Source: Hyaloperonospora brassicae (Eukaryota; Oomycota; Peronosporomycetes; Peronosporales; Peronosporaceae). From it: DNA of 64,000 bases. A program made the position numbers and the translations under genes. Below the pieces are notes generated by a model that worked only from the letters and a program-made list of their open reading frames with translations, was not told the DNA's origin and did not search any database. The stretch is taken from positions 248,001 through 312,000 of the forward strand of contig CANTFL010001482.1 in the NCBI GenBank assembly GCA_947650285.1. Reading direction: 5' to 3'. Shown here in pieces: positions 1-64,000 of the stretch; the first letter of the stretch is position 1, and each line of letters starts with the position of its first letter.

Positions 1-54
1 ACATTTTCACACACTATAGCTCTAAGACTTTACAATTAGTTTGTATTCGCCTAA

Positions 55-518
55 TGTAACGAGGCACGCTCTTAGCAGATGACTGGCAAGACCCTGTTAT
101 AACATTGCACAATGCTGCGTACTTGACGTCACGCGCACGTGGCGTGCGGAAGCGCGACGGAGTGAACATAACTCATAAGATCTGTTTAAGGGAAATGTAA
201 AACTGGGTTTGATGTAGTTATGTTTCGATAAAAAGAACCATCTTTGTCTTGATCCGACTATATTAAACTACATTTCTCCTATGTGGGTTTCTTGCTCGCC
301 ACCCATTGCGCGCGTCCAGCAACACTTGGTGGATATATTGGTTCTTGTAGCGTCTACATCAACTAACAAGTAAAGAACCCAAGAACGTTACCCTCGGTGG
401 TATTATTCCGCCAACATCACCTATGCCCGAGTAATGGTAATCAAAATACATTAAAATAAATCATATTTAAAAATGATACATTTGTATCAAATCTATGTTA
501 CGGGCTCATCCCGCTACA
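55..518 (-). mobile_element. Solo LTR related to element 1 LTR
   Basis: The segment begins TGTAACGAGGCACGC and ends in CCCGCTACA, matching the two ends of the LTRs at 8409-8799 and 16004-16396. The middle shares the stretch around CCATTGCGCGCGTC and the purine-rich AAGGGAAATGTAAAACTG. It is more diverged than the element 1 LTRs and slightly longer (464 bp). No internal domain follows, so it is read as a solo LTR left by recombination. The flanks (CCTAA before, TCCAA after) are at best a decayed target duplication. Its orientation is the same as element 1 (minus). Confidence 0.7.
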
Positions 519-3500
519 TCCAAGATCTTCTTGTGTACAGCGGACACTCACCTATCAACTTAACCTGCTGAATGAATGATTTTTGCCCAAATTAAATACT
601 TCACATAGCAGAATTCGATACCATAATACCGAAGACGCACTCATGGTAGTTGATGATTTTGACCATGAAGGCCCAACGAAACTTGCTTACGGTCATGCGC
701 GATCTCCAATTACGAATCATGTTCCGTTTAATCAATCGCTGTTGTATTTTCTTTTCATAAAATATTTAATCATACGTGATAGGTGGCCCGTGCAAACACT
801 GCACTACCGCCATTTATACGGAGCAATAGATTTACTTTGACTGTGCTACGCTCTCGACGTTAAACGTCGTTCACTTACGCTATAATCCCATGATCAGCAC
901 GTCCTTGACGCAGACGCCTGAGATTCACTCAAACACAAGATATTTTGCAAAGCTCTTTCCTTTCCATTTTATCTGAATCCCTACTATTCGTTTGTCACAC
1001 GTGTTTCGCCATCATTCTTTATCAGCTCTGAGCCAATTGCAACACCATTACTTATAATCTTCATCGCCCTCATTCGCTGACCTTCACATGCTCAGTCTAC
1101 ATGCCACCTTTGCTGCACATATACATTATGTTCGCATCACCAAAACTGCAGCAGTCTGTTATTTTGATCAGATTGTCCCTTTTTGCGTACCGAAAGCAAT
1201 GAAAAGGTCATCTTACGCCAATTTTATTGTCTCCTTGCTACCTGCAATGCTTTTAAACTTGGCCCCGTCTATTATTTTCGCGACAAGATTGGGTGATCTA
1301 TGTACGCTCAATCTTTCGTGTGATATTAATAGGAATGAAATAGATAGACGTAATATATAAAATAATGTTCTAGGCCTGGATAGCGTTTTATGTGAATGAT
1401 TTGGTCGATGGTAGACAATAAGGTTAACACTTTTCGCTGCCGCAGCAGCACTCGTGGATTCATCGATGCTACGCTAACTTCTTTTTCAAAATGTCGCGAT
1501 ATATTATCCACGGTCAACCATCACATCAACCTATCTGCATCCCCCAAAAGGGTTTATCTGATTTTCTCGCCCTCCGAGATGAAGAAATTTACGATCTAGA
1601 TAAGGATTCATTGATTTATTTCTATAATGTATATTTCGTGCGGGGTGGAAGAAACTCTAAATTTTCGTACACGCACAGTTAATATTGACTCCGCTTGTGA
1701 TACTATATATGACTATATATGATCAAGAAGATACATAATTACTGCTTCGTGACAATATGTATATAGCTGCTTCGTGATGCTTTAATAAACGCGGCATTGA
1801 AATAGATTTTACTTATCGCATATACATCATATAAATGATGGGATGCAAATTTTAGTGTTGCACTCGGTATAAAATATCTTGTATCAGTCGATACTTAATA
1901 ACGAGTCACAATCGACCACAGATGATGGCTTCGCAGTACATGTAAATTTTGTCTCACACCTCTATCGCCTGGGATCATCTCGTCTAATAGGATAATTACA
2001 AAAAATACTTTTAACATTGCAACATATGCCTGTCGCGTTCCGCAAAACTCCAAATAAACAACTACTTGCGTCGCCCAACTCTGTGCGACTGACGCATTGT
2101 TTCATCATCGCAACCAATCAAATTTTATCGCAATCAGATATCTTCAGAAAGTGACTGAATGATGACATTTACATCATTCAGGGTGTTTCGTAAAATTAAT
2201 TGCTCATCATCGAAAAAGGACGATCTGTATAGTCATCCCTCCGTTTAAGAACCACTATCGAGGGTATTATTACTGATTAGGAACTCCGTGTCCCGCACCC
2301 AGTTGCTTCATATGGTTTTTGTGTGTTGATCTATATAAGAGACTAAACAAAACAGGGTTATATAACAGCGCGCGCCAACCACCATTTCCCTATCTCAATT
2401 GAACTTGAAACAGTTTCAAATTGACTGATATCGTGCATATTTGCTTCCGTTTCACCTTAACATGTCGACAAAGAGAAATATCCTCATGATGGACCTTGAT
2501 TGTCAGGTGCGGGTGCACATTAGACGCAAATCATGCATCGAGTTGGCTTAAATACGAAAGTGGGTCAGGGGGAGATTAGGCCTTCGAATCTCCACAACGG
2601 CACCAGAACGTATCCTCCAGGCACCATGTAATTAGTTTCTTGCCACGGTCAGAAGGAGCAATTAAACGGTGGTATATTCAGCGTTTAGAGCTGCTCTCTT
2701 TGTATACTATAGTCTCAATGACGACAAAGAAATTTTCATAGACTAGCTTCTACTAGAACAAGGCCGCTCACCCAAGCCGCTCAAGGGCTAAGCGAGAACG
2801 ACCTGCCGCTTTCAAATCGGTGGATGCACAAATTTGAGAATCGACACGGCATCCAGCAGCATATGCTTCACGGCGCGGAAGACTCATTTTATCGCGCTTA
2901 ATTGGCAGTGAATCGAATGGAGCTCTAAGAGCTAATTGGCCACTATCCACCACAAGATGTATTTAATTTGACAAAATCGATCTCTATCGCCTACCTCCAA
3001 ACAAGAGACTGAAAACGGTTTAGAATAACGTAAAGAAGCCAGAAAGGGATCTTATCACAGTTAGAATGTGCTACAACATGATCAGCACCAAGAAGATGGA
3101 TCTTGTTGTCATAGGCAAGTCAAAGTGAACACAAGCATTTCGCAAAGAAAACACCAAGTAAATGAATTTTTCTTGCTTCAGCATCCAAACTACGTGTCAA
3201 TACAGACCGCAGTTTGCCAAGTGGCTTTGGCATTTTGATGCCAAGATGCATGGAAGAGGAGAGCTTCTCCTGCTGGACAAAGCGCCGTGTCACTATGTTG
3301 CCCCTGAGTACTACAGTGTAAAGCTGGCATTCCTGCCGCCAAACATGACAGCACGTTTGCAACCGCTCGACGTAGGTAAGTTTGGATGTATGGTCTCTTG
3401 ATCAGCAATTTATCACGTGTTTTTTTCCTGATGGAAATCTATTCGGTCAATTGAGGCGCGTGGTATCGAAAGAGATTTGTTCGATGGCTCCTGCATGCAA

Positions 3501-4070
3501 TTGACACCAGAATCGACAGAAAGTTGGATATCCCGATTGCTGTGAGCTTCGTTACATCGAGCTGGGAAGAGGTTCCTGAGGAAGTTATTCGTAACTGCTG
3601 GGGCAATTGTGATATTGCAGAGGCGGCGACGAAGACCAATCTCACCCAACTACGCAACTACAACAAACGAAATTCTCGATAAGTTAAGAACCATCATTTC
3701 AAGTTCATGGAGGGTCTGACTTGCGGTGTCAGCGTAGAGGAGTACATTGGTGTGGATGACGACGAGCCAATCGAGTGCGACTCAGACACGATTAAGCGTG
3801 AAGCGGTTAAGGACTACTTTGATGGTGATAGTGTCGATAAGATGATGATTGGGCTATCCTAGGCTCTAGAATGTTGTTCTCGTCTGTCATTCTTTATTTC
3901 GATACAGCCCTTCAGTGACAAATCGACCAAAAAGCTGGCAAGTATCACCGAGCACTTTATAAATCAGTGCTTGATGCAAGAAATGTACTACACCATAGAT
4001 AAATCTAGTAATATAGATTCAGATTGACCCTCCATGTTGAAGAGTTTTATGTAAAAAACGAGGCAAATGT
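519..4070 (+). repeat. Left arm of 3.5-kb inverted repeat A
   Basis: Read on the plus strand, this segment matches the reverse complement of about 23500-27100 almost continuously. Anchors include the segments around 545-565, 760-810, 1095-1290, 1390-1480, 1870-1900, 2150-2340, 2460-3660 and 3900-4060. By eye the arms are about 75-80% identical, with many small indels. The part from about 2300 to 4070 carries a decayed pogo-like transposase. The part 519-2300 has no recognisable gene. It is either a long transposon family present twice or an old inverted segmental duplication. Confidence 0.7.
2462..3870 (+). pseudogene. Pogo/Tigger-like transposase, decayed copy
   Basis: This is a decayed DDE transposase of the pogo/Tigger group. 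The clearest part is 3162-3401, where a frame contains LLLLDKAPCHYVAPEYYSVK followed by FLPPNMTARLQPLD. That is the block around the second catalytic Asp of DDE_1 transposases. The start ATG at 2462 (M-S-T-K-R) is shared with the copy at 25122-23684. A GTAAGT donor-like site at 3376 follows the LQPLD block, as in the other copy. The C-terminal acidic tail is recognisable around 3700-3840. Many stops and frameshifts make it non-functional, and it is worse preserved than the right-hand copy. Confidence 0.75.
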
Positions 4071-6224
4071 GCCACAAATTTGTTTCGCTTAATGGAAAGA
4101 CGAATTTATTTAAGACAATTTATATTCGTTATTCAATCATGGTAAGATAAATATCATCACTTCAAATGGCTTGTAATGTGATACGGCATCAGAAAAAAAA
4201 TCGTCGATTTCAGCGTCGACTCATGATGATTGAAAGACATACGGTTTTTGGACCTTTATGCATTCCTACCCCCTCTGTCAGGTAAATTACACACCAGCAA
4301 GTTGAGGATGCAGGGATGGCGTACGAATATGGCATGAAACGGTGTATTCTTTATGAGGTATCCAATGAATTACTATTGTCATATTTAATATTCGCCGAAA
4401 ACCTTTTTTACAATTATTTTACGAGAAGACGTGTGCTCAAATTATTTTTTAGGCCACCAGTCGACTCGTTTCGTCGAACATCATATGTTTAGATATGAAA
4501 AAGATACCATTGTATACCTGGTTCAAATGCTATGAACACAGACAACATACGTTATCCACGATCCCATTGTCGCCTTTCGTTACAGCTGTTGCTTTCAATA
4601 CCAGCTTCTTCTTTATCGAGAGAAGTATGCCTGGTCAAATTCAAAGCCTAAATGATCGGTGAATGGTGTCCGTCATGGCGGAGCGTTGTGTCTTGACGAA
4701 AAATACAAATTAATACATTGAGTTCTTATTTTACACACTAGATGCTACTCTAAGCCTACTGGAACGTGTGCATAATTATTTCTAATACTTTCATCTATAG
4801 ACTTCTTATGCGTTTTCGTTGTCATCCTGTGTATACTAAACTCGATGGACTGAACAACTTGCGCTCATACAAAATTCCGCAATTATCTCCCGATCGGTAT
4901 CGCATAACGTGCGCTTACACAAAATCGACATACATTCTGAAGGGAGCGTCTTGCGCTACACAGACCGTCGCCTCTTATCGAAATGTACACCAGCGTCTGA
5001 CCTCTGAATTTATGCCGTCTGATCGACTCGCTAGTGCTCAAAGCTACTTTGTGCAGCTTTACACAGGTCCGGTTTTAGCTTCCTATACTATTGACACGAA
5101 TACCGAAAGATGATGAAGTGTGTGTGTCGTGACATCAAATGCACCAGCAATCAGCGCAGCGCAATGTCACGAGTCTCAGAGCTTGTAAGATTGGGGTTAT
5201 CCCCTGGTTATTTGATTAAGTTAGTATATACCGCTATGCTAAAATGGAATCGGATCAAAAACCCTTACGATTAATCCAAGGTCCTGCGCAAAAATGTGTG
5301 ACACACTGGCCTCATCCATTCCGACCAGGGCCTTTATACCAGCGATTAAGGCCTTTCGAAGAAGCATGGACCCGTAACAACAAACAGGTGTCGATATCCG
5401 GACATTCTAGCACCCATTGTACCCGGCATTACCGCAAATGGTGTATCACGATAGCCACGGACGGGTATGGGATGTGGAGGCTCTAGTCGAAGAGGACAAT
5501 ATTAGGTCGTTTGGATACTATGTGTCGGCAGGCTCTAACAAATATGTTTACTGTCGCATGACTTCACTATCTCAGCGTGTGATCAAACTTTACGCCACAT
5601 TTGCTGCGCACCTTCGGTAGAGCCGTGACAAGGACTCGACATTTGCCCGATTTGTTGACCCGGTTGCTCAAGTTCTGCGCATTGCGCGCTGGAAAGAGAT
5701 TGTATTGCACCGATTTCCACGTCTATTCGCTACTAAAGATGACTCCAGAAGCGATCCCGGGGGTATTCTGCGCAGCATTTTTGTATATGATCATTATCGA
5801 CAAGCAATTACAACAGGTCGACCTCGTCGGATTGCCCGCAATCCGATGCTCATTCATTTGAGCCTGAGATTATTCGATTTATTTTTATGGTGTTGTACAA
5901 CACAGATAATTTACAAAGATAAGCGATCAGCCGCCTCACAAACAGAAAATGATGTTCACACTACCAATGTTCCATCATCGAATCGAAAAGTGTTGTGACG
6001 TCATTGCAGCAAGGTTGAAAAATCACAAATTCAGTCTGTCGCTATCCTGATTTCAGTTATATCAACTGACAGTCGTATTTGCTCGTGCCGATGTATATTT
6101 GTGTATATGTATGTAAATATGAATGTATAAAAGTTTTGAAATAATGCATTAAATGTACGTAATATCGTATGTATGGTGATATGCGCGTATTTGTGATATT
6201 AAATTAGACAACCTCGCCCAATGA
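4071..6224. other. Intergenic stretch, possible decayed coding at 5417-5870
   Basis: I recognise no intact gene here. Between 5417 and about 5870 (+) two frames carry a coding-like stretch. One begins M-Y-P-A-L-P-Q-M-V-Y-H-D and runs to 5620; another continues with R-F-P-R-L-F-A-T-K-D-D. This could be a frameshifted relic of an unknown gene. An ORF of 115 codons at 4766-5113 shows no motif and may be chance. Nothing else stands out. Confidence 0.35.
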
Positions 6225-6335
6225 ATAAGGAGATATGTAGGTACACACCCACCCTTTAATACGTTTACACACCCCTAAAATAGATGTCTTCCTTAAGTAC
6301 TGTAACTTCTCCAACTAGGTACTGCACACTTTTAA
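6225..6335 (+). repeat. Repeat C, left copy, first piece
   Basis: This matches the reverse complement of about 17013-17125, including the blocks ACACACCCACCCTTT, GTTTACACACCCCTAAAATA and AGGTACTGCACACTTTTA. Together with 7740-7903 it makes one repeat unit that is uninterrupted in the other copy (16862-17125). The solo LTR at 6336-7739 splits it. Confidence 0.8.
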
Positions 6336-7739
6336 TGTGGAGAAGCGCAGAAGGATAATGATAGAAAGTGTGGATCGCGCCACCGCATTAAGTTCGAGAC
6401 CAATTCGGTTGGTGGAGTGCGCTCGGAGATAGGCCCGTCGGCACGAGGGATGGGATCAAAACGACTGAGTGACAGAAAACGACCGTGGAAATTATGCGGA
6501 TTGATCTACCTAGCGGTCAAGAAGGATTATAGTCGATGATCAATAATTGACCGATCACGACTTGCGATTAAGGGCTTAAATTACCAACTTAGAAGGCCAG
6601 ATTCACTCAAGGGGTAAACATCAAATGGAGCACTGGATCGCTAACGACAATGGAATAAAGATGAATATGGAATCAATCTGGAGGAGTGGATCGCCAAGAT
6701 CATCAAACTTGCGAGGTCTCAGAAGTGACCGCAATCCGACGATGGATGCCCGATCAGAGACCCGAAAGATTGATCACGATCCATCCTGGGTATGTAAAGC
6801 TTATTTGTGTAGACCCATAATGGGGGGGTCACATACCGCGATCCACTACCCCGCGATCCACTGCACAGCGATCCACTGCACAGCGATTTACTACACCGCG
6901 ATCTGTCCTGGGTATTTCCCGCTGGGTGGTCTGGATACATAATCGGCGTGGACACATAATTGGTGTGGATCACATACCGCGATCCACTGCACCGCGATCC
7001 ACTGCACCGCGATCCCACTGAACTGCGATCCACTGCACCTCGATTCAATACACCGCGATTTACTACGGAGTGTTTGCTGTGAACCACATGATGCAAGAGG
7101 TGAATAACATAGACAGGCGATACGCAACAGAGATCTAGAGAACAGATACGAATAGTCATAGGATTCGGATTTGGTTGGTTGACAATAAACAAAATTGAAT
7201 TTGCAACTAAAGACACCCTTCGACTACTTTCGGGCAGGAAACTTGGCCTCCCGTTGAATATAGAGTCACCCGCGTCTTTACAAACCTCGCCTTTGGATTG
7301 TTTGGCCAGGCGGAACATCAGTCCTCACCTCCCTTTAACTGCGATCGGACGCAGGGAACCTTTCGGTTCAGATTTAAGATCGCGAGATGGCTCAAGTGGT
7401 CAGAAGGCTCGCGGATCAAGCACCGTCTTTGTATACAGGCAACTCTGGGAGAGCGCCCAAGTGTAATTACGTTCAATTGACGAATTTCCACTCGATCCAC
7501 CCCACGTTTGACCGGGTGAAGAATTCCCAGTTGATCAACCCCTATCCCCAGAACGGTCAGGTTCATTTTCAACTCAAGTCCACCAAGAAGAGCGCATCCC
7601 GCCCCACCGACGGGTACACAAGGTAAGCAAGAAGACACATTGAACGGAATTGGGGTACCCCCCCCCACCGTTAGTCAGTAGTCTGGGCGCCAGTGGAGAG
7701 TCGAGATCACAAGGAACTCGCGATCACCACTCCACCACA
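6336..7739 (+). mobile_element. Solo gypsy LTR with TTAA target duplication
   Basis: The segment starts TGTGG and ends CCACTCCACCACA, the same ends as the LTRs of element 2. The 3' half shares the motifs around GACGGCTCAAGTGGTCAGAAGG, CCGACGGGTACACAAGG and the CCCC-rich stretch before TTAGTCAG. It is flanked by TTAA at 6332-6335 and 7740-7743. The uninterrupted repeat C copy at 16862-17125 gives the empty site. Its 1404-bp length exceeds element 2's 1053 bp, mainly because of a GATCCACTGCAC-type tandem array. No coding capacity is implied; the 199-codon minus-strand ORF over the array is a repeat artefact. Confidence 0.9.
6838..7066 (+). repeat. 15-bp GATC-centred tandem repeats inside LTR
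   Basis: Two blocks (about 6838-6905 and 6976-7066) repeat a 15-bp unit of the form CGATCCACTGCACCG, with variants in which CCACTG becomes TTACTAC. An LTR segment containing CGATC repeats is also present in element 2 at 27361-27480, in a different sequence form. Confidence 0.85.
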
Positions 7740-7903
7740 TTAAGATACACATGCCATATACATAGTCTTCGTTTTGTACACACCCTTCCATAATATAGTC
7801 CTCTTTTTGTGTCAGCAAACAGCCTTCCGTATGAAATCTGCTTACATAATCAGGTGCACACCCTAAACGTAGCCCTAATACTACTATTTCCCCTATACAG
7901 AAT
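7740..7903 (+). repeat. Repeat C, left copy, second piece
   Basis: This continues repeat C after the solo LTR. It matches the reverse complement of about 16862-17030, including CTTCGTTTTGTACACACCC, TTTTTGTGTCAGCA, GAAATCTGCTTACATAATC and GTAGCCCTAATACTA. Homology fades at about 7903. Confidence 0.8.
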
Positions 7904-7988
7904 ATAATTTTCATCCACATCGTTATCCGTCAGAATATTTCAGTAAACTGTGAGTAGATTAAATGATGGCGTTCAAATCCTCGATCGA

Positions 7989-8408
7989 TCACCACTGCGC
8001 GATGATCTTCTCGTCCCAATTGCGCGCAAAAATAGTGTGCGAGTCAATTGTCAGGCAGAAATCCTCGTCCATGATGACCTTCTCCGTCTCGTACCGCCCA
8101 GCAGTGGGCCCCTACACCGCATTCGATCAAACACAAACCATAAGTTGCAGGTAGTAATTCAACAGCCACCCCCAAAGAAAAATCACCAGACGCCTAGTCA
8201 ATGACCAACCGTCGCATTGATAGCGTCGATCTGAGACGACACAAGTTGTGCGCGGTGACAGTCGTCTTCCCCAACGAGCTCATGAACACGTCGACGCACG
8301 ATCGCTCGTTCCTTGTCGGTTAATTCTAATCATAAATGCTAATCTTGCGCTTTTCCGGCGCCGCTGCATTGTCGAATATCGACCGCTGCGACTCCTAGAA
8401 CCTAAGCA
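7989..8408 (-). pseudogene. GT60-like GlcNAc-transferase, 3' part, broken
   Basis: The minus strand encodes the core of a GlcNAc glycosyltransferase of the Skp1-hydroxyproline GlcNAc-transferase type (GT60). A frame ending at 7989 reads G-P-T-A-G-R-Y-E-T-E-K then M-D-E-D-F-C-L-T-I-D-S-H-T and N-W-D. This matches the family pattern GPT.ARY and the metal-binding (L)xIDSH block. Further upstream on this strand come I-F-D-N-A-A-A-P-E-K-R-K-I-S-I-Y-D, which resembles the family's early strand-helix unit, and R-R-R-V-H-E-L-V-G-E-D-D-C-H-R-A-Q. Several stops and frameshifts are present, and the frame ends right after N-W-D, so the catalytic domain is incomplete. It continues into 16402-16835 on the far side of element 1. 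Family assignment is from memory of the motif. Confidence 0.7.
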
Positions 8409-8799
8409 TGTAACGAGGCACACCCTTGCGTGAACTTAACGCAAGGGTATCGCACCCCGACAGACGTACAAGAGGCAAACGAGGAAGCGTAGATAAGGGG
8501 AAAGTAAAACTGTTGTATTAATATGATTAAGTCGTTTTGTTACTGTCTCTCCGTTTGACTTAACTTAATTATGCTAATGTAACTGAGTGTATGGTGACGT
8601 CTCGTCACCACTCATTGCGCGCGTCTTGCGGCGATTGGTGGGTTGATATCATCAAGATATCAACCAATGAGCAGACCCTTTGGTCGCCTCACCAATATCA
8701 CCACTATCGGTGATATTGTTCAAATAATATTCAACTTACTATTCTTTATTGTCACTTTCTTTAAAGTGACAATTCCATGTAACGGACTGTCCCGTTACA
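8409..8799 (-). repeat. Element 1 3' LTR
   Basis: 391 bp, nearly identical to 16004-16396. Differences cluster in the first 55 bp (plus-strand reading), and there are only about five substitutions afterwards. It contains at least six perfect hairpins with stems of 8-11 bp, such as 8422-8431/8439-8448, 8641-8650/8656-8665 and 8748-8758/8763-8773. The terminal hairpin 8778-8785/8792-8799 includes the LTR end itself. Confidence 0.95.
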
Positions 8800-8811
8800 T
8801 CACCCCCTTAA
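8800..8811 (-). other. Polypurine tract of element 1
   Basis: On the minus strand the 12 bases read TTAAGGGGGTGA and directly abut the 3' LTR. This is the expected place and composition for the plus-strand primer of a Ty3/gypsy element. Confidence 0.75.
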
Positions 8812-8928
8812 CTGATAGTCACCGTGTGACTATCGAAAATATGGCGGCCACCCGTTGGGCACCATTGGGACAGGGAGCACTTGTTGGGTCCGTTCCATTC
8901 ACTTTCCACCCGACCTCGCATAGATAAC

Positions 8929-10536
8929 ATGTCTATGCGGGGTGACTCAAGACACGCACAGCCCGCTGCTGTGCCAGTCTCTGCGGCAGACGATTCGTCG
9001 TCTGCTGCTCGTTCTTCGCCTGAAGCAAGAGGTACTGCAGGTGCACGCGGTACAGCACCGCGTGCGCATGATGACCCTGACGTTGAGGTCATCTATTCTG
9101 GCGAGTCAGACGTGTCTGACTCGGCCAATGTTCCAGAGGCGTCTCGCTCACCGGCGACGCCTCAGTATTCGCCAAGACCACTGCCGAACGAACGGACTCG
9201 TGATTTGCATCACAGTCTGTTCGGCAGTGATGATGATGATGATCAGGGTGGTGAGTTCTATTCTCCACCACCGCCGGCTCGTGCGTCTTCGCACGAGCGT
9301 GATGACGATGGCGCGAGCCGTCGTCAATCTGGGAGCCGTGGTACCGACAAGGGTACCACTGTGAAGCGTGATGAGCTGAAGCCGTGGCGTTTGCCTGAAC
9401 GGCTCATCAATAGCTTCTCTCACGAGACAAGCCAACACCATCGAATTCCTTTATTCGATGCAACTGTGCTTCACGGCTTGGGTCTTAGTGCGAGCAACTT
9501 TCGCGCTGAGGAAGACTTTTATCTCGATGTCTTCCTTCGACATCGATGGTACAACGGCAACCAAAAGCGTGACAAGGCCTCGCTTTTGGCTGCGTGGAAT
9601 GCGTTCGTCCAAAACGTAAAGAATTTTGGACGAGAAGGGTGGCTTAAGAAACTTGAGGCGACACGCCTCAGGTTCGAACGGCGAACGCCAACCGGTGCCA
9701 GGTACCGGTTGCACTGTTTGTCGAGTGAGGCAGGCATTCCTTGCCTCACTTGGGGAGACCCTTGTTCGAGTTGTGTTGACAACTCGCAGCGTGCACATAG
9801 GGATGTGTACTCCCTAAATTCGCCCTGGGGAAGGGCACACATCTCGGAGGAGATGCGTGACGCGATTGCAAACTTGCAATACGTCCACAAGCGCCTAGGG
9901 CGCGTGTTTACCGATGGACCACAGGACTCATCGGATGGGTCTCGTCATACTGGCGGACGAGACCTTCAACATCCATCAACAGCTGAGAGCGGGGCTCCCA
10001 GCTGTTCCAAGAGGGTGGATACCCCCGCCACTGGACGAGGTAGCTCGTCCTTGATCCTGAATCGTCACGGTGATTCAAGATACGCTCCACTAGGAAGCGT
10101 TGATCACCGTGAGCATCCACCAAAGGATGTGGTGGAGGAGGAAAGACCTCCTCCAGATGATTCTGTTCACCATCTCGACCCTTACGAGATGGATCGCGCA
10201 ATCGATGAATTGCGCGATGACTTGAAGCACGAGCGCGACCGGCGCTACGCTTTGACGGATACCGTGCGGAAGAACCGCAAGGATCGCGAGGCTGATCGGG
10301 CGAGGGATCGCGCCGATTATGCCACAGCGAAGCTTCAGGTCGAGCGGGATGTCCGCTCCCTTTTCGGCGAGCTGGCGACAGCTCGCGGGGAGATATCTCG
10401 GTTGAGCTCCGAGATATCTTATCTGCACGACCAGACGGATCTTCTGGAGCGCGAGCGCAAGAACTTGATGGATGTTCTTGAACGTGGGGGCTATCTTCAT
10501 CGGAAGAAGAAGGCTCGTACTGACAGTACGGCCTGA
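8929..10536 (+). CDS. Intact antisense ORF of element 1, coiled-coil protein
   Basis: This is a 535-codon ORF on the strand opposite to gag-pol. It starts at ATG 8929 (M-S-M-R-G-D; the frame is open further upstream, without an ATG) and ends at 10536. It lies between the 3' LTR and pol and overlaps the chromodomain end of pol tail-to-tail over 9908-10536. Residues 1-150 are low complexity: Ser/Ala/Pro/Asp-rich with runs such as D-D-D-D-D. Residues about 152-270 form a compact unit with W, F, R and Y spaced as in a folded domain ([31 protein letters not shown]). Residues about 270-415 are again Ser/Pro/His-rich. Residues about 419-525 are a charged coiled coil. I cannot name the family. An open frame this long next to a broken gag-pol argues for a real gene, but coding has not been tested. 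Confidence 0.7.
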
Positions 10537-10885
10537 GCCTCCCCACGTAAAACGTAGGATGCGTGCGCATCCTACGTGGCAATTCGATCGTGTATGCATT
10601 GCCCTTGCGATGCAACACTCTAAATGGCCCAATGTACTTCGGCAGTAGTTTACTACTGCCGACACTAGTGACTGCATGTCCAGGTAAGTTTACCGTAGAC
10701 AGTAGTACTAGGTCATTAACTTTAAATGAAAGAACATTTGCTCTTCCATTCTTGTCTGCGTTCCGTTTCTGACGGTCCACCGCATTTGCGATGGAGTCCT
10801 GAACGAAACGGACTACCGCCTCTCGAGTCAGCAGGAAGTTCTCTGCTGACTCGTTGTTTTGTCTTTCAGTGCGCTTCGTGCGCAC
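9908..10885 (-). CDS. Pol C-terminal region with chromodomain
   Basis: This open frame of 325 codons is in the same frame as the integrase at 11144-12160 and is its downstream continuation. Residues about 40-120 resemble the integrase C-terminal GPY-type segment ([10 protein letters not shown], then H-P-T-F-Y-V). A Ser/Arg/Pro-rich linker follows. The last 65 residues are a chromodomain: F-L-V-E-R-I-L, then Y-L-V-Q-W-R-G-Y and S-W-E-P. In chromoviruses this domain guides integration, usually to heterochromatin. The first M is probably internal; the natural protein would run on from the integrase. A TAG codon ends the upstream integrase frame at 11144. Confidence 0.85.
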
Positions 10886-11143
10886 TGCTAAGAGATTGTT
10901 CTCTTCTTCAGCGAGGTTGTCTTCTTCCTCGCTGGCATAATCGTTGGCGATGCTGAAAATACCAGCATCATCATCCGAATCAGTAATAGCGTCGCCGCTA
11001 TTATTGAGGTGATCTTCTTCATCGATGTCGACTTGATCGACATCGGCATCATACGCGACGACGTTAGCGTCGACACGTGATGAGCAAGAGCCAAAACGGT
11101 TTTTGCTCGAGCGAGTCCCTTCCCCCCTTATCCAAGAGTCATA

Positions 11144-12160
11144 CTATAGAAGGGCGGGAACACGTGGATGGCGTAAGCCATTCACGTAAAACGGTGTGTG
11201 CTGTGTGGAAGCATGCACCGATTTATTGATGGCGAATTCCACCATGGGTAGGAATTCGCTCCAACTCGGAAACGAGTGGACATATCCTCGAAGGATCTCT
11301 TCGAGGACACGGTTCGCACGTTCCGTCTGACCATCTGTTTCGGGATGGTCAGAAGTAGACATCTTCAATCGTGTTCCCAATGTGCGGAACACGGTTTGCC
11401 AAAATGCCGCCGTGAACCGAGGGTCACGGTCGGATAAGAGTTCACGGGGTAACCCGTGGAGTCTAAAGACCGTGTCTAGAAAGACACGAGCACAACCTTG
11501 AGCCTTGATCGACTCAGGGACTGCAGCAAGATGCACCATCTTGCTGAATCGGTCAACAAACACAAGAATACCATTATTCTTGTGAGCGTCTTCGGGAAAA
11601 CCGAAGACGAAGTCCATTGAAACGGACTGCCAGCACTCTGTCGGAACAGGCAGAGGCTGCAATGGCGCACGGGATGAAGGACTAGGCTTCACCCGTTGAC
11701 AAACCTCGCAAGCACGTATGTACTTGCGGACAAACTGATACTGGCGTGGCCAGTAAAAGTCACGACTTACCGTGAGGTAAGTCTTTTCTCTACCACGATG
11801 GCCGCCTGTTGGGGCATCGTGACACTCATACATGATGCGTAAACGCAAATCATGATGAGCGGGTACGACGACACGAGGCGTGTCGTCGGCAACAGATGTA
11901 TAATATAACAGTCCGTTACGTGTACAATACCGATCCGATGAGGATCGGTACAAAGCCGGTAAATCCCTCATGGATTTACTGGATGGATTCACCAGATGAT
12001 CCATCAATCGCAGAAGATCCTTATCTTCTGCGTATGCCTTTCGTACGTCGTCAAGTAAGCTTGACGACGGGACACTGGCTCTCAGTGTCGCAACAGTGGG
12101 CTTATCCTCACTGTTGGATTTGTGCGTCCGGCTCGAAATCGGGCCGGCGCGAGAGCGCAT
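11144..12160 (-). CDS. Integrase domain of element 1 pol
   Basis: A 338-codon frame with a complete retroviral-type integrase core. The N-terminal HHCC zinc finger is visible (H-D-A-P-T-G-G-H ... C-E-V-C). The catalytic Asp, Asp, Glu are in M-D-F-V-F-G, L-L-S-D-R-D-P-R-F-T and D-G-Q-T-E-R-A-N. The frame ends in a TAG at 11144 just after a conserved V-N-G-L-R-H-P motif, where relatives normally continue into the linker and chromodomain, so this stop is a lesion. It overlaps the end of the RNase H frame (12108) in another frame, so a frameshift separates the two. Confidence 0.92.
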   Translation of the reverse strand: MRSRAGPISSRTHKSNSEDKPTVATLRASVPSSSLLDDVRKAYAEDKDLLRLMDHLVNPSSKSMRDLPALYRSSSDRYCTRNGLLYYTSVADDTPRVVVPAHHDLRLRIMYECHDAPTGGHRGREKTYLTVSRDFYWPRQYQFVRKYIRACEVCQRVKPSPSSRAPLQPLPVPTECWQSVSMDFVFGFPEDAHKNNGILVFVDRFSKMVHLAAVPESIKAQGCARVFLDTVFRLHGLPRELLSDRDPRFTAAFWQTVFRTLGTRLKMSTSDHPETDGQTERANRVLEEILRGYVHSFPSWSEFLPMVEFAINKSVHASTQHTPFYVNGLRHPRVPALL

Positions 12161-12989
12161 CAGCGACGACGTTGAGTCGTCCTGGTTTATACTCCACGGA
12201 GATGTTATACTCCGCGAAGAAAGACAGCCACCTCGCCATCCTTTGCGAGAGGTATGGGCTGTTTACGGCCGTGCGTAATGACGCATGGTCGGTATACACG
12301 ATGAACGGTCTATCTCCCAATAGATAGACACGAAACTTAGCCAGTGCATACTTCATGGCAAGGAGTTCCTTGTCATGCACTGGGTAATTACGCTCAGCTG
12401 CTTGCAGCTGACGCGACTGATAACAGATGACGCGCTCCGCGCCATCTGCGTCGAACTGCACTAACGCACAGCCGATTGCAAAATCGCTGGCGTCACAGAC
12501 CACATGAAATGGTCTGTCCTGATCTGCAATCGCCAATATCGGCGATTGCATCAAGCTTTGCTTGATACCCTCAAAGGAACGCTGGCACTCAGCGTTCCAT
12601 GACCACTTGACATTTTTCTTATGCAAGCAAGAAAGATGTACCGTCATCTCGGCGTAGTTGCGAGAGTACTTATGCAAGTACGCCGCTAGAACAATGAACT
12701 TCCTTAGTCCCTTGACATCGACTGGCACTGGCCAGTCGGTGATCACCTTGATCTTTTCGGGATCAGGGCGTACGCCGTGTTTACCCACGATGCACCCAAG
12801 AAGTGGTATTTCGCTAGCCGCGAATATACACTTCTTGAGGTTGGCATACAACTTATGCTTGCGCATAGGTTGAAGGACTTGATGAACGTGAGTTCTATGA
12901 ACTTCAACGTCCGTCTTTCCGTCCATAGCCCGACTATGGACGAACACATCGTCGAAGTAACTCGGTGCGAAATCACACACCGGTCTCAA
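12108..12989 (-). CDS. RT C-terminal half and RNase H of element 1
   Basis: A 293-codon frame. It opens just before the RT active site Y-F-D-D-V-F-V-H and runs through the thumb/connection (L-G-C-I-V-G-K-H-G-V, D-W-P-V-P). It then enters RNase H, whose acidic residues lie in C-D-A-S-D-F-A-I, H-D-K-E-L-L-A, Y-T-D-H-A-S-L and V-A-D-A-L-S-R-R-P. RT copies the element's RNA and RNase H removes the template. The N-terminal half of RT is in a different frame (12973-13731). A frameshift at about 12973-13000 falls in the region just upstream of the active site. Confidence 0.92.
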   Translation of the reverse strand: MRPVCDFAPSYFDDVFVHSRAMDGKTDVEVHRTHVHQVLQPMRKHKLYANLKKCIFAASEIPLLGCIVGKHGVRPDPEKIKVITDWPVPVDVKGLRKFIVLAAYLHKYSRNYAEMTVHLSCLHKKNVKWSWNAECQRSFEGIKQSLMQSPILAIADQDRPFHVVCDASDFAIGCALVQFDADGAERVICYQSRQLQAAERNYPVHDKELLAMKYALAKFRVYLLGDRPFIVYTDHASLRTAVNSPYLSQRMARWLSFFAEYNISVEYKPGRLNVVADALSRRPDFEPDAQIQQ

Positions 12990-13731
12990 CAGATTTGTAA
13001 CACATCTGTTGAACGTTGCAGGGGCATGGCTCAGCCCCTGTAGGCATCACTAGCCAATCCCACAGCATACCGCTGGGGGTGCTTACTGCCGTGAACGGGA
13101 TGTCCCGTTCACGAATGAGGATCTCATAAAATCTATCCATCAGATCCATGGACGAAAAGATGGTACTCTTTGAAATACCATCTATGATTACGTCCTTCCT
13201 CGGTATCGGCGTCTGAGCCGGTACCGTTGCAGCATTCAACTTGTTGAATGCGTGCACTATCCGCCATCCTCCTGTGGCCTTTCGCACACAGAAGGTCGGA
13301 GAGCTGTGAGGGAATGTTGATTTCCTCACATGGTCCGCTGCTAAGCGATCGGCAAAGAACTTGTCGATCGCTAGTACTTGTTCACGAGGCAGTGTCCACT
13401 GCTTCATGACACAGTACTTCGAGCCCGGTTTGAGCTCGATCTCGTGTCGAGTGCCTTTGTCCTTAGGCAACTCGCAAGGTACGGATTCAGGGAATACGTC
13501 CTTGAATTCGATCAAATCCTTATACAAAGGATTTGCCTGAAGTGACTCCCAGGATTGAGACGTGTATCGCTCAATCCGAGTCTTCTCATCGAGGACACTT
13601 TCGTCCATCGATGAGCTGCTGAGAACCCGTTCGTTCTCAGCAAATACTGTCGCCGACCGAATATCGATCAACATACTCATCCTCTGTGACGAGTATGCAG
13701 ATCTGCTTGACTTTGCCACTACGCAGATCAC
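12973..13731 (-). CDS. RT N-terminal half of element 1
   Basis: A 252-codon frame containing the pre-RT linker and the RT fingers/palm: F-F-A-D-R-L-A-A, W-R-I-V-H-A-F-N-K-L-N, P-I-P-R-K-D, S-S-M-D-L-M-D-R-F-Y and F-T-A-V-S-T-P. The first catalytic Asp is in S-M-D-L. After W-L-V-M-P the frame leaves the conserved sequence, and the following block is found in the neighbouring frame at 12989, so the gene is broken here. Confidence 0.9.
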   Translation of the reverse strand: MICVVAKSSRSAYSSQRMSMLIDIRSATVFAENERVLSSSSMDESVLDEKTRIERYTSQSWESLQANPLYKDLIEFKDVFPESVPCELPKDKGTRHEIELKPGSKYCVMKQWTLPREQVLAIDKFFADRLAADHVRKSTFPHSSPTFCVRKATGGWRIVHAFNKLNAATVPAQTPIPRKDVIIDGISKSTIFSSMDLMDRFYEILIRERDIPFTAVSTPSGMLWDWLVMPTGAEPCPCNVQQMCYKSVETGV

Positions 13732-14456
13732 GCAAGAACTGTTTCGGTTCTAGCGTTGGCAACTGAGTTATCTCCGAAGTTAACTTCGGAGGCACAATCA
13801 GATCAAGCGTATAAGCGCCTACGCTTGATCCGTCATTAACCAAGACGTTCAACGTCTCGGTTACTTCCTGGGAACTTCGTTCCACAGGTTGCTGAAAGCC
13901 TAATCCTTCAGCAAGTGACTATTTGAGGAATTCCTTCCTCAAGTACGTGGGGACTTATTCCCTCGACGTCTTCTGACTGTGGCTGTGCAACCACATTCAG
14001 ATACCGATCCTCTACGGTCGACTCTCCAGTCGACCTAGGATATCCGTGTTGCCGCTTGTAAGCAACCGGTTTACTCTTGCTAGGATGTCGCCCGCTAGGC
14101 GTGCATCCACGTCCCGGTCCACTCGAATTATTCGAGTGGTGGAACTTCGGGGCAGCCTGTACTCCTGTACAGTCGCCGGGAGCTTGCTCCACAGTGTAGT
14201 GATCAACTACACTGTGATCTTGTGCAGTCGTGCTAACGACCGTACCGCAAGTGAGGCCATCGCACTCACTCGCAGAACATCCACACGCTTGTGGACGCTC
14301 CAAGATGTTCATCAGATGGCCATCTGATGAACAAGCAGCAGGCATCTTCACGGATCGATGCTGCCAGCTCACCCTTGGCTCGTAACTTTCTGAGCCAAGG
14401 TAATCCCAGGATGACATCAAATTTGTCATCCAGATCCAGTACGATGAAGTCATCAT
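13637..14456 (-). pseudogene. Protease-to-RT linker of element 1, frameshifted
   Basis: Two frames carry the linker. The 182-codon frame 13908-14456 picks up after the protease with Y-E-P-R-V-S-W and continues through a Cys/Ser/His-rich hydrophilic stretch. The 82-codon frame 13637-13885 then carries L-N-V-L-V-N-D-G-S-S-V and T-L-D-L-I-V-P-P, up to a frameshift near 13660 into the RT frame. No catalytic residues are expected here. Hairpins such as 14306-14319/14320-14333 lie in the overlap with the protease frame. Confidence 0.75.
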
Positions 14457-14679
14457 CGTACTGTTCGCCCTCTACCGTGTAGTGGATTCCTACTACACGT
14501 TTCTCGACGGTAATCGATGCGCCTGTTGCAAGGCGCACCGTCATCCTCGTGCGGGGAATGTCGCGCTCAACGAACTTGAGCCTACGACCCTCTAGTGACT
14601 GGCGACAAACAAAGTTGTTCGACGCCCCATAGTCGACTAGGGCACGAAGCGACAAATCATTTGTCGCTTCCAACTTCAA
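14266..14679 (-). CDS. Aspartic protease of element 1
   Basis: A 137-codon frame with the retropepsin-like core: A-L-V-D-Y-G-A-S-N-N-F-V as the active-site loop, then R-L-A-T-G-A-S, F-I-V-L-D-L and V-I-L-G-L-P-W-L. The residue after the catalytic Asp is Tyr, where Ser, Thr or a small residue is usual in retropepsins. The protease would process Gag-Pol. A frameshift follows G-L-P-W-L, after which the natural continuation is found in the 13908-14456 frame. Confidence 0.85.
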   Translation of the reverse strand: MKLEATNDLSLRALVDYGASNNFVCRQSLEGRRLKFVERDIPRTRMTVRLATGASITVEKRVVGIHYTVEGEQYDDDFIVLDLDDKFDVILGLPWLRKLRAKGELAASIREDACCLFIRWPSDEHLGASTSVWMFCE

Positions 14680-14801
14680 GGTGATGAGCGAAACGTCATC
14701 ACCAGGTGCAGAGACACACTATGATTGTGTATCTGGAGCAACTTTCGTCAAGAGATTCGCAAATTCTCTTGAGGTTGCTGGATCAGTAGGGCGCTCCGCC
14801 C

Positions 14802-15044
14802 CTACTGACCCCGACCATTTTTTGATGGTCCGTCTCGCTGTTGCGGCTTCGCAACAGCGCTGGACCCACGCCCATTGCCCTTTCTGGCAAATGGTCGTCC
14901 ATTTCGCTCAGTACTGTTTGGTACTGGGCGTGGAGCACTACACTCGTATGCGTAGTGCCCTAACTTCTGACAGCGATTGCACCTCTGCAATCGCTTGTTG
15001 TTTGAAGAGCGAGGTCTCTCGCTCTCAACATAGCAGAGGTCCAT
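14802..15044 (-). CDS. Gag zinc knuckle of element 1
   Basis: An 80-codon frame with one CCHC zinc knuckle, C-N-R-C-Q-K-L-G-H-Y-A-Y-E-C, followed by an Arg/Gly/Asn-rich basic tail. This is the nucleocapsid part of Gag, which packages the element's RNA. It is in the same reading frame as the capsid piece at 15111-15488 and is separated from it by an in-frame stop. Confidence 0.88.
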   Translation of the reverse strand: MDLCYVESERPRSSNNKRLQRCNRCQKLGHYAYECSAPRPVPNSTERNGRPFARKGNGRGSSAVAKPQQRDGPSKNGRGQ

Positions 15045-15110
15045 TGGTTCTGGACCTCCGATCTCTTGTCGTCTTGGTGGACGATAAGAGTTTGAGCTAG
15101 CATGAGCTTG

Positions 15111-15488
15111 TCAAATGCTAAAATCTTCCTGTTCCGCGGCTGATAACGCATCTTCCAGCGTATTCAGCTCAAGGCGGAACAGGTGGATCCTGACGGGCCC
15201 TTCTGCGAGCCCTTGCATGAACACCGTAATCAACGTGTGTTCATCAACTGGGTTAGCAGTTATACTACTCGCTAGGAGTCGTATATGTTGTGCGTAAGCG
15301 TGCACATCACGCTTACCCTGCTGGAGTTTCAGGAGCTCAGAACGAGTCCTGAACTCAGCTTGTGGCGGCTCAAACGTTTGTCTGAGCCGGGATTTGAAGT
15401 CATCTAGCGACCTAAACACATTTGGGTCGCTACTCTCGAGTCCCAGGGACCAAGTTTTGGCACGCCCTGCCAAGTGGGTCTGAAGCAA
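15111..15488 (-). CDS. Gag capsid domain of element 1
   Basis: A 125-codon frame of the retrotransposon Gag family: L-A-G-R-A-K-T-W, F-K-S-R-L-R-Q-T-F, Q-G-K-R-D-V-H-A-Y and F-M-Q-G-L. It ends in a stop at 15111, with the zinc knuckle following in the same frame. The true upstream part lies in the 15600-15959 frame, so the ATG at 15488 is not the natural start. Confidence 0.88.
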   Translation of the reverse strand: MLQTHLAGRAKTWSLGLESSDPNVFRSLDDFKSRLRQTFEPPQAEFRTRSELLKLQQGKRDVHAYAQHIRLLASSITANPVDEHTLITVFMQGLAEGPVRIHLFRLELNTLEDALSAAEQEDFSI

Positions 15489-15599
15489 ATGTGAGTTTCA
15501 TTTGCTCATCTTCGACGCGACGAGCCCTTAGAGGCTCTGTAGAGTTCGACAAACCATAGTAACAGGGAGTCCTCCGGGACTCCACTGTACTTGGAGATG

Positions 15600-15959
15600 T
15601 CAACCTTCATGACCTCGGGACGACGCGCATGTGCCGTCCCGCCCAACAGCAGCATGGAATTGCTGCTGTCTCAACAGCTCTGTCTGTTGAGCACCGAGTT
15701 CTCTCAACTGCTCGGCCTGTTGAGAGCCTTGCTGGCAAAGCAAGGTTACTTTCTCTCTTTCGGCGACAAGTTCATTTTGAATAAATTTGGCGATAGCGGC
15801 ATGTTGTTGGTCTCTGTCTAGAGACTCCAACATGGCGCTAATGGCGAACTCGCCTACGGTAGAACTCATTCGTTCTACCGCACTCCATTCGATGTCACTC
15901 AAATGGGTAAATTCTTCACGCGTGGCGTGAAAGGTCTCTTCATCATCCAGCATGTTCAT
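15600..15959 (-). CDS. Gag N-terminal region of element 1
   Basis: A 119-codon frame from ATG 15959, 24 nt past the primer-binding site, so this is the likely Gag start. It is acidic at first, then a Gln/Glu/Leu-rich helical stretch (Q-Q-A-E-Q-L-R-E-L). The conserved continuation shifts to another frame near 15600-15650 before the capsid domain. Confidence 0.75.
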   Translation of the reverse strand: MNMLDDEETFHATREEFTHLSDIEWSAVERMSSTVGEFAISAMLESLDRDQQHAAIAKFIQNELVAEREKVTLLCQQGSQQAEQLRELGAQQTELLRQQQFHAAVGRDGTCASSRGHEG

Positions 15960-15982
15960 GTTGGATGCTGTGGTCCTTGGAC

Positions 15983-16001
15983 GGACTACAAAGTGCTACC
16001 A
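15983..16001 (-). other. Primer-binding site of element 1
   Basis: On the minus strand the 19 bases begin TGGTAGCACTTTG, two bases inside the 5' LTR. TGG pairs with the CCA end of a tRNA, and this position is where Ty3/gypsy elements prime minus-strand synthesis. The tRNA cannot be named from this alone. Confidence 0.7.
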
Positions 16002-16003
16002 GG

Positions 16004-16396
16004 TGTGACGGAGCACACCTTTGCGTGAACTTAACGCAAGGGTTGAGCGTGCCCCGACAGACGTACACGAGGCAAACGAGGAAGCGTAGATAAGGGAAAA
16101 GTAAAACTGTTGTATTAATATAATTAAGTCGTTTTGTTACTGTCTCTCCGTTTGACTTAACTTAATTATGCTAATGTAACTGAGTGTATGGTGACGTCTC
16201 GTCACCACTCATTGCGCGCGTCTTGCGGCGATTGGTGGGTTGATATCATCAAGATATCAACCAATGAGCAGACCCTTTGGTCGCCTCATCAATATCACCA
16301 CTATCGGTGATATTGTTCAAATAATATTCAACTTACTATTCTTTATTGTCACTTTCTTTAAAGTGACAATTCCATGTAACGGGCTGCCCCGTTACA
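16004..16396 (-). repeat. Element 1 5' LTR
   Basis: 393 bp, the partner of 8409-8799. On the plus strand it reads from TGTGACG to CCCCGTTACA and is followed directly by the target duplication AAGCA at 16397-16401. Confidence 0.95.
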
Positions 16397-16401
16397 AAGC
16401 A

Positions 16402-16835
16402 GGTCAAAGACATATTTCACATTCACATAAAAGTCAGCAAATAATCATCCAGAGGTCGGATTTACACAGACACAAGTACCCCGATGTGTATATATGGCAC
16501 CTGCTCACCTGGTCGAGTCGCGGTAATTGGCTACCAGAACGATCGTGCGACGTCCATTGAAACGAGTGGCTTCAAGTGGATGCGACATAGAGGTAACAAC
16601 TGCTGCGTTGTCTTCCGTGCGCAAACGCCGCTCTGCTCACAACGAGACGGTCTCCTGCGGTCGTGCAGGCAGTGTACTCTAGTAAATAGAGGAAGTCGTA
16701 CAGCACCACAATGAGACAAATGGCGGGTACGAAAATGAGCAGAGCAACGCGCAGGTCACATGCTGCGCATCTTTGCTTCTCGCTGCGAAAGCTCACGCGG
16801 CTGCACAGCTTCATTTTTGCTCGTATCTCAGGCAT
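16402..16835 (-). pseudogene. GT60-like GlcNAc-transferase, 5' part, broken
   Basis: An 87-codon frame from ATG 16835 to a stop at 16572 starts M-P-E-I-R-A-K-M-K. It has a strong membrane anchor at about residues 28-50 (V-A-L-L-I-F-V-P-A-I-C-L-I-V-V-L), typical of a type II Golgi/ER glycosyltransferase. In another frame, just downstream, R-R-T-I-V-L-V-A-N-Y-R-D-S-T-R matches the start of the GT60 catalytic domain (family pattern I-F-V-S-V-A-S-Y-R-D). The gene is then cut by element 1, and its continuation is at 7989-8408. The frameshift between anchor and domain could hide a short intron or be a lesion. No intact enzyme is encoded. Confidence 0.65.
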
Positions 16836-16861
16836 CGTTGACGTTGTTCTGGACGCTGTTA

Positions 16862-17125
16862 GAAATTGGGGAAATGTTAGTATTAGGGCTACGTATAGGG
16901 GGTGTACCGGATAATGTAAGCGGATTTCAAACGCAAGGGAGTGTGCTGACACAAAAGAGGCCCATCTTACGGAGGGGTGTATACAAAACGAAGAATATGT
17001 AAATGGCATTGTTAATGTAAAAGTGTGCAGTACCTGGTTGGGGAAGTTACGGTACTAAAGGAGGGGCCTCTATTTTAGGGGTGTGTAAACGTATCAAAGG
17101 GTGGGTGTGTATCTATACATCTCCA
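16862..17125 (-). repeat. Repeat C, right copy
   Basis: An uninterrupted inverted copy of 6225-6335 plus 7740-7903. It flanks the glycosyltransferase gene on its 5' side, while the left copy flanks the 3' side. Size and lack of coding suggest a short non-autonomous element. Confidence 0.8.
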
Positions 17126-17169
17126 TAGTTAATTGGTCAATGACCAATTGCCCGATATAATCTTCGCCC

Positions 17170-18188
17170 CATTCATTGTCCACTCGATTCATTGCTCACT
17201 CCAATCATTGCTTCCCCCATTTTTCTTCCCCTATTCCATTTCGAATCTATTCAGTCTTCGCCCCATTCCGTTCACGCTGCTCTGTTTGTATTGTTGATCC
17301 CGTGAGCCAATCGTCGCATCTTCATCCGTCTCCCTCGACTGCCAGTCATAGACACCGCTGGCGTGCCGCTTCCTCCGTCTTTGCACCAGATAGTGGCCGC
17401 GTCCATCATGACAACACAGGACGCCGCTGTCCCTCTCGTGGGCAAGAAACTCAGGAGCACGTTGGGCGCAATGGCCAACGAGAGCGCGTCGATCGGCGTG
17501 TCGGCGTTTGCCCGTCTTCAGATGGCGAAGATGGGGTGGGCGGTCGGCAAAGGCCTGGGCAAGCACGAGCAAGGCGTGCAGTCCCACGTGAAGGTGAAGC
17601 GGCGCGTGGAGCTGCAGGGCGTGGGGGCCGAGAAGAAGGAGGTGCACGAGCAGCAGAGGCAGTGGTGGTACAATGTGTACGACTCGGTTGCCAGTAAAAT
17701 TGTGGTCGACGAGGAGCTGTCCGATGCTGACGAGACCGATCGCGCAAAGAAGAAGCGCAAGCGAGCGAGACGGCTGGAGCGACAAACGTCCGGCAACAAA
17801 AGGAAAGACCGACCCGAGCAAGTGCAGTGCGAAGTGCGCATTCCGACGGCCGAAGAGCTGTTTGCTGCGACGGGTGGAAAGCTGTTCGGTCGTCGGGCCT
17901 ATGGCTCGTGCAACGGGAAGCTGAAACGCGACGAGCTGCAGCTCCAAAAAGCAAAGCTGCAGGAGAGTCAAGATGCAGAGACATCGGGTGCATCGAGCAC
18001 TGACGTGATGGAAGAGCAAGAAATGGGACAAAGAAGGAAGAAGGCCAAGCAAAGTGAAGCTGGTGGGATAGAAAAGACGGAAAAGATGGAGAAGGAGAAA
18101 GAAAAGGAGAGGGAGAAGAAAGAAATAAGAGGGAGAAGAAAGAGAAGAAGAAAGAGAAGAAGCAAGCTGCACGTGGCGACTCGATGTG
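17170..18188 (+). repeat. Inverted duplication G, left arm
   Basis: About 1.0 kb matching the reverse complement of 22267-23240 with very few substitutions. It covers the promoter region and almost all of the G-patch gene. The only strong difference is the purine-rich tail at 18060-18165, where length changes alter the reading frame. Homology ends abruptly, at about 18188 and 22267. Confidence 0.92.
17194..17209 (+). promoter_or_regulatory. Possible oomycete core promoter of G-patch gene
   Basis: GCTCACTCCAATCATT resembles the oomycete initiator plus flanking element (GCTCATTYY-NCAWTTT). It lies 199 bp before the ATG at 17408 and is present, with one change, in the inverted copy. The distance is long for an oomycete 5' UTR, and later CCATTT-like sites at 17240-17265 are alternatives. 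Confidence 0.35.
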
Positions 18189-18193
18189 AATAG
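17408..18193 (+). CDS. G-patch domain protein, copy 1
   Basis: A 261-residue nuclear-type protein, probably acting in ribosome biogenesis or RNA processing like GPATCH4/PINX1/PXR1 proteins. The G-patch covers residues about 30-76 with F-A-R-L-Q-M-A-K-M-G-W, G-K-G-L-G-K and G-V-G. G-patches commonly bind and activate DEAH helicases. Next come an acidic/basic middle (about 115-160), the conserved-looking block T-A-E-E-L-F-A-A-T-G-G-K-L-F-G-R-R-A-Y, and a Lys/Arg/Glu-rich tail. The ATG at 17408 is chosen because the upstream extension has only a GTG. The tail differs from copy 2: purine-tract length changes give it an extended Lys/Arg/Glu-rich tail ending H-V-A-T-R-C-E, while copy 2 ends A-A-R-G-D-S-M. 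The copy with the ancestral tail is unclear. It lies upstream of RFT1 in the same direction. Confidence 0.88.
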   Translation: MTTQDAAVPLVGKKLRSTLGAMANESASIGVSAFARLQMAKMGWAVGKGLGKHEQGVQSHVKVKRRVELQGVGAEKKEVHEQQRQWWYNVYDSVASKIVVDEELSDADETDRAKKKRKRARRLERQTSGNKRKDRPEQVQCEVRIPTAEELFAATGGKLFGRRAYGSCNGKLKRDELQLQKAKLQESQDAETSGASSTDVMEEQEMGQRRKKAKQSEAGGIEKTEKMEKEKEKEREKKEIRGRRKRRRKRRSKLHVATRCE

Positions 18194-18733
18194 ATTGGCA
18201 AATTGAGCTCAATATGATGTTAGTGGTCGTACAAAAGTACTGTAAGCCTCTTTAAGTTAATCGGTTTGGCTTGCAATGCCATAGCCCGGGAAGTTGACTC
18301 ACGTCTTGTATCGGCTTTTGGTCATTGCGTTTTTATAGCACGTCCAAACTGTTAGTATACCACGCATGTATTGCGACCTGATGACACACATTGATACTTT
18401 GCGTTCGATACCGATACAGTCTCGGGTATTGCAGGTCAACACATTCAGGACCTTGTGAGCAACCCACAACATTGTGTGTGTTCTTCATCTAGCACAAGTT
18501 CTGCTGGTGTCTTTTATTCATTGCGAGAAAGCTGTCCGCTCATATTGTTTTAAACCTCTTCTGCCGTGCGACAATTTTGCGGTTGCGCCCGACGAAATAA
18601 CACAACTCATGCAAACACGACAAAAGTAGGCGTCCACAGCGCGAGGCAAGCCAATGTTGCGCATCTTCTGTTGCTTACCCGTCGTCGATCTTCCGAGCAA
18701 CTTGTGTCGCCACCAGTCCACGTCAGACATAGC
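18194..18733. other. Intergenic region upstream of RFT1
   Basis: 540 bp between the G-patch stop and the RFT1 ATG. I see no gene. A possible oomycete initiator, GCTCATATTGTTTT, lies at 18538-18551, 183 bp before the ATG. The RFT1 frame is open upstream to a GTG at 18566, but no ATG occurs before 18734. Confidence 0.5.
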
Positions 18734-20449
18734 ATGAGCAGCTCCGATAGTGAAGTGCTCTCTCGAGCCTTCCACGGCAATTCCTACCGCTTCGTGCAGC
18801 GGTTGCTAACGTTTGTGGCCAACTCAGTCGTACTGCGCACATTGCACCTTCATGTAACGGGTGCCGTCACAGTGCGTCTCGAACTCACACTGGCCTCGAT
18901 CTTCGTGTTCCGCGACGGCTTTCGCCTGGCGTTTCTCCGAATGCCGTCCATTGATACGACAGGCGCCGGTATGAAACAACTGCAGTTGCAGCAATTGGTA
19001 AACGCCGCGTGGCTATCGACTGCCATCACGTGGGCACTCGCAGGTCTGTTGCTGCTGTCTACGGCGCTCTTAACGTCGTCCGAGACGGTGGACAGTGGCG
19101 ACGCGGTATCGAGTTACTCGGTCGTGTTTGCAATGTACTGTGGTGCTGCAATGATTGAGGCGCTGGCCGAGCCCATGTTCCTCTTGTCGCACGCTAGTGT
19201 GCTCGTGAGCTGGCAAGTCGCAGCACAGAGTGCTGCCTTTTTGGTGCGAGCGGCCGTGCAGTATGTTGGAGTGGTCGTGCTGCAGCTAAATTTGATTGCA
19301 TATGGACTCGCAGAGCTTTTGTATGCAGTGACAGTGTTGCTCGTGTTTGTGCTGTTCTTTTGCCGACGAATGTATCGTCCTTCGGATACCGACAACAAGT
19401 TCGCGTTCACAACGATGACTGAACTGTTGCCGAAACGGACAGAGCCAGGTATTGGGTGGTGTCACGCAGAACTGAAGACGTTATTGGTACCGCTGGGTGT
19501 GCAAAGTGCAGTCAAGTATCTCCTTACTGAAGGCGACAAGTGGGTGCTGACAATGTTCGCTTCGCTGCATGACATGGGAATCTATGGAATGGTGTCAAAC
19601 CTAGGATCACTCGTGCCGAGGATTGTCTTCTTGCCTATTGAAGAAGCGACGAAGGCTATCTTCAGTAAGCTTGCGCTTGCACAGAAGCAAAAAAGTGATG
19701 ACGAAGATGGCAAGAGAGTCAAGATGGATGAGCTGGCGAATGGACAGACATTGCTGCTTGTGCTGCTCAAGCTTATGAACCTGGTGGGGCTGGTGTTTCT
19801 ATGTTTCGGAACAAGTTATGCAAAAACGTTGGTGCTGTTATTGTACGGAGCTGAGAAAGTTGGGCAAGGAGTAGGCGCCGCATTGGCTGTCTATTGCGCC
19901 TACATCCCTCTCTTGGGAGTGAATGGAGTTTGTGAAGCTGTGGTGCATGCGATCGGAAACGACCAGGAACTCATACATCTCAACAAGCTACTCGGTGTGT
20001 TCTTCGCCATATACGCGGTCAGTGCGCTTGTGTTCATGCAAGTTCTCGACTGGGGTACCTTTGGCCTGATCCTGGCAAACTGTGTGAACATGGCCTGCCG
20101 GATTCTATATTGTCTGGCATTCCTGGCCTCGTACTTCCGCCAAGTAGCTCCCAATGTCCAGACGGCCAGTGCTTTCGCGAATGGATTGTCCTTTTGGCGT
20201 CAGTCTTTGCCAGATCGACTCGTAGTGTCTGCATTCGTGGTTTCGATGGGCGTGACTGCAACCTCTCAGCGTGTACTGCTCAATTCCGGGACCGAGAAAC
20301 CACCCTCGTTGATGTTTCACATGCTGCACGTGGCAGTGGGCGCACTTTGCTTTGCTGGAACGGCGCTTGTGCTCATTCTGAAGGAGCAGCGTCTGATACG
20401 TGATCAGGTGGCAGCCCTTCGAGTTCAGAGCAAGCCTCACAGCGACTAG
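18734..20449 (+). CDS. RFT1: RFT1-type dolichol-oligosaccharide translocation protein
   Basis: A 571-residue multi-pass ER membrane protein, within the usual 540-575 of the family. RFT1 is required for Man5GlcNAc2-PP-dolichol to reach the ER lumen for N-glycosylation, though its direct flippase role is disputed. The N-terminus shows the family's first unit (F-V-A-N-S-V-V-L-R, then A-S-I-F-V-F-R-D-G-F-R). The diagnostic central block at residues 262-315 reads L-L-T-E-G-D-K-W-V-L, then G-I-Y-G-M-V-S-N-L-G-S-L and R-I-V-F-L-P-I-E-E. Many hydrophobic segments follow, the last near residue 540. Start at ATG 18734; the upstream open frame is not conserved-looking. The gene is intronless and intact. 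It lies between the two inverted G-patch copies. Confidence 0.95.
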   Translation: MSSSDSEVLSRAFHGNSYRFVQRLLTFVANSVVLRTLHLHVTGAVTVRLELTLASIFVFRDGFRLAFLRMPSIDTTGAGMKQLQLQQLVNAAWLSTAITWALAGLLLLSTALLTSSETVDSGDAVSSYSVVFAMYCGAAMIEALAEPMFLLSHASVLVSWQVAAQSAAFLVRAAVQYVGVVVLQLNLIAYGLAELLYAVTVLLVFVLFFCRRMYRPSDTDNKFAFTTMTELLPKRTEPGIGWCHAELKTLLVPLGVQSAVKYLLTEGDKWVLTMFASLHDMGIYGMVSNLGSLVPRIVFLPIEEATKAIFSKLALAQKQKSDDEDGKRVKMDELANGQTLLLVLLKLMNLVGLVFLCFGTSYAKTLVLLLYGAEKVGQGVGAALAVYCAYIPLLGVNGVCEAVVHAIGNDQELIHLNKLLGVFFAIYAVSALVFMQVLDWGTFGLILANCVNMACRILYCLAFLASYFRQVAPNVQTASAFANGLSFWRQSLPDRLVVSAFVVSMGVTATSQRVLLNSGTEKPPSLMFHMLHVAVGALCFAGTALVLILKEQRLIRDQVAALRVQSKPHSD

Positions 20450-22265
20450 ACATTTCGCACACAGCACGCATGCCGTCACAGAGTCTACTCCAGTAGAGGA
20501 CAAGATTCTGTTAGAAGTTTCCTAGCGAGCAAACAATAGCGATGATGCGAGTCAGTGACCTGTCTGGTTATTTTAGTTGCACAACGTCAGACCTGGAATC
20601 ACGAGAGACAACTATAGACGCGATGAGGGTTCAAGCACGCAAAGATATACGCTTTAATACTGGAGGTCTCCTAGCACAATGTATCTAAGATGAAGAGTCT
20701 TCGTTCAAGCCAGCGACGGACTCATTTGCACGAGCGTTTGCTGTCGTGCGAGTAGTTTATGACGGTCTGAACATTGTCGCGTAATGGAAGACTTTTGCGT
20801 GGTACCTCTTTGCCCATCAGTGTGCGGCATCATTGACGATGCCTCTTCCCTTTATCCCTGCTGAACTGCTTCTCAAGCATACGCTTGCTTGTACAGACGC
20901 GTAGTTTCGTGGCTCACTTGCCTCAGCAAGTTGCGTTGTTCCGACGGCGCTCAGCCATCTTGGCCAGGTCAGCTACCTCGTGCGAATTCGTGCAAACGAT
21001 ATCGCTCGCAATGCTTTCGCGTGGTATGCTATGTAGCCAATACGTACCCTCCCTACCAAGCTGAGAGCATGTTGTGGAATACACGACTGATGTTGCACTC
21101 CCTAGCCTAATCCATGCTGGCTGGCCGAGCTCTTGCGCATGCCTCGGAGATTCCTTCCGATGCGGCGAGTCCGGTAAGCTACATATTCCTCATGCGTGAG
21201 AAAGGAGATCGTCGGCTTTTTCGTGCTTGTCGCACCGTATACGACGTCGTGAACAAGCTCTCGTTGTTCCTCACATTCATCCGATTGTGTAGTCAAGAAG
21301 TAAAGGAAGAACGTCGTCATCATCATAGCTGATGCGGCAAATGCGTTTGCTGTGGGCTTCTTTGGTACTGCCTGCTCCGACAGTGTTGGCTGGTACATCT
21401 GACTGGGATCTCTTCCACGTAGAAGTAATCGTAATGCATGTGCTATCACATCCACTGGAGATGCTCATTGCTATCGTATAGATACTTCGACTCTGAACAA
21501 GTTGAGCTGCCGACTGTCAGCACGCGAACAACTCTCTGCTCGTCATCCTTTCGTTTATGTCTAACCCGCCGTCGAGTTGGTCGTGCTCGTCCACCCAGAC
21601 GCATGTTTCGGATAAATGGGTAGCCAGACCGACTATTTCTTTTTCATGTCCGAGTCCTGTGTAACTTGTATGTACGGTAAGGATGTCCGGACATAAACTA
21701 GGGCGCCGCTTACGTCTCGTCATTATCTAACAGTCAATCGACTAACTTTGACGATCCGTCGTCACGTGTTTCGTGACCTCTATCCCATATTTGTAAGACT
21801 ATAGACTGCCCTCATGGCCCGAACTACGACCAGGTACAATCGCGTTAGCAGTTGTAATCTTAGAGTATGTGTTACGTCTGGCAACTTCTCAACAATGCAA
21901 ACCATCTTGAAGGTAACAAGAAAAGATGGGTTGATCTTGCGGACTAAATGTCAAGACTGCGTCCCACGGACTGTCTAGATATCAAGACAGGAGATCAAGG
22001 AAAATTACAAGCTGGCTGTTTGATGGAAGATCGAGATGATCGACCACGCGTTCCATCTCTTCATGTTGCAAAGGCCCTCCAACCGACAAGGATGTCCAAC
22101 GCCAAAGATAACGAGGCGCGGTCACACTGTATTGATGATGTAGTGTCGCGTTGTGCGCAATGTTAAAGATGTATGTCCGCACCCAGATTATCAAACAACA
22201 CTGGATTGAACAAATGCCACAACAAGTTTATCACGAGCAACTGACAGCTTGACATGCCGATCGGA
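20450..22265. other. Intergenic region between RFT1 and G-patch copy 2
   Basis: 1.8 kb with no gene I can identify. The best open frame is on the minus strand at 21102-21455 (117 codons). It has a short hydrophobic run (M-M-M-T-T-F-F-L-Y-F-L) and a following charged stretch that look protein-like, but no family is recognised and it could be a relic. No repeat or RNA gene was noticed. Confidence 0.5.
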
Positions 22266-23000
22266 TCACATCGAGTCGCCACGTGCAGCTCGCTTCTTCT
22301 CTTTTTTCTTCTTTCTCTTTCTCTCTTTCTTCTCCTTCACTCCCTCAGCTTCACTTTGCTTGGCCTTCTTCCTTCTTTGTCCCATTTCTTGCTCTTCTAT
22401 CACGTCAGTGCTCGATGCACCCGATGTCTCTGCATCTTGACTCTCCTGCAGCTTTGCTTTTTGAAGCTGCAGCTCGTCGCGTTTCAGCTTCCCGTTGCAC
22501 GAGCCATAGGCCCGACGACCGAACAGCTTTCCACCCGTCGCAGCAAACAGCTCTTCGGCCGTCGGAATGCGCACTTCGCACTGCACTTGCTCGGGTCGGT
22601 CTTTCCTTTTGTTGCCGGACGTTTGTCGCTCCAGCCGTCTCGCTCGCTTGCGCTTCTTCTTTGCGCGATCGGTCTCGTCAGCATCGGACAGCTCCTCGTC
22701 GACCACAATTTTACTGGCAACCGAGTCGTACACATTGTACCACCACTGCTTCTGCTGCTCGTGCACCTCCTTCTTCTCGGCCCCCACGCCCTGCAGCTCC
22801 ACGCGCCGCTTCACCTTCACGTGGTACTGCACGCCTTGCTCGTGCTTGCCCAGGCCTTTGCCGACCGCCCACCCCATCTTCGCCATCTGAAGACGGGCAA
22901 ACGCCGACACGCCGATCGACGCGCTCTCGTTGGCCATTGCGCTCAACGTGCTCCTGAGTTTCTTGCCCACGAGAGGGACAGCGGCATCCTGTGTTGTCAT
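22266..23000 (-). CDS. G-patch domain protein, copy 2
   Basis: A 244-residue protein almost identical to copy 1 (17408-18193) over its first 210 residues. The differences I noticed include Gly20 to Ser, Ser59 to Tyr, Arg84 to Lys, and Met to Ile in the T-D-V-M-E-E-Q block. The G-patch is at about residues 30-76 with M-G-W-A-V-G-K-G-L-G-K. The Lys/Glu tail is shorter and ends A-A-R-G-D-S-M. ATG at 23000 by correspondence with copy 1. The upstream region, including the candidate initiator, is duplicated as well (to about 23240), so both copies could be transcribed. The two genes flank RFT1 and point towards each other. Confidence 0.88.
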   Translation of the reverse strand: MTTQDAAVPLVGKKLRSTLSAMANESASIGVSAFARLQMAKMGWAVGKGLGKHEQGVQYHVKVKRRVELQGVGAEKKEVHEQQKQWWYNVYDSVASKIVVDEELSDADETDRAKKKRKRARRLERQTSGNKRKDRPEQVQCEVRIPTAEELFAATGGKLFGRRAYGSCNGKLKRDELQLQKAKLQESQDAETSGASSTDVIEEQEMGQRRKKAKQSEAEGVKEKKERKRKKKKEKKRAARGDSM

Positions 23001-23240
23001 GATGGACGCGGCCACTATCTGGTGCAAAGACGGAGGAAGCGGCACGCCAGCGGTGTCTATGACTGGCAGTCGAGGGAGACGGATGAAGATGCGACGATTG
23101 GCTCACGGGATCAACAATACAAACAGAGCAGCGTGAACGGAATGGGGCGAAGACTGAATAGATTCGAAATGGAATAGGGGAAGAAAAATGGGGGAAGCAA
23201 TGATTAGAGTGAGCAATGAATCGAGTAAACAATGATTGGG
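22267..23240 (-). repeat. Inverted duplication G, right arm
   Basis: The partner of 17170-18188, in opposite orientation, 4.1 kb away. High identity in both coding and upstream sequence indicates a recent event or gene conversion between the arms. Confidence 0.92.
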
Positions 23241-23683
23241 TAATTATGAACATAAGGAGGAATGAATGGAGCATAGAATATGATTGTCAAATATTCAACG
23301 GACAATTAATCATTGTGTAATTGATCAGTGGGCGAAGTTGCAGCATAACATTTATACAAAATGCTTTCCTGCGCGCATATCTATATTGACGCGAGCCAAC
23401 TACTTCCGAGTCGGCATGACTAACACGAGGCCTCGGACAGAACGACTATATCACTTTTCGATTATGTGTCAATGACATGACAGTCGTCCGTCCATGAGGC
23501 GGACCAAAATGCGCGGCGCGAATGCCTCGTTCCTTACATAAAACATTTCCATTATAGAGGGTCGATCTGAACCCATTCTAAGAAATGCATTCATGGCCCA
23601 ATGTTTATTTTGCATCGATCATGGCTATCAAACGTGCTCGATAGTACTTGCCAGCTTCTTGTTCGATTCGTCACTATAATGCG

Positions 23684-25122
23684 TTATCGAACGGAAGGAT
23701 AACAAAAAATACAAAATTCTTGAGCGTAGAATGACTTAGTCATAATCTCATCGACACTGTCAACATCACTGTCGTCCTTAACCGCCTCACGCTCCATCGT
23801 GTCTGAGTCGCACTCGATTGGCTCGTCGTCATCCACACCAATGTACTCCTCGACGCTGACACCGCAAGTCAGACCCTCCATGAACTTAATAAGATGGTTC
23901 TTAACAGATCGATAATTGCGTTGGTTGTAGTTGCGTAGTAGGGTGTGATCGTCCATCGTTACCGCGTCCACGATATCAAACTTTCTCCAGCAGTTACGAA
24001 TACCTTGCCCGGGAACCTCCTCCCTCCTCCATGCAGCGAAGCGCACAGCCTCTAGGATATCCAACTTTCTGTCAATTCTGGTGAGGATTGCATCCAGGAG
24101 CTTTCGAACAAACCTCTTTCGATACCGCGCGTCTCGATTGACCGAATGATTCCTATCATAATGTAAACACGTAAAATTGCTGGTCAAGAGACCATCGATC
24201 CAAACTTACCTGCGTCGAGCGATTACAATTGTGCTGTCATGTTTGGCGGCAGGAAAATTGGCTTGATATTGTAGCATTTACGGGCGGAATAGTGACACGA
24301 CGCGATGTCCAACAGGAGAAGTACTTGCCTCTCGTGCATCTTGGCATCGAAATGCCAAATCCACTCAGCAAATTTTGGCCTATTTACCACGCAGTCTTGA
24401 TGTTGAAGTACACAAACTTCATTTACTTGGAGTTGGCTTTTCGAAATGCTCGTGGCTACTTTGACTTGCCTAGGACAATAAGATTCATCGTCTGGGCCCA
24501 GTCATGTTGCAGCAACTTGCGACTGTGATACGATCCTTTTCTGACTTCCTTCGGTTTCTCTTGACCGTTTCTAGTGTCTTGTTTGGAGGTAGAAGATAGA
24601 AGGGAGATGATTCGTCAAAATGGAACACTTCTTGTGGTGGACACTGGCCAATCAGCTCTTTAAGCTCCATTCGATTCACTGACAAATATGTGCGATCAAC
24701 TGAGTCTACCTCGCCGTGGGCAACAAACCCCTGGATGCCGTGTTTAGTCTTAGACTTGTGCAACCACCCATTTGCATGCCGTAGGTCGTTCTCACTTAGT
24801 CCATGAATGGCTCGAAAGCGGCCTTTTTCTGGTAGGAGCTCGTCTATGAGAATTGCTTTATCGTCATTGAGACGATGGTATGCGAGGAGCGCAGCGAAAA
24901 CCGCTAAAAACAGCACCTAATGATTGCATTTTTGCCCCTTGGCAAGAAACGCGTTGTCTGCTCCTGGAGAGTACATTCTACTGACGATTTAGAGACCTAA
25001 AAGCCGAGCCCCTCTCTGGACCAGCCTTATATTTGAGCAAACTTGATGCCTGGTGTGCGTCTGATGCGCACCCGCACCTGACGCTTTTTCTCCATCGTGA
25101 GTATCGTTCGCTTCGTCGACAT
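23684..25122 (-). pseudogene. Pogo/Tigger-like transposase, better-preserved copy
   Basis: A DDE transposase of the pogo group, broken but readable. From ATG 25122 comes a short basic start (M-S-T-K-R-T-I-L-T-M-E-K-K) ending in a stop. The frame 24485-24916 (143 codons) carries the end of the DNA-binding region (S-E-N-D-L-R-H-A-N-G-W-L) and the first catalytic Asp in F-H-F-D-E-S-S. The second Asp block (L-L-L-D-I-A-S-C-H-Y) is at about 24290-24340 in another frame. The 167-codon frame 23684-24187 begins inside a probable intron (24153-24209). Downstream of it the frame carries the C-terminal part R-D-A-R-Y-R-K-R-F-V-R-K-L-L-D-A-I and an acidic tail. It would cut and paste its own element; it is inactive now. 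Confidence 0.8.
24153..24209 (-). other. Probable 57-bp intron in pogo transposase
   Basis: On the minus strand a GTAAGT donor (24209-24204) and a TAG acceptor (24155-24153) bracket 57 bp. Removing it would place the R-Y-R-K-R block after the L-Q-x-L-D-A block, the order expected for Tigger transposases. The donor is conserved in the left copy at 3376. Confidence 0.5.
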
Positions 25123-27100
25123 GTCTGGGGCGGAAAGAAAGCAAATGTACAGAATGACAGGTAATGCGAGACTGGGGCAAGCTCAAATTGAGAAGGAGAA
25201 AGCAACTCAGTGCGCGCTTTTTTGATTCCCTGTATCTTATGCCTATTGTATAAAGTCAACAAAAACCAAGTGACGTGGCTTGGTGCGGGACACGGAGTTC
25301 CTCAAACAGAAATTTACCCTCGTTAGGGATTCTTATATGGAGGGATCACTGTACAAATTGTCCTTTTTATGTTGAGCGATTGGTAGTTATAAACACCCTG
25401 AATAATGTAAATGACATCAATCAGTCACTTTCTTGGGATGTCTGATTGCAAACACAAAGTTTGATCTGTTGCAATTATGGACCAGTGCGTCAGTTGCACA
25501 GAGTTGGTTCAAACAAGTAATTACATATCTGAAGGTGGCATGATTTTGTGTAACGCGTCAGGTATATGTCAAAATGCTGATATTATGTATTGTAGTTGTC
25601 CGTTTGAAGAAGATGAGCACAGGCTATAGAAGAGTGAGACAATATTTACATGCACTACAAAGCCATCAGCTGTGGTCGATTGCGAGACCAAATTTTGCAT
25701 TTTTTGTGGCACGTTATTTAGTATCGACTGATACAAAGTATTTCGTACCGAAGCTAACAATTGAATTTGCATTCCATTAGTCATTTGATGTATGTAAGAC
25801 CATTATAATCCATTTACATGCTACGTTTCTCCAAGCGTCACGAATCAACTATATACATATTGTCACGAAGTGGGCATTCTGCTTTCGATTGATCATACAG
25901 AATCGAACATATTATAACAAGTGCAGTCAATCTAAACTGTGAGTGTAAGAAGATAAAAAGATGCTTCGACCCGCACGAAGAAGTCGTTATAGAAATGAAT
26001 CAATGAATCCTTACCTTGCTCGTAAATTTCTTCTTCGCTGCCGGCGAGAAAGAAGTTATAACCTTATCCGGGTATTCAGGTTGGTGCATGTGTCAGTTGG
26101 TCGTAGAAACTATAAAGAGACATCTTGAACTATAGAACCAGCGTAGCATCGATGCCTCCGTGAACCTGCTGATGCAGCATGTAGTGTTACCATCCGTGTC
26201 TACTAAAGAACAAATCATTCACATACGACGCTATCCAGACGTAAAATCTTACTTTATTTACTACAGCATTCTATTTTATTACTATAATTCTCACAAGGAA
26301 GATATAGCGCATATATAGCATCAAATATTATTGCGAAACTAATGGACGGGGACAGATTTAAAAGCATTGTAGGTAGTAAAGAGACACAAAAAACATCATA
26401 AGAAGACCCTGTCATTTCTTTCGGTACGCAAAAAGAGACTATCTAATCAAAATAAAAGACTGCTGTAGTTTTCTTGATGCAAATATAATGGATATGTGCA
26501 GCAAATGTGGCATGACATTGAGCATGCGACGGTAACCAAATGAGGGCGATGAAGCTCATATGTAGTGGTGTTACACTTGGCTGGTAGAGTATGATGGCGC
26601 AAAAAACGTAACAAGCGAATAGTAAGGCTTTAGCTCATATGGAAAGGAAAAGAGCTCATACAAAGGGCTTGTGCTTGAGTAAACATCAGGAATCAGCGTC
26701 ACGGACATGCCGATCATAGAATTGTGGGCGTGTTTGAACGAAGTCCAAAGTCGAGAGCTTGACACAATCGAAGTAAATCTACAAAGTCGAGACATTGGCA
26801 CAATTAATGTAAATTTATAGCTCCGCTTCGATGGCGGTAGTGCAGTCTTTGCACGGTCCACCTATCACGTCTGATAGACTATTCTAGAAAAAGGAAAAAA
26901 AAGTAGCGATTGAATAAAATAGAACATGATTATCTATTATAGATCGTGCATTTTTAAAAGCGAGTATCGTGGGCTCTCACGATCGGAATCGACATATACC
27001 TAGACCTCGTAATCGGGGTTCGGGTATCGATTGGTGTTTTGTGAAGTATACCATTGAGCGAAACTATTCCATTCAGCAGGTTAAGTTGATAAATGTGGTG

Positions 27101-28153
27101 TGTGGCAAAGCGGTCACAAGGAAATCTCCTCGGGACTGGGATCGGCGACCCAAAGGGTCACACACTCCAGTTAAGCCAAGAATGCTATGATTGGTGGATA
27201 CAAGCTGGGATGGGTGGCTGGCAATAGCGTACCCAAACCCCAAGTGGACAGGATAGACCAGCCTGGGATGAGGCTATAGGGTAGTCACACCCGTTTTGAT
27301 TACGAAATCCGTCGTGAGACATGGCAATACAAGACCCTCGATCTCACTGGAGGACCGCGATCCTAACCCAGGATCGCATGTCCGATCTCCAGATGCGATC
27401 AGCTAACGGGATCAAGATCCGCTAAGTGGGATCCCGATCCGCTCATAGGATCCCGATCCGCTAGTAGGATCACGAGGATATCTTGGGTGGGCCACAAGAA
27501 GATACAACGGTGGATATAATGGGTGTGGACCACGTAAATGCGAGGGGACGATCTTCCTAGAAAGGCGACGCGTGACATCTGGTTAAGATATACGGATAGA
27601 CATAGGGGTAGGGTTTAGGTTGTTTGATTAAAATAAACAGTTCAAATTACTTCACAAGGCATACGTTATTTCTTCCGGGTAGGATCTTTGGCCCCCCGTC
27701 GAATAAAGAGTCGCGCTACACGTCTACGCGAGTGTCGCACCTGGATTGTTTTGGCCAGATGTGTTCAAGAACTCTCAAGCAACATCAACTGCGATCGGAC
27801 GCAACAAGACACGTCAAGGCAAGGCGCAAGATTCGCGAGAAGGCTCGCGGATCAAGCTACCACATAGTGGACAAGGCGATCTCGTTGAGATCAGGGTAAC
27901 TTATATCAGTACCCACGAGGAACCCGTGATCGCGTGAAGATTTCCGCACGATCACAACCCCATCTCCAACACGGTCAAGTTTTCCTTCAACATGAGTCCA
28001 CCTGAATGAGTGCAACCCGCCCTACCGACGGGTACACAAGGTGAAGAAGGCAACACACACGGAATCAGAGTACCCCCTCCGTTAGTCGGTCGTCCGCGCG
28101 CCAGTGGAGAGCTAAGATCGACTCATAAATTGAGCGATCGCCACTCCACCACA
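27101..28153 (+). repeat. Element 2 5' LTR
   Basis: 1053 bp, starting TGTGGCAAAG and ending CCACTCCACCACA. It contains a GATC-rich block at 27361-27480 (ten GATC in about 120 bp). Related solo LTRs in the window share its 3' third best. Confidence 0.96.
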
Positions 28154-28154
28154 A

Positions 28155-28172
28155 TGGTGCGCGTGCCCGGAT
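28155..28172 (+). other. Primer-binding site of element 2
   Basis: TGGTGCGCGTGCCCGGAT begins one base inside the 5' LTR. TGG pairs with the tRNA CCA end, and the rest would pair with an acceptor and T-arm. The tRNA is not named here. Confidence 0.7.
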
Positions 28173-28389
28173 CGTCTGGTGACTCGGTATTTCACCGTGA
28201 GTCCCTAAGTGAAGAAGTGAAAGTCAAGACTGAACCTGGGATGGAAGCGTTAGAGGCAAAGGGATCGCCTCCGACGCGTGATTTTAAAAGACCCCTGATT
28301 ATCAGAGTTTTGGGAGGGGCTCTGATGACAAGAAAATCAAAAAGAAAGATCGGTCAATCGATCTGGAACATAAACCTCGACCCCCTCCT

Positions 28390-29055
28390 ATGGTCGCTTT
28401 GGGGACCACCGCGGATCGTACTGCAAACCACGATCCGCTGGGTGAAAACCCTTCAGCGAAAACTGACCAAAAACTACACAATACCACTCAGGCAATGTCA
28501 AAGAAGACGACTTTAAAGATAGATCGAGTGAAGAAAGAAGAGCCCAGATTAAATCGACACGATCACGGCGTGAAAGCGATCGTGAAGCCGATCAAGTTCG
28601 TAGAAGATGCTCTAGATATGAAGCTGGAAGGCTGGCAGTTGGATCGACTGGCGCAGGGATTTCATTAGAAGACGCTCAAGAATCTGCTATCAAGCGACCC
28701 CGTGCTACGGATACTGAATCCTAAGCCAATCGGGGAGATACAAGGCCCGATATCCCGGACGAAGGTGGCGACTAACGCAGTAGAAGGGATCAGCGCGATC
28801 ATCCAACTGTTGCAAGATGCTGGATACGTTGCTGGGGCGTTCGATGCGAACGAACTGCTGGAATGCGATCAGGATCAGGTGATCCATGCGTATCAATCGC
28901 TCTATGACAAGCTAATTCCTCTGACGGGGAAGTGCGAATCCGCGGATCCAGCGGTTGCTACGATCGCCGATGTCTCGAGGGGGTATCATACCGGATCGTC
29001 ACATTATGCCTCGGCGGAATCAGAGATGGAGTCAGATGATTCGGTCGGCATCTAG
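28390..29055 (+). pseudogene. Gag N-terminal region of element 2
   Basis: Two open pieces in the same frame, 28390-28668 and 28702-29055, separated by a TAG at 28666-28668. They encode a charged protein with a Lys-rich start, then a helical stretch (A-I-I-Q-L-L-Q-D-A-G-Y-V) and an acidic Ser-rich end. The assignment to Gag is by position. The stretch 29056-29555 continues with stops and frameshifts and no clear domain. Confidence 0.65.
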
Positions 29056-29555
29056 CGAATGTCTCTAGGCCCAAGTGGTGCAACACCTCTATGCGATCGA
29101 GTCAAGTCGGTGAAGCTGAACTCGCGATCGAAGGCCACAGGTGCAAAAGAGTAGATGACGACTACTACGCAAGGGATCCTTCAGACATACCTCGATGAGG
29201 CCATGGAACGTTTTTGCCAAGATCAACAGGAACGAGCGTATTAAGCAATCTATCCTTGCCAAAGGATCAAGCCTGCTAGATCCCATGAAAGATATACCCC
29301 GATGTAGAGATATAATCAGTGCAGTCGCGCAGCAGTCAGCCGAAGTTTTTCGACCCTGACGACATCGATCCCGATGATTCGGGTCAAGAAGATCGTAGAC
29401 ACGCTATGGTAGCTACGACCAAGACGTTGCAAGATGGTGGTAACATACCTCAACTCATTCATGTGTCGGAAATGACAGAGCTGAAATAATTCAGTGGCAA
29501 GGATCGAGCTGAAGATCGGGCCAGAAGCTGGATCAGCAAGGTAAAATCGGCCTTC

Positions 29556-30494
29556 TTGCGCGATCCAGCGCCCGATGAGGAGAAGTGTTTGGTGTTCGGA
29601 GATCTGCTGACAGGACCTGATCGAAACTGGTATAACCAACAAGGTCGATTCACTCAAAAGAATTGGAAGATATTGATGGATGAGTTTATGGTGCAGTATG
29701 GAGGGAAAGGTGTGTCTCTGACCAGACAATACTATCTCGCACGGAAACGATCGGATGAAAATACACAGGAGCATCTACACCGCTTAAATGTCGTGGCTAA
29801 GCACGCCAAGATCGCGATCAGAGACGAAAGGATGGCCAAATCGGACACACGTCGTGAACATGTGGAACATTTCATTGCCACGTTGGACGATTGCGATCTG
29901 ACCAAGCAGCTGAACCTGCTGCGATTGGCCGATGTCAATGAGTTTGATGGTACTTTACGTGCATGCCAAAGGATGGAGAGTCGTCAGTTAAAGACGTCGA
30001 CAGGATCGAACAAGTTCCACCAGCGAGCGAATGCCTCCCCGAATCCTACGTTACCCAAGACTGCTCGGGCGGCGAGGGCAATCCGTGAGCGGATCGAAAG
30101 TAGCGGATCGGAATCGGACTCGATTGGATCGGATGAAGACAAGGATCGCCGCCGAGTTTGTGTGACCACTACATCTGGTCAAGAGAGATCGGATCAAGAT
30201 CATCGTACCTGGCAGAAGAATACTGGTGAAGAAGGTTTACGTGATCGAGGTGGAAAACCGAAGGCATGCATCCACTGCTGATCGACGCGACATGATGATC
30301 GTGGATGCTGGCAGGGACTAACGTGCCAGAAGTTTGGTCGCAAAGGGCATCCATCGGACAAGTGCTTCTACGTGTGTGCAGCATGTAGAGAAGTACATGA
30401 GAATGGCAAATGTCCCATGAAAGAGTTCTTTAACTTAATCCGCCAGTGGTATGTGCCTACTAAGTATGCGGGTATGTTTCCTTCCGATGCTTGA
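29556..30494 (+). pseudogene. Gag capsid and zinc knuckle of element 2
   Basis: The 241-codon frame 29556-30281 is a retrotransposon Gag capsid: R-N-W-Y-N-Q-Q-G-R-F, F-M-V-Q-Y, A-R-K-R-S-D-E-N-T-Q-E-H-L and L-L-R-L-A-D. A basic and Ser/Asp-rich stretch follows. It stops at TGA 30279-30281. The same frame stays open beyond the stop to about 30494 and encodes a zinc knuckle (C-Q-K-F-G-R-K-G-H-P-S-D-K-C, preceded by C-W). The stop therefore sits between capsid and nucleocapsid. It may be a simple lesion. Confidence 0.82.
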
Positions 30495-30565
30495 GAAAAA
30501 TGTTAAACTAGGACGCTCTCCAGGTTAAAATCTAGCACGAGCCGAGCGTTCTGGGCTATGTATAT

Positions 30566-31125
30566 ATGCATTTGTTAAAAAGAAGTCGGATGACCAAGGA
30601 GTTAAGGATCGGCACGATTCGATCTATATATATATGTGATCGTTCAAAACGGACCTCTTTCATATCAAGTGTGAAGCGAGTGGACTATTATGTCCGATCC
30701 CCGGTGGAGATGGAGCTAGATATCACACCAGATGAGTCGAGGGGATACTGGAAGTATCAAACTCCGGGAAAATGGTTTAAACAAGCGAAAGCAGTGGGCA
30801 AGATCAACAATGAGAAAGCCACTTTTCGGTTTGACTCTGGTGCGGAGATCTCGATCATTGACACTACCTTTGCTCGTAAGTTAAGGTGTGTGATAGATGA
30901 GAACTAAGCACAAGAATGTGTCGGGATCGGAGAGAGTACCTTTATGACGGTAGGACGGACCAAGATCAAGATCACACTGAACGGATCACAAGTTTATTAT
31001 TTTGATGTCTGAGATGGGGATCAAGTCGGTCAAGAAGCTATACTAGGCATGGACTTCATGATTCCTGCGGGTATTCGTTTGGATTTGGCCGACGGAACCC
31101 TTTGCCTGCCCGATGAAGTTTGAAT
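30566..31125 (+). pseudogene. Aspartic protease of element 2
   Basis: The 113-codon frame 30566-30907 ends in the active-site region F-D-S-G-A-E-I-S-I-I-D. After a stop the remaining core is visible, interrupted, to about 31125 (I-L-G-M-D-F-M-I-P-A-G-I-R-L-D-L-A-D-G). The D-S-G active-site triad is intact, but the frame is not. It would process Gag-Pol. Confidence 0.82.
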
Positions 31126-31561
31126 CTACCTGGCTGGACGAAGACCACCGTACCGATCGAATATATAGGCGACCAACATTAACGATCAACATATAGCCAT
31201 TGCGGCCGGCAGATCGACGGAAGTCAGGATCGGCGTCAACCCTCCTAAATCTAAGCTATGGGTGCGACGGGATGTGGCGTAAATTCCTACCGTGACAAAT
31301 GGTCCCGGAATGATTAAGATCTTGCAAATTACTAATGTAAGCGATCGTGACTTGATCTTAAACTGCGGGACCTCTTAAGCGTTGTGGATGACAAAAGGCA
31401 TGATCCCGCAATCTAAAGGATACGTATCTTTAGGATCAAGGCGGTACATGGAATGGCAGACATTGGCTATTTAAGCCACTACAGATCGAGAAGAAGAAAA
31501 AGCCGAAGCCTACACGGGCTCGTTAGTTGATCATCCTAAGTATGAGAAACCTACCCAAACT

Positions 31562-32038
31562 TTGATACGTTCAAAACGGAAATCAGACGACATCAAGGAT
31601 TCTGCAGAGATCGCCTCAATATCCGACTCTAATGGTGAGTCTAACGAGGAGTTGCAGGACGAATGTACGAGTGGAGATAATAATGAAAAAAAGGATGATA
31701 GATCGACAATGATATTGTGTGCGGTCAACGCAGTGCGGAAGACGCCAGAACATTCGGGTGAAGAGGACATGGTTGCAGAAGAGGCTATGGCACCGAAGGA
31801 CAACCATTCGATAACTGATTCGCTACAAGGACAGTCCAACTGTCACTCAGACGGGATCAAGGATGAAAATCGGGAGGTGAATAGCCATTCTACACGACTG
31901 GATGACGACTTGAAAGCTGTTACGATCGACGGCGAAGTAATGGAAAATGATTACTGGATGAATCGACATACTATCACGAGGGAGGTGAACTGTTCGCGGA
32001 GGATGTGGAACAACACATGGCTGTGCTGCCGGAGGTAA
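31562..32038 (+). pseudogene. Hydrophilic linker between protease and RT
   Basis: 158 codons, rich in Asp, Glu, Ser and Asn, with no fold-like pattern. By position it is the protease-RT spacer of pol. The preceding 31126-31561 holds decayed pol sequence with many stops (for example R-I-G-V-N-P-P-K-S-K-L-W at about 31220-31260). Confidence 0.55.
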
Positions 32039-33471
32039 CCATATCCACAACCGAGATAACAATAGACGATGTCCAAGTTGGCGATCCTGGAATACCCTTG
32101 ACAGAGGATCAAGACGATTGGCGACGACTGATATGGAGGAGTCGTCACCTGTTGATCGGGAAAGGAAATGCATTACCCCTGCAGCACGCGGGACCGTTTG
32201 TAATATTGATGTGTGAGAGGCGAGGCCGATTGCTCAGCGTGTACAACCTGTTGCGCCAAAATTTCGTGAGAAGTTGGCCGATCTGATAAAAGGCCTGTTG
32301 TCAGCCAAGATTATCCGACCTTCGACATCGCCGTGGGCATCACCAATAGTCGTGATTATTAAGAAAAATGGAGAAGATATACGACTGTGTATCGACTATC
32401 GACGGGTTAATCAGCTAACACGGCTGACGGTTCATCCTATGCCACTAATCAGTGAATTGTTGCAGGACATGGACAAAGCAATGTGGTATTGTTCGCTGGA
32501 CACGGCGAGTGGATTTTGGGTAGTAGAGATGACCGAACGAGCAAGATCGATCTCTGCGTTTATCACGCCGCAAGGTCTGTTTGAATGGTGGTGGGTGCCT
32601 TTTGGATTGAAGAACGCCCCACAGATTTATCAGCTTTTGATTGATAGAGCTCTAGATGGGTATCCCAAGAACGTCGCAGATAAGGATGTGAATGCAACGG
32701 ATCATCCTAAGTTAACTGATGTGTTTACTAAGGGAGAGCTGGAAACGGATCAAGCGCCGTCCGTGCTGGGCAGGCAATCTTATATTGACGATATTGATCC
32801 CGGCTACGCCATGGATATCTTTGTACGACAAGGTCGAAAGATTATTGACAGCATGGGATCGATGGAATCTGTCGATCAGTCTGCCCAAGAGTTTTTGGGG
32901 ACGGCGTAAAGTGGATTACTTAGGTCATCAGGTAACATTAACTGGGTTGGAGGCCAATCCTAAAGATCTAGGATCGCTGGTCAACATTCCTTTTCCCACA
33001 ACTTTACGATCTATGCAATTGTTCCTGAAGAGCTTGAACTATTACAGTCGTTTTATAAACGATTTTGCAGTATATGCATCTGTTTTGTACGAGTTACGAG
33101 AGGCGGATATTCTCGAGATGAGCCATATGGGAGATCGTGATGCTATCGCGGGAAGTTGCGATAACACATTACAAGAAAGTGAGCATGATATAAATGAGCG
33201 ATCTCTGTGAGAAAGGGCCTCCATTTCATTCACTTTGCTGAAGGTAAAGATCGCTACAACCCCGAATCTCAAACATTTCGATCCAGATCAAATTCCAGTG
33301 ATCGTGGTATATGCTAGTAAGTGGGCAGTATCGGCATCTCTATTGCAATTATATGTCGGCGTGTACTGGCCGGTGACATTTACCAGTCGCACACTGAAGC
33401 CGAATGAAGTCAATTATGGTGTGGTAGAGAAAGAAGTTTTAGCCCTACTTCGAATCTTGGAAGTGTTCTAA
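32005..33471 (+). pseudogene. Reverse transcriptase and first RNase H of element 2
   Basis: RT is carried mainly by 32274-32909: S-P-W-A-S-P-I-V-V-I, R-L-C-I-D-Y-R-R-V-N, Y-C-S-L-D-T-A-S-G-F-W, F-G-L-K-N-A-P and the active-site Y-I-D-D. The first catalytic Asp lies in S-L-D-T. A 93-codon frame 32005-32286 holds the upstream part. Thumb/connection is in 32719-33210 (Y-L-G-H-Q-V-T, K-S-L-N-Y-Y-S-R-F-I). The RNase H start is in 33235-33471 (Y-A-S-K-W-A-V-S, F-T-S-R-T-L-K, V-E-K-E-V-L-A-L). The frames change at about 32900 and 33210, and a stop at 33471 truncates RNase H. Confidence 0.88.
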
Positions 33472-33682
33472 ACCGTGATAGTATCCCGATAGATCAGAGT
33501 GCTCACTCGATATTCGACATTAGCTTGGCTAATTTCCATCTTCTGGCCTCAATGGGAGACTGGGAAGATGGGCTGCGCTGCTATCGAATTGGACACTGGA
33601 GGTTAAGAGATGTAACAAAGGAGAGGATGAAATACTAGGCGCTATCGCAGCTAGTATAATTCCGCAAGATGAGGTAGATGAT

Positions 33683-34054
33683 GTGTTGATTGCAATCGCT
33701 TCACAGAAGAAAACTAAACAACTGGTAAGTATGCTACCTCCCACGATAGGTACGGATGAATGCCTGTTGGTGGTCAGTTTCGACGGATCGGCACGGACTA
33801 AACGGAAGAGCGGGGCATATAGTGCGATCGTGTGGAATCAACCAGAATGGACCGTCATCTCAGCCGCTGCGGAATACGCGGCAGATCTGACGGTGAATGC
33901 AGCAGAATATCGTGGTATGTTGTTGGGTGTCGATCTGCTGGACAACCAAACTAGGGGACAATTCATTATATGTGGTGACTCGAACCTAGTGATCAGGCAA
34001 ATGCGGAAAGAGATGGATTGTAAAGCGCCTGGGCTACAGTTACTGCGTCATTAA
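33683..34054 (+). CDS. Second RNase H domain of element 2
   Basis: A 123-codon frame with a separate RNase HI-like fold: V-V-S-F-D-G-S-A-R-T (first Asp), A-E-Y-R-G-M-L-L-G (Glu) and I-C-G-D-S-N-L-V-I-R-Q-M (second Asp). The pattern S-F-D-G-S-A and G-D-S-N-L-V is of the archaeal/plant RNase HI kind, not the usual Ty3 RNase H. It follows the element's own RNase H (33235-33471) and precedes the integrase. Oomycete gypsy elements with such an acquired RNase H have been described; this placement agrees. It ends with a stop after L-Q-L-L-R-H. Confidence 0.85.
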   Translation: MLIAIASQKKTKQLVSMLPPTIGTDECLLVVSFDGSARTKRKSGAYSAIVWNQPEWTVISAAAEYAADLTVNAAEYRGMLLGVDLLDNQTRGQFIICGDSNLVIRQMRKEMDCKAPGLQLLRH

Positions 34055-34198
34055 GCAATGCAGAAACTTCGATCTTGGCCAAAACACGAGTTCTTACACA
34101 TGAAGAGGGAGTGGAACCAAAGCGCGGATCGACTTGCCAGTGCCGCTCTGCAGAAAGAGGAAGCTGTCATTGTGAACTTAGATCAAGAATTGTAATAT

Positions 34199-35173
34199 TT
34201 GATATCCATCAACAGGCTGCACGAGGTGCTCCTGCCGGAAAGGAAGGATCGCGCGGTGAAAATAATAGCGACCACACGATCCGCGCAGCGAAGGCGTCAA
34301 CAATTCGAAGTTTTACACGAAGAAATAGTGCAGCGGATGCAGATTAAGCGGATAAAACAAGCGCAAGAGGAAGAGAGCTGGATCGCCAACCTGAAGGAAT
34401 ATCTTGTGGGCGATCTGACTCAATTAAACGCAGAGGATATAAAATTATGCGTTCGGATCGCTCCAGACTCCGAAGTGGACGAAAACGAATTGCTGTTCTT
34501 CAGCTCCCGATCCGCTAAGGAATCGGACGATCGTATAGAGGTGGTCCGTCTGGTTGTACCGGAATTGTTGCAGCAATATATTATGCACCATTACCACACC
34601 AGGTTGGAGAGTGGTCACCAGGGGATCGGGAGAACTTATCAGCGGATCAGATCCAATTTTTACTGGAGAGGATTGTATCGGAGTATAAAACTTTATGTTG
34701 GCTTATGCGTGGACTGTACAACCGGGAAGGGTCTACCCACGATCCGCGGCAAATTTTCGGGAAACATACCGGCTACATACCCATTTCAGGTGATCGCGAT
34801 GGATCATATCCAATCATTGCCGCGGTCATTAAAAGGAAACACAGAACTGCTTCTGTGGATGAATCATTTCTCAGGATATCGGATCGTGAGAGCAAGTTCG
34901 TCGAGGAACGCGCAAACGATTGCTGAAGGATATGAAGAATGTGTGTTTCAAAGATTTGGAGCCAGTGAAGCTATACGTCACGACAGGGAGCCTGGATTTA
35001 TGTCCGACTTTTTTCGAGCACCAAATCGGATCGCAGGGCAAAAGCAACGTGCGACCATGGCGTACCGACCGCAAGCGAAAGGAACTGCAGAGCGTATAGG
35101 ACAGACGTTGACTCGATCGATTAAGATGTACGTAACGGACGTAGAAGAGAAAGACTGGGATGAATTTGAATAA
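34199..35173 (+). CDS. Integrase of element 2
   Basis: A 324-codon frame. The HHCC zinc finger is H-T-R-L-E-S-G-H ... C-V-D-C. Catalytic residues are in A-M-D-H-I-Q-S-L (Asp), I-R-H-D-R-E-P-G-F (Asp) and K-G-T-A-E-R-I-G (Glu). A helical, basic N-terminal part (R-S-A-Q-R-R-R-Q) belongs to the linker after RNase H. It ends at 35173 in a TAA after D-W-D-E-F-E. Downstream sequence with several stops carries the C-terminal region. Confidence 0.9.
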   Translation: MISINRLHEVLLPERKDRAVKIIATTRSAQRRRQQFEVLHEEIVQRMQIKRIKQAQEEESWIANLKEYLVGDLTQLNAEDIKLCVRIAPDSEVDENELLFFSSRSAKESDDRIEVVRLVVPELLQQYIMHHYHTRLESGHQGIGRTYQRIRSNFYWRGLYRSIKLYVGLCVDCTTGKGLPTIRGKFSGNIPATYPFQVIAMDHIQSLPRSLKGNTELLLWMNHFSGYRIVRASSSRNAQTIAEGYEECVFQRFGASEAIRHDREPGFMSDFFRAPNRIAGQKQRATMAYRPQAKGTAERIGQTLTRSIKMYVTDVEEKDWDEFE

Positions 35174-35320
35174 AGTTTGACATTCGCTAAATGCGGATCG
35201 ACACAATGACAATACCGAAGTGTGTGATATTAAGTGCGGATCGCAAGTTTGGCTCTACTTGGACCGATCAAAAACGGCTATGCTTGGAAGGTAGCACATA
35301 TGTGGCCAGGACCGTTCTGA

Positions 35321-35743
35321 GTGGCGGAGTTATGTGGGGAACATTCTGTTAGGGTGGAATTTTTAGGAACTCCATACCGATTTTTCCCAATAGTGCACGG
35401 CTCCAAGTCAAAGCCAGTGTTTCAGTTTCCTGATCGCCCAGGAAGTGTGCTGGTGACTAACTGTGAGGATTGTGTGGATTTTGATGAGTCGTTGTTGCCG
35501 GAAGATATTTAGAAAAACGAGTTGGCTGCTGATGAATACGAAGTGGAGAAAATCTTGGACGTACGATAAGGACGTAAAACTCGTTATGGTCGAGTGCATC
35601 GACAGTTTTTGGTTCGATGGAAGCAACACTACGATCCGACCTGGATAGACGAAGCGGATCTGAACTGTGGCGCGTTGCTGCAAGAATTTGAGCGCAATTG
35701 TGCGAGTCCAAACCGGTTTGAAGTTATGCAGTCCTATGAGTAG
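35321..35743 (+). pseudogene. Pol C-terminal region with chromodomain-like end
   Basis: A 63-codon frame 35321-35512 shows a basic/hydrophobic pre-chromodomain segment. Beyond it, interrupted by stops, comes a chromodomain-like stretch (Y-E-V-E-K-I-L-D-V-R, then F-L-V-R-W-K-Q-H-Y-D-P-T-W). This resembles the chromodomain strand and R-W-K motif. The frame ends in a TAG near 35743. Confidence 0.6.
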
Positions 35744-36013
35744 AAAATTGAAGATTAACGGGTAATCGAAGCGACGAGCGGTTGGCGCATGCTAAAAAGT
35801 GGACGTGAAATGTTGGTATGACAATTGTACACGGAGGTTGTATAAGATGATGGATCGGGGATCTATGTAAAATGAGTGGCGATAGCGGATCGAGGGGATC
35901 CGATCGCGGTTGAAAAGCCGAAGAAAAGAAGTTGATCTCAAAATGATGAACAATTTGAATAATCAATAGAGACTATATTGAATTATGGAACCATCTAGAT
36001 CGAATCCTAGCGA

Positions 36014-38516
36014 TCAATCAGGAAAGAAATTACCTCGCACTCGTGCGATCGACGATCCGGGGTGGTCGGCGATAGAGGATCGATACTGGGAACGACAAGT
36101 TTCAGCGGTATCCAGCAACGGGAGAGCAGAGATCAAATTGGGGATGCCCTTCGCTTTGCATCCCAGGCTAAGATACCAAGGGGAAACCTCTTTGAAAGAA
36201 GGCAAGTGCAGAAATAAGGGATCCAACAGGATGTCCCGATCACAATGACCTGCGATCATACCTAGCAAAATGAATCGAAGGATCTCCTTCCACCGAGGTG
36301 TAGCTCGCGACCGACGCTGCTTCCGTTGTTTCCAAGAACTGGTCCAGCTCAGGATCGCTGGCCCGCTGTTCACTGGAAAGGAAGATCGCGTGCGTCGACT
36401 CTCACAAAGCCTGTCGGTTGCGATCCTCGAACTCCAAGTATAGAGAGGCGAGCTGGTCGAACCAGCCGATACGAGAGAAGGAGATCGGCGCAATCCGACG
36501 TTTGGATGTCTCCCAAGGCTCTTGGGCATAAAAGTCCGCAATCTGGGCCTTACACACCAGCCGAGGTATCAACTCAGATGTGGGAGGAAGACACTCGGAC
36601 ACCATTACCGCTGGGAAGACAAAGCCTTTGGGACGGGACAAGTGGCGGTAAAGGAAGTCAGTGTCCATCTCCGCGACGCTCGTCCAACTAACTTTGGTGC
36701 CGACCATGGAGAAACCTGAGTAAAGTATCGCGGTACGCGATCTCGATATCCAGGGATCAATGGATCGCGAGAGACCTTGGTGGGGGGCAAGTTATTATAC
36801 TCCGCCAAAGATAACATCGGATTGACGTGATCACGAGGCGAATCAGGAATGCTAATGGCACCATCCGAGTCACTGACCGCTTCTCCGAAAAGGTTTGCGT
36901 GAGATACCTTGGTCACGGCAGGAATAACAGGATCAACCGGAGGTGAAGAATCGCTCGAAGGGCTCGGCGTGTCTATGACGATCAGATCCGGAGAAGGCCC
37001 AGCCGAAGGTTGTGACGCCGGATTGGACGCTCGTCGCCGACTGGAAGATCGCGAACCGGATAAATCCTCTGAAGTCTCATCCTCACCTGCCGATGTATCC
37101 TTCCCCTCAGACGAGGTTAAGATCCGACCACGGCGCCTCTGCTTGTCCAGTTTCGGGGTAGCTGCACGCTTCGCTAGATCATGGCGACGTTTGAGAACGC
37201 GACGACCCTAACGATCGCGGTTTACCTTGGTAGCGGACGAAGGCTAACTTGGGAGGGCTTGGCATTGGATGCAGCGGATCGAGCCACTTTCTTGTAAGGC
37301 GGCAAAGTTAACGGTGGTAAGGGATCGCGAGATCGCTTGCGACTCGATCCTGAAACGTTCGACAACGGTTAAGGAGTCGCGGGAACGGGAGTGTGGGTTG
37401 ACGAACTCACCTTTGTAGGTGTGGCTGTAGTATCCCCAGACACCAGCGACGCCTTGCGATCCCGAAGGGTCGTGTGATCTCGTATTTTGCGATCACGTTG
37501 GGAAGCCACATCCGCGAGCTGAACTCGCATCTGGCCCAACGTAACGTAACGTCACGATCCGATACGATGCGACGCAGTTGATCGCAATCAGCTGATCGGG
37601 CGGACAGAGAATCCTGCTCCTCGCTCAGTTCGGCCCGAAGACCCGATACCTTCTTGAGCGCGCGACACAGCTTTTCTTGGAGTTGGAGGCCGGTTTTCTT
37701 GTACTTAGACTTCTTGCAATTTGACTTGTCCACGATGTGGGACAACTTGTCGCATTCAGCCACCAACCGTTCTCCCGCCTTGTCTATCTGCTTGCATATT
37801 TCGGCGATCTCACGATCGGCTTTCTTCTGTGCGGCATGACGCGATCGCACAGTCCGAAGAATTTGGTACTTCAGATGCTCGATCACGGCGGTCTGGTCGA
37901 CCCGGTCGGCAAACGCCTCCCGAAAGGCCTCGGGCTACTTGACCTCGTCGTCATAGCGAACGCGCAAGCGGTCGTACTTCGACTGGACGATCTGGACATA
38001 AGAGGACGCGAAGGTGCGGAGATCCTGAAGATCCTCACTCAGCTGGCGATTCTGGATCATCTGCCGCTCCAAAGCAGCCTCCATACTCTGGTACCGATCC
38101 ACGACAGTCTTTTGGCGATTCAGGCGAATGTAAAGCGGATCAATCGCTGCGTTTAACGTGGCTCGGTAGACCGAACACGAGACCTCGATCCGAGTCCTGG
38201 GGAGCAAGATGAGATTGCTCGGATCCGGAGTTGGAAGATGTTGGCCGGCGGAGGTCCTGTCCGGAGCGGGAATCGAAGAAGATCGCGACAGAGGGATCGC
38301 GATGAAAGACCAACCAGAGCTTTTCCCCGTCTGGGCCGACGTCACCACAGCCGAGCGATCACACTCGGTCACCGGCACAATGGAGGCGTCTGAGATCGCA
38401 GGACTGGTAGGCGTCGAGGTTCCGACATCTGGAGTTAGGATCGCAGAGGGCGATCCGAGGGGCCCCGATCCTGAAGCCGGAGGAGATACGTGAGCCGGAT
38501 GGGTGGGATCGGACAT
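36014..38516 (-). pseudogene. Antisense gene of element 2 with long coiled coil
   Basis: The minus strand, from ATG 38516 downward, encodes a large protein antisense to pol, between pol and the 3' LTR. The start (M-S-D-P-T-H-P) is Ser/Pro/Thr-rich. A coiled coil follows to about 37560 (E-R-Q-M-I-Q-N-R-Q-L-S-E-D-L; later K-K-A-D-R-E-I-A-E-I and E-L-S-E-E-Q-D). There is an in-frame TAG at 37935-37937 and a frameshift at a five-base tandem duplication (GTAACGTAAC) near 37545. The C-terminal half (36916-36014) is in several frames and contains P-I-S-F-S-R-I-G-W-F-D-Q-L and R-D-I-L-L-D-P-L-F. Both motifs recur at 44872-45245. Function unknown. Confidence 0.65.
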
Positions 38517-38601
38517 CGTGTCGGAAGATGCGAAAGTGCGTGAAAAAGCGATGAAGCACACAAGGTTGCACAGCCAGATCAACACCGTATGTTAACAGAC
38601 G

Positions 38602-38615
38602 GTGCAGGGGGCGGG
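38602..38615 (+). other. Polypurine tract of element 2
   Basis: GTGCAGGGGGCGGG directly abuts the 3' LTR, as expected for the plus-strand primer. Confidence 0.7.
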
Positions 38616-39668
38616 TGTGGCAAAGCGGTCACAAGGGAATCTCCTTGGGACTGGGATCGGCGATCCAAAGGGTCACACACTCCAGTTAAGCCAAGAATGC
38701 TATGATTGGTGGATACAAGCTGGGATGGGTGGCTGGCAATAGCGTACCCAAACCCCAAGTGGACAGGATAGACCAGCCTGGGATGAGGCTATAGGGTAGT
38801 CACACCCGTTTTGATTACGAAATCCGTCGTGAGACATGGCAATACAAGACCCTCGATCTCACTGGAGGACCGCGATCCTAACCCAGGATCGCATGTCCGA
38901 TCTCCAGATGCGATCAGCTAACGGGATCAAGATCCGCTAAGTGGGATCCCGATCCGCTCATAGGATCCCGATCCGCTAGTGGGATCACGAGGATATCTTG
39001 GGTGGGCCACAAGAAGATACAACGGTGGATATAATGGGTGTGGACCACATAAATGCGAGGGGACGATCTTCCTAGAAAGGCGACGCGTGACATCTGGTTA
39101 AGATATACGGATAGACATAGGGGTAGGGTTTAGGTTGTTTGATTAAAATAAACAGTTTAAATTACTTCACAAGGCATACGTTATTTCTTCCGGGTAGGAT
39201 CTTTGGCCCCCCGTCGAATAAAGAGTCGCGATACACGTCTACGCGAGTGTCGCACCTGGATTGTTTTGGCCAGATGTGTTCAAGAACTCTCAAGCAACAT
39301 CAACTGCGATCGGACGCAACAAGACACGTCAAGGCAAGGCGCAAGATTCGCGAGAAGGCTCGCGGATCAAGCTACCACATAGTGGACAAGGCGATCTCGT
39401 TGAGATCAGGGTAACTTATATCAGTACCCACGAGGAACCCGTGATCGCGTGAAGATTTCCGCACGATCACAACCCCATCTCCAACACGGTCAAGTTTTCC
39501 TTCAACATGAGTCCACCTGAAAGAGTGCAACCCGCCCTACCGACGGGTACACAAGGTGAAGAAGGCAACACACACGGAATCGGAGTACCCCCTCCGTTAG
39601 TCGGTCGTCCGCGCGCCAGTGGAGAGCTAAGATCGACTCATAAATTGAGCGATCGCCACTCCACCACA
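38616..39668 (+). repeat. Element 2 3' LTR
   Basis: 1053 bp, same length as 27101-28153, with about ten differences seen by eye. It is followed by the target duplication GGTG. Confidence 0.96.
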
Positions 39669-39738
39669 GGTGCGTGGGATCTTAAAACTGCGTGATGAGC
39701 CCCTAAAACAATCACTGTTCCACGCTGCCGACTTACGT

Positions 39739-41230
39739 TGTGGGGGGGGGGGGGTAACCTGATGTTACGCATGGACCTTGACTCACCTTGTGTACCCGTC
39801 GACTTGTGAGTTGCACTTTTCGGTAACTTCGGGCGGAGACCGAGATGTATTTACCTTGGAAATGGTAGAGCATCGGCCACGACTGGATTTGTATACTTGA
39901 TGGCCAGTAAGTGGTCACTCGATCGACTCGGTCGAGAGTGGGGTGATAACCAAATTCTTAAGGTAGCTTGTAGCTCCTGAGCGTTTGTTTAATTACAGAG
40001 GTGTTAATACACTGGCCTTTACCTTGCTCCCTACCCGTTAGGTTGGGAAGCCGCTTCTGAAAGTAATTCTTATGGGGGGTTGCTACTCGACAAACCCACA
40101 GTTCACATACTTCCTGAAGGTCTACTCGCGTTTGGTCTCGCCTCGCGGCTACCTTTAACGGGGGACAAAGTATATCACGTCCTTGGAACAGGCGGGTAGA
40201 CCTAGTGGATCTTTGGGGCCGCCACTTGACGATCCCACAAATCAAATACTTCCTGGTGTTCTATCCGCACTTGGTCTTGCTACTAAACTATATCCCACAG
40301 GGGAGAGAATTATAACTCGCCCCCGGAAAAGGCGTGCGGACCAATTACAAGCTTATTCAAATACGACGAATACTTTTTGCGTAGATTGCAATTTAACTTG
40401 TATTCGATATAGCCCTATCATCTAAATTGCTCTAAATTACCCTTGGCCGGTGCACTGCCTCTTTATATGACTGGTCAGGAGGAGCCAGATCTTAAGAGAC
40501 CGGGTCTACCAGCGAGGGACCCAGGTATACCGAGGAGGATCGGACCTACAAGCGAGGGACCCATATCCACCGAGAAGGGACCGGGTCTACCGATGGGGGA
40601 ACGGATTTGCCAGTGATAGATCCAGGTCTACCGAGGAGGGACCGTGTCTACCGATGAGGAACCGGGTCTTCTAGCGAGAGAGCCAGGTCTACCGAGGAGG
40701 GGACAAGTATACTAGTGAGAGACCGGTTCAACTCATGATGAACTCAGGTTTTCCGATGGGGAGCTAATCCCGTCATGAGGGCCCCAGGTTTACCAAATAG
40801 AAATTGGGTATCTCCACGAGGGACATGGTCTACCACTAAGAAACCCAGGTCTATCAATGAGGGACCGGGTCGATCACTGAGAAACCCAGGTCTATTTATG
40901 AGGTGCCGGGTCTAGCAATCAGGAAACGCGGTCGACTTCTGTCAGTACGGCTTAACCGGCACCTTGGCAACAATCTTCCTTTAATTGGTTTTGAGGACCC
41001 CTATCCAATGACAGCTGAACCTCTATTCAGTCCACTTCTCCTTCGGACATCCCCTTCCCTGAGAGGGATTGCTTGCTCCTTCACTGATCCTACATCGGGG
41101 TCTAGTATGCTTCGAACGCACTTCAACAGAGTCACACCTTGTCCTCGATCAGCCGTACAGCGGTTTGAGTACTAGCAAGTCTTCTTCACGTGAATCCCGT
41201 ACGTCATTCCTACCTAGTCCCTACGGTGTG
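39739..41230 (-). repeat. Degenerate LTR of third element
   Basis: It begins TGTGGGG; the first 100 bases read in reverse contain CGACGGGTACACAAGGTGAG and a C-rich run (positions 39742-39754 are 13 consecutive G). These are the landmarks of the 3' end of element 2-type LTRs. It is therefore an LTR on the minus strand, expanded by tandem repeats. An internal imperfect duplication (about 40090-40140 with 40230-40280) and the 20-bp array at 40497-40945 lie inside. The right boundary is uncertain. Confidence 0.55.
40497..40945 (+). repeat. Degenerate 20-bp tandem array, about 22 units
   Basis: Consecutive units of about 20-21 bp of the type GGACCGGGTCTACCGATGAG and GGACCCAGGTATACCGAGGAG, decaying towards the right end. 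At least 21 units can be laid out without a gap. Confidence 0.85.
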
Positions 41231-41259
41231 AGCTTAAATTAACTCGTGTCCGTGCAGCG

Positions 41260-42730
41260 ATGTCATCTCCTGTCTCTTACCCCGCCCCGCCTAACGCCGC
41301 GGTACCGCACCTCGCGGGATCCCCAGTAAAACCGTCCGATAATGCTAAGAGTTTTTTTCTTCCAATTAGCTGGCTGTTCCATTTCCGACTGGCGATGAGT
41401 CGGCCGTTGACGCTCTCCCACCATGTTTCTTCTCGCCGAACCAACCGCGGGACCCCTGCATCGTTACTTTCTGAATCTCTCCCAGACCGTGGGCCAGTCG
41501 CTTCCTCGATACCGTGTAGTCAATTGGACATGACTACGGCGACCTTATCGGTAAGATCGACGGTCGCGACACTTGTGATACCGTCGGTAAGCTCGCCGGC
41601 AGCGACCACAGCGACCATGACGACCTCATCGGTGAGCTCGACAGCCACGACCCAAACGACCCCGTTGGAGGTCTATACGGTAATCATTACAGCAACTCCG
41701 TCGGTGAAGGTGACCTCCACGACTACAGCAACCCCGTCGGTGAGCTCGACCTCCACGACCACAGCGACCCCGCCGGTGAGCTCCGTGAAAAAATCGCAGC
41801 GACCCCGTCGGTGAGCTCGATTGCAAATTTTCCCATCACATCGGTCTCCTCTGGGCACGACCACTCGGCCGTTCCTGTCGCTCTCCTCGATGCCCCTGTG
41901 GTCCTGCCTTCATCGGTTCAACTATGCCGGACATACCATCAATATTGGGTTGAAATGGACCTTAGCGTCCGAGATTGCGAAGGCAAACTTGCGCCTATTC
42001 CAGCTTGCACGGACCACTTGGTCGATCAGATTGAGTGTCTCGAGATCCTGTTGCATGACCGCCTCCTTCTCATCCGCCTACAACGTAAGGGTCTTTGGCG
42101 GGAAGGGGCGGTGGCCGACCACTTGCGTGGAAATTATATACAGCGAGTCCCAGTATACTCTCCTTGAAGCACGACTTAAATACCAGAATTTCTCCTTCGG
42201 CACTCCGGAGGTGCCATCTTGGAGGTAAGTCTCCGTCCTATGCTCGCTCCGACACGACGTCCACTCTTGGAAAACGACCTCTGCAAGCGTCATCTCGTAC
42301 AAATCCTATATCTATTAAGTTTCCAAATTCCACCACAGCAGGACGTCCATACCCCCCCTCCGCTCCGATCCGGGCTTCAGGTGGTGCTTCGTCTCCGGTC
42401 ACACTAAGGCCGTCAATTGACCTCCACAGCAGTGGCAGCGAGGTGGTGCGGGCGACTCAAGCGAAGTCGAGAGCCTTCGGTCGACGACCCATTAAACCTC
42501 CCAAGCGTCCAGGTAACGCATCCTATACCTAGGCCACCCCTCGTTCTACCACAAAGGCATCCGTTTCTCCTTCGAGCGTCTCGACCCCCACGATGTCTGT
42601 GAAGACTTCCTATCCTTCCGCCTCCTAGAATTTTACGAGGCCTACAAGCCCCACAGTTCTCACGCGTTCCGCTACGTCCACCCATCTTTCCACCAAGTCT
42701 CCGAATTAATGCGCTATCTTACCGACTTTG
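41260..42730 (+). pseudogene. Antisense-type gene of third element, N-terminal part
   Basis: It starts at ATG 41260 (M-S-S-P-V-S-Y-P-A-P-P), just after the LTR-like region, as element 1's antisense ORF does. Ser/Pro-rich N-terminus; residues about 100-180 are Thr/Ser-Val repeats. Later, frame-shifted blocks include a helical stretch (D-Q-I-E-C-L-E-I-L-L-H-D-R) at about 42020-42060 and a folded-looking C-terminal block at about 42530-42727 (F-Y-H-K-G-I-R-F-S-F-E-R-L, then L-M-R-Y-L-T-D-F-V-R). The equivalent gene in element 2 has the same overall order. Several stops and frameshifts, no intact protein. Confidence 0.5.
41545..41820 (+). repeat. 36-bp coding tandem repeat (Thr/Ser/Val)
   Basis: About seven imperfect copies of a 36-bp unit with the theme GCGACCCCGTCGGTGAGCTC, encoding T-A-T-P-S-V-S-S-T-S-T-T. 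Length is a multiple of three throughout most of the array, so the frame is kept, which suggests it was translated. Confidence 0.75.
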
Positions 42731-42959
42731 TCCGATAATAAAAGGGTACCGCCGCTCCGCTGAACCCGTCGCTCAAGCGAGCGATGTTCGGATAGTCGTA
42801 CTCTCACAGCAATTTGACCCCGGGCACAAAAATTAATCCGACTCCAATGGTGACGCGCACTAGGATCCGCAGCCTTCCTTCATTATCGCGTCAACCGCTA
42901 TGATTCCTGGTCTCCTGAGTCCGAAGCTTTTCATCTCGGCAGAAATGGTTTCATGGTCG

Positions 42960-44748
42960 TGTGGTAAAGTCACTAATTAAATGATGGGACGTGGATCGGT
43001 GGCCACCCAGTTAAGGTGTCACTTACTGGTGGAAAATGGGTCCATGGGACTCGGCGATCCAATGAGGAGATGGAAAACGATCTCAACGGGAATCGGCGAT
43101 CTGGTCCAACTGTCACCAGACTGATGGATACGGATCGACCTGAGACGGAGCGATCTGGGACAAGCCGACAGATAGAACGATTTCCATGGAGCGATCTGGG
43201 ACAAGGATCTGGGACCAGGTGATGTGGTATGACTCTGTGACGAAGGTGTAACATCCTGCAGATCGGTGATGCTCTCTACTGATCTCCCAAAGGGAGTACT
43301 GATTTAGGTTAATTTTGGCCCGATCTGGAAGTGGGGATGTTTGTGGGAGTCCGTGGGACCGTTATAAGAACTGTGGATGGTCCCGTTGAGCAGATAAACT
43401 CTTGGTGATGGTATCGGAGCACACACAATGAACGGAAGAACATATATGGCCGGATTGCACTATGTCGATCCTCAGCTATCTCGAATTGGGCATCAGATCG
43501 GTCATATTCCCCACTGATTATGAATATATCGCTGATGAGACTTTCGGATCATAACAGACATGCTTGTTAAAGGTCCGTGAGTGATGTCTCAAAAGTTCGG
43601 ATCGAAAGAGCCAGTGGAAGCCGTTTGAACTGACGTCGCAAAGCGGATTTGGACACATTTGGTATTTGAGTACTATTTTGGACCTTTTGGTATCAAAATT
43701 GGGTATTTGGTACACTTTTGGAATTTGCTCCTGTTTGGTGTCTATTTACGATATCGGGAGTGTTGGCGCTATCTTTGGAGTACAGGCCACGAAATTTCGA
43801 CACGTGTTCAAGGGGGCGGTCAAGTTTAAAGGTGATATCGACTTGGGGAGTGACCTACGGTTGGGAATAGGCTGAAAGATAGCTTGGCTAATAATTGGTT
43901 GGTAAATAAACAGACTTGAGCTCTACTTCTTCTGCACACGACGCGCGTTCCTCCCCTCTTCTCCGGGCAAGAATGATTTTGCGTCCCCGGAAGGTCAAGG
44001 CACGCGTGGTACAAGGACACAGAAGACCGATATTGGATTGTTGGCCAAGATCGGGAAGAGCGATCTCGGGATTTTTGGCTCGGATCGATCAAGTACTCAC
44101 ACTCAACTCAACTGCTAGGGTAGCAGTAACAAAAGGAAAAGGAAAAGGACATTGGACACAAGATCTCGAGACGGCTCAAGTGGTCAGAAGATCTGGACAA
44201 GGCGTTTAAGACAAGACCGAGCAAGATCGAAGCGGTCTACTGGCCATATCGGCGTGTTTCATTTTGTCGAAACCAAGAACCGATGTGTCCATATTGCGCA
44301 CTTCCGGCAAGATCGACCGATCCCGAGACCAGATCGGACCGATCCCAACGCAAGATCGACGCAAGACGATTATTTGCTGAGTGAAGATTTCCGCACAGCG
44401 AAGACCCCGATCCCGAAGACGAATCGAGATCGGTGTGATTCAAGATCGAGATCGCGACATCTCCAAATAGAGATCGCCGTGACTCAAGATCAAGATCGCA
44501 GAACCCCTGTTCGTGGTGTGAAGATTTCCGTACCGGAAGCGAACGCTAAACCCCAAACCCTCAGCGAGAACGACATCTCCCAGGCCATTACGAAAAGCTC
44601 AAGCCAGACCAACCGACGGGTACACAAGGTGAGCACAAGGCTATACAACAAGGCACGGATCGGAGTACCCCCTCCGTGAGTCGGCAAGTCTGGGCAAGTG
44701 GAAGATCGACATTCACTAAGGTAATTTTGTGGGATCGACTTCACCACA
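42960..44748 (+). mobile_element. Solo gypsy LTR with GTCG target duplication
   Basis: 1789 bp starting TGTGGTAAAG and ending TTCACCACA, flanked by GTCG at 42956-42959 and 44749-44752. The 3' third shares the family landmarks (GACGGCTCAAGTGGTCAGAAG, CCGACGGGTACACAAGGTGAG, GGAGTACCCCCTCCGT). It is rich in GATC (for example 44330-44510). It lies inside the decayed antisense-type gene of the third element. Confidence 0.9.
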
Positions 44749-44859
44749 GTCGCTATGGCTTATTAACTCGTCGTCCATCATAACGATGGTCCCAGATGAC
44801 TTGGTCGATCGTCTGGAGCTGCCTTGAAGCTGATTTGGTTTATCGGACGGTGACACCGA

Positions 44860-45245
44860 CCGACCCCTAGAATGGAAGTTCACGCTTTTGAGCTCATCGA
44901 TTATCAGGAACTGATTGGAATAGAGGCTTGGGTCGCCGTCAGATTCTTGCTTTCTCCCATAACGTTCCGACCGGTGAGATGGTTCACCGACTTGATCGCC
45001 GCCTACGAACAGTTTGATGAAGATCATTTCCAAGCACTCAAAGAGGCGACCCACAGTATGTTGATTCTAAGTAGCAAGCTATCACAAATACCTTCCTCGC
45101 CTCCCACTGCAGCACCCGAAATAAATGTAGAGGTAGGGAGGTCAAAGCTTGGCGGACGGTGGCCGGTCTGATTTATCAGGGGATTAACAAAGGTCACTTT
45201 GACCTCAATATCGTCCTGGACCCATTCTTCCGCCATTTCTCCCGT
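44860..45245 (+). pseudogene. Antisense-type gene of third element, C-terminal part
   Basis: The frame 44872-45171 has L-L-S-P-I-T-F-R-P-V-R-W-F-T-D-L and F-D-E-D-H-F-Q-A-L. These align with element 2's antisense protein (I-A-P-I-S-F-S-R-I-G-W-F-D-Q-L, then E-D-R-N-R-Q-A-L). Just downstream in another frame is L-N-I-V-L-D-P-F-F-R-H-F-S, matching element 2's R-D-I-L-L-D-P-L-F-L-H-L. No pol sequence follows, so the third element is truncated. Confidence 0.6.
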
Positions 45246-46269
45246 CCCCGCTTCGTAATGTATTAATTTTCTGGTCTTGAGGTTGGGTCAAACCCATTCA
45301 AACGATATATTGATCAAAGTAGATATGGCTGTCGTCAGTGGTGCTAATCATCGATTGCGTTATCGTACTATATTATAAAGCGTATTGAAGAGCTGTGAAG
45401 CAAACATATTAATACTTGTATCAGAAGAATCATCCCTCACTTCTTCTAACGTAAAGCATAAGGTCGAGCATGTTAATTATCTCATTGCATTATCCAAATA
45501 ACAAAAAGAGGTAGAGAAACGCTAAACAAAGCCCCTCGAAGCACTAAATCTGATTATTCTTGTTAACTGCAGCTTGACGTAAAAGACGCTCCGTAAATTT
45601 GCGTTTTATATGTACATACAGTAATGGGATTGACGAAAGCAAAATATCTTATCATGTAGGTCAATACAACCAGAAGAAAATGTGCTAGACAGTTTAAAGT
45701 TGATTAAGGCGGCATTCGGAGAGCACCTGAATATATACTACGACCCATAAATCTACTTATCATTGTATATGACAAGCATTAGTTATCATTTCAATATTTC
45801 TCTCGCTATATTTTGTATGATAAATTGCGGTAAGAGATGCTAAGATGATTAATGGACCTATTATAATCCAAGTTCTCTACGAAGCGCTATTTATATAATG
45901 ATTCAGAATACACTGCTGAAATATTGCCGAAGAACTGTTCATGTTCTGATGATCTCTTTGTCTCAAGTTCCATCACAAGCTGGTAAATTTATGAAGTATA
46001 CATCAGTGCTATATGTTTGTATTTAAATGGTAATCATATTATATGATATTTCAACGAACTAACTCCAAGCCGATTTAAACAAGGAGTACAAGCTGAGAAA
46101 AAAGCAGACTGATTTGAATGTCTGGAGTCATTCTTTATATTTGTAAAGCTCCCCTATCATATATTGTTTTGGTCTCATTCTTCTTGTTACTTCCCATTCG
46201 AATCTGTTGGTAGTGTGATGAAGCAGGTCGAGAAGTATGGACCGCTTTTCGCGCTGCAACGAAGTACTA
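45246..46269. other. AT-rich stretch, nothing recognised
   Basis: No ORF with a recognisable motif, no repeat with a partner in the window that I could see. Confidence 0.6.
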
Positions 46270-47132
46270 GTTTGCTGTATGTGTGAACCACACAATGAGA
46301 TGAACCACGCAATGAGGTGCATTACACATCAAGATATTGGACACCGCTATCTTAAATGAGGCGGTCATAGATGATGCGATCTTGTGTGACGTGATCTTAG
46401 GATATAATTTTGGAAGACGCAACCTACAGATATCATCTTGGATGATGTGATATACGGTGACGCGATCTCGTGAACTGCAATCTTCGGATGAAAAGGTCAC
46501 GGCAATCTGGCTTACACCACCGAATGAAATGCAATCAAAATCTCGACAGCACAAGTCGATATATGAAGGTCCATCCGAACAAAGATAATAGAATTAGTCA
46601 TAGGTACAATGTTTGGCTGAATAAATTAAATTTACTTATAAATGCACAAGTTTCGTTCTTCTTTTTGGGTGGGTATAGGCATCCGACGTCAAGGGAGATC
46701 TTCCGACCACAGAAACGATCACTCCCTTATTTTTTGGCCTGGGTTGCAAGACATTCTCCAATCTCCCTCACAGGCAAAATGACACAGATCGCAAGATCGC
46801 GAGACGGCTCAAGTGGTCAGAAGGCTCGCGAATTTAGCTTATCATTTGGACAAGACGATTTCATTGAGATCAGAGTGGCTCATGTCAAGCATCCTAAAAG
46901 TAAATCCGTGGTCGTATGAAAATTTCTATATGATCGCCAACCCATCGCAATCACGGTCATGTTATTTATCGACACGAGTCCACCTGAAATAGTGGAGCCC
47001 GCCCTCCCGACAGGTACACAAGATGAGGTCGGATAAAAGTACAAACTCGGAGTAACCCCTCCGTTTTTCGTTTGTCTGGGAGCCAATACAGAGCCGATAT
47101 CGCAATAATCTTGCGAACACCACTCCTTAACA
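46270..47132 (+). mobile_element. Decayed element 2-type LTR remnant
   Basis: The part 46660-47132 follows the 3' half of the element 2 LTR: GAGACGGCTCAAGTGGTCAG, GAGTCCACCTGAA, then CCCGCCCTCCCGACAGGTACACAAG and a degenerate end CCACTCCTTAACA. The 5' half (46270-46660) is much decayed. No target duplication was found. Confidence 0.6.
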
Positions 47133-50100
47133 GTAGTCAGTATATACAAGAATTCCACCTTCAATATTTGCAATATTTTAATTTCGTAGAAGCAGACAAC
47201 TTATATCCGACGAGGGTTTTTTACCGTTCGGGTGGGACGTCTTTAGTTACCGATAAGCAATCGAAAATTATTATCATAACCATCATGACCATCGTCTACG
47301 TCAATGTCCTTTTTGTTTTATACTATTGAGCATATTAGGTCTAGATGACGATCTTATATCATCTTAAAAAGGGAATTGTGGCATTAATGCAAGTCGTATC
47401 AGTAAAGTTCTTTCAATTTATATTACGGTGCATACTAGCAGTTTGAGCCTTAACAGCACCACTAGTTCTATGCGATCTTAAAAACAAATCGAAAGTAGTA
47501 GAAGAGAATAATATGGAGATAAACAATGTACCAAAAGCTAGTAGCAAGTATTACCATAACAGATTTAAAAATTTAAGAACATCCTTTTGTTTTGCGGTCT
47601 CCAAGGTTTAGCTCCTTTAAATGATGTTCAGCGCACCCAACAATGCCGGATAGATTGGAACATAAAAAGGTGTTCATGATGACCAATATATTGCCACCTA
47701 TAAAAACGATAACACCGACAATACCTTGATATAATCTTCATATACTGCTTTTTATACTCCATATAATCATGGTGCACTCACGTGAATGATGTTCAAAATA
47801 TATAGGAAGAACAAAAGGAGCTATTAGTCGCGCCGCGCGACGAGTGTCATTTAGTAGTGGTTTAATTTACATCCTCATATTATCGTTTTTTGTGATGAAT
47901 GACTAAGAAATGGACGCGATGAAAATGAAGAAGACGAAAGACGAATATAAAAACTGACTGGCAGAGTTCCTTTAGGTAATTAGTTTGCTACTGATTTGTG
48001 CTGCAATCATAACGTACCAGCGCGTTTAGCCTCGCTTCTGAATTCAGTAGTGCTTATTAATTCGCGTTCCTCACTTTCCTACTCATACGGTCAATATCCA
48101 ATTCTTAAGAGTACTTACACTTTATATATACATGTTTATTTTTACTACTATAGAGTTGTTCTCGATGTCTTTAAAAGTAAACATTGATATAGACGGCCTT
48201 TATGTGTAGTCTAACACATCCGGCACAACGTTATTTAGGCAGCATAATTTACAGTTTACTCATCTGCATTAATTCATTCGGCGATTGTCGTACTCATTGC
48301 TCATTCAATGTGTCAACATACATGACAATGATGTCGCTCGAGATAATTCTCATGGATTTAGATTTCATTTGTTCTAAAATCATGCCAGTGATGCCATAGA
48401 CCAGTCAGTCCTGTTGGAATATCTCCTGAACGTTCGAATACGATAGTTGTGTGACCTGCGCTTGTATACAATGAGATTAGACACCTTTTTTTCTGATACA
48501 TTCTTATATTTATTGACTGCTGAACATATATCAATTCATTGCGTGCCACAGTGTCACAAGTCCAAAGGCATCCTCAACAGATAACGTACGGAAACTGTAA
48601 ATTGCATTTCTTTTATCAGCAATCCACCTCCATTCTTTTGCTGGCGTGTTGCAGCCTTAATAGATAACCAAGATAGGGTGGCAGTCCATAAAAGCGATAA
48701 ATATAGGTGGAGGTCATTTAATTCGGCATTTTTAGGAGCTTAATCAATCAAAATTTGTAAAAGATTCAAAAGTCAATTTTATCGAGTAGAACAGCGCCAA
48801 AATTAGCCCTTATTCAAATAAAAGCATCTATCGCGACAAAATCGAAACTATGTATCATCACGTAATGGTTATTTGCAAGTAAGACAAGAGAATTGTTTGA
48901 CCGTTTAAAAGCTATACGTCAGTATGTACTTATTTTTATTGATAGGACTACAATCAACATTAGCGCGAATGTTTTCAGTTTTACGGTCCTTATATGGACG
49001 AGTACACGACACCCGATACAGTAATAACGAAGCAAATTAAAAAAAAGTAATAGATATACGAAATCAAATAAGCGATCGTGCGAATCAGTGTTTTCAGATA
49101 TGTCAATTAACCATCCCTCTCCTCTTGGATCTAGCAATGTATTTGATGTGCTACAGTTGAAAGTCGCGAATTAAGCGACTTATTTCTTTCTTTTATACTC
49201 AAGAGCGGTTTTCTTATAATGATTGCACGAGAAATGATTTACAACATCTAAATAACCCCACTGGCTTTTGTAAATTTAATGGAAATTGTACATATGTACA
49301 ACTATATTGTCGTACGAACTATACGGACGATTCACACAAATGTTAGAAAAGAGATTGAAGATCAACAGAGGTCGGAAAACTGCATTTGTGAACACCAAAA
49401 GCAATTGTCGTCCTATCGTCAAATTCATATATTTTAGACCTCATTTGATATACCGGGCAAGGCAAATGCCTATAATTCCTTGAGATCTCTGGAATAAGCG
49501 GTTCCGGATGTATACATGATCTACAATCTGAAAAGCCATTACTATAATATGCTGACAACAAATCCACTATTAAGGCCTCCGAGTAATGATTCGTAGCATG
49601 ACACATCATTGTAATTAGTATGAGTACGATTTAATTGTCTTTGTACAATTTATATGTAATTATATCAGTTACCTACAGCATTGTTCGTCATTGCTAGCAT
49701 TTTGCCTGTGCTTAGCCTAGCCGTTCAGCTTGAAGACATATATTCATCTTCGACGATCTGGAGACTGCAATAATTCATCTTCTGGATTCGCAAAGGGAGT
49801 CTAAGATTGCTGTCAATTACGGCGCAACGTGACACGTTTATTCGCCTCATTGATAGGAAGGATAGGTATACCTAGTCAACATTGTCATAACAAAAAATTA
49901 TTTTTTGCGTCAATTCTCCGTTTTTACAAAACTCCTACTTTGTGATATAAACTTACAGGATGCACTGCTAATTATACGTATGACGTATCTCGCTGCGTCT
50001 TTGCGACTTAGAAACCTATTAGCACATATCAGGTTACTTTTTTCGGCTAGTCAATACTTCTATATAATTTTTCTCGCGCTACGAGTAGAAAAATTAAATT

Positions 50101-53100
50101 AATAAGTAATGCGGAAAATATTGTCATTTAACTTACTCCTGACAATCGAGTGTACCCATTCGATTAAGATCTCTTGCTCTTTAAACAAGGCTGGTGCATA
50201 GAATTTGTAAATTTTGTTGCCAGTCGTATAAGTCAGCACTAAAATCCGAGGCTAAGTCCTCGACTAGTTTGTTTCTTTCTTCACTTCAATAACACCCTAT
50301 AAAGGTACCGACTATCATGCATATTATATGAATCGTAACAATACCTTAAAAAATATCCTATATGTAGACAGCACCGAATATGTACCATGAATAAACGCAC
50401 AACAATACTCAAGATTCATCTCGTATATTGTGCGTGATTGTTTAAGCCACGATCAAATCAAGTTACACCACAATGTTACTGAATCGTCGAATCGGACACT
50501 CATTCGTGCATATCTTTTAAATTTTGTCATTCATTAATTTTACGACGCCAATTTAATACGTGTCGTAAACTCTAATTTCTGGTACCCCGAATTATATATA
50601 CGTTTACATAAGGTGCCTTCGGTAACCTTTACATTCATCGCAACTTACGTTGTCGACCAATGACTCTGGACGTCATGTTTTCCATATATTTGCGGATTTA
50701 AAGTAACAATAGATTAAATTGTTAACAGAAGGCACGGCCATATTATGCGAAGAAATAAGTAGCGGCTTTGCAGAATGAGCTTACATTTTGTATCCCGATT
50801 ATACAGCAAGCATTCTGATCAGTATGCTTTCCAAAACCGAGAGTCAGAACAACGAGACTTATAGGTACGTTCATTTTTACAGCCGCTGAGTCAAGGGAGG
50901 TATAATCTGGACTGTGCATTCGTGATTGTAGCTACACCAGGAATAATTGAATTTAATGGTTTCATTAACATTTTTCGTTAAAATAATAATTATTAAGTTC
51001 TACGGATGATACAGCATGAGGATCAGTTCATCGATCCAGATAGAAAAAAACATATAGTAATAAAATGTAAGCATTTCTATGAATTGTTATCATGCCAATC
51101 TGATATAAAAAATATGTTGTCATAATACTTTTTTATTTCCAAAGGTAATGTATAACATCATTATTTCGATTATGATAAATGACGAAAATTTTATCATACA
51201 GGATATTTAAATAATTAAGAATCTAAGGTAATTTACTCTACTGACTTTGCTTTTAATTATATATTATCTTTTCATGGTACAGCTTTTGTACATAAATATA
51301 AGCGAAACGATAAGAGTCATGCAAATTCATAGTTTCATATCGTCACACATTCAGCTTCGAGGAAGTAGCTTTAGAGCATACCTCAACCAAGAATATCAAA
51401 AATACATTAGCGCGAACCTTTACGTCAGAAAGCTTAAGGCCAATGAAAACTCACATCAATGTCAAATGCCATTACTTCGAGGCATTACTTGCGAATGTAT
51501 CATATTTGAAGATTTCTTTTCAAAGTGTTTAAGTAGTGTTTACCCGCTTCGATTTTATAGCACCATGTACTTGCAAGCGCCTTAACAAAATACTAAGTGG
51601 CCATCTTCTTTTTGCGGTAGCCGAATTTGGTCAGAGCTTTGATTTGGCAGCAAGATATTTTTGTGTCTTATCCCTTTCGTGCCATTACACTTTATAATAT
51701 CAAGTTTAGGTCTATGAGGTGATTTTTCCGACACCCCCCCCCGTAGCGAGACAATATTCGTGTGGCAAATATATATTAACTTTCATTTCACAAATATTCC
51801 TTTAAAATTACAAATGTGTGCTGGTGGTTATATGATACTCTATTCTGTATATTACGTGTTTATACATCTGCTTAAAACTCTTCAAGATGGACATGCCGAC
51901 CATTTTGTCCGCTATCGCTATTTACCTATATTTACTAATAAAGTGGACCTCTCTGAATAAATTTGGCAAAAGGGTGAGGAAGGAGTGCGTTATCATTGAT
52001 CGTTGATACAACACTTAAATTATCCATTAATCAAGATTCTAATATGGTATGGATTGTAGAAAAGTAGGAATCAATTGTTAATTCATATATCTAAACGAGT
52101 AATACATCATTCAGTTTCCACTGTTATCAATACGCAAGTGCTAATTGGTCATGAGCTTTACGACTACTTTAAATGGAACAATGATCGCACAGCCGCAGTG
52201 AGCCTTGACGTCGGCCACATAAACGCTAGGGAGTACTCATCTGTTCTCCAAGGCAAAACGAAGGTTTATAAAATGAAAGATGACGTCATCTCATATACAC
52301 AGCTCTTGCTCACCTGTCGGTGTTAGTGGCGTCAACGTCAAAACAATGACATCTCTCATCGTTCTTTAAGCGCGGATGATACAAATAATTATCGCAGCTG
52401 AAGCCAACATATGGCGAAAAAATTATGGGCGCGATTGGATCAAAAAGTTGTTTCCTAGCAGCAGAAAGTAATCGCGATGTTACATCGATGATGTTCAGAT
52501 TGAAGATCTCGATCATTTTATGGGTCTTTTCAAGAAACGGACAACTCCACACGAACATCGTTCAGTACGGGGCATTGAAGTGATGCGAATCATCGGGATG
52601 ATCGCAGAGCACAAACAGCATTGCCGGCGCTTAAAATTGAATATATAGTGCGCGGCGGTACAAGAATATGCGTTCCACATAAAGCCGGAAGAACAACATG
52701 CGATATGAGTTCCGTATATGCGTTAACGAAAACTAGTTGAAATTTCAATATCTCACAGATGTATCAAGGTCGGGATCCGCTTTCTTATAAAGGTAGGATG
52801 TTACGGCGTCAGGTATAGTAGGCATTAGATACATGCAGCTATAAATTGTCTGGAGATGTGATCACTTTGCTGAATGAGCTTCCGAATAGTGTTTTTCCCA
52901 TCTCGCTTTCAGCAAATAGGTAGGGTGTGGTGAGCCCCATCACGATTCGCGAACATTTTTGTCTAGCTATTACACAAAAGAGGAATGATAAATAACGGGT
53001 TAATATCGATGTAAAATGATCACGGCAAATTTGTATGTCGCGAACAATTTGTTAGACATATGATCCAAATCACTACCTCGAAGGCGGTGGGTGATGCATG

Positions 53101-54100
53101 ACGTAAAGCTTGTATAAAGTGCAAGTTGCACTCTGGTCGACTCCAGAAATTTAACCTACACTAGGGCATACATGGAATGTTCTACAGGGTTGTATGTGCT
53201 GTATTAGGCAGCACAATGATATAAGCTTGGGTAGTTTTCACTCGTATTTTGATAAGACACTGACGAGACCCCTGGAGGGGCCAAAACCGTCTGGCGCGCG
53301 TTTTAATAAAGGCCATTCATTTACCTAATGTTCTCTTTATAACAAATTTGACCCGCGTGGAATTAATAACAATATGATTTTATATGATGTGGCATCCCAT
53401 ACAGTACTTATCGCCAAAAGTGACAGAAATCAAGATAGGTTCTTTGCACAAGCTAAAGGACTCGCACAATTTGTGAGGTCAGACTACTCGTTTACTCGAA
53501 GCGCCGTTTCGTTTAGCTAAGGCGTTGTGTCAACAGCTACTGCAATTACGTCATGTGCTTACATGCAAACATGTTTTGTATCGGCTTGTTTATGCACATT
53601 CATTTCACGTGCCCTACAAAATGAATTAAGTCAAAGAGATAGTCAATGTTGCCAAAGTATATTTATGAAACAACGCTTGGACCGAATATGTTGTCAACTA
53701 CACGTTTTGTATACAATATGGCAAGATCTTAAACAATTCACTAATTCAGTAGGGTTTAGTATACGCTTGTTGCATTATACTGAGCTGCTAAAGATGCACG
53801 ATAGTAATACGAATTGTATTTGATCGCCAATAAATATCTTCTTCGCTTTACAATGGTTGAAATTGTAGTACTTCGCGTTATAACACGTAGAAAATCAAGA
53901 GTCATTAAAATTGTCAAAATCAACGGTCGGTGACCCATACTATCGTACAAAATGGAATGCATCAGATATAGACAACGCACGTATAAACAAGTATTATAGG
54001 CAAGCGATTATATAGTTCGCTACCGACAAAAATGTAGATGAAATATCGACTCACAGCAGAGCGTTATTTTTAAAAAATTAGGCTATGGTAGCAGACATAA
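47133..54100. other. AT-rich repeat graveyard, no gene
   Basis: About 7 kb of AT-rich sequence with only short open frames of no recognisable content. A stretch around 52480-53010 has protein-like fragments (D-H-F-M-G-L-F-K-K-R, L-L-N-E-L-P-N-S-V-F) that might be the Gag end of the copia relic just downstream, but this is weak. A short C run lies at 51733-51743. Confidence 0.55.
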
Positions 54101-54720
54101 ATGACCGCCCCCTTAGTGCCCGCGATCAACAAAGATACGGAGCAGTAAATAGACGAAGGTGTGCATTCAAATTACCTAACGCAATTCCATGAATCTTTGA
54201 CCAAATACCAATGACACGCTTGAGCATGTAGAGCGCAAAAAGGGGCTGTAATCAGCCAAAGTGATCATCAAAGAAAGTTATGTGCCACTTTCACGCAAGC
54301 AAACCATGAGAAAAGCAAATACAAAAGTCAAGGTATACGGTGTCAGATCACCGGAAGATCGAATAATCGGTGCCGTTTACTCGGATCTTGAGTAGATATA
54401 TTAAGACCTAATATTGAAAGTATCAAGCATCTCGTCAATATTATGTACCACAAGATTCATTACTGTCGCATATTCTCGTTTTATCAAGTAAAAGGACACG
54501 TGAAAATTTAGGACTTCTTTCCGCTCCCTATGAATTGGTTTAAGAGTGGGTATATGTACTCTGATCAGACGGTGGTGAAAAGTATCCGAATGCGGTCCTA
54601 CAATGCACGATATTGGGTGTAACTAAAAAAGTTCAGTGGGATGCAAAGTCAACTATCGAATAGCAATGTGGATTCAAGCACCAGTTAGGATCGAATATAA
54701 AGTATTTGATGACATTTAAA
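54101..54720 (+). pseudogene. Possible decayed copia integrase
   Basis: Across several frames there are fragments in the order seen in Ty1/copia integrases. A stretch like A-V-Y-S-D-L-E at about 54370 stands for the first catalytic Asp strand, followed by C-R-I-F-S-F-Y-Q-V-K-G-H-V at about 54465 and T-V-V-K-S-I-R at about 54570. Every frame has stops. It could equally be chance resemblance. Confidence 0.25.
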
Positions 54721-56548
54721 CTCGATTTTCTAGGTATTGTATGTGACACATTTAACTCATTATTACAAGATCGGATATTAAGAACTAGATTTTGATTGAG
54801 GTGCTGACGCGCACAGCTGTCGAACTTAGATACATCGTAGATTTATACACGCTCATTAAGCATAAAATATCATGATAGTCAGGCACAGTGTTGCGACCAA
54901 AGACGATTGAGCCTGTAAGCGCAACGTCGTCATTTTAACCTAAACACCTCATAGATGCTCGAATGTTTCCGGTCTTCACAGATCTGGAACATTAATATCA
55001 TTGCTTAGCAATACAATCATCATGAAACTCTATGACAGGCGCATGTCACTCATGAAGACGTTTCGTATGGTAATATAAATAAATAAATTTTGAGCAAGCT
55101 TAAGAAGTGAACGCGTGAGCCTTATTTTACACCCGTACCACCTAAAAACTCGAATTAAGTAATACTGTCTGTGACTATCGATGTGTCTGCCGTAGGCCTA
55201 GTATCATGACCCAAATATACAAGCTAATGTGCGCTCAGCATATTGTCGTAAGGTTGGAGTAAGGAAGTGCTCAAAGAAACTAACGCGCTTAATTACAAGA
55301 TTTGTATGACGTTTTTAGACGAACAGACGATACGACGATGCTGCACAGTAAGTAGGTGCTCGATACCCAAATAGACTCAATGGTTCATTGAGACAATCAT
55401 GACACATATATTTCTATACGAGACAGAAAAGATTTCGGTGTTAACATTACACTAGGTCCGTGTGGTATAGACCTCTGGTGTAACTGTGTTGTTACACTTT
55501 TAATGCACTCATAAAATTTATCAGCAGAGGTAAGTCGTCGAGTTTTGCTGTTGCGTTTAGATATGTCGATATGCCTTCACGGGTCTTCCCTTCGGGTCTA
55601 GTTGTAGTTTTGCCTAGCTAATTCCGCGCAAATAAACTTCTAAAAGTCTACCTGGTATCAGCATCTTCTAGGCTTTTCTCCTTCTGTGACTTCGCACCAA
55701 AGGATGGGAGCCGACGCTTAGCGGAAATTTACAGGTCACCGAGTTCATTGTTCACTTGACAATGAGAAGTATATACCCACAGCTAAGGCCCATAGGCTTG
55801 TCACTAGAAAATTGTCGAATATTATTTTTGATCGGGTTGACCGGCTTGTTTCTCGACAATTCTTATCGTGCGTTGATATATAGTGTTTGCTCTGTGATGA
55901 CTTACCTATTAGCGCTACCAATTGACATAAATATAACCTATGCCCCTCGAGGTTCGAAAACAGGCATAACATATCCCACGCACGGACTCACCATAAATTT
56001 GTTCGCGTGTCTTGGAGTCATTAAGTTCTGCTCTGGACTAAGATCCTCTTATTCATTTTTTAGTTAGGGCTTCGTGGGTGGGATCGATCTACTCCAGTAA
56101 CCCCACGTAACATCTAGTCAATGGCTGAAGCTATTCGCACTCTATACACCTCTAGTATCCGCTCGTCGACGTTTGTCTCATCGAGTTTCGACTCGTCGAG
56201 CTATAACTTGTCGAGTTACGTCGAGTGCAGACGGGCTGGCTCATTACACTGCGAGTTTTCTTAACAATCTATACGCCGCCGCAATGGACATGCCATCACA
56301 ATGAAAATTGTTGCTCTAAGACAGAGTTGTCATGAGGTAAACATTTATATCATCGTAAGGTCTCAATTGACCACGCGCAGAATAATAAGAAGGATATTTG
56401 CAGATGATGCTGCACGTACCAGAAAAGTATGGTGATTCGGGATGAACAAAGCAAGTATATTGTAAGGGCATTACATTTTGAGTAAAAATTACTTGCCTCA
56501 ATAGTTGGTCTGGACTAAAGTAGGCGAAGAAAAGTATGATGACCTATG
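54721..56548. other. AT-rich stretch with short TCGAG repeats
   Basis: No recognisable gene. At 56159-56228 a run of about five imperfect 14-17 bp units built on CTCGTCGAG occurs. An open frame at 55756-56067 (103 codons) has no motif. Confidence 0.5.
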
Positions 56549-57636
56549 TGTGGTAAAATAATCACGCAATTATAAGATACATGAGCTAATTGCGCTCAAA
56601 AAATTTCGAGCTGGCAAACTAGTGGTAGAAACGGCCATACATGTCTCATAACGTCAGTTACGCTGGTACTATATGTCGGTGGATGTCGACTTTCGTTTTC
56701 AGAATGAGGTATGATGAAGGATTTGACCGAGAAGTAATTTAGGCTGTACCAGATCTCTATCCGAGAAGCGATTGCGGTCAAGAAGAGGGTCGCGGTCGAG
56801 TTGAAAAAATATATCGCGGTCGGGGTAGAGATTGCAATCAGGATTGCGATCATGATGAGGAAAGGACCGTAGTCAAGGACGCGGTTGACCAGTTTGGTGT
56901 GTTTCACACTGTGAAATGGCGGCTGAGGACTCGATCACGATCAAGGAATCGACCGCGAACTGGGACGCAATAGATTAGTTATGTGTTTTATACCATTTGA
57001 TTCGATATCCGCGATCAGAAGAGCACATGAATTGAGCCATATCGTGCAAAGGGACGACTTGCAGAAATAGACGACACATGGTAGCAGCTCCAAATTAGTT
57101 TACAACCATAGTGACTGTTTATGGTTGATAAGTTATACGTATAACGTATTACAATTCATTTCTTTAATTACACGTGTCGACTTCTGTTCTAGGTTGATTC
57201 GCTGACGAACCGACGACAGGAACGTCGCATATTTCTATCAAAAACATTATATAGGTTGTTTGTTCAGGGATTAAAGATACCCAAATAAAAACCCCAAATG
57301 CGATCGGACGAATCAACACCGTAGAGAAAAAGAAACGGCTGGTCAGAAGGTCAAGCGGAACTACTATTTACGTAGTGGACAATGCAATATTACAGAGGTC
57401 GAGGTGACTCATATCGAGTACCCTACAAGTATAATAGTGATCGTGTGAAGACTTACAAATGTTCAATTTTAACTCCATCACAAACACGTTCAAGATTTCC
57501 ATCCACACGAGACCACCTGTGAAAATACATTCCGACCTACCACGAATTTAAATGCAGTACCCCCATCGATTTTCGATCGTATGGCGACAACAAAGAGTCG
57601 GGTTCACAAGATTATTGTGGTCCTCACTCCAACACA
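56549..57636 (+). mobile_element. Decayed element 2-type LTR
   Basis: 1088 bp, starting TGTGGTAAAA and ending CACTCCAACACA, close to element 2's LTR length. Landmarks of the family in order: a repeated GCGGTC/GATTGCGATC block at 56765-56850, GCGATCGGACGAATCAACA at 57301, GGCTGGTCAGAAGG, ACACGAGACCACCTG, and a C-run before the end. No matching target duplication (TATG before, GCTG after). Confidence 0.7.
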
Positions 57637-60600
57637 GCTGTCGCAGACTTGCAGACAAAGCATAGTCAAATGATTTCAAATTTGCACCGATTCTTTGTAT
57701 CTGTATACAAACGCGATAGCAATGATATGGATGTAGCTGACGTCTACGTTGGCAATCACTAAGCACAGAGACAAATGTGCAGAATTTATGTGATCTTTTA
57801 CAGCGATGAAACCATGTTAGATATAGAACCGGGACTTGTGTCGAAATTTCTAGATTTTAGGTAGCAGTGCTCGATGTGTGCTGCTATGCTTCATATCCGT
57901 ATAAGGTGATATAGGTGTTGTTCCGAATACACGAATCGGCGTCGGCAAATTTCACGCGTACACCGACCGCAGCGAAAGACTAAAACGTATTCATACCGGA
58001 AATCGTCCTGGTTCCGAAGTCCTCATAGCCGGGAATTCAGTTATCTGTTCGCTTCAGGCTCTCGCTAGACAGTTGTTGTGGCTCGAGCAATGTACTCGTT
58101 CATACTATATATTTGCGGTGTAAAAAGAATTGCGTCAAACTCATGAGTCGCGGGATCATACGGGAATCTGGAATATATTATTGCAAAAAATTGGAGTAAG
58201 ATCATATAGATCGAAAGACGCAACGGCAATGGAAGTGAAGATACTGATACGATTCAGTCATATATCGACGCAGACGTCACTGCGCACACCAGCGTTATAG
58301 ATTCAATCGATGGAGCAATATAATGTTCAAAAAAAATTTTTGAGATAAGAGGCAAAATAATAGGAGGTGTCATGCTTCAAAAAGTAAAAAAAATTGTAAA
58401 AGTGCCATAAAATACATGCGGGCTATGAAACATACGATAAATGGAAGTGATACTAGCATCGTTCTATGCCCATGAAGACTAGTCTAATGAATAAAACGGC
58501 TACTCACCATTAGTTTTGATGAGGAGGTCCCTGATTAAAAAACATGTCGATGTACGACTAAAGTTCGTCGTGAACTTTAATATTCGCGGTATTCTAGACC
58601 CGTGATACCTCATATTGACCTAATTTTTGTGGAAATGTTGGCCAAGGTGGTTGTCAATATAAACTTAAAGGAGCTGCTATAGATGCTAACTAGAAGAAGT
58701 CTATATCTGAACGATCCACTCCGTTCTAAACAAAACAATGAAGTAACGAGCTCACTCAGCAAAATAGGCTTCTTTTATTATTTTAACGAGCTTCCCTTGT
58801 GCGTATCACAGATAAAGTGCACTAATTGCAGTTTCATAATGCAATGATCGTTGGGTATTGACACTTAGATAAATCCTACATATTCACAAAACGTGAGGTT
58901 TCCCCTATACAATAGTGAAACACGAACGGTATCTTATTGTCTGAACGGCACTAGTTTTGTATGATATACCCTCCATGGTACTCTACATTATACGCTAATC
59001 TGCGCTATGTATAATGTACCACAGTACACCACCATTATACATAATATCGAATAGTTGCGGTAGCTAGTGGGTTTTACAGGTTGGTATGACTATGATGCGA
59101 TCTCGACAAGGAGTGATGAGGATGGAAATGTCGAAATAAAAGTACGCTAAAATAATCTACATGCACTTGCTAAAACTATTGAGCATTCTGGATTTACAGG
59201 GTAGAACGGTGAGTAGATGATCGTGATCATTAAGCGTTGATGTAGCATGAACATGAATGGTGGCAAGTAAGACATCGGTACGCAGGCTAGACCAGACAAA
59301 TACGGACAAAGGTGCAGGTCTGTGCATGTTAATGAAGCATACAGAACAAGCAATTACTACCGCTTGCACTACGCAACTGGTAACAATCGCCTTAGGAGGT
59401 AGTATAATTCAATTCGACATAAAATTTCAACGTTGTTTGGTTTCAACAAACGACGACAAGATTTGCTTTGACGATAAAAAGGTCAATTTCGCGTAAACGG
59501 AGCTAACACAATTTGACATACACACGCCATCAAGACTATAATGCGCATCACTTATAACCCGTAAGTTTTTACGACGATCAATATTACAAGATCAAATAGA
59601 TGGTTTTTTCGGCGTTATCACAATCGAAAACGCCATTTTTCAGGGCTTTCGTCACCTTGTACACAAAAAACACTACTTTCAAATGTTTTTAACACCAACC
59701 GATGTATTACTACAGTAATTAATAATCAACAACATGCCGCACCCCAATGAAAGGATACAGCATTTTCAATTTATGAGGGCTGTTTCAGTATCCGCACTCA
59801 TGTAACATGAATGTAATTTAAAGTTAAAACGGAATATTGGAAGAGACTATCACTGCGGCCGGCCATCACATGATTACCCTAGGTTCCAATGGGAACTGAC
59901 CTTCATCGAAAAGTTCTTGGGAGCATAAAATACCATTTTTGTATAATATTATGTCTGCACGTTTAAAATCCTTGAGTACATGTTCCCAAACCTCATGCAT
60001 CCGTCTCTCTACCTACCATTAGCCGCCATAATTGAAAGTGCCTTCAGTAAATAAACGTTTGTCGCAAGGTTTATTTACCAGGAAGGCCGCCGTATACCGT
60101 AGAGAAGAATAGGTCGCACCGTAAGGTCTCACCACAGTTGAAATGGTTGTTTAGAATCTGCGATCCTAAGCCAAATTGTCCAGGAAATCACTTAATTAAA
60201 GTTAGCAACATCTCTTTGCGTCAGATGGCCGATAAACCAACCCGATAGAGAAGTCGATACGTGTATTTAGAAGCAAATAAAACTATTTATATGTTAACCA
60301 ATCATAACCAAAAACTAACACATCGCTAGGCCTATCTGTATCACGACTTTCAAAATCACGCGCCCCTCTCTCCACGAGGTCGCCCCATTGTACTTATGTG
60401 TCTTAAACTAAGTACGCATTCTGTGAAAACATGGCGTGACCCACGCCCAAATTGTATACAACGGATCGAGATCGAGAGATCGTAGTGAGACCGCAAGATC
60501 GGGTGGGGATAGCGAGATCGGATTAAAATCGAGACCCACCCATCCCAGCCACTATTTTTTAATAAGAATCCTGTTAGAATCTGACTTAAGCCTCCAATTT

Positions 60601-60778
60601 GTGGGAACCCACGTCCCAGCCCGACGGTCATAATAGCGTGATTTCTCGATCACAATTTCAAGAGATGTGAACACCCGTGTTAATGTATATGGGATTTTAC
60701 GGTGCGACCAATTCTGCCAATGATGTGCTTTGCAACGAGTAAGGGAACACGCGATGGATTTTGATGGATTGAGAAAAC
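57637..60778. other. AT-rich stretch, nothing recognised
   Basis: No gene recognised. Local features are a 10-bp inverted repeat at 60047-60056/60069-60078 and a GATCG-rich patch at 60464-60535 that resembles the LTR arrays of element 2-type elements. Confidence 0.5.
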
Positions 60779-60896
60779 TGCCTGTGTCGATTTATAGTCT
60801 ATAGAGAGCATCGACAGGCAAAAAGCGATGTTTTAAATGGATATAGATAATTGCCTGCGTCGTTTTATAGTAGATAGAGAACATCGACAGGCAAAC
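60779..60896 (+). repeat. Tandem pair of hairpins
   Basis: Two successive copies, about 48 bp each and about 71 bp apart, each begin with TGCCTG and end with CATCGACAGGCA around a loop containing TATAGTxxATAGAGA. Each can fold into a stem of about 11 bp with a small bulge. Confidence 0.75.
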
Positions 60897-62769
60897 CAAC
60901 GTAGTTTAGGATGACGAGAGCCATTTTTGCACTTTTAAGACTGCAAAATCGTATTTTTACGCTCATTCATCTACATATTCTATTGAGCTGCATGTAAAAT
61001 ATATCGAAAAAGGCATAAAAAAGTCTACACGTGGATTTTACTTAGGGCGGCCAAATTTGGATCGTCTCGAGCGGTTATTGACAAATTCTACGACCTTTAT
61101 GGTCCTTTGACTATGCGAGCAAAACAAAATCAAATCCCGAGACTTTAGAAGCGAAACTTTTAGCATACGCTTATCACATACGGTCCTAGATTTGTGTTAT
61201 AATAAGATATGAAGAGCATAAGCTGATTGACCGATGTTTAAAAATATTACAGGTTATAAATGAGGCACATCGTGCTTTCTAAATTCTGGCTCTTCGAGCA
61301 ACAACGGACAGAAATGTATAACTCCTTCGAGCCAGTAATATTTCCCGCTTACATGGACGAGAATCTCCCCTCAGTGAGACGGATGTTAAAGGGGGAAACC
61401 ATGCATCCCTGAAGGCGCTGCGAGAAGCAATTTATCGATATCCCAGATTACGACGAGGGCCCATATGGATCGGAATTTCTTTGCCTACGCTAGTTCCTGC
61501 ACTTCACGAAGTGCCTACACTATTTTATGCTCTTTTTTACAAAGCGCCTCTGCCCGAGTTGACTCGTTTGCTGCGCATGAAACCCACTCCCACGAATTGA
61601 ACTCTACTAAGAAGGCAATGACTTTGAAGAGATTCAGCATCGGTCATTTTTATAGATTTAGCTTTAGATCACTATGTTCGTTGTCTCGTGGTGCTCTAGG
61701 GCAAGTCTGCACTAGATTGTGCACTGGAATCGGCACGATAAGTAGAGCAAGTCGACCGTCAAAGAAGCGAACAGGGGTTATGTTAAATTGTCACGCTAGG
61801 ACTTTTTAAGTAGAGCAGATATACTTGCCAATAGCACTATTTACCCTAGCGCAGATATAAGCGTGACGATCAGACCAAAAAAGAGCTCGCATAAAGCTTT
61901 AATTTCGTCTTTTTTGAACACAAATTATCACGTAATCTTTCGGGAATGTTTCCCGCTACGCCTCGCGTTTCGAGTCATTCAAATGGGAAACGTGGTAGGA
62001 GAAAGTTCGTATCATGATAGATGACCGAGGTGGTTTCCACATTGCAGACGTAATATGTAGCGATGAGTAGCTATGAAAGGCAGTCAGTATCTTTCTATCG
62101 CTGCAAATTGCGAGATAATGCAGATTAATCGTCGTCCAGTCGTGCGTTGCGTTGCCGCTAGCACGTGCCGCTCAGGCAAATCCTTTCATGTACGCTAACT
62201 TCATCCCTCCTGATCCGGGGGCCTTTGCGCCTAGGCAAAGGGGTCAGCTTCCTGACGACTGAAAGAGTTTTGTCTGGCACGTGTGTGCGAATGCTGTCAA
62301 CGGAATAGAGATGCGATGCTCAGCTGGTCGAGGAGACCCCACGGAATCGCGTGCAATTTTAAAGGCCATGGCATCGTCTAATTATACAGACGGTTCACAG
62401 TATCGGCGAACACTTTTTTCTCGTAACAAAATTGTGGGGATACTAGACCAATGGTCATCTCGTGACAAAGTCATAAAGCATGCACATGGACCGGTCGCCT
62501 GTAGGAAAGAGACCTGCAACGCAGAGAGAACATGATTCAGTGAATACATATACGTTGTTAGTCCAGTTGACACCCACTGCTTAAAGTTCTTTCCATGGTT
62601 TGTGAAGAGTCGTCCTTGTATCTCATAAATCTTTGCACGTATCCCAACAGTCCTTCGTGTCCTCAAAGCGGTCCATTGCATGTGCCTCTTACACTAAGAC
62701 GCACCACAAATCTTCAACACAGGATGTCATGTGACTTCCAACACTCCTCTCGTTTCACTGAATCAGCGC
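60897..62769. other. No gene recognised; may hold copia 3' end
   Basis: No intact gene. The region just left of the copia pol stop (62290-62769) is where the element's 3' LTR would be expected; its ends were not found. A short inverted repeat CCTTTGC/GCAAAGG is at 62222-62241. Confidence 0.4.
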
Positions 62770-63990
62770 TTAACCGATCGCGTCGCACAATTCTTGAAGT
62801 AGAGGTGCTGGAAGCGGCTTCGACAGTAAATTAGCAACCATAGTTTTCGTGTCTGCAAACTCCTTCTTCATCTTGCCTGATGCAACGTAGTCGCGCACAT
62901 TTTTTAGCTTAGTGTCAACATGTTAACCGCTCGCAGACGCTGCCTCGTTGCTAATTTGTTAGATTGCTGCTTAGATTACGATGCGCAGAACAAGAGGTGC
63001 CTTGACTTGCATGCCAATTTCAAGCATTAGTTTCTTGACCCCTAACATCTTTACGCCACCAGCAGCAGCAGACACAAACTCGGCTTCTGCAGTCGATAAA
63101 ATACTACTGTCTGTTTGCGGCAGCATCCAGCAAATCTATCAAAAACTGAATACCAGCGCTTATAGACTTTCGATCGTCCACATATTCCACAAAGTCTGCG
63201 TCAGTATATGACACAAGTTGAACAAGGAATTTTGGACCGTCGTCGTGCTTCATATGCAATAATGTCGTGCGCGTACCACTAACTTTCCGGGCAACGCGCT
63301 TCGCAAGCTTCCAATCACCAAGAGTCGGTGCGTGGCAACGACGAGTAAATTTGAGGACTGCAAACGCAATGTCCGGACGCGTGCAGCGCGTAGGCCATAT
63401 TAGACTACCAGCCAGTGATGGAAACTCTTTTATGGTCGCTTGTTTCGGGAGCGTGGTTCATTTCGATAGCAGCAACGTCTGGTCCTTCGAGTTTTAAGGT
63501 TCTGTGATACCAATAGGAGCACGAGCACCATTCAAATTCGATAGACCGTGCTTGTCGAGCATCTCAACAATTGATTGCTTTTGATTAATCTTGCCGCTCC
63601 CATCATCGCAATGGACGCAATGCATGCCCAGGAACTTGGAAATTGCGTTAAGGTATTTCAGCTCAAATACGTGCATATCCATAACAAATCGATTTACCAC
63701 ATCGGTCGTTGTACCCGTGACGATAATATCGTCCACGTACACGCACGATAGCACCGTCTCATTCCCATCCACTTTGTCAAAGACGCAAGATTCAGTGATG
63801 CATTGTTCAAAGCCAATGTTGACTAGTGTGGACACGATTAACTCGTTTTAAATGTGCCCAGACTGCTTCAGTTCATAAATTCCGCGTTACACTTCCAACG
63901 CAAGCTCCTTGACGCTGTCAACACCAAATTTCTCAAGTGTTTTATCGAAAATAAGCATACCGAGCAGATTCTAAAGCAGAATATTATTGT
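62770..63990 (-). pseudogene. Ty1/copia pol relic, RT to RNase H end
   Basis: Reading right to left, the end of copia pol is visible. At about 63850-63920 comes the L-A-L-E-V ... G-I-Y-E-L-K-Q-S block. The frame 63494-63835 (113 codons) has the RT active site C-V-Y-V-D-D-I-I-V-T-G and E-L-K-Y-L. At 63260-63440 is the post-RT block (S-L-A-G-S-L-I-W-P, C-T-R-P-D-I-A-F-A-V, L-G-D-W-K-L-A-K-R). RNase H follows (Y-T-D-A-D-F, D-R-K-S-I-S). The terminal motif S-K-P-L-P-A-P-L-L-Q-E-L-C lies before the stop at 62770. Several stops and frameshifts; inactive. The element continues beyond the window. Confidence 0.85.
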
Positions 63991-64000
63991 CTTCTTTGGG

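Follow-up and report, generated by a model that had tools for sequence, protein, structure and literature searches.

What keeps short perfect inverted repeats along the whole length of a retrotransposon, in its coding regions as well as its LTRs? The question is raised by a Ty3-type LTR retrotransposon with a chromodomain in Hyaloperonospora brassicae, located on the minus strand at 8409-16396 of the 64,000-nucleotide stretch analyzed here (the window). The locus has the defining features of a Ty3/Gypsy chromodomain element: two LTRs (96.2% identity over 393 columns), a target-site duplication, and the minus-strand Pfam domain order gag, protease, reverse transcriptase (RT), RNase H, and integrase with chromodomain. 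It shares all of these, including the 5-bp length of the duplication, with the Ty3/Gypsy chromoviruses and differs from them in its hairpins and in an antisense open reading frame (ORF) adjoining the 3' LTR. This ORF, scanned as the stop-to-stop frame 8830-10533, matched no Pfam family; it has 10 protein relatives (35 to 87% identity), four of them named Peronospora matthiolae and one Hyaloperonospora arabidopsidis, and is conserved in downy mildews. The RT-RNase H region has at least 120 protein relatives (the best 120 of 2188). Relatives outside the host genome are at the protein level only, and scans of IMG/VR (queried by protein as well as by alignment) and of a prokaryote genome collection returned no relative. 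Within the host genome, the hairpin-bearing family has at least 127 RT matches and is large and young. The features of the window element, with their hairpins, are as follows.

8404-8408: target-site duplication AAGCA, left copy
8409-16396, minus strand: Ty3-type LTR retrotransposon with chromodomain (Pfam domains)
8409-8799, minus strand: 3' LTR; hairpins 8422-8448, 8592-8610, 8641-8665, 8693-8718, 8748-8773, 8777-8800
8800-9910, no strand assigned: region of the antisense ORF only; hairpins 8814-8834, 8917-8939, 8986-9005, 9043-9065, 9102-9123, 9136-9163, 9277-9298, 9338-9359, 9439-9460, 9524-9546, 9561-9589, 9605-9633, 9689-9711, 9724-9750, 9767-9786
8881-10536, plus strand: antisense ORF of 551 aa, adjoining the 3' LTR and read inward from it
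9911-11143, minus strand: C-terminal part of integrase (Tf2-1-like SH3, PF24626, 1.6e-13; chromodomain, PF00385, 1.4e-13); hairpins 9938-9964, 10133-10155, 10170-10192, 10193-10218, 10367-10386, 10391-10419, 10552-10577, 10639-10662, 10824-10853, 10867-10887, 10909-10934, 10984-11003, 11023-11045
11147-12262, minus strand: integrase zinc and core domains (PF17921, 3e-21; PF00665, 2.5e-9); hairpins 11232-11259, 11285-11307, 11326-11353, 11370-11393, 11524-11546, 11561-11584, 11587-11609, 11764-11783, 11866-11888, 11928-11950, 11959-11979, 12009-12032, 12046-12069, 12091-12116
12111-13749, minus strand: RT and RNase H, two open pieces in the window copy (12111-13046, 12976-13749; PF17919, 4.8e-34; PF17917, 6.2e-34; PF00078); hairpins 12308-12329, 12394-12411, 12495-12517, 12525-12550, 12576-12598, 12719-12738, 12920-12942, 12986-13012, 13090-13113, 13158-13183, 13232-13251, 13513-13535, 13552-13577, 13617-13642
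13750-14718, minus strand: N-terminal part of pol, with aspartyl protease at 14269-14718 (PF08284, 1.4e-8); hairpins 13772-13791, 13801-13830, 13889-13914, 13923-13942, 14016-14035, 14119-14139, 14190-14216, 14306-14333, 14373-14400, 14409-14431, 14437-14463, 14476-14499, 14646-14670, 14680-14703
14719-16003, minus strand: gag, with zinc knuckle piece 14805-15110, capsid piece 15114-15497, and N-terminal piece 15603-15995 (PF03732, 2.7e-17; PF13917); hairpins 14748-14772, 14783-14808, 14836-14859, 14972-14995, 15006-15025, 15036-15058, 15217-15244, 15294-15316, 15405-15432, 15484-15506, 15646-15669, 15670-15691, 15701-15726, 15857-15880
16004-16396, minus strand: 5' LTR; hairpins 16189-16207, 16238-16262, 16290-16315, 16345-16370, 16375-16396
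16397-16401: target-site duplication AAGCA, right copy

The preliminary description of this locus had listed 31 arm pairs, all 31 of which are exact reverse complements in place. An exhaustive scan for perfect, nonoverlapping stems (at least 8 bp, loop of 2 to 12) brings the total in the element to 95, compared with a mean of 1.5 and a maximum of 5 in 40 dinucleotide-preserving shuffles; 30 stems reach at least 10 bp (0.03 in shuffles). The hairpins occur about once per 70 bases over the full length, coding parts included, and even spacing was ruled out (coefficient of variation, 0.71 versus 0.67 for random placement). Most stems are 8 to 11 bp, with a maximum of 13 bp, and loops are mostly 4 to 7, with no obvious common motif apart from A-richness. 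The majority of stems have loops of 2 to 12; for stems of at least 8 bp, loops of 23 to 40 show only a small excess (9 versus 1.6). In a second copy, L010, density (12.9 to 14.6/kb) and mean stem length (8.9 to 9.7 bp) were similar in every region (LTR, gag, pol, and antisense ORF). Synonymous shuffling abolished the excess in this copy, in pol (63 stems versus 1.4, maximum 5) and in gag (15 versus 0.5, maximum 3; 60 shuffles each), indicating that coding-part hairpins are built mostly from silent sites.

All 20 fetched copies are likewise saturated (71 to 110 stems each). The rest of the window (56,012 bases) has 13 stems, with 7.4 expected. RFT1 (18566-20449), described as free of hairpins, indeed has no stem of at least 8 bp. 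The same had been said of a second element given without coordinates; a Ty3 element at ~31.5-35.2 kb has no such stem, although its match to the one meant is uncertain. The probability that chance, a composition artifact, or a single odd copy produced the pattern is essentially negligible, as both kinds of shuffle and 20 of 20 copies are contrary to it.

Comparison among copies bears on what maintains the hairpins. With L010 as the reference, variants common to at least four copies occurred at 0.012 per site in stems, 0.040 in the rest of the element, and 0.087 in loops (stem versus rest, P = 8e-11), whereas private variants, which are mostly postinsertion changes, differed little between stems and the rest (0.146 versus 0.157, P = 0.26). 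Chance stems of 4 bp, an ascertainment control on the same reference, had a shared rate of 0.045. Shared rates in stems, rest, and loops were 0.016, 0.035, and 0.054 with L018 as the reference and 0.010, 0.044, and 0.068 with L016, so that over the whole element shared changes in stems lie 2 to 4 times below the rest and 3 to 7 times below loops. At noncoding sites (0.015, 0.117, and 0.141), shared variants were ~8-fold rarer in stems than in the rest and private variants 1.4-fold rarer. Low shared variation in stems combined with about equal private variation points to selection in the element's own cycle. Selection probably keeps the hairpins while the element cycles, with decay following insertion. 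In LTR/UTR, stems are poorer in private variants as well (0.206 versus 0.291 in the rest), and private variants in loops exceed those of other sites, so that preinsertion selection may not account for all of the contrast in these regions.

Changes in the two arms are also coupled, as the preliminary description had suggested examining. Double Watson-Crick changes numbered 19 types among 19 copies, compared with 7.0 by permutation (maximum, 13 over 300 permutations); the value for all 21 copies (53 versus 12.4) is inflated by mosaic copy L027, truncated copy L014, and a hypervariable stretch, and the cleaned value is used here. Such coupling would also arise if the element's RT switched templates by folding back, copying arm onto arm in each cycle in a mutational ratchet filtered only at the protein level. 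Such a mechanism has been described for rRNA genes (PMC8794818) and proposed for worm mitochondria (PMC6649704). It would fit the strict Watson-Crick pairing of the stems, which end sharply and give way to background-level pairing, the exact inversion of the loop at 8431/8439 in a single copy, and a hypervariable hairpin at ~9240-9275 that has different perfect versions in different copies. However, unselected concerted copying would leave stems at the neutral rate, whereas shared variants are reduced 2- to 8-fold there, the factor varying with the reference copy and the region. Arms hardly encode rare residues (1 of 104, versus 23 of 341 elsewhere); plain departure from the majority residue occurs at 34 of 104 versus 88 of 341 (P = 0.17). 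Neither arm is preferentially the changed one (87 versus 82), which rules out a directional donor arm. Stems in noncoding DNA are not longer than elsewhere, those ending where silent extension was possible (20 of 54) are close to expectation (18.3), and 16 of the 19 double changes are transitions. Template switching, put forward earlier as a possible cause, is unlikely as the explanation, with the lowered stem rate and the arms poor in rare residues speaking against it as the sole cause; the single loop inversion suggests that it may act occasionally.

If selection during the cycle maintains the hairpins, the form of nucleic acid on which it acts should leave traces in pairing rules and strand symmetry. 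Predicted folding energy is far below that of shuffles across the whole element, as would be expected of genome-scale ordered RNA structure (RNAfold z, -9.6 for sense, averaged across 19 windows of 400 nt). Folding of the antisense strand is just as strong (z, -9.7; mean MFE, -173.6 versus -172.5 for sense), and another copy gave -8.4 for sense and -8.8 for antisense with strand-matched shuffles. Perfect stems numbered 108 in the mispair comparison, with 138 when G.U was allowed, 133 with A.C, 128 with C.U, and 120 with A.G. G.U and A.C were about equally frequent at stem ends (19 and 18 of 110) and among single changes common to at least two copies (14 and 15). Among sense-strand stems with a single mismatch, A.C exceeded G.U (7 versus 3 in the window copy; 130 versus 65 summed over 20 related copies). 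For a relative, C103, the counts were 66 G.U and 56 A.C. Selection on sense RNA should show as tolerance of G.U and better folding of the sense strand, and neither was observed. Stem length falls with GC content (rho = -0.38, P = 1e-5), shorter stems being GC-rich; this trade-off holds predicted stability near -12 kcal/mol (standard deviation, 2.84 versus a null of 4.15; 0 of 300). Sense-strand loops are A-rich and C-poor, with only a small A excess in noncoding loops. Loop composition and the A.C excess are two asymmetries against full strand symmetry, the latter of which would favor the opposite strand.

A structured sense RNA genome alone, selected because it helps packaging, compaction, or the binding of Gag in virus-like particles, would fit the very low folding energy, the A-rich, C-poor loops, and the buffered stability, and the distinct Gag proteins of sister families could read their differing hairpin sizes. 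Against it are the lack of any G.U advantage over A.C (at ends, in stems, in shared changes, in one-mismatch stems, and in the C103 relative), the equal folding of the antisense strand, and the scarcity of longer loops, which makes this reading quite improbable. Of the earlier proposal of selection for a structured RNA genome, selection on structure is supported (low shared variation, paired changes, energy buffering, and use of silent sites), but a structured RNA genome does not capture the lack of a G.U advantage or the equal folding of the two strands. Alternatively, hairpins in single-stranded cDNA might be selected during reverse transcription, for example because they limit misannealing or shield the cDNA. 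In favor of this are the equal intolerance of G.T and A.C, the T-rich loops of the minus strand (the complement of the sense loops), the sense A.C excess, which becomes one of G.T over A.C on the minus strand, and the lowering of shared but mostly not of private variation. The present data do not directly tell cDNA from RNA, we know of no such function in Ty3 elements, and we regard this alternative as very unlikely.

Hairpin writing is not unique to this element in the host genome, as a sister Ty3 family carries a shorter-stem version. In the sister, represented by a pol piece only (in the main family, LTRs and genes are alike in hairpins), no stem of at least 7 bp with a loop of 2 to 12 was found, but there are 145 hairpins of 4 to 6 bp, compared with 40 expected (synonymous-shuffle maximum, 69). 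These short hairpins show no codon register bias (20, 21, and 25), and two fetched sister copies gave no clear stem constraint (0.029 in stems, 0.026 in loops, and 0.037 in the rest). Hairpin centers are exactly conserved between the families in 5 of 71 cases (0.5 expected; maximum, 4 over 272 shifts), so few that most hairpins of the two families seem to have arisen separately. The remaining families tested had no comparable excess. Copia elements (5 stems in 3.3 to 3.7 kb) were rejected as a second case, 3 of the 5 in L051 being tandem TGACGTCA palindromes, and the decayed C103 relative (L046 and L049) was dropped as a hairpin-free outgroup because of its broken frames. At homologous pol third positions, its identity to the main family was 0.70 to 0.77 in stems, 0.64 to 0.75 in the rest, and 0.54 to 0.56 in loops. 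Paired Watson-Crick differences were in excess in L049 (23 of 41; slid controls, 8 to 10 of 27 to 34) and not clearly so in L046 (14 of 28; slid controls, 6 to 10 of 21 to 34).

We give even odds to the explanation that the element carries a second, whole-length layer of information, a strand-symmetric, family-sized Watson-Crick hairpin code under selection, perhaps against strand pairing. The layer would consist of local hairpins at ~14/kb, of the stem and loop sizes given above. Selection would favor hairpins that form in both polarities, or in a kind of nucleic acid for which G.T is about as bad as A.C; the candidates are sense plus antisense RNA and single-stranded cDNA. Each strand, folded on itself, might then be hard to pair with an antisense transcript, an RdRP product, or a small interfering RNA guide, and every stem may be kept under Dicer length. 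As for small-RNA production, another of the causes proposed earlier, stems of up to 13 bp look short for Dicer. An antisense ORF running inward from the 3' LTR would make antisense RNA likely; we assume that such RNA covers the entire element. Our leading guess as to the benefit is that the hairpins hinder pairing with other RNA.

In favor of this reading, Phytophthora 25-nt small RNAs arise mainly from transposable elements (PMC3804510). Silencing could also cut the other way. In P. infestans, inverted repeats yield more small RNA per Mb than any other source (PMC3804510). By analogy, the hairpins might attract silencing, though the P. infestans repeats are presumably much longer. RNAi evasion leaves the differing stem lengths of the two sister families without explanation. 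A broader reading, which we offer as a tentative minority view, is that related Ty3 families of one genome are each written in their own hairpin size (4 to 6 versus 8 to 11 bp), strictly Watson-Crick, strand-equal, and selected in replication, the hairpins serving to mark the identity of the element's nucleic acid or, tuned in size, to shield it (antisilencing or selective packaging).

The closest known systems differ in telling ways. RNA viruses have genome-scale ordered RNA structure, which is large scale, selected, and inclusive of coding regions; the element resembles them in low folding energy throughout a replicating genome and its coding regions, but has almost only local hairpins (loop of 2 to 12) of set stem size, no benefit from G.U, and equal folding of both strands. 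Template-switch hairpins in RNA genes (PMC8794818) share perfect stems, paired changes, and occasional loop inversion, whereas in the element shared stem change is lowered and hairpins cover a whole mobile element. The coding palindromes of Nematomorpha mitochondria (PMC6649704) are likewise perfect inverted repeats in protein genes without an excess of imperfect ones. They show a bias against the 3:3 codon register, there in long repeats and here in pol stems of at least 8 bp (7 versus 26 and 21; the 15 gag stems, at 4, 5, and 6, show none). The Nematomorpha palindromes are mitochondrial, at least 15 bp long (mean 43, up to 142), and many are species specific, and their authors suggest conversion, not function; the element is a nuclear LTR retrotransposon with shorter and dense stems, LTRs included, none reaching 15 bp, and with lowered stem variation. 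The literature searched contained no large-scale selected structure from LTR retrotransposons, no strict strand-symmetric, size-set form of one, and no described counterpart of a family-sized hairpin layer.

For the biology of such elements, a large young family offers in its natural copies an evolution experiment that parts transposition-phase selection from postinsertion decay. The pattern also cautions against treating the silent sites of such elements as neutral clocks. If silencing is the target, the hairpins would amount to a sequence-wide transposon counterdefense.

The element in the window and the ORF on its opposite strand are as follows.

8409-16396, reverse strand: Ty3-type LTR retrotransposon, recognized by Pfam domains, LTRs, and a target duplication
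8881-10536, forward strand: antisense ORF of 551 aa, its beginning adjoining the 3' LTR, without a Pfam family

The element has Retrotrans_gag, zinc knuckle, RVP_2 protease, RVT_1, RNase H, integrase zinc and core, SH3_Tf2-1, and chromodomain domains. Its LTRs (391 and 393 bases) are 96.2% identical, its target duplication is AAGCA, and its genes are split into several open pieces. The antisense ORF has 10 relatives (35 to 87% identity) in Peronospora, Hyaloperonospora, and contigs without an organism name, 5 of the 10 being named from downy mildews; among the RT matches listed, sequences of Peronospora and Phytophthora are the nearest that carry an organism name, which points to an oomycete host, probably a downy mildew. 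Within an aspartate-repeat stretch of this ORF, a hypervariable hairpin (9236-9275) differs between copies, at least two versions being perfect.

All 31 inverted repeats listed in the preliminary description are exact, and a full scan of the element found 95 nonoverlapping perfect stems (≥8 bp; loop, 2 to 12), with 1,722 of its 7,988 nucleotides lying within stems. The comparison with shuffled sequences proposed there bore the excess out: dinucleotide shuffles gave a mean of 1.5 stems (maximum, 5; n = 40), and synonymous shuffles of L010, a further genomic copy, left 1.4 stems in pol (observed, 63) and 0.5 in gag (observed, 15). Outside the element, the window has 13 such stems in 56,012 bases versus 7.4 expected. 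Loop sizes in the element peak at 4 to 7, and nearly all of the excess falls at loops of 2 to 13. Longer loops showed a small extra excess, with 9 stems of ≥8 bp versus 1.6 at loops of 23 to 40; in another copy, L039, loops of 13 to 40 gave 21 stems of ≥7 bp versus 4.3.

Hairpin saturation is a real phenomenon and a property of the family. A 1.5-kb DNA query matched at least 40 genomic places at 94 to 100% and an RT query gave at least 127 matches, many equal in score; all 20 examined out of 39 further copies have 71 to 110 stems each. Stem density in L010 was 14.6 per kb for the LTR and 5' UTR and 14.3 for the 3' UTR and LTR; gag had 12.9, pol 13.9, and the antisense-ORF part 13.5, and regional mean stem lengths were 8.9 to 9.7 bp. 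The hairpins are constructed in silent and noncoding sites alike. A search for regular spacing found only random spacing. One copy is a mosaic (L027), in which the LTR, gag, and protease part (positions 1 to 2300) derive from a hairpin-poor relative. Positions 150 to 1150 have no stems, and among at least 40 places scored the front has one other close match (91%), the decayed relative C103; beyond the front, the copy is mostly 94 to 98% identical to L010.

In coding regions, the hairpins are, on sequence comparison, written mainly with silent sites. Relative to a sister Ty3 family in the same genome, one-sided changes in 1:3 pairs fell on the third-position side 45 times and on the first-position side 14 times, 33 of 42 2:2 pairs were complementary already and unchanged, and arm identity was close to that of the remaining sequence (first position, 0.59 to 0.60 versus 0.64; second, 0.73 to 0.78 versus 0.72; third, 0.33 to 0.35 versus 0.36), from which the predominance of silent sites follows. 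Neither arm was preferentially changed in this comparison (87 versus 82). Against 120 relatives, rare residues occurred at 1 of 104 arm positions and 23 of 341 elsewhere, and deviation from the majority residue was somewhat higher in arms (34/104 versus 88/341; P = 0.17). Third-with-third pairing was depleted among pol stems of ≥8 bp (7 versus 26 and 21; chance stems in the three registers, 0.30/0.43/0.27) and showed no depletion in gag (4, 5, and 6).

Variation was compared among 19 copies (the window copy and 18 of 20 fetched, leaving out the mosaic L027 and the truncated L014), with L010 as the reference, 17 others counted, and variants in at least 4 copies termed shared. Private variants per site were similar in stems (0.146) and the rest (0.157; P = 0.26), with 0.188 in loops, whereas shared variants were far rarer in stems (0.012) than in the rest (0.040; P = 8e-11) or loops (0.087). 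Other references gave the same order (Table). Chance 4-bp stems, an ascertainment control, gave 0.186 private and 0.045 shared, and 5- to 7-bp stems were likewise constrained. In noncoding parts, private variants differed as well.

Variants per site by structural class
Set: stems; rest; loops
Shared, reference L018: 0.016; 0.035; 0.054
Shared, reference L016: 0.010; 0.044; 0.068
Shared, noncoding parts: 0.015; 0.117; 0.141
Private, noncoding parts: 0.206; 0.291; 0.424
Shared, pol third positions: 0.015; 0.040; 0.129
Private, pol third positions: 0.143; 0.151; 0.307

Paired stem changes between copies, a check suggested at the outset, were also in excess: with pairs at 9230 to 9280 left out, 19 types were found versus 7.0 by permutation (maximum, 13; n = 300), or 38 cells versus 9.3, and 16 of the 19 types were transitions. 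Template switching, listed earlier as a possible cause, may supply some variation in the hairpins, as one copy carries an exact, template-switch-like inversion of a loop (8432-8438, in hairpin 8422-8448), but copying leaves the lowered stem rate unexplained. Because arm-to-arm copying would produce paired changes at the neutral rate, the lowered rate needs selection, which we consider highly likely.

The sister family (RT identity to the hairpin family, ~67% aa and 64% DNA, in the 3-kb pieces L035 and L037) occupies at least 40 genomic places at 95 to 100%. No stem of ≥7 bp with a loop of 2 to 12 occurs in either piece. The sister family is nevertheless not hairpin free: both of its strands fold more stably than chance predicts (z, −1.7 to −2.5; other Ty3/Copia pieces L042, L043, and L030 and the control gene RFT1, −0.2 to 0.8), owing to a flood of 4- to 6-bp stems with loops of 3 to 6 (145 versus 40 in L035; 132 versus 41 in L037). 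Synonymous shuffles gave a mean of 47 (maximum, 69) versus 145; 5- to 6-bp stems numbered 66 versus 9.6, and such hairpins cover 58% of the piece versus 16% in shuffles. Few of the sister's hairpins have exactly the same center as one in the larger-stem family, although the number is above that obtained by shift (5 of 71 versus 0.5). The limited comparison of the two copies, L035 and L037, revealed no clear stem constraint; the indications of selection are therefore confined to the family with larger stems. Short-stem z scores were 3.8 for the hairpin family itself, −1.3 and 0.2 for C103, and −0.9 to 1.3 for L030, L031, L042, L043, L050, L052, and the window at 31 to 36 kb.

Three other observations concern short hairpins or palindromes elsewhere. 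Positions 36000-64000 have a slight excess of 4- to 6-bp stems with loops of 3 to 6 (479 versus 400; z = 4.0). The same short hairpin flanks RFT1 in opposite orientations (17936-17962 and 22446-22472), with overlapping ORFs at each place; a G-patch gene may have been duplicated here in inverted orientation. Copia elements (L051:538-611, L052:537-611, and L053:112-187) carry tandem palindromic TGACGTCA sites, which resemble CRE-type promoter sites.

Searches of an open-access library, at the level of the titles listed, turned up no description of such an element. The nearest described systems are worm mitochondrial palindromes (PMC6649704) and template-switch hairpins (PMC8794818); PMC3804510 covers the small-RNA background of Phytophthora.

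As for what is selected, stem length trades off against GC (rho = −0.38; P = 1e-5), which shuffles do not reproduce, and the spread of predicted stem energy is narrow (SD, 2.84 versus 4.15 in a free-composition null, 0/300; L018, 3.14 versus 4.28), while pairing past stem ends is at the background level. G.U was not favored over A.C, whether at stem ends (19/110 and 18/110), in stems counted with one further pair type allowed (G.U, 138; A.C, 133; C.U, 128; A.G, 120), or among single changes common to at least 2 copies (14 and 15; with all 21 copies, 19 versus 22). Folding across 19 windows was equal on both strands (mean z, −9.6 sense and −9.7 antisense; control stretch, −0.7 and +2.4 on the opposite strand), both strands being scored against shuffles of one strand; strand-matched shuffles of L039 gave −8.4 and −8.8. 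At silent and noncoding sites outside stems, shared variants were at 0.084 where both folds pair, 0.192 for sense-fold-only pairing, 0.152 for antisense-fold-only pairing, and 0.242 where neither pairs. These three lines suggest a target that is strand symmetric, as far as tested, and selection probably acts in this way. Two asymmetries speak against full symmetry: A.C leads in one-mismatch stems (7 versus 3 for G.U in the window copy; 130 versus 65 summed over 20 related copies), and sense-strand loops, mainly coding ones, are A rich (0.32 versus 0.25) and C poor (0.18 versus 0.255). Protection against pairing with other RNAs (silencing) is the leading candidate function, though less likely than not; selection might instead act on single-stranded cDNA, or the hairpins might serve packaging. 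Since private changes would be mostly postinsertion and shared changes would come from the active lineage, the constraint would be mainly part of the element's own cycle, and selection within the active lineage most probably maintains the hairpins.
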